A stretch of DNA of 7,372 nucleotides from positions 1-7,372 of the forward strand of contig JAVCCG010000042.1 in the NCBI GenBank assembly GCA_030765605.1, read 5' to 3'. Below are positions 1 to 7,372 of this stretch, piece by piece. Position 1 is the first letter of the stretch, and each line of letters opens with the position of its first letter. The notes below the pieces were generated by a model. It was not told the origin of the DNA, made no database searches, and worked only from the letters and a program-made list of their open reading frames with translations. This DNA comes from Candidatus Alcyoniella australis (lineage in GTDB: Bacteria; Lernaellota; Lernaellaia; JAVCCG01; Alcyoniellaceae). Made by a program: the position numbers and the translations under genes.

Positions 1-11
1 GGGGTGAGCTG

Positions 12-446
12 ATGGCCAAGATCGACAAGTCCGACTGGACCGACGTTGAGCTGGACGAATACGGCGACTTCGTCATGGCTGCCGACGGCGATCTCGGTCT
101 GGTCTACGAGAACGACGCGCTCGGCCAGGACATCGCACACCGCGTATTGACCGTCCCCGGCTCCCTGCCCGAGACCGGGGACGACCCGGACATGGATGAG
201 GCCGACGACCCGGTAGACGAGTACGGCGCCGGCCTGCAGCGCTTTCTGCACAGCGAGCTCAACGCGGCCGGCCTGCGCGAGATGCTGCGCCTGGCCCGGG
301 GCGAGACGTCCAAGGAAGGCCGCGTGCGGCGCGACCTGATCGAGGTGCAACCGGTCGGGGTCGAGCAAAAGGGGCTCGATCTTCTGATCCGCGTCCAGCT
401 CGCGGACGGATCCACGGCCGAGTCTGAGGTCGAGGTGGGCACATGA
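12..446 (+). CDS. gp25/GPW-like baseplate wedge protein
   Basis: This 144-residue protein is probably the small wedge subunit that links the baseplate to the sheath of a contractile tail (T4 gp25, P2 gpW; Mu gp46 holds the same gene position). The sequence shows an acidic N-terminus, then a QDIAHRVLTVPG stretch (about residues 39-50), an acidic loop, EYGAGLQRFL (about 69-78), a helix, and an ending of beta type around RRDLIEVQPVGV. The order 'R-x-L-T-x-x-G, then YG-x-x-L, then V-R-x-D' and the length fit the gp25/GPW fold. The start ATG shares its A with a TGA at 10-12, so an upstream gene very likely ends there. The stop overlaps the next start (ATGA at 443-446). The family call rests on motif spacing and on the J-like gene that follows. 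Confidence 0.75.
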   Translation: MAKIDKSDWTDVELDEYGDFVMAADGDLGLVYENDALGQDIAHRVLTVPGSLPETGDDPDMDEADDPVDEYGAGLQRFLHSELNAAGLREMLRLARGETSKEGRVRRDLIEVQPVGVEQKGLDLLIRVQLADGSTAESEVEVGT

Positions 447-1597
447 ATATCAAAGACGCCGCGACCGTTTACGCCGAGCTAAAGGCCGACGCCCAGGCCG
501 AGGAGGCCAACGGCCTCAAGGTGCGCAACTACCGCCGGGGCGGCGTGTGGCGCACCCTGCTGTGGCTCGTGGCCCGCGCCGCTGCCGCGCTCTACTCGCT
601 GATCGAGCTCGCCGTCAATATGGCCTTCCTGGATTATTGGGAGGCTGAGCCCCAGTCCTCGCAGACCAGCAGCATCGTCCTGGATTGGATCGCCGGGCTG
701 CTCGATGTCCAGCGCAAAACGGCCCGCAAGGCCCAAGGTACGGTGACCGTCGGCCGCAATGACGCCTCGGGCAGCACGACCTTCCCGGCAGGTGCGGTGG
801 TGGCCACGGTCCAGGACGATCAGGGGCTGACCCTGCGCTTTGTTTGCGATGCGGACGTGATTCTGGCCGCGGGCGAGGCTGAGAAGTCGGTGGCGGTAAC
901 CGCCGAGAACGTGGGCTCGTCGTACAACACCGGCGGGGGCCTGATCACGGTTCTGGAGAGCGCGATCGAGGGGATCGATTACGTGCGCAACCCCGAGGAC
1001 TGGATCACGGTCGAGGGCTGCGACACCGAGACCAACGGCAAGCTCGCCGCCCGCTGCCGGCTAAAGTGGCAGGAGTTGAGCTACGGCCCGGGCCTGTACG
1101 AGAGCCTGGCGCAGGCCGTACAGGGCGTGGAGTCGGTCACCGTCGTGGACAACAACCCCCGCAGCGTGGGGACCGTGGACGTGATCATCGAGGGCTCAGC
1201 CGGATCGCCCAGCCCGGCGCTGCTGGCGGCCGTGCAGGCGCACATCGATAGCTGCAAGGTCGGAACGGACGATGTGCTGGTTCAGGGCCCGACCGCGAAG
1301 CTGCTTGACCTTTCCGTGGTGGCCACCAAGCACTATCAGGAGGGCGAGCTCTCCGCGTTCCTGGCCGCGGTCGAGGCGGCGATGGCCGACCTGTTCCAGC
1401 CCTCGAGCGCAGACTACGCCTTCCACATGGGCGAGAACTACCGTCGCAAGAAGGTCACGGACGCGGCGGCCGAGATCGAGCATTGCGTCAACTTCGAGGT
1501 GCAGACGCCGTCCCTGGCGGAGATCGAGATCGGTTCCAACGAGCTGCTTCAACCCGGGACCGTCACGGTCCGCGTTGTAACGGCGGGCAAACGATGA
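443..1597 (+). CDS. Baseplate J-like protein
   Basis: This 384-residue protein matches the baseplate J family (P2 gpJ, Mu gp47, T4 gp6-like), which forms the wedge ring of the contractile baseplate. The N-terminal third is helical with a hydrophobic Trp/Leu/Ala stretch (about residues 34-60). The family core follows: FPAGAVVAT (about 113-121), then a beta domain with the usual late block ENVGSSYNTGGGLITVL (about 155-171), then a Glu/Asp-rich DTETNGKLAARCRLKW, which corresponds to the 'G-x-D-x-E-x-x-x-x-x-R-x-R' signature. The C-terminal half alternates helix and strand, with VQGVESVTVVDN (about 229-240) typical of J proteins. A GAGGTG at 432-437 lies 5 bases before the ATG. The start overlaps the previous stop and the stop overlaps the next ATG, so translation is probably coupled. 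Length is normal and no damage is seen. Confidence 0.9.
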   Translation: MNIKDAATVYAELKADAQAEEANGLKVRNYRRGGVWRTLLWLVARAAAALYSLIELAVNMAFLDYWEAEPQSSQTSSIVLDWIAGLLDVQRKTARKAQGTVTVGRNDASGSTTFPAGAVVATVQDDQGLTLRFVCDADVILAAGEAEKSVAVTAENVGSSYNTGGGLITVLESAIEGIDYVRNPEDWITVEGCDTETNGKLAARCRLKWQELSYGPGLYESLAQAVQGVESVTVVDNNPRSVGTVDVIIEGSAGSPSPALLAAVQAHIDSCKVGTDDVLVQGPTAKLLDLSVVATKHYQEGELSAFLAAVEAAMADLFQPSSADYAFHMGENYRRKKVTDAAAEIEHCVNFEVQTPSLAEIEIGSNELLQPGTVTVRVVTAGKR

Positions 1598-2337
1598 TCG
1601 GCTTCAGCGAGTACCTCAGGCGTCGAGCGCACGTGATCTTCAAGAAGAAGCCCCGGCCCGACGGCCGCAAACGTGACACCGAGTTCTTTTTCGAGATCGC
1701 CGGCCGGACGCTGGACAGAGTGCGGGATCAGATCGTGACCCTGCTGCGCCAGATGGTCGCCGGCAGCGCCGGGGGCGAGTACCTGGTGCGCCACGGCCGC
1801 AACGCCGGGCTTAACAAGCTGCCGCTGGAGACCGACGAACAGTTCCGGGCCAAGGTCGCCAATCCCTGGGCTCACTGGCGCTACGCCGGATCGCCCTCGC
1901 GCCTCGAGGAGCACGCCACGCTCTTGGGCTACGAGATCGAGGTCGAGGAGGTCTTCCGCGACTACGCGGAGGGCGAGCCCCGGACGCGCTGGAGCGACCT
2001 GCGCGTGACCGTGCTCGATCTGGGCATGCTGCCCCAGCGCGATTTCCTACACGAGCTGCGGCGTCGGCGGCCGGCGCGCTCGATCATGCAGTTCGAGCTG
2101 GGGCCCGAGCTTCAGGTCTGCTGGTTCGACGACGACGGCGGATCGTGGGACGACCTGGGGCAGTTCGACGACTGGACCGTCGGCCCGTGGGAGCGCTTCG
2201 ACGACGGCCTGGGGCTGCGCTTTGACGACGGCGGGTACTTCGACGGATGGCGCGGCCAGGCTGAGCCTCCGACCTACGCTTACTTCGACGATTCCGGCCT
2301 GCTCGATGACAGCGGCCGCTTTGATCTCGCTTATTAG
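1594..2337 (+). CDS. Tail protein I-like (baseplate/fibre connector) with FDD-repeat tail
   Basis: This 247-residue protein sits between the J-like gene and the fibre gene, the slot of P2 gpI and Mu gp48, which connect baseplate and fibres. I chose the ATG at 1594 because it overlaps the previous stop (ATGA) and because upstream in-frame codons lie inside the J gene. The N-terminus is strongly basic (about residues 9-27), followed by amphipathic helices with LETDEQFRAKVANPW (about 79-93) and SRLEEHATLLGYEIEVEEV (about 100-118), both typical of I-type proteins that bind the baseplate ring. From about residue 177 the protein becomes a run of short Phe/Trp-Asp-Asp-Gly units. This could be a repetitive attachment or metal-binding tail. 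The function of that part is not known to me. The call rests on position and helical layout more than on exact motifs. Confidence 0.7.
   Translation: MIGFSEYLRRRAHVIFKKKPRPDGRKRDTEFFFEIAGRTLDRVRDQIVTLLRQMVAGSAGGEYLVRHGRNAGLNKLPLETDEQFRAKVANPWAHWRYAGSPSRLEEHATLLGYEIEVEEVFRDYAEGEPRTRWSDLRVTVLDLGMLPQRDFLHELRRRRPARSIMQFELGPELQVCWFDDDGGSWDDLGQFDDWTVGPWERFDDGLGLRFDDGGYFDGWRGQAEPPTYAYFDDSGLLDDSGRFDLAY
2122..2325 (+). repeat. In-frame (F/W/L)DD(G) coding repeats
   Basis: The 3' end of the I-like gene carries degenerate repeats of a ttcgacgac-like unit, with Phe codons at 2125, 2164, 2197, 2221, 2239, 2284 and 2320, each followed by Asp, plus WDD and LDD variants between them. At protein level this gives WFDDD, WDD, FDDW, FDDG, FDDG, FDGW, FDDS, LDD and FDL. 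Spacing is irregular (roughly 6-15 codons), so this is a degenerate protein repeat and not a perfect tandem DNA repeat. Confidence 0.85.
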
Positions 2338-2340
2338 GAG
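2336..2340 (+). promoter_or_regulatory. Ribosome binding site of the fibre gene
   Basis: AGGAG starts inside the TAG stop codon of the I-like gene and lies 6 bases before the fibre ATG at 2347. It is the best Shine-Dalgarno of the structural genes here, which fits a product that is not translated only by coupling. Confidence 0.75.
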
Positions 2341-2346
2341 AAGACC

Positions 2347-4479
2347 ATGACTCAAATTCGGACCTTCGATTACAAGGAAGAGCGGCGCACGCTGTTTCTC
2401 AACCGCCATCTAAAGGGCCTGATGCTGCCCGGCTTCCATTCCGGGTTTGGCGTGCAGGCGGGCTCCTCGGGCAAGCTGACTATTACGGCCGGCGTGATGT
2501 GCACGCGCGACGGCGTTCGCATCGAGGAGACCGAGGACCTGGCCGACTGCCTGGACATCGAGGCCAATTCCTCGGGCGAGGTGAGGTGCGACCGCATCGT
2601 GCTGCGGCACGAGTTCCAGGAGGCATACCCCGCGCTGCCCGCGACCTACGAGATTCTACAGGGTACGCCCGGCGCCAACGCGCCGCCTTCCGAGCCCTCC
2701 GACGGCTATACCCTGGCCGTGGGCTACATCATGCCCGGCCAGTCCGATTACGGCTCGATCATCAGCAGCGGACGCTTTCAGGAGAATTTCCGCTACATCG
2801 AGATCGGCAGCGGCAGGTATGGCACCAACGACAGCTACGAAACGCCCGAGCTGCTGGCGGCGGACTACAACGGCTGGGACGGGCTGCTGCGAGCGATCGA
2901 CGACCTGCGTGACGAGACCGTGTTCGTTCGCCTGGTTGGCACGATCGATATCCACGGCACCCTGGAGGTCCCCGCGGGTTGGGCCGTGGACGCCTCGGCC
3001 GGGTGGATCGCGGCCGACAGCGGGGTGTCCCCGGCCGTTGACCTGCTGAGCTGGGCCGGCTCCGGCCAGGTCACGCAGGAGACCGGGGAGTACTACATCG
3101 AGGACACCGGCCACGAGCTGAGCAAGCTCTCGAAGCTCGCCCTGCTGATCATCGAGGGCGGCGGCAATACGGCGTATTGCAACATCGCCGAGCGCGTTAG
3201 CTCAACCAAGGGGCGCCTCAGCGTGCAGAGCTGCAGCCCCGAGATGCCCACGGGCGAGGTGACTTACAAGGCCCTGGCCAGCGCCCGCTGGGAGGGCGGA
3301 ACGATCATCGCCGCCGAGGGGGGCGATGGCCTGCATGCGGATTATCTGCAAAATGGCCCGATCCGGCGGCTGTTCTGCGCCTGTGCGGGTTCGGGCGGCC
3401 AGGCAATCAGCTCCGAGGGCGCTGGCTACGACGCGGTAATCGATGGCTGCAAGGTGCAAGGCTCCTGGTCCAAGGCCATCGCCGTTGACAACTGGCAAGG
3501 CGGCCGGGTCGTGAACAACGACTGCTCCACCCGCGAAATACTGATCGGCCAGAACTGCACCGATGTACTGGTCAAGGGCAACACGGGGAACACAAAGCTT
3601 TACGGCCAGGGGTGCGGCGACTTCTCCAAGCCCTTCAGCCAGGAACACAGCCTGGCCGGCGTGCACGATCAGCACCAAGAGTACGCCTACGTCCGCACCG
3701 GCGTGGTCGTGCTGGAGCCGCTGGTGGCCCAGGCTCTGGCCGAGCAGAAGGTTGTGCGGCTGCCCTTGGGGCGCGGCGCGAGCTTCGCCGAGGGAGATAT
3801 CGTCTGGCTACGCGGTAACGCCACGGCCGGCTCAGCCGAGTTCAACCGGGTGGACAGCATCACGCCCGGCGAGGGCGAGATCGAGTACGACGAGATCACC
3901 CTGGTGGACGATCTGCAATGGACCAAGGACTACACCCAGGGCGGCCCGTACTCGATCATTGCCCGGGTCAAACGCCTGGACCTGCTGCTCGACGGCCGCG
4001 ATCGTTTGGTCGGCTGCCGTGGCGTGGTTCGGCCCCAGGAGCACGCCAACACCCTTGAGGACGCCCTGACCAGACTGCCCGGCGGCGAGAACGATTCCGA
4101 GATGCACGCCTGGCTTGAGCCGGCCGGGTCCAGCGGAGTGGACATTAAGGCCCGCTCCGTGCGCTACGCGGCTTGCCAGGTTTACGCGGCCGACGGCGTA
4201 CATCCCGTGGGCGTGGACGCCCGGCCGTCCCTCGATAGCTGGGGTGTGCTCCACGATGACAACTGGGTGCTGACCCTCGACCCGGCGTACAACCCCCAAG
4301 GGCGGCTGTTCGTGGCCAACGCCGATGTGACCATCGGCGGCGAGACCGCGATCGGCGCCGGCGAGCTGCTGATCACGGGCATCGGCTGGGAGACCGAGGA
4401 CCTGGACAATTATCGCGGCCTGATGCCCTACATCCTGACCATCACCCTCTCGCCCATCCTCGGCGGCGGATACGTATGA
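2347..4479 (+). CDS. Tail fibre / tail spike protein, beta-helix-like
   Basis: This 710-residue protein is probably the host-recognition fibre or spike. The N-terminus (about residues 1-145) resembles the baseplate-attachment part of phage fibre proteins: a FDYKEERRTLFLNR start, a hydrophobic LKGLMLPGF segment, then beta-rich sequence with DRIVLRHEF and a Gly/Pro-rich loop. A 'GSGRYGTNDSYETPELLA' linker follows (about 157-174). The middle (about 270-420) has short strands with Gly, Asn and Cys turns (for example SSEGAGYDAVIDGC and GGRVVNNDC), like the rungs of a right-handed parallel beta-helix. The C-terminal part (about 430-710) is beta-rich with repeated Gly/Asp turns. Some phage beta-helix spikes cleave surface polysaccharide, but no catalytic residues can be assigned by eye. 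No fibre-assembly chaperone gene follows; the next gene is on the other strand. Confidence 0.8.
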   Translation: MTQIRTFDYKEERRTLFLNRHLKGLMLPGFHSGFGVQAGSSGKLTITAGVMCTRDGVRIEETEDLADCLDIEANSSGEVRCDRIVLRHEFQEAYPALPATYEILQGTPGANAPPSEPSDGYTLAVGYIMPGQSDYGSIISSGRFQENFRYIEIGSGRYGTNDSYETPELLAADYNGWDGLLRAIDDLRDETVFVRLVGTIDIHGTLEVPAGWAVDASAGWIAADSGVSPAVDLLSWAGSGQVTQETGEYYIEDTGHELSKLSKLALLIIEGGGNTAYCNIAERVSSTKGRLSVQSCSPEMPTGEVTYKALASARWEGGTIIAAEGGDGLHADYLQNGPIRRLFCACAGSGGQAISSEGAGYDAVIDGCKVQGSWSKAIAVDNWQGGRVVNNDCSTREILIGQNCTDVLVKGNTGNTKLYGQGCGDFSKPFSQEHSLAGVHDQHQEYAYVRTGVVVLEPLVAQALAEQKVVRLPLGRGASFAEGDIVWLRGNATAGSAEFNRVDSITPGEGEIEYDEITLVDDLQWTKDYTQGGPYSIIARVKRLDLLLDGRDRLVGCRGVVRPQEHANTLEDALTRLPGGENDSEMHAWLEPAGSSGVDIKARSVRYAACQVYAADGVHPVGVDARPSLDSWGVLHDDNWVLTLDPAYNPQGRLFVANADVTIGGETAIGAGELLITGIGWETEDLDNYRGLMPYILTITLSPILGGGYV

Positions 4480-4511
4480 GAGAGCCAAGCCCTGGAAGAC
4501 GATAGATGAGC

Positions 4512-5012
4512 CTACAGAGAAAGCCCCGCAGCCAGGATGTTATTGAGTACGGCAATAAAGGCTGGATGTTGGGAAAGATCTTTCAACTTTTCCAGAATTG
4601 TCTTGCGCTCATCATCTTCCATTTCTACTTCTTCCAGTCCCTTATTGAACTGCTCAAGGAGCTGGTTGGCATTCAGGATGATGGTTTGCGAGCCTCCGAC
4701 ATTAACGGCGCCACCGGACAAAGAGCCGATATTAAACACCTGATTCTGTTGGAGTGGCAATTCCGAACCAACATTGGTATCCGTTTGTTCTACTTCATCG
4801 ACGCCATCTATCGTAATGGTTACATGGCCGATAGCCATCCTTTTCAGAAGACCTTTTTGAACAAGATACTGGGTTTCCCGAAGGACGTCCTTTTGCTCCA
4901 GTCCCAAGGCTCTGGCCATTTCCTCGATAGGAACCATGACTCCCATTCCAAGTGCCTGGCACTCAGAATACATAAGACTAAGGATTTTTCCTCGTATTTC
5001 CTGATTGGTCAT
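4512..5012 (-). CDS. Winged-helix-like protein with Gly/Asn-rich strand motif, unknown function
   Basis: This 166-residue protein has three visible parts. Residues 1-75 look like a winged helix: two or three helices (EIRGKILSLMYSE, IEEMARALGL, KDVLRETQYLVQKGLLKR) followed by a wing-type strand VTITIDGVDEVE. Residues 93-115 form a Gly/Asn/Val block, FNIGSLSGGAVNVGG then SQTIILN. Residues 116-164 are helical, with a charged EEVEMEDDERKTILEKLKDL stretch and a hydrophobic end. I know this three-part layout from stand-alone bacterial and archaeal proteins of unknown role. I chose the ATG at 5012 because the reverse strand reads gaaaggg 8 bases before it. An in-frame extension of 30 residues upstream is possible but looks unlike coding sequence. 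The gene converges on the fibre gene (32 bases between stops) and diverges from the next. It has lower GC than all its neighbours. A regulator, or a protein that assembles through the Gly/Asn motif, is an inference. Confidence 0.75.
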   Translation of the reverse strand: MTNQEIRGKILSLMYSECQALGMGVMVPIEEMARALGLEQKDVLRETQYLVQKGLLKRMAIGHVTITIDGVDEVEQTDTNVGSELPLQQNQVFNIGSLSGGAVNVGGSQTIILNANQLLEQFNKGLEEVEMEDDERKTILEKLKDLSQHPAFIAVLNNILAAGLSL

Positions 5013-5067
5013 GTCGCCATCCCTTTCAATTTTGTAATTCCTTCCAACCATTCGCATGGTCCATGTA

Positions 5068-5097
5068 TGTATAAAACAATTCCATTTTTGTTGTCGG
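5068..5097 (-). promoter_or_regulatory. Possible promoter of the minus-strand island gene
   Basis: Read on the minus strand, CCGACA (5092-5097) and TATACA (5068-5073) are 18 bases apart and resemble sigma-70 -35 and -10 boxes. They lie about 55 bases before the chosen ATG. A cargo gene against the operon needs its own promoter, which supports the call, but the -35 box matches only 4 of 6 consensus bases. Confidence 0.35.
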
Positions 5098-5099
5098 AG
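5096..5099 (+). promoter_or_regulatory. Ribosome binding site deciding the 5108 start
   Basis: GGAG lies 8 bases before GTG 5108 and only 2 bases before the in-frame TTG at 5102, so the GTG is the better start for the following gene. Confidence 0.55.
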
Positions 5100-5107
5100 C
5101 ATTGCAG

Positions 5108-5875
5108 GTGAGGCGCTTCGAGCGGCCCTTCTGGATTCTGGCCTGCCTGGCGCTGATCGCCGGCCTGGCCTGGAGCCAGTGGACCGTCTCCGAGTTCAAG
5201 CAGCGCGCAGCAGCCGCCACGCGCCTGGCTGCCGGCGTGCTGGTCGAGATGGGCTTCGAGGCCGCGGTCCCGGCCTCGGCGCGCGAGCTGGCCAAGGCCT
5301 TTGGCTCAGGCATCGAGCAGATTGAGGGCAGTGGGCTACAGCTCGTCGCGGTCGAAAAAACAAGTTTGCGGGTCCGGTCCTCCCGCAGGGCGGTGCGGCG
5401 GTCCCGGCCTCGGGCCGGGGCCGCTGCGCCCAAAACAACGCCTGCGGCCCAAGCCGTGCCGCTGCCCTGGACCGATGGCCGACTCACCCTCGAGCGCTAT
5501 CACGACCAGGCGCTGGATTACTCGCTCGATCAGCGCTTTCGCGCCCAGGGCTCCTACATCGCCGACATGACCGGGGAGATCCGCTTCGGCGCGTTCGAGC
5601 TGGTCGAGCTCGGCGACAACGGCGAGCCCCTCGAGGGCTCTCAATCCGAGGTTACTGAATATGAGTTGCTCGCCCTGCGCGAGCCCGCACGCTCCGAGGA
5701 GCGGCCGCTCAAGTGGGGTGTGTTCGGCGGCGTCACAGCCGGAGGCGAGGGACGGCTCAAAGGGCTGTTCGCCGGGCCCCGGCTGCGCTGGAAGGGTTTT
5801 GGCATTGGCCTCGCCGGCCAGGTGGACGACACCCTTGCCCCGGGGATCTCGATCGAGGTGGAGTACTTCCCGTAG
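5108..5875 (+). CDS. Membrane-anchored phage protein of unknown function
   Basis: I do not recognise this 255-residue protein. Two or three basic residues at the N-terminus precede a hydrophobic stretch (FWILACLALIAGLAW, about residues 8-22), which suggests one inner-membrane anchor with the rest in the periplasm. No good lipobox is seen: the Cys at 12 lies inside the hydrophobic core. An Ala-rich helical part follows (about 31-70), then a basic Arg/Ala/Pro linker (about 88-117), then a mixed domain. The end (about 201-255) is Gly-rich and strand-like (WGVFGGVTAGG, LFAGPRLRWKGFGIGLAGQ) and finishes in EVEYFP. A Gly-rich, strand-like C-terminus behind an N-terminal anchor is seen in several late-operon phage proteins, including inner-membrane lysis or spanin-type accessory proteins. 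A lysis role is only a guess. The gene is GC-rich like the tail operon. Confidence 0.7.
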   Translation: MRRFERPFWILACLALIAGLAWSQWTVSEFKQRAAAATRLAAGVLVEMGFEAAVPASARELAKAFGSGIEQIEGSGLQLVAVEKTSLRVRSSRRAVRRSRPRAGAAAPKTTPAAQAVPLPWTDGRLTLERYHDQALDYSLDQRFRAQGSYIADMTGEIRFGAFELVELGDNGEPLEGSQSEVTEYELLALREPARSEERPLKWGVFGGVTAGGEGRLKGLFAGPRLRWKGFGIGLAGQVDDTLAPGISIEVEYFP

Positions 5876-5895
5876 CCGCCGACAGCGTCAGATGC

Positions 5896-5930
5896 GGCCT
5901 TGCCCCGGCTGGAAAGGTGGGGGCAGGGCC
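5896..5930 (+). terminator. Strong 11-bp hairpin after the membrane-protein gene
   Basis: GGCCTTGCCCC (5896-5906) pairs with GGGGCAGGGCC (5920-5930) through 11 base pairs, one of them a G-U wobble, around a 13-base loop. It begins 20 bases after the TAG stop at 5873-5875. There is no run of T after it, so it is not a classic intrinsic terminator. It may be a U-tract-less terminator or an mRNA 3'-end stabiliser that closes the upstream transcript. Confidence 0.55.
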
Positions 5931-5982
5931 AGGAGTTGTAGCCTCCCAACCCGACCCACGCGCCAACGTGGACCACAGAAAA

Positions 5983-6022
5983 ACCTGCTGCCCCCTTACA
6001 CGCAGTGCGGATGTTAGCAGGT
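5983..6022 (+). promoter_or_regulatory. 7-bp perfect inverted repeat upstream of the methyltransferase gene
   Basis: ACCTGCT (5983-5989) and AGCAGGT (6016-6022) are exact reverse complements separated by 26 bases. They end 12 bases before the Shine-Dalgarno of the methyltransferase gene. This could be a split operator or an RNA stem that controls translation. Chance is possible for a 7-bp stem with a long loop. A smaller 5-bp stem (CCACG/CGTGG) lies nearby at 5956-5971. The rest of the 172-base gap shows no gene. Confidence 0.3.
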
Positions 6023-6034
6023 CGCCCCGGGGTT

Positions 6035-6042
6035 GAGGAGGA
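6035..6042 (+). promoter_or_regulatory. Ribosome binding site deciding the GTG 6048 start
   Basis: GAGGAGGA is a near-perfect Shine-Dalgarno sequence 5 bases before GTG 6048. The longer in-frame TTG at 6033 overlaps this site and can be excluded. Confidence 0.85.
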
Positions 6043-6047
6043 TTCCA

Positions 6048-6941
6048 GTGGTAACACCTCTCGCTCACAGATTCATAGTCCCGCCTTTTACGGTTCTCAA
6101 TGCCCGTTCTTCCTTCTGGATACAACGTAAGCGGCTGTGGCTGCGCTACATCGGGCCAATGCGGCCAACGGCTCCGGTGCCGCTGTTTCCCCCAATTCGC
6201 AAGGGCAACAAACTGGTCCACACTAACGGAGGGCTGTCGATTTTCGACCCGGTGCTGGCCGAGATCCTGATCCATTGGTTTTGCCCGGTCGGCGGGGCGA
6301 TCCTCGACCCGTTCGGCGGCGAGGCCGTCAAGGGCATTGTGGCTGCCAAGACGGGCCGCGAGTACGTTGGCGTTGAAGTCAGGCGGAAGCAGGTCGAGGA
6401 GAACCTAACAATCGCCGCCCGCCTTGGTTTGGACTGCCGCTGGATCGTCGGCGACAGCGTTCATCTCAATAAGCTATTGCCCGAGATGGAGTACGATTTT
6501 TGCTTCTCCTCGCCGCCTTACTACAACCTGGAGCGGTATCGAGGAGGCGATGGGGACCTTTCCGAAAAACAGTCCTATCAGGACTTCCTCGAGGCCTACG
6601 GCCTGGTTCTGGCCAGGTGCGCCAACAAGCTCAAGCCCGGCCGCTTGCTGGCTATGAAGGTCGGTGAATTCCGGGATAAGAAGGGCGAGATCCAGGGCTT
6701 TGTAAACGACACGGTGGATATGGCCCGAATGGCCGGGCTGAAATACTTCAACCATCTGGCGCTGCTGATGCCGTTAGTTACGGCGCCACTGCGCGCTGCC
6801 GGACACATGCGCTTGCGTAAGGTGGTCCAAGTCCACCAGACCGTGCTTGTGTTCATCAAAGGGGAGCCCCGTGGCCTCGATCGCGGCGCGTTCCCCATCA
6901 TCTCGGAGAACTACGTTGATCCCCTTTCGGCTGTTGAATAA
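6048..6941 (+). CDS. Phage-type DNA methyltransferase (N4-cytosine or N6-adenine)
   Basis: This 297-residue enzyme should transfer a methyl group from S-adenosylmethionine to an exocyclic amino group of adenine or cytosine in DNA. The order of motifs is: an N-terminal PPFTVLNARSSFWIQRKR block (residues 12-29), which I know from phage methylases; a motif-X-like HTNGGLSIFDPVLAE (58-72); SAM-binding motif I ILDPFGG (85-91) with GIVAAKTGREYVGVEV (96-111); catalytic motif IV SSPPYYNLERY (154-164); SYQDFLEAYGLVL (176-188); LKPGRLLAMKVGEFRDKKG (195-213); and a C-terminal VFIKG (268-272). Motif I before motif IV excludes the permuted beta order. The first glycine step is DPFGGEAVKG in place of the common DPFxGxGT, a variant seen in phage enzymes. 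Ser before PPY leans toward N4-cytosine but does not settle it. No nuclease is fused or adjacent, so this looks like an orphan, protective methylase. The target sequence is unknown. Confidence 0.88.
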   Translation: MVTPLAHRFIVPPFTVLNARSSFWIQRKRLWLRYIGPMRPTAPVPLFPPIRKGNKLVHTNGGLSIFDPVLAEILIHWFCPVGGAILDPFGGEAVKGIVAAKTGREYVGVEVRRKQVEENLTIAARLGLDCRWIVGDSVHLNKLLPEMEYDFCFSSPPYYNLERYRGGDGDLSEKQSYQDFLEAYGLVLARCANKLKPGRLLAMKVGEFRDKKGEIQGFVNDTVDMARMAGLKYFNHLALLMPLVTAPLRAAGHMRLRKVVQVHQTVLVFIKGEPRGLDRGAFPIISENYVDPLSAVE

Positions 6942-7372
6942 GGCGATCCGTGCGCAGGTGATCGCCGAGCATCTGCGGCTGCTGGGCGCGACGCGCTGTG
7001 TGGTCTACACCTGCGGCAATGCCGCCCGAGCCCTACGCGAGGAGGGCCTCGACGTGGTCGAGGTCGGGCCACGGGGGGCTTTGCAGCCGAGTAGGGAGTT
7101 GACCTACGAGGAGATACTACAGGCCCATCCAGGGCTTTTTAACGCCACCAGCGGGCACCTGCCGCCGCCTTTGATGTATCGCCTGGCCGAGCGGATTTTC
7201 GAGCATCTGCCCGTCGAGATCTTCCAGAATCACAAAACAATCTACTGCCCCTGCGGCAGCGGGGAGACGCTCGTTGCGATGGCCCACCTGGTGCCCTTCA
7301 GCCGGTTGGTGGCTGTGGTGTCCGATCAGATCGCTGCGCTGCGCTTTGACTTCAGCCCCCTCAAGCACCTGA
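6916..7372 (+). CDS. Methyltransferase-linked phage protein of unknown function, cut by window end
   Basis: The reading frame is open for 152 codons and runs off the window. No stop is seen. I chose TTG 6916 (GGAGA 6 bases upstream); GTG 6871, after GGGGAG, is the alternative and adds 15 residues of unlikely composition. Either way it overlaps the methyltransferase gene, so the two are probably co-translated. Visible blocks are a helix, then VVYTCGNAARALREEGLDVVEVGPR (about 29-53), which looks like an alpha/beta strand-turn-helix unit; GLFNATSGHLPPPLMYRLAE (about 73-92); and IYCPCGSGETLVAMAHLVP (109-127). The GSGET turn at the head of a helix is what a phosphate-binding loop looks like. I recall similar conserved proteins beside phage methylases but cannot give a family name. 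A nucleotide- or cofactor-binding role in DNA modification is an inference. Confidence 0.75.
   Translation, partial: MIPFRLLNKAIRAQVIAEHLRLLGATRCVVYTCGNAARALREEGLDVVEVGPRGALQPSRELTYEEILQAHPGLFNATSGHLPPPLMYRLAERIFEHLPVEIFQNHKTIYCPCGSGETLVAMAHLVPFSRLVAVVSDQIAALRFDFSPLKHL

Follow-up and report, generated by a model that had tools for sequence, protein, structure and literature searches.

A near-orphan gene for a predicted winged-helix protein, antisense to phage late genes behind a tail fibre gene in Candidatus Alcyoniella australis: a putative moron

The window analysed here, 7372 bp in length, is the whole of contig JAVCCG010000042.1 in the draft genome of Candidatus Alcyoniella australis (4.29 Mb, 157 contigs), and harbours a phage tail module. 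Its likely genes are all located on the plus strand, with the exception of one minus-strand open reading frame running from 5012 to 4512. The plus-strand genes encode, in this order, a small baseplate-like protein, baseplate J, a protein resembling gp I and Mu gp48, a fibre-like protein, a protein with a hydrophobic N-terminus and a DNA methyltransferase, and are followed by an open frame truncated by the end of the contig. No Rfam family was found in the window. The following features are of importance here:

443..1597, plus strand: baseplate J-like protein (PF04865, E 2.7e-35; phrog_6, E 2.6e-44)
1594..2337, plus strand: tail protein I / gp48-like (PHROG baseplate and tail matches, weak Pfam matches, synteny with same-class modules)
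2347..4479, plus strand: tail fibre-like gene of 710 aa that immediately precedes the candidate insert (weak Pfam beta-helix and PHROG structural matches)
4470..5103, no strand: low-GC segment, candidate insert (maximum-likelihood change-point fit and sliding GC profile)
4512..5012, minus strand: putative antisense cargo gene, 166 aa, start ATG 5012, GC 46.5% (open reading frame; AlphaFold2 model, MarR-type winged helix-turn-helix (wHTH), Z about 12)
5013..5095, minus strand: AT-rich 5' leader of the antisense gene, about 84 bp (from the sequence; purine-rich ribosome binding site, weak promoter-like pair)
5108..5875, plus strand: late gene after the candidate insert, start GTG 5108, preceded by GGAG at 5096-5099
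6048..6941, plus strand: phage-type N6/N4 DNA methyltransferase (phrog_12517, E 1e-79)

The product of the late gene at 5108..5875 has a single hydrophobic segment, located N-terminally, and matched no family in Pfam or PHROG. A distant paralogue (E 3e-8) is encoded elsewhere in this genome, on contig C113 (L026:11671-12492), where its neighbours are ordinary chromosomal-looking genes. The methyltransferase gene has a GC content of 58.8%, below that of the tail genes. The description of every other gene in the window as GC-rich, given in an initial annotation of this DNA, is slightly too strong in view of the methyltransferase gene.

Segment 4470-5103 has a GC content of 45.6%, against 65.7% in the remaining window, and a change-point model with this low-GC segment fitted better than a uniform one by 49 log-likelihood units. 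Within 2 log units the left border falls at 4465-4542 and the right border at 5087-5122. Both borders are sharp and lie near the fibre stop at 4479 and near the ribosome binding site and start of the next gene, respectively. The stretch between the fibre stop and GTG 5108 measures 0.63 kb, and the antisense gene ends 32 bp past the fibre stop. These data bear out what the initial annotation had reported from strand, composition and position, namely a sole minus-strand gene in an AT-richer stretch located directly after the fibre gene. Direct repeats flanking the segment, as a mark of insertion, were not found.

The GC content of the antisense gene by codon position is 0.60/0.30/0.49, while GC3 of the tail genes is 0.84-0.88 and that of the methyltransferase gene 0.73. 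Such values are those of protein-coding sequence in a genome of medium GC content. The minus strand is taken as the coding sense because of these codon-position values and because a winged-helix domain is indicated by homology and by structure prediction. An overlapping plus-strand open reading frame (4506-5111) was rejected as a gene, having no support of its own while the opposite strand yields a protein that is predicted to fold and has matches. A longer in-frame start, ATG 5102, would extend the antisense protein to 196 aa.

With respect to expression signals, the annotated ribosome binding site is plausible, since the purine-rich motif AAAGGG was recognized by eye 8 nt before ATG 5012. 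The promoter that had also been assigned to the gene is unsupported: a consensus scan returned no sigma-70-like site for it, although promoter types of this lineage itself may differ, and the only promoter-like pair visible by eye in the leader, CCGACA-18-TATACA, has 8 of 12 consensus matches. No clear terminator was found; one weak terminator-like site lies within the end of the antisense gene.

Comparison with related elements lacking the island, proposed earlier as a check, was possible within the same class. Three tail modules, two on contigs of one genome and one of another genome, show the same J-I-fibre order, and the N-terminus of the fibre-like protein of the window is 35% identical to the product of the gene in the same position. 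In all three the antisense gene is absent, the fibre gene and the next co-directional gene are separated by 12-13 bp, and no AT-rich stretch occurs at the fibre end (minimum 300-bp GC 0.56). The genes past the fibre are a 132-aa gene and then an N-acetylmuramoyl-L-alanine amidase (lysis) gene on the same strand. Fibres and next genes are 79-88% identical among these three modules. The window is distant from them (J 32-34%, I 26%, fibre N-terminus 35% amino acid identity), and its gene after the fibre is a different one. Phage database matches to baseplate J were below 35% identity, and searches with the neighbouring methyltransferase and baseplate J genes found no close viral contigs, so that a closely related phage showing the empty site was not at hand. 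The accessory nature of the antisense gene is thus supported, because three same-class modules have neither this gene nor an AT-rich stretch. The proposal of an inserted cargo gene stands as far as composition, strand, the self-contained intergenic location and absence from related modules are concerned, whereas the comparators, distant and with another gene after the fibre, do not define the exact empty site.

An AlphaFold2 model of the antisense protein, built with six aligned sequences and superseding an earlier poor model (pLDDT 46), has a mean pLDDT of 69, with residues 1-70 at 85-94. The predicted layout comprises a wHTH at residues 1-80 (pLDDT 71-94 by block), a disordered Gly-rich linker at 80-113 and three C-terminal helices at 115-163 of lower confidence (pLDDT about 60-76). 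In a VIA-align search, which bears on the wHTH and barely tests the C-terminal part, the wHTH matched many structures of MarR-type regulators with Z about 12 and rmsd 1.3-2.5 A over about 70-80 residues, and several of these structures are DNA complexes. On the basis of the model we confidently predict that the N-terminal domain is a winged helix-turn-helix. Viral wHTH proteins were also matched in Foldseek, but such matches reflect the fold in general and were not counted as relatives. MarR-type regulators differ in having compact dimer helices, whereas in the antisense protein the C-terminal helices stand apart, behind a long linker. Furthermore, no Pfam or NCBIfam model, MarR included, reached its cut-off on the antisense protein. 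The candidates Pfam NPHP3_N and CheW and NCBIfam GatC scored far below their cut-offs and were rejected.

At the level of sequence the protein is a near-orphan. Direct homologue searches in phage, viral, plasmid and genome-contig collections gave no useful or close match, and the sole match in the same-class genomes searched was at chance level (E 0.9), which is not a convincing homologue. A search of 98 genomes yielded one credible relative, L003 of bacterium UBP14 UBA6098 (E 6e-4 in that genome), with 22% identity over 142 aa. L003 in turn led to L034 and L035, which share with it and with the antisense protein the order wHTH, low-complexity linker, C-terminal helices, and which are encoded beside dnaX-like genes. 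All three proteins are longer and lie outside evident phage modules, and their likely kinship to the antisense protein concerns the wHTH. The L003 wHTH gene is immediately adjoined by a DUF6173 gene (L003:983-1417), a possible operon partner. A family HMM built from L003, L034, L035 and a Nostoc relative scored the antisense wHTH at 20.4 bits and the whole protein at 18.1 bits, against 10.0 bits for the best of 5000 shuffles. Kinship of the antisense wHTH to this wHTH-linker-helical family is therefore judged likely from sequence. It leans on one relative, because L003, which was found by the query itself, lowers the score to 14.9 bits (about 13-15) when omitted, against 14.0 bits for the best shuffle. 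The C-terminal half scored 0.2 bits with the family HMM, no homology support, and gave nothing convincing when searched alone. A weak match to phrog_3983 (E 0.006) covers the C-terminal part only. A bacterial relative, L042, has a wHTH-helical layout, and searches with phrog_3983 and phrog_5789 added only one wHTH-helical protein.

The family extends to L036, in which two tandem wHTHs of the L003 kind are fused to a TIR/SEFIR domain (TIR_2 E 9e-20, SEFIR E 2e-17). A family HMM made without L036 or the window scored L036 at 76 bits and the antisense protein at 18 bits, the latter value leaning on L003 as a member. The gene for L036 (L036:1237-2766, G127:C40) lies beside a gene whose product is an ATP-binding, OLD/AAA-like protein; this looks like a conflict-system architecture. 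No description of SEFIR-wHTH fusions was found in the literature searched. A Brevibacillus plasmid protein (L019:3428-4333) combines an AbiTii domain (E 4e-47) with a subsequent L003-like linker and helical tail. The antisense protein points to an unnamed modular family of wHTH, linker and helical tail with links to TIR/SEFIR and AbiTii, which may be a module of conflict systems.

Two known systems resemble the locus in its arrangement. In P2 the phage-exclusion gene Z/fun is located near the tail fibre genes H-G, in a locus that varies among P2-like phages (PMC3091744). In both cases an accessory gene lies within the late region, where the tail fibre genes end (PMC3091744), but P2 has the fibre-assembly gene G in between. 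The likeness drawn here is one of position, and the P2 product is a phage-exclusion protein while that of the window is a predicted wHTH protein. The phi80 gene taiEcA, of the Tai immune systems, is a defence gene whose transcription runs against that of the late operon (PMC11364771). Like the putative moron studied here, it is antisense to a late operon that it interrupts (PMC11364771), but it is placed mostly upstream of packaging genes, and the likeness drawn here concerns orientation.

Taken together, the antisense gene is most likely a phage moron, an acquired AT-rich gene lodged between the fibre gene and the late gene behind it, and encodes a small DNA-binding regulator. We assign this explanation as a whole a probability of roughly 0.5. 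That the gene is a moron is well founded; its acquisition, expression and role, and the DNA binding and oligomerisation of its product, are what we infer. A single AT-rich gene would have been gained horizontally and come to lie antisense between the two plus-strand genes. The winged helix of its product would bind DNA, and the C-terminal three-helix module, joined to the wHTH by the flexible linker, may oligomerise the protein. The antisense placement would allow expression in the lysogen, or early, and convergent late transcription would switch the gene down. Winged helices also act as protein-protein modules, so that the wHTH fold by itself is no proof of DNA binding.

A doubtful, though possible, alternative is that the protein is a wHTH adaptor in conflict between phages or between phage and host, which would sense or dock to a partner and block rivals by superinfection exclusion or abortive infection. 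The relatives fused as a tandem pair to TIR/SEFIR beside an ATPase-like gene, the L003-type tail following AbiTii, the strand as in phi80 taiEcA (PMC11364771) and the position as in the P2 Z region (PMC3091744) are consistent with this. However, the antisense protein itself contains no effector domain, and its gene is flanked by that for the tail fibre and by the late gene 5108..5875; PADLOC gave no match for it; homology of its C-terminus to the AbiTii-linked tail is unsupported by the HMM score given above; and other wHTH relatives adjoin dnaX-like housekeeping genes. The initial annotation had suggested an effect on the host or a block to rival phages, and for such a role the TIR/SEFIR fusions of distant wHTH relatives are suggestive only. 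Between a DNA-binding regulator and a component of phage exclusion, we prefer the former.

It is rather unlikely that the gene is a silent passenger, gained by illegitimate recombination and neither expressed nor selected. The lack of a promoter consensus and the near-orphan status across all searches would fit such a passenger, but the frame of 166 aa is intact, has coding-type codon positions and a ribosome binding site, and is predicted to encode a well-folded wHTH. Very improbable is an antisense moron that encodes a stand-alone adaptor of a TIR/SEFIR-type conflict system, in which the wHTH, in other proteins fused to the effector, would act in trans to recruit or restrain a host effector. 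Assembly of a fragment of another organism into this contig is the least probable explanation; a lone 7.4-kb contig in a draft of 157 contigs and the abrupt composition change on both sides might suggest it, but the segment fits neatly into the gap from the fibre stop to the ribosome binding site of the next gene, has phage-type GC-rich sequence on both sides, and as a chimera would require two joins, each at a gene border.

Morons of this type were already known; what is new is the near-orphan winged-helix member. A gene of this kind is added to the antisense morons behind tail fibre genes, from a poorly sampled bacterial lineage. A fourth same-class module, L029, carries a different antisense gene (L029:7132-8202), which codes for an acidic, lipoprotein-like product and is located 6 bp past the fibre gene. 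This hints that the site at the fibre end may have received antisense genes on more than one occasion.
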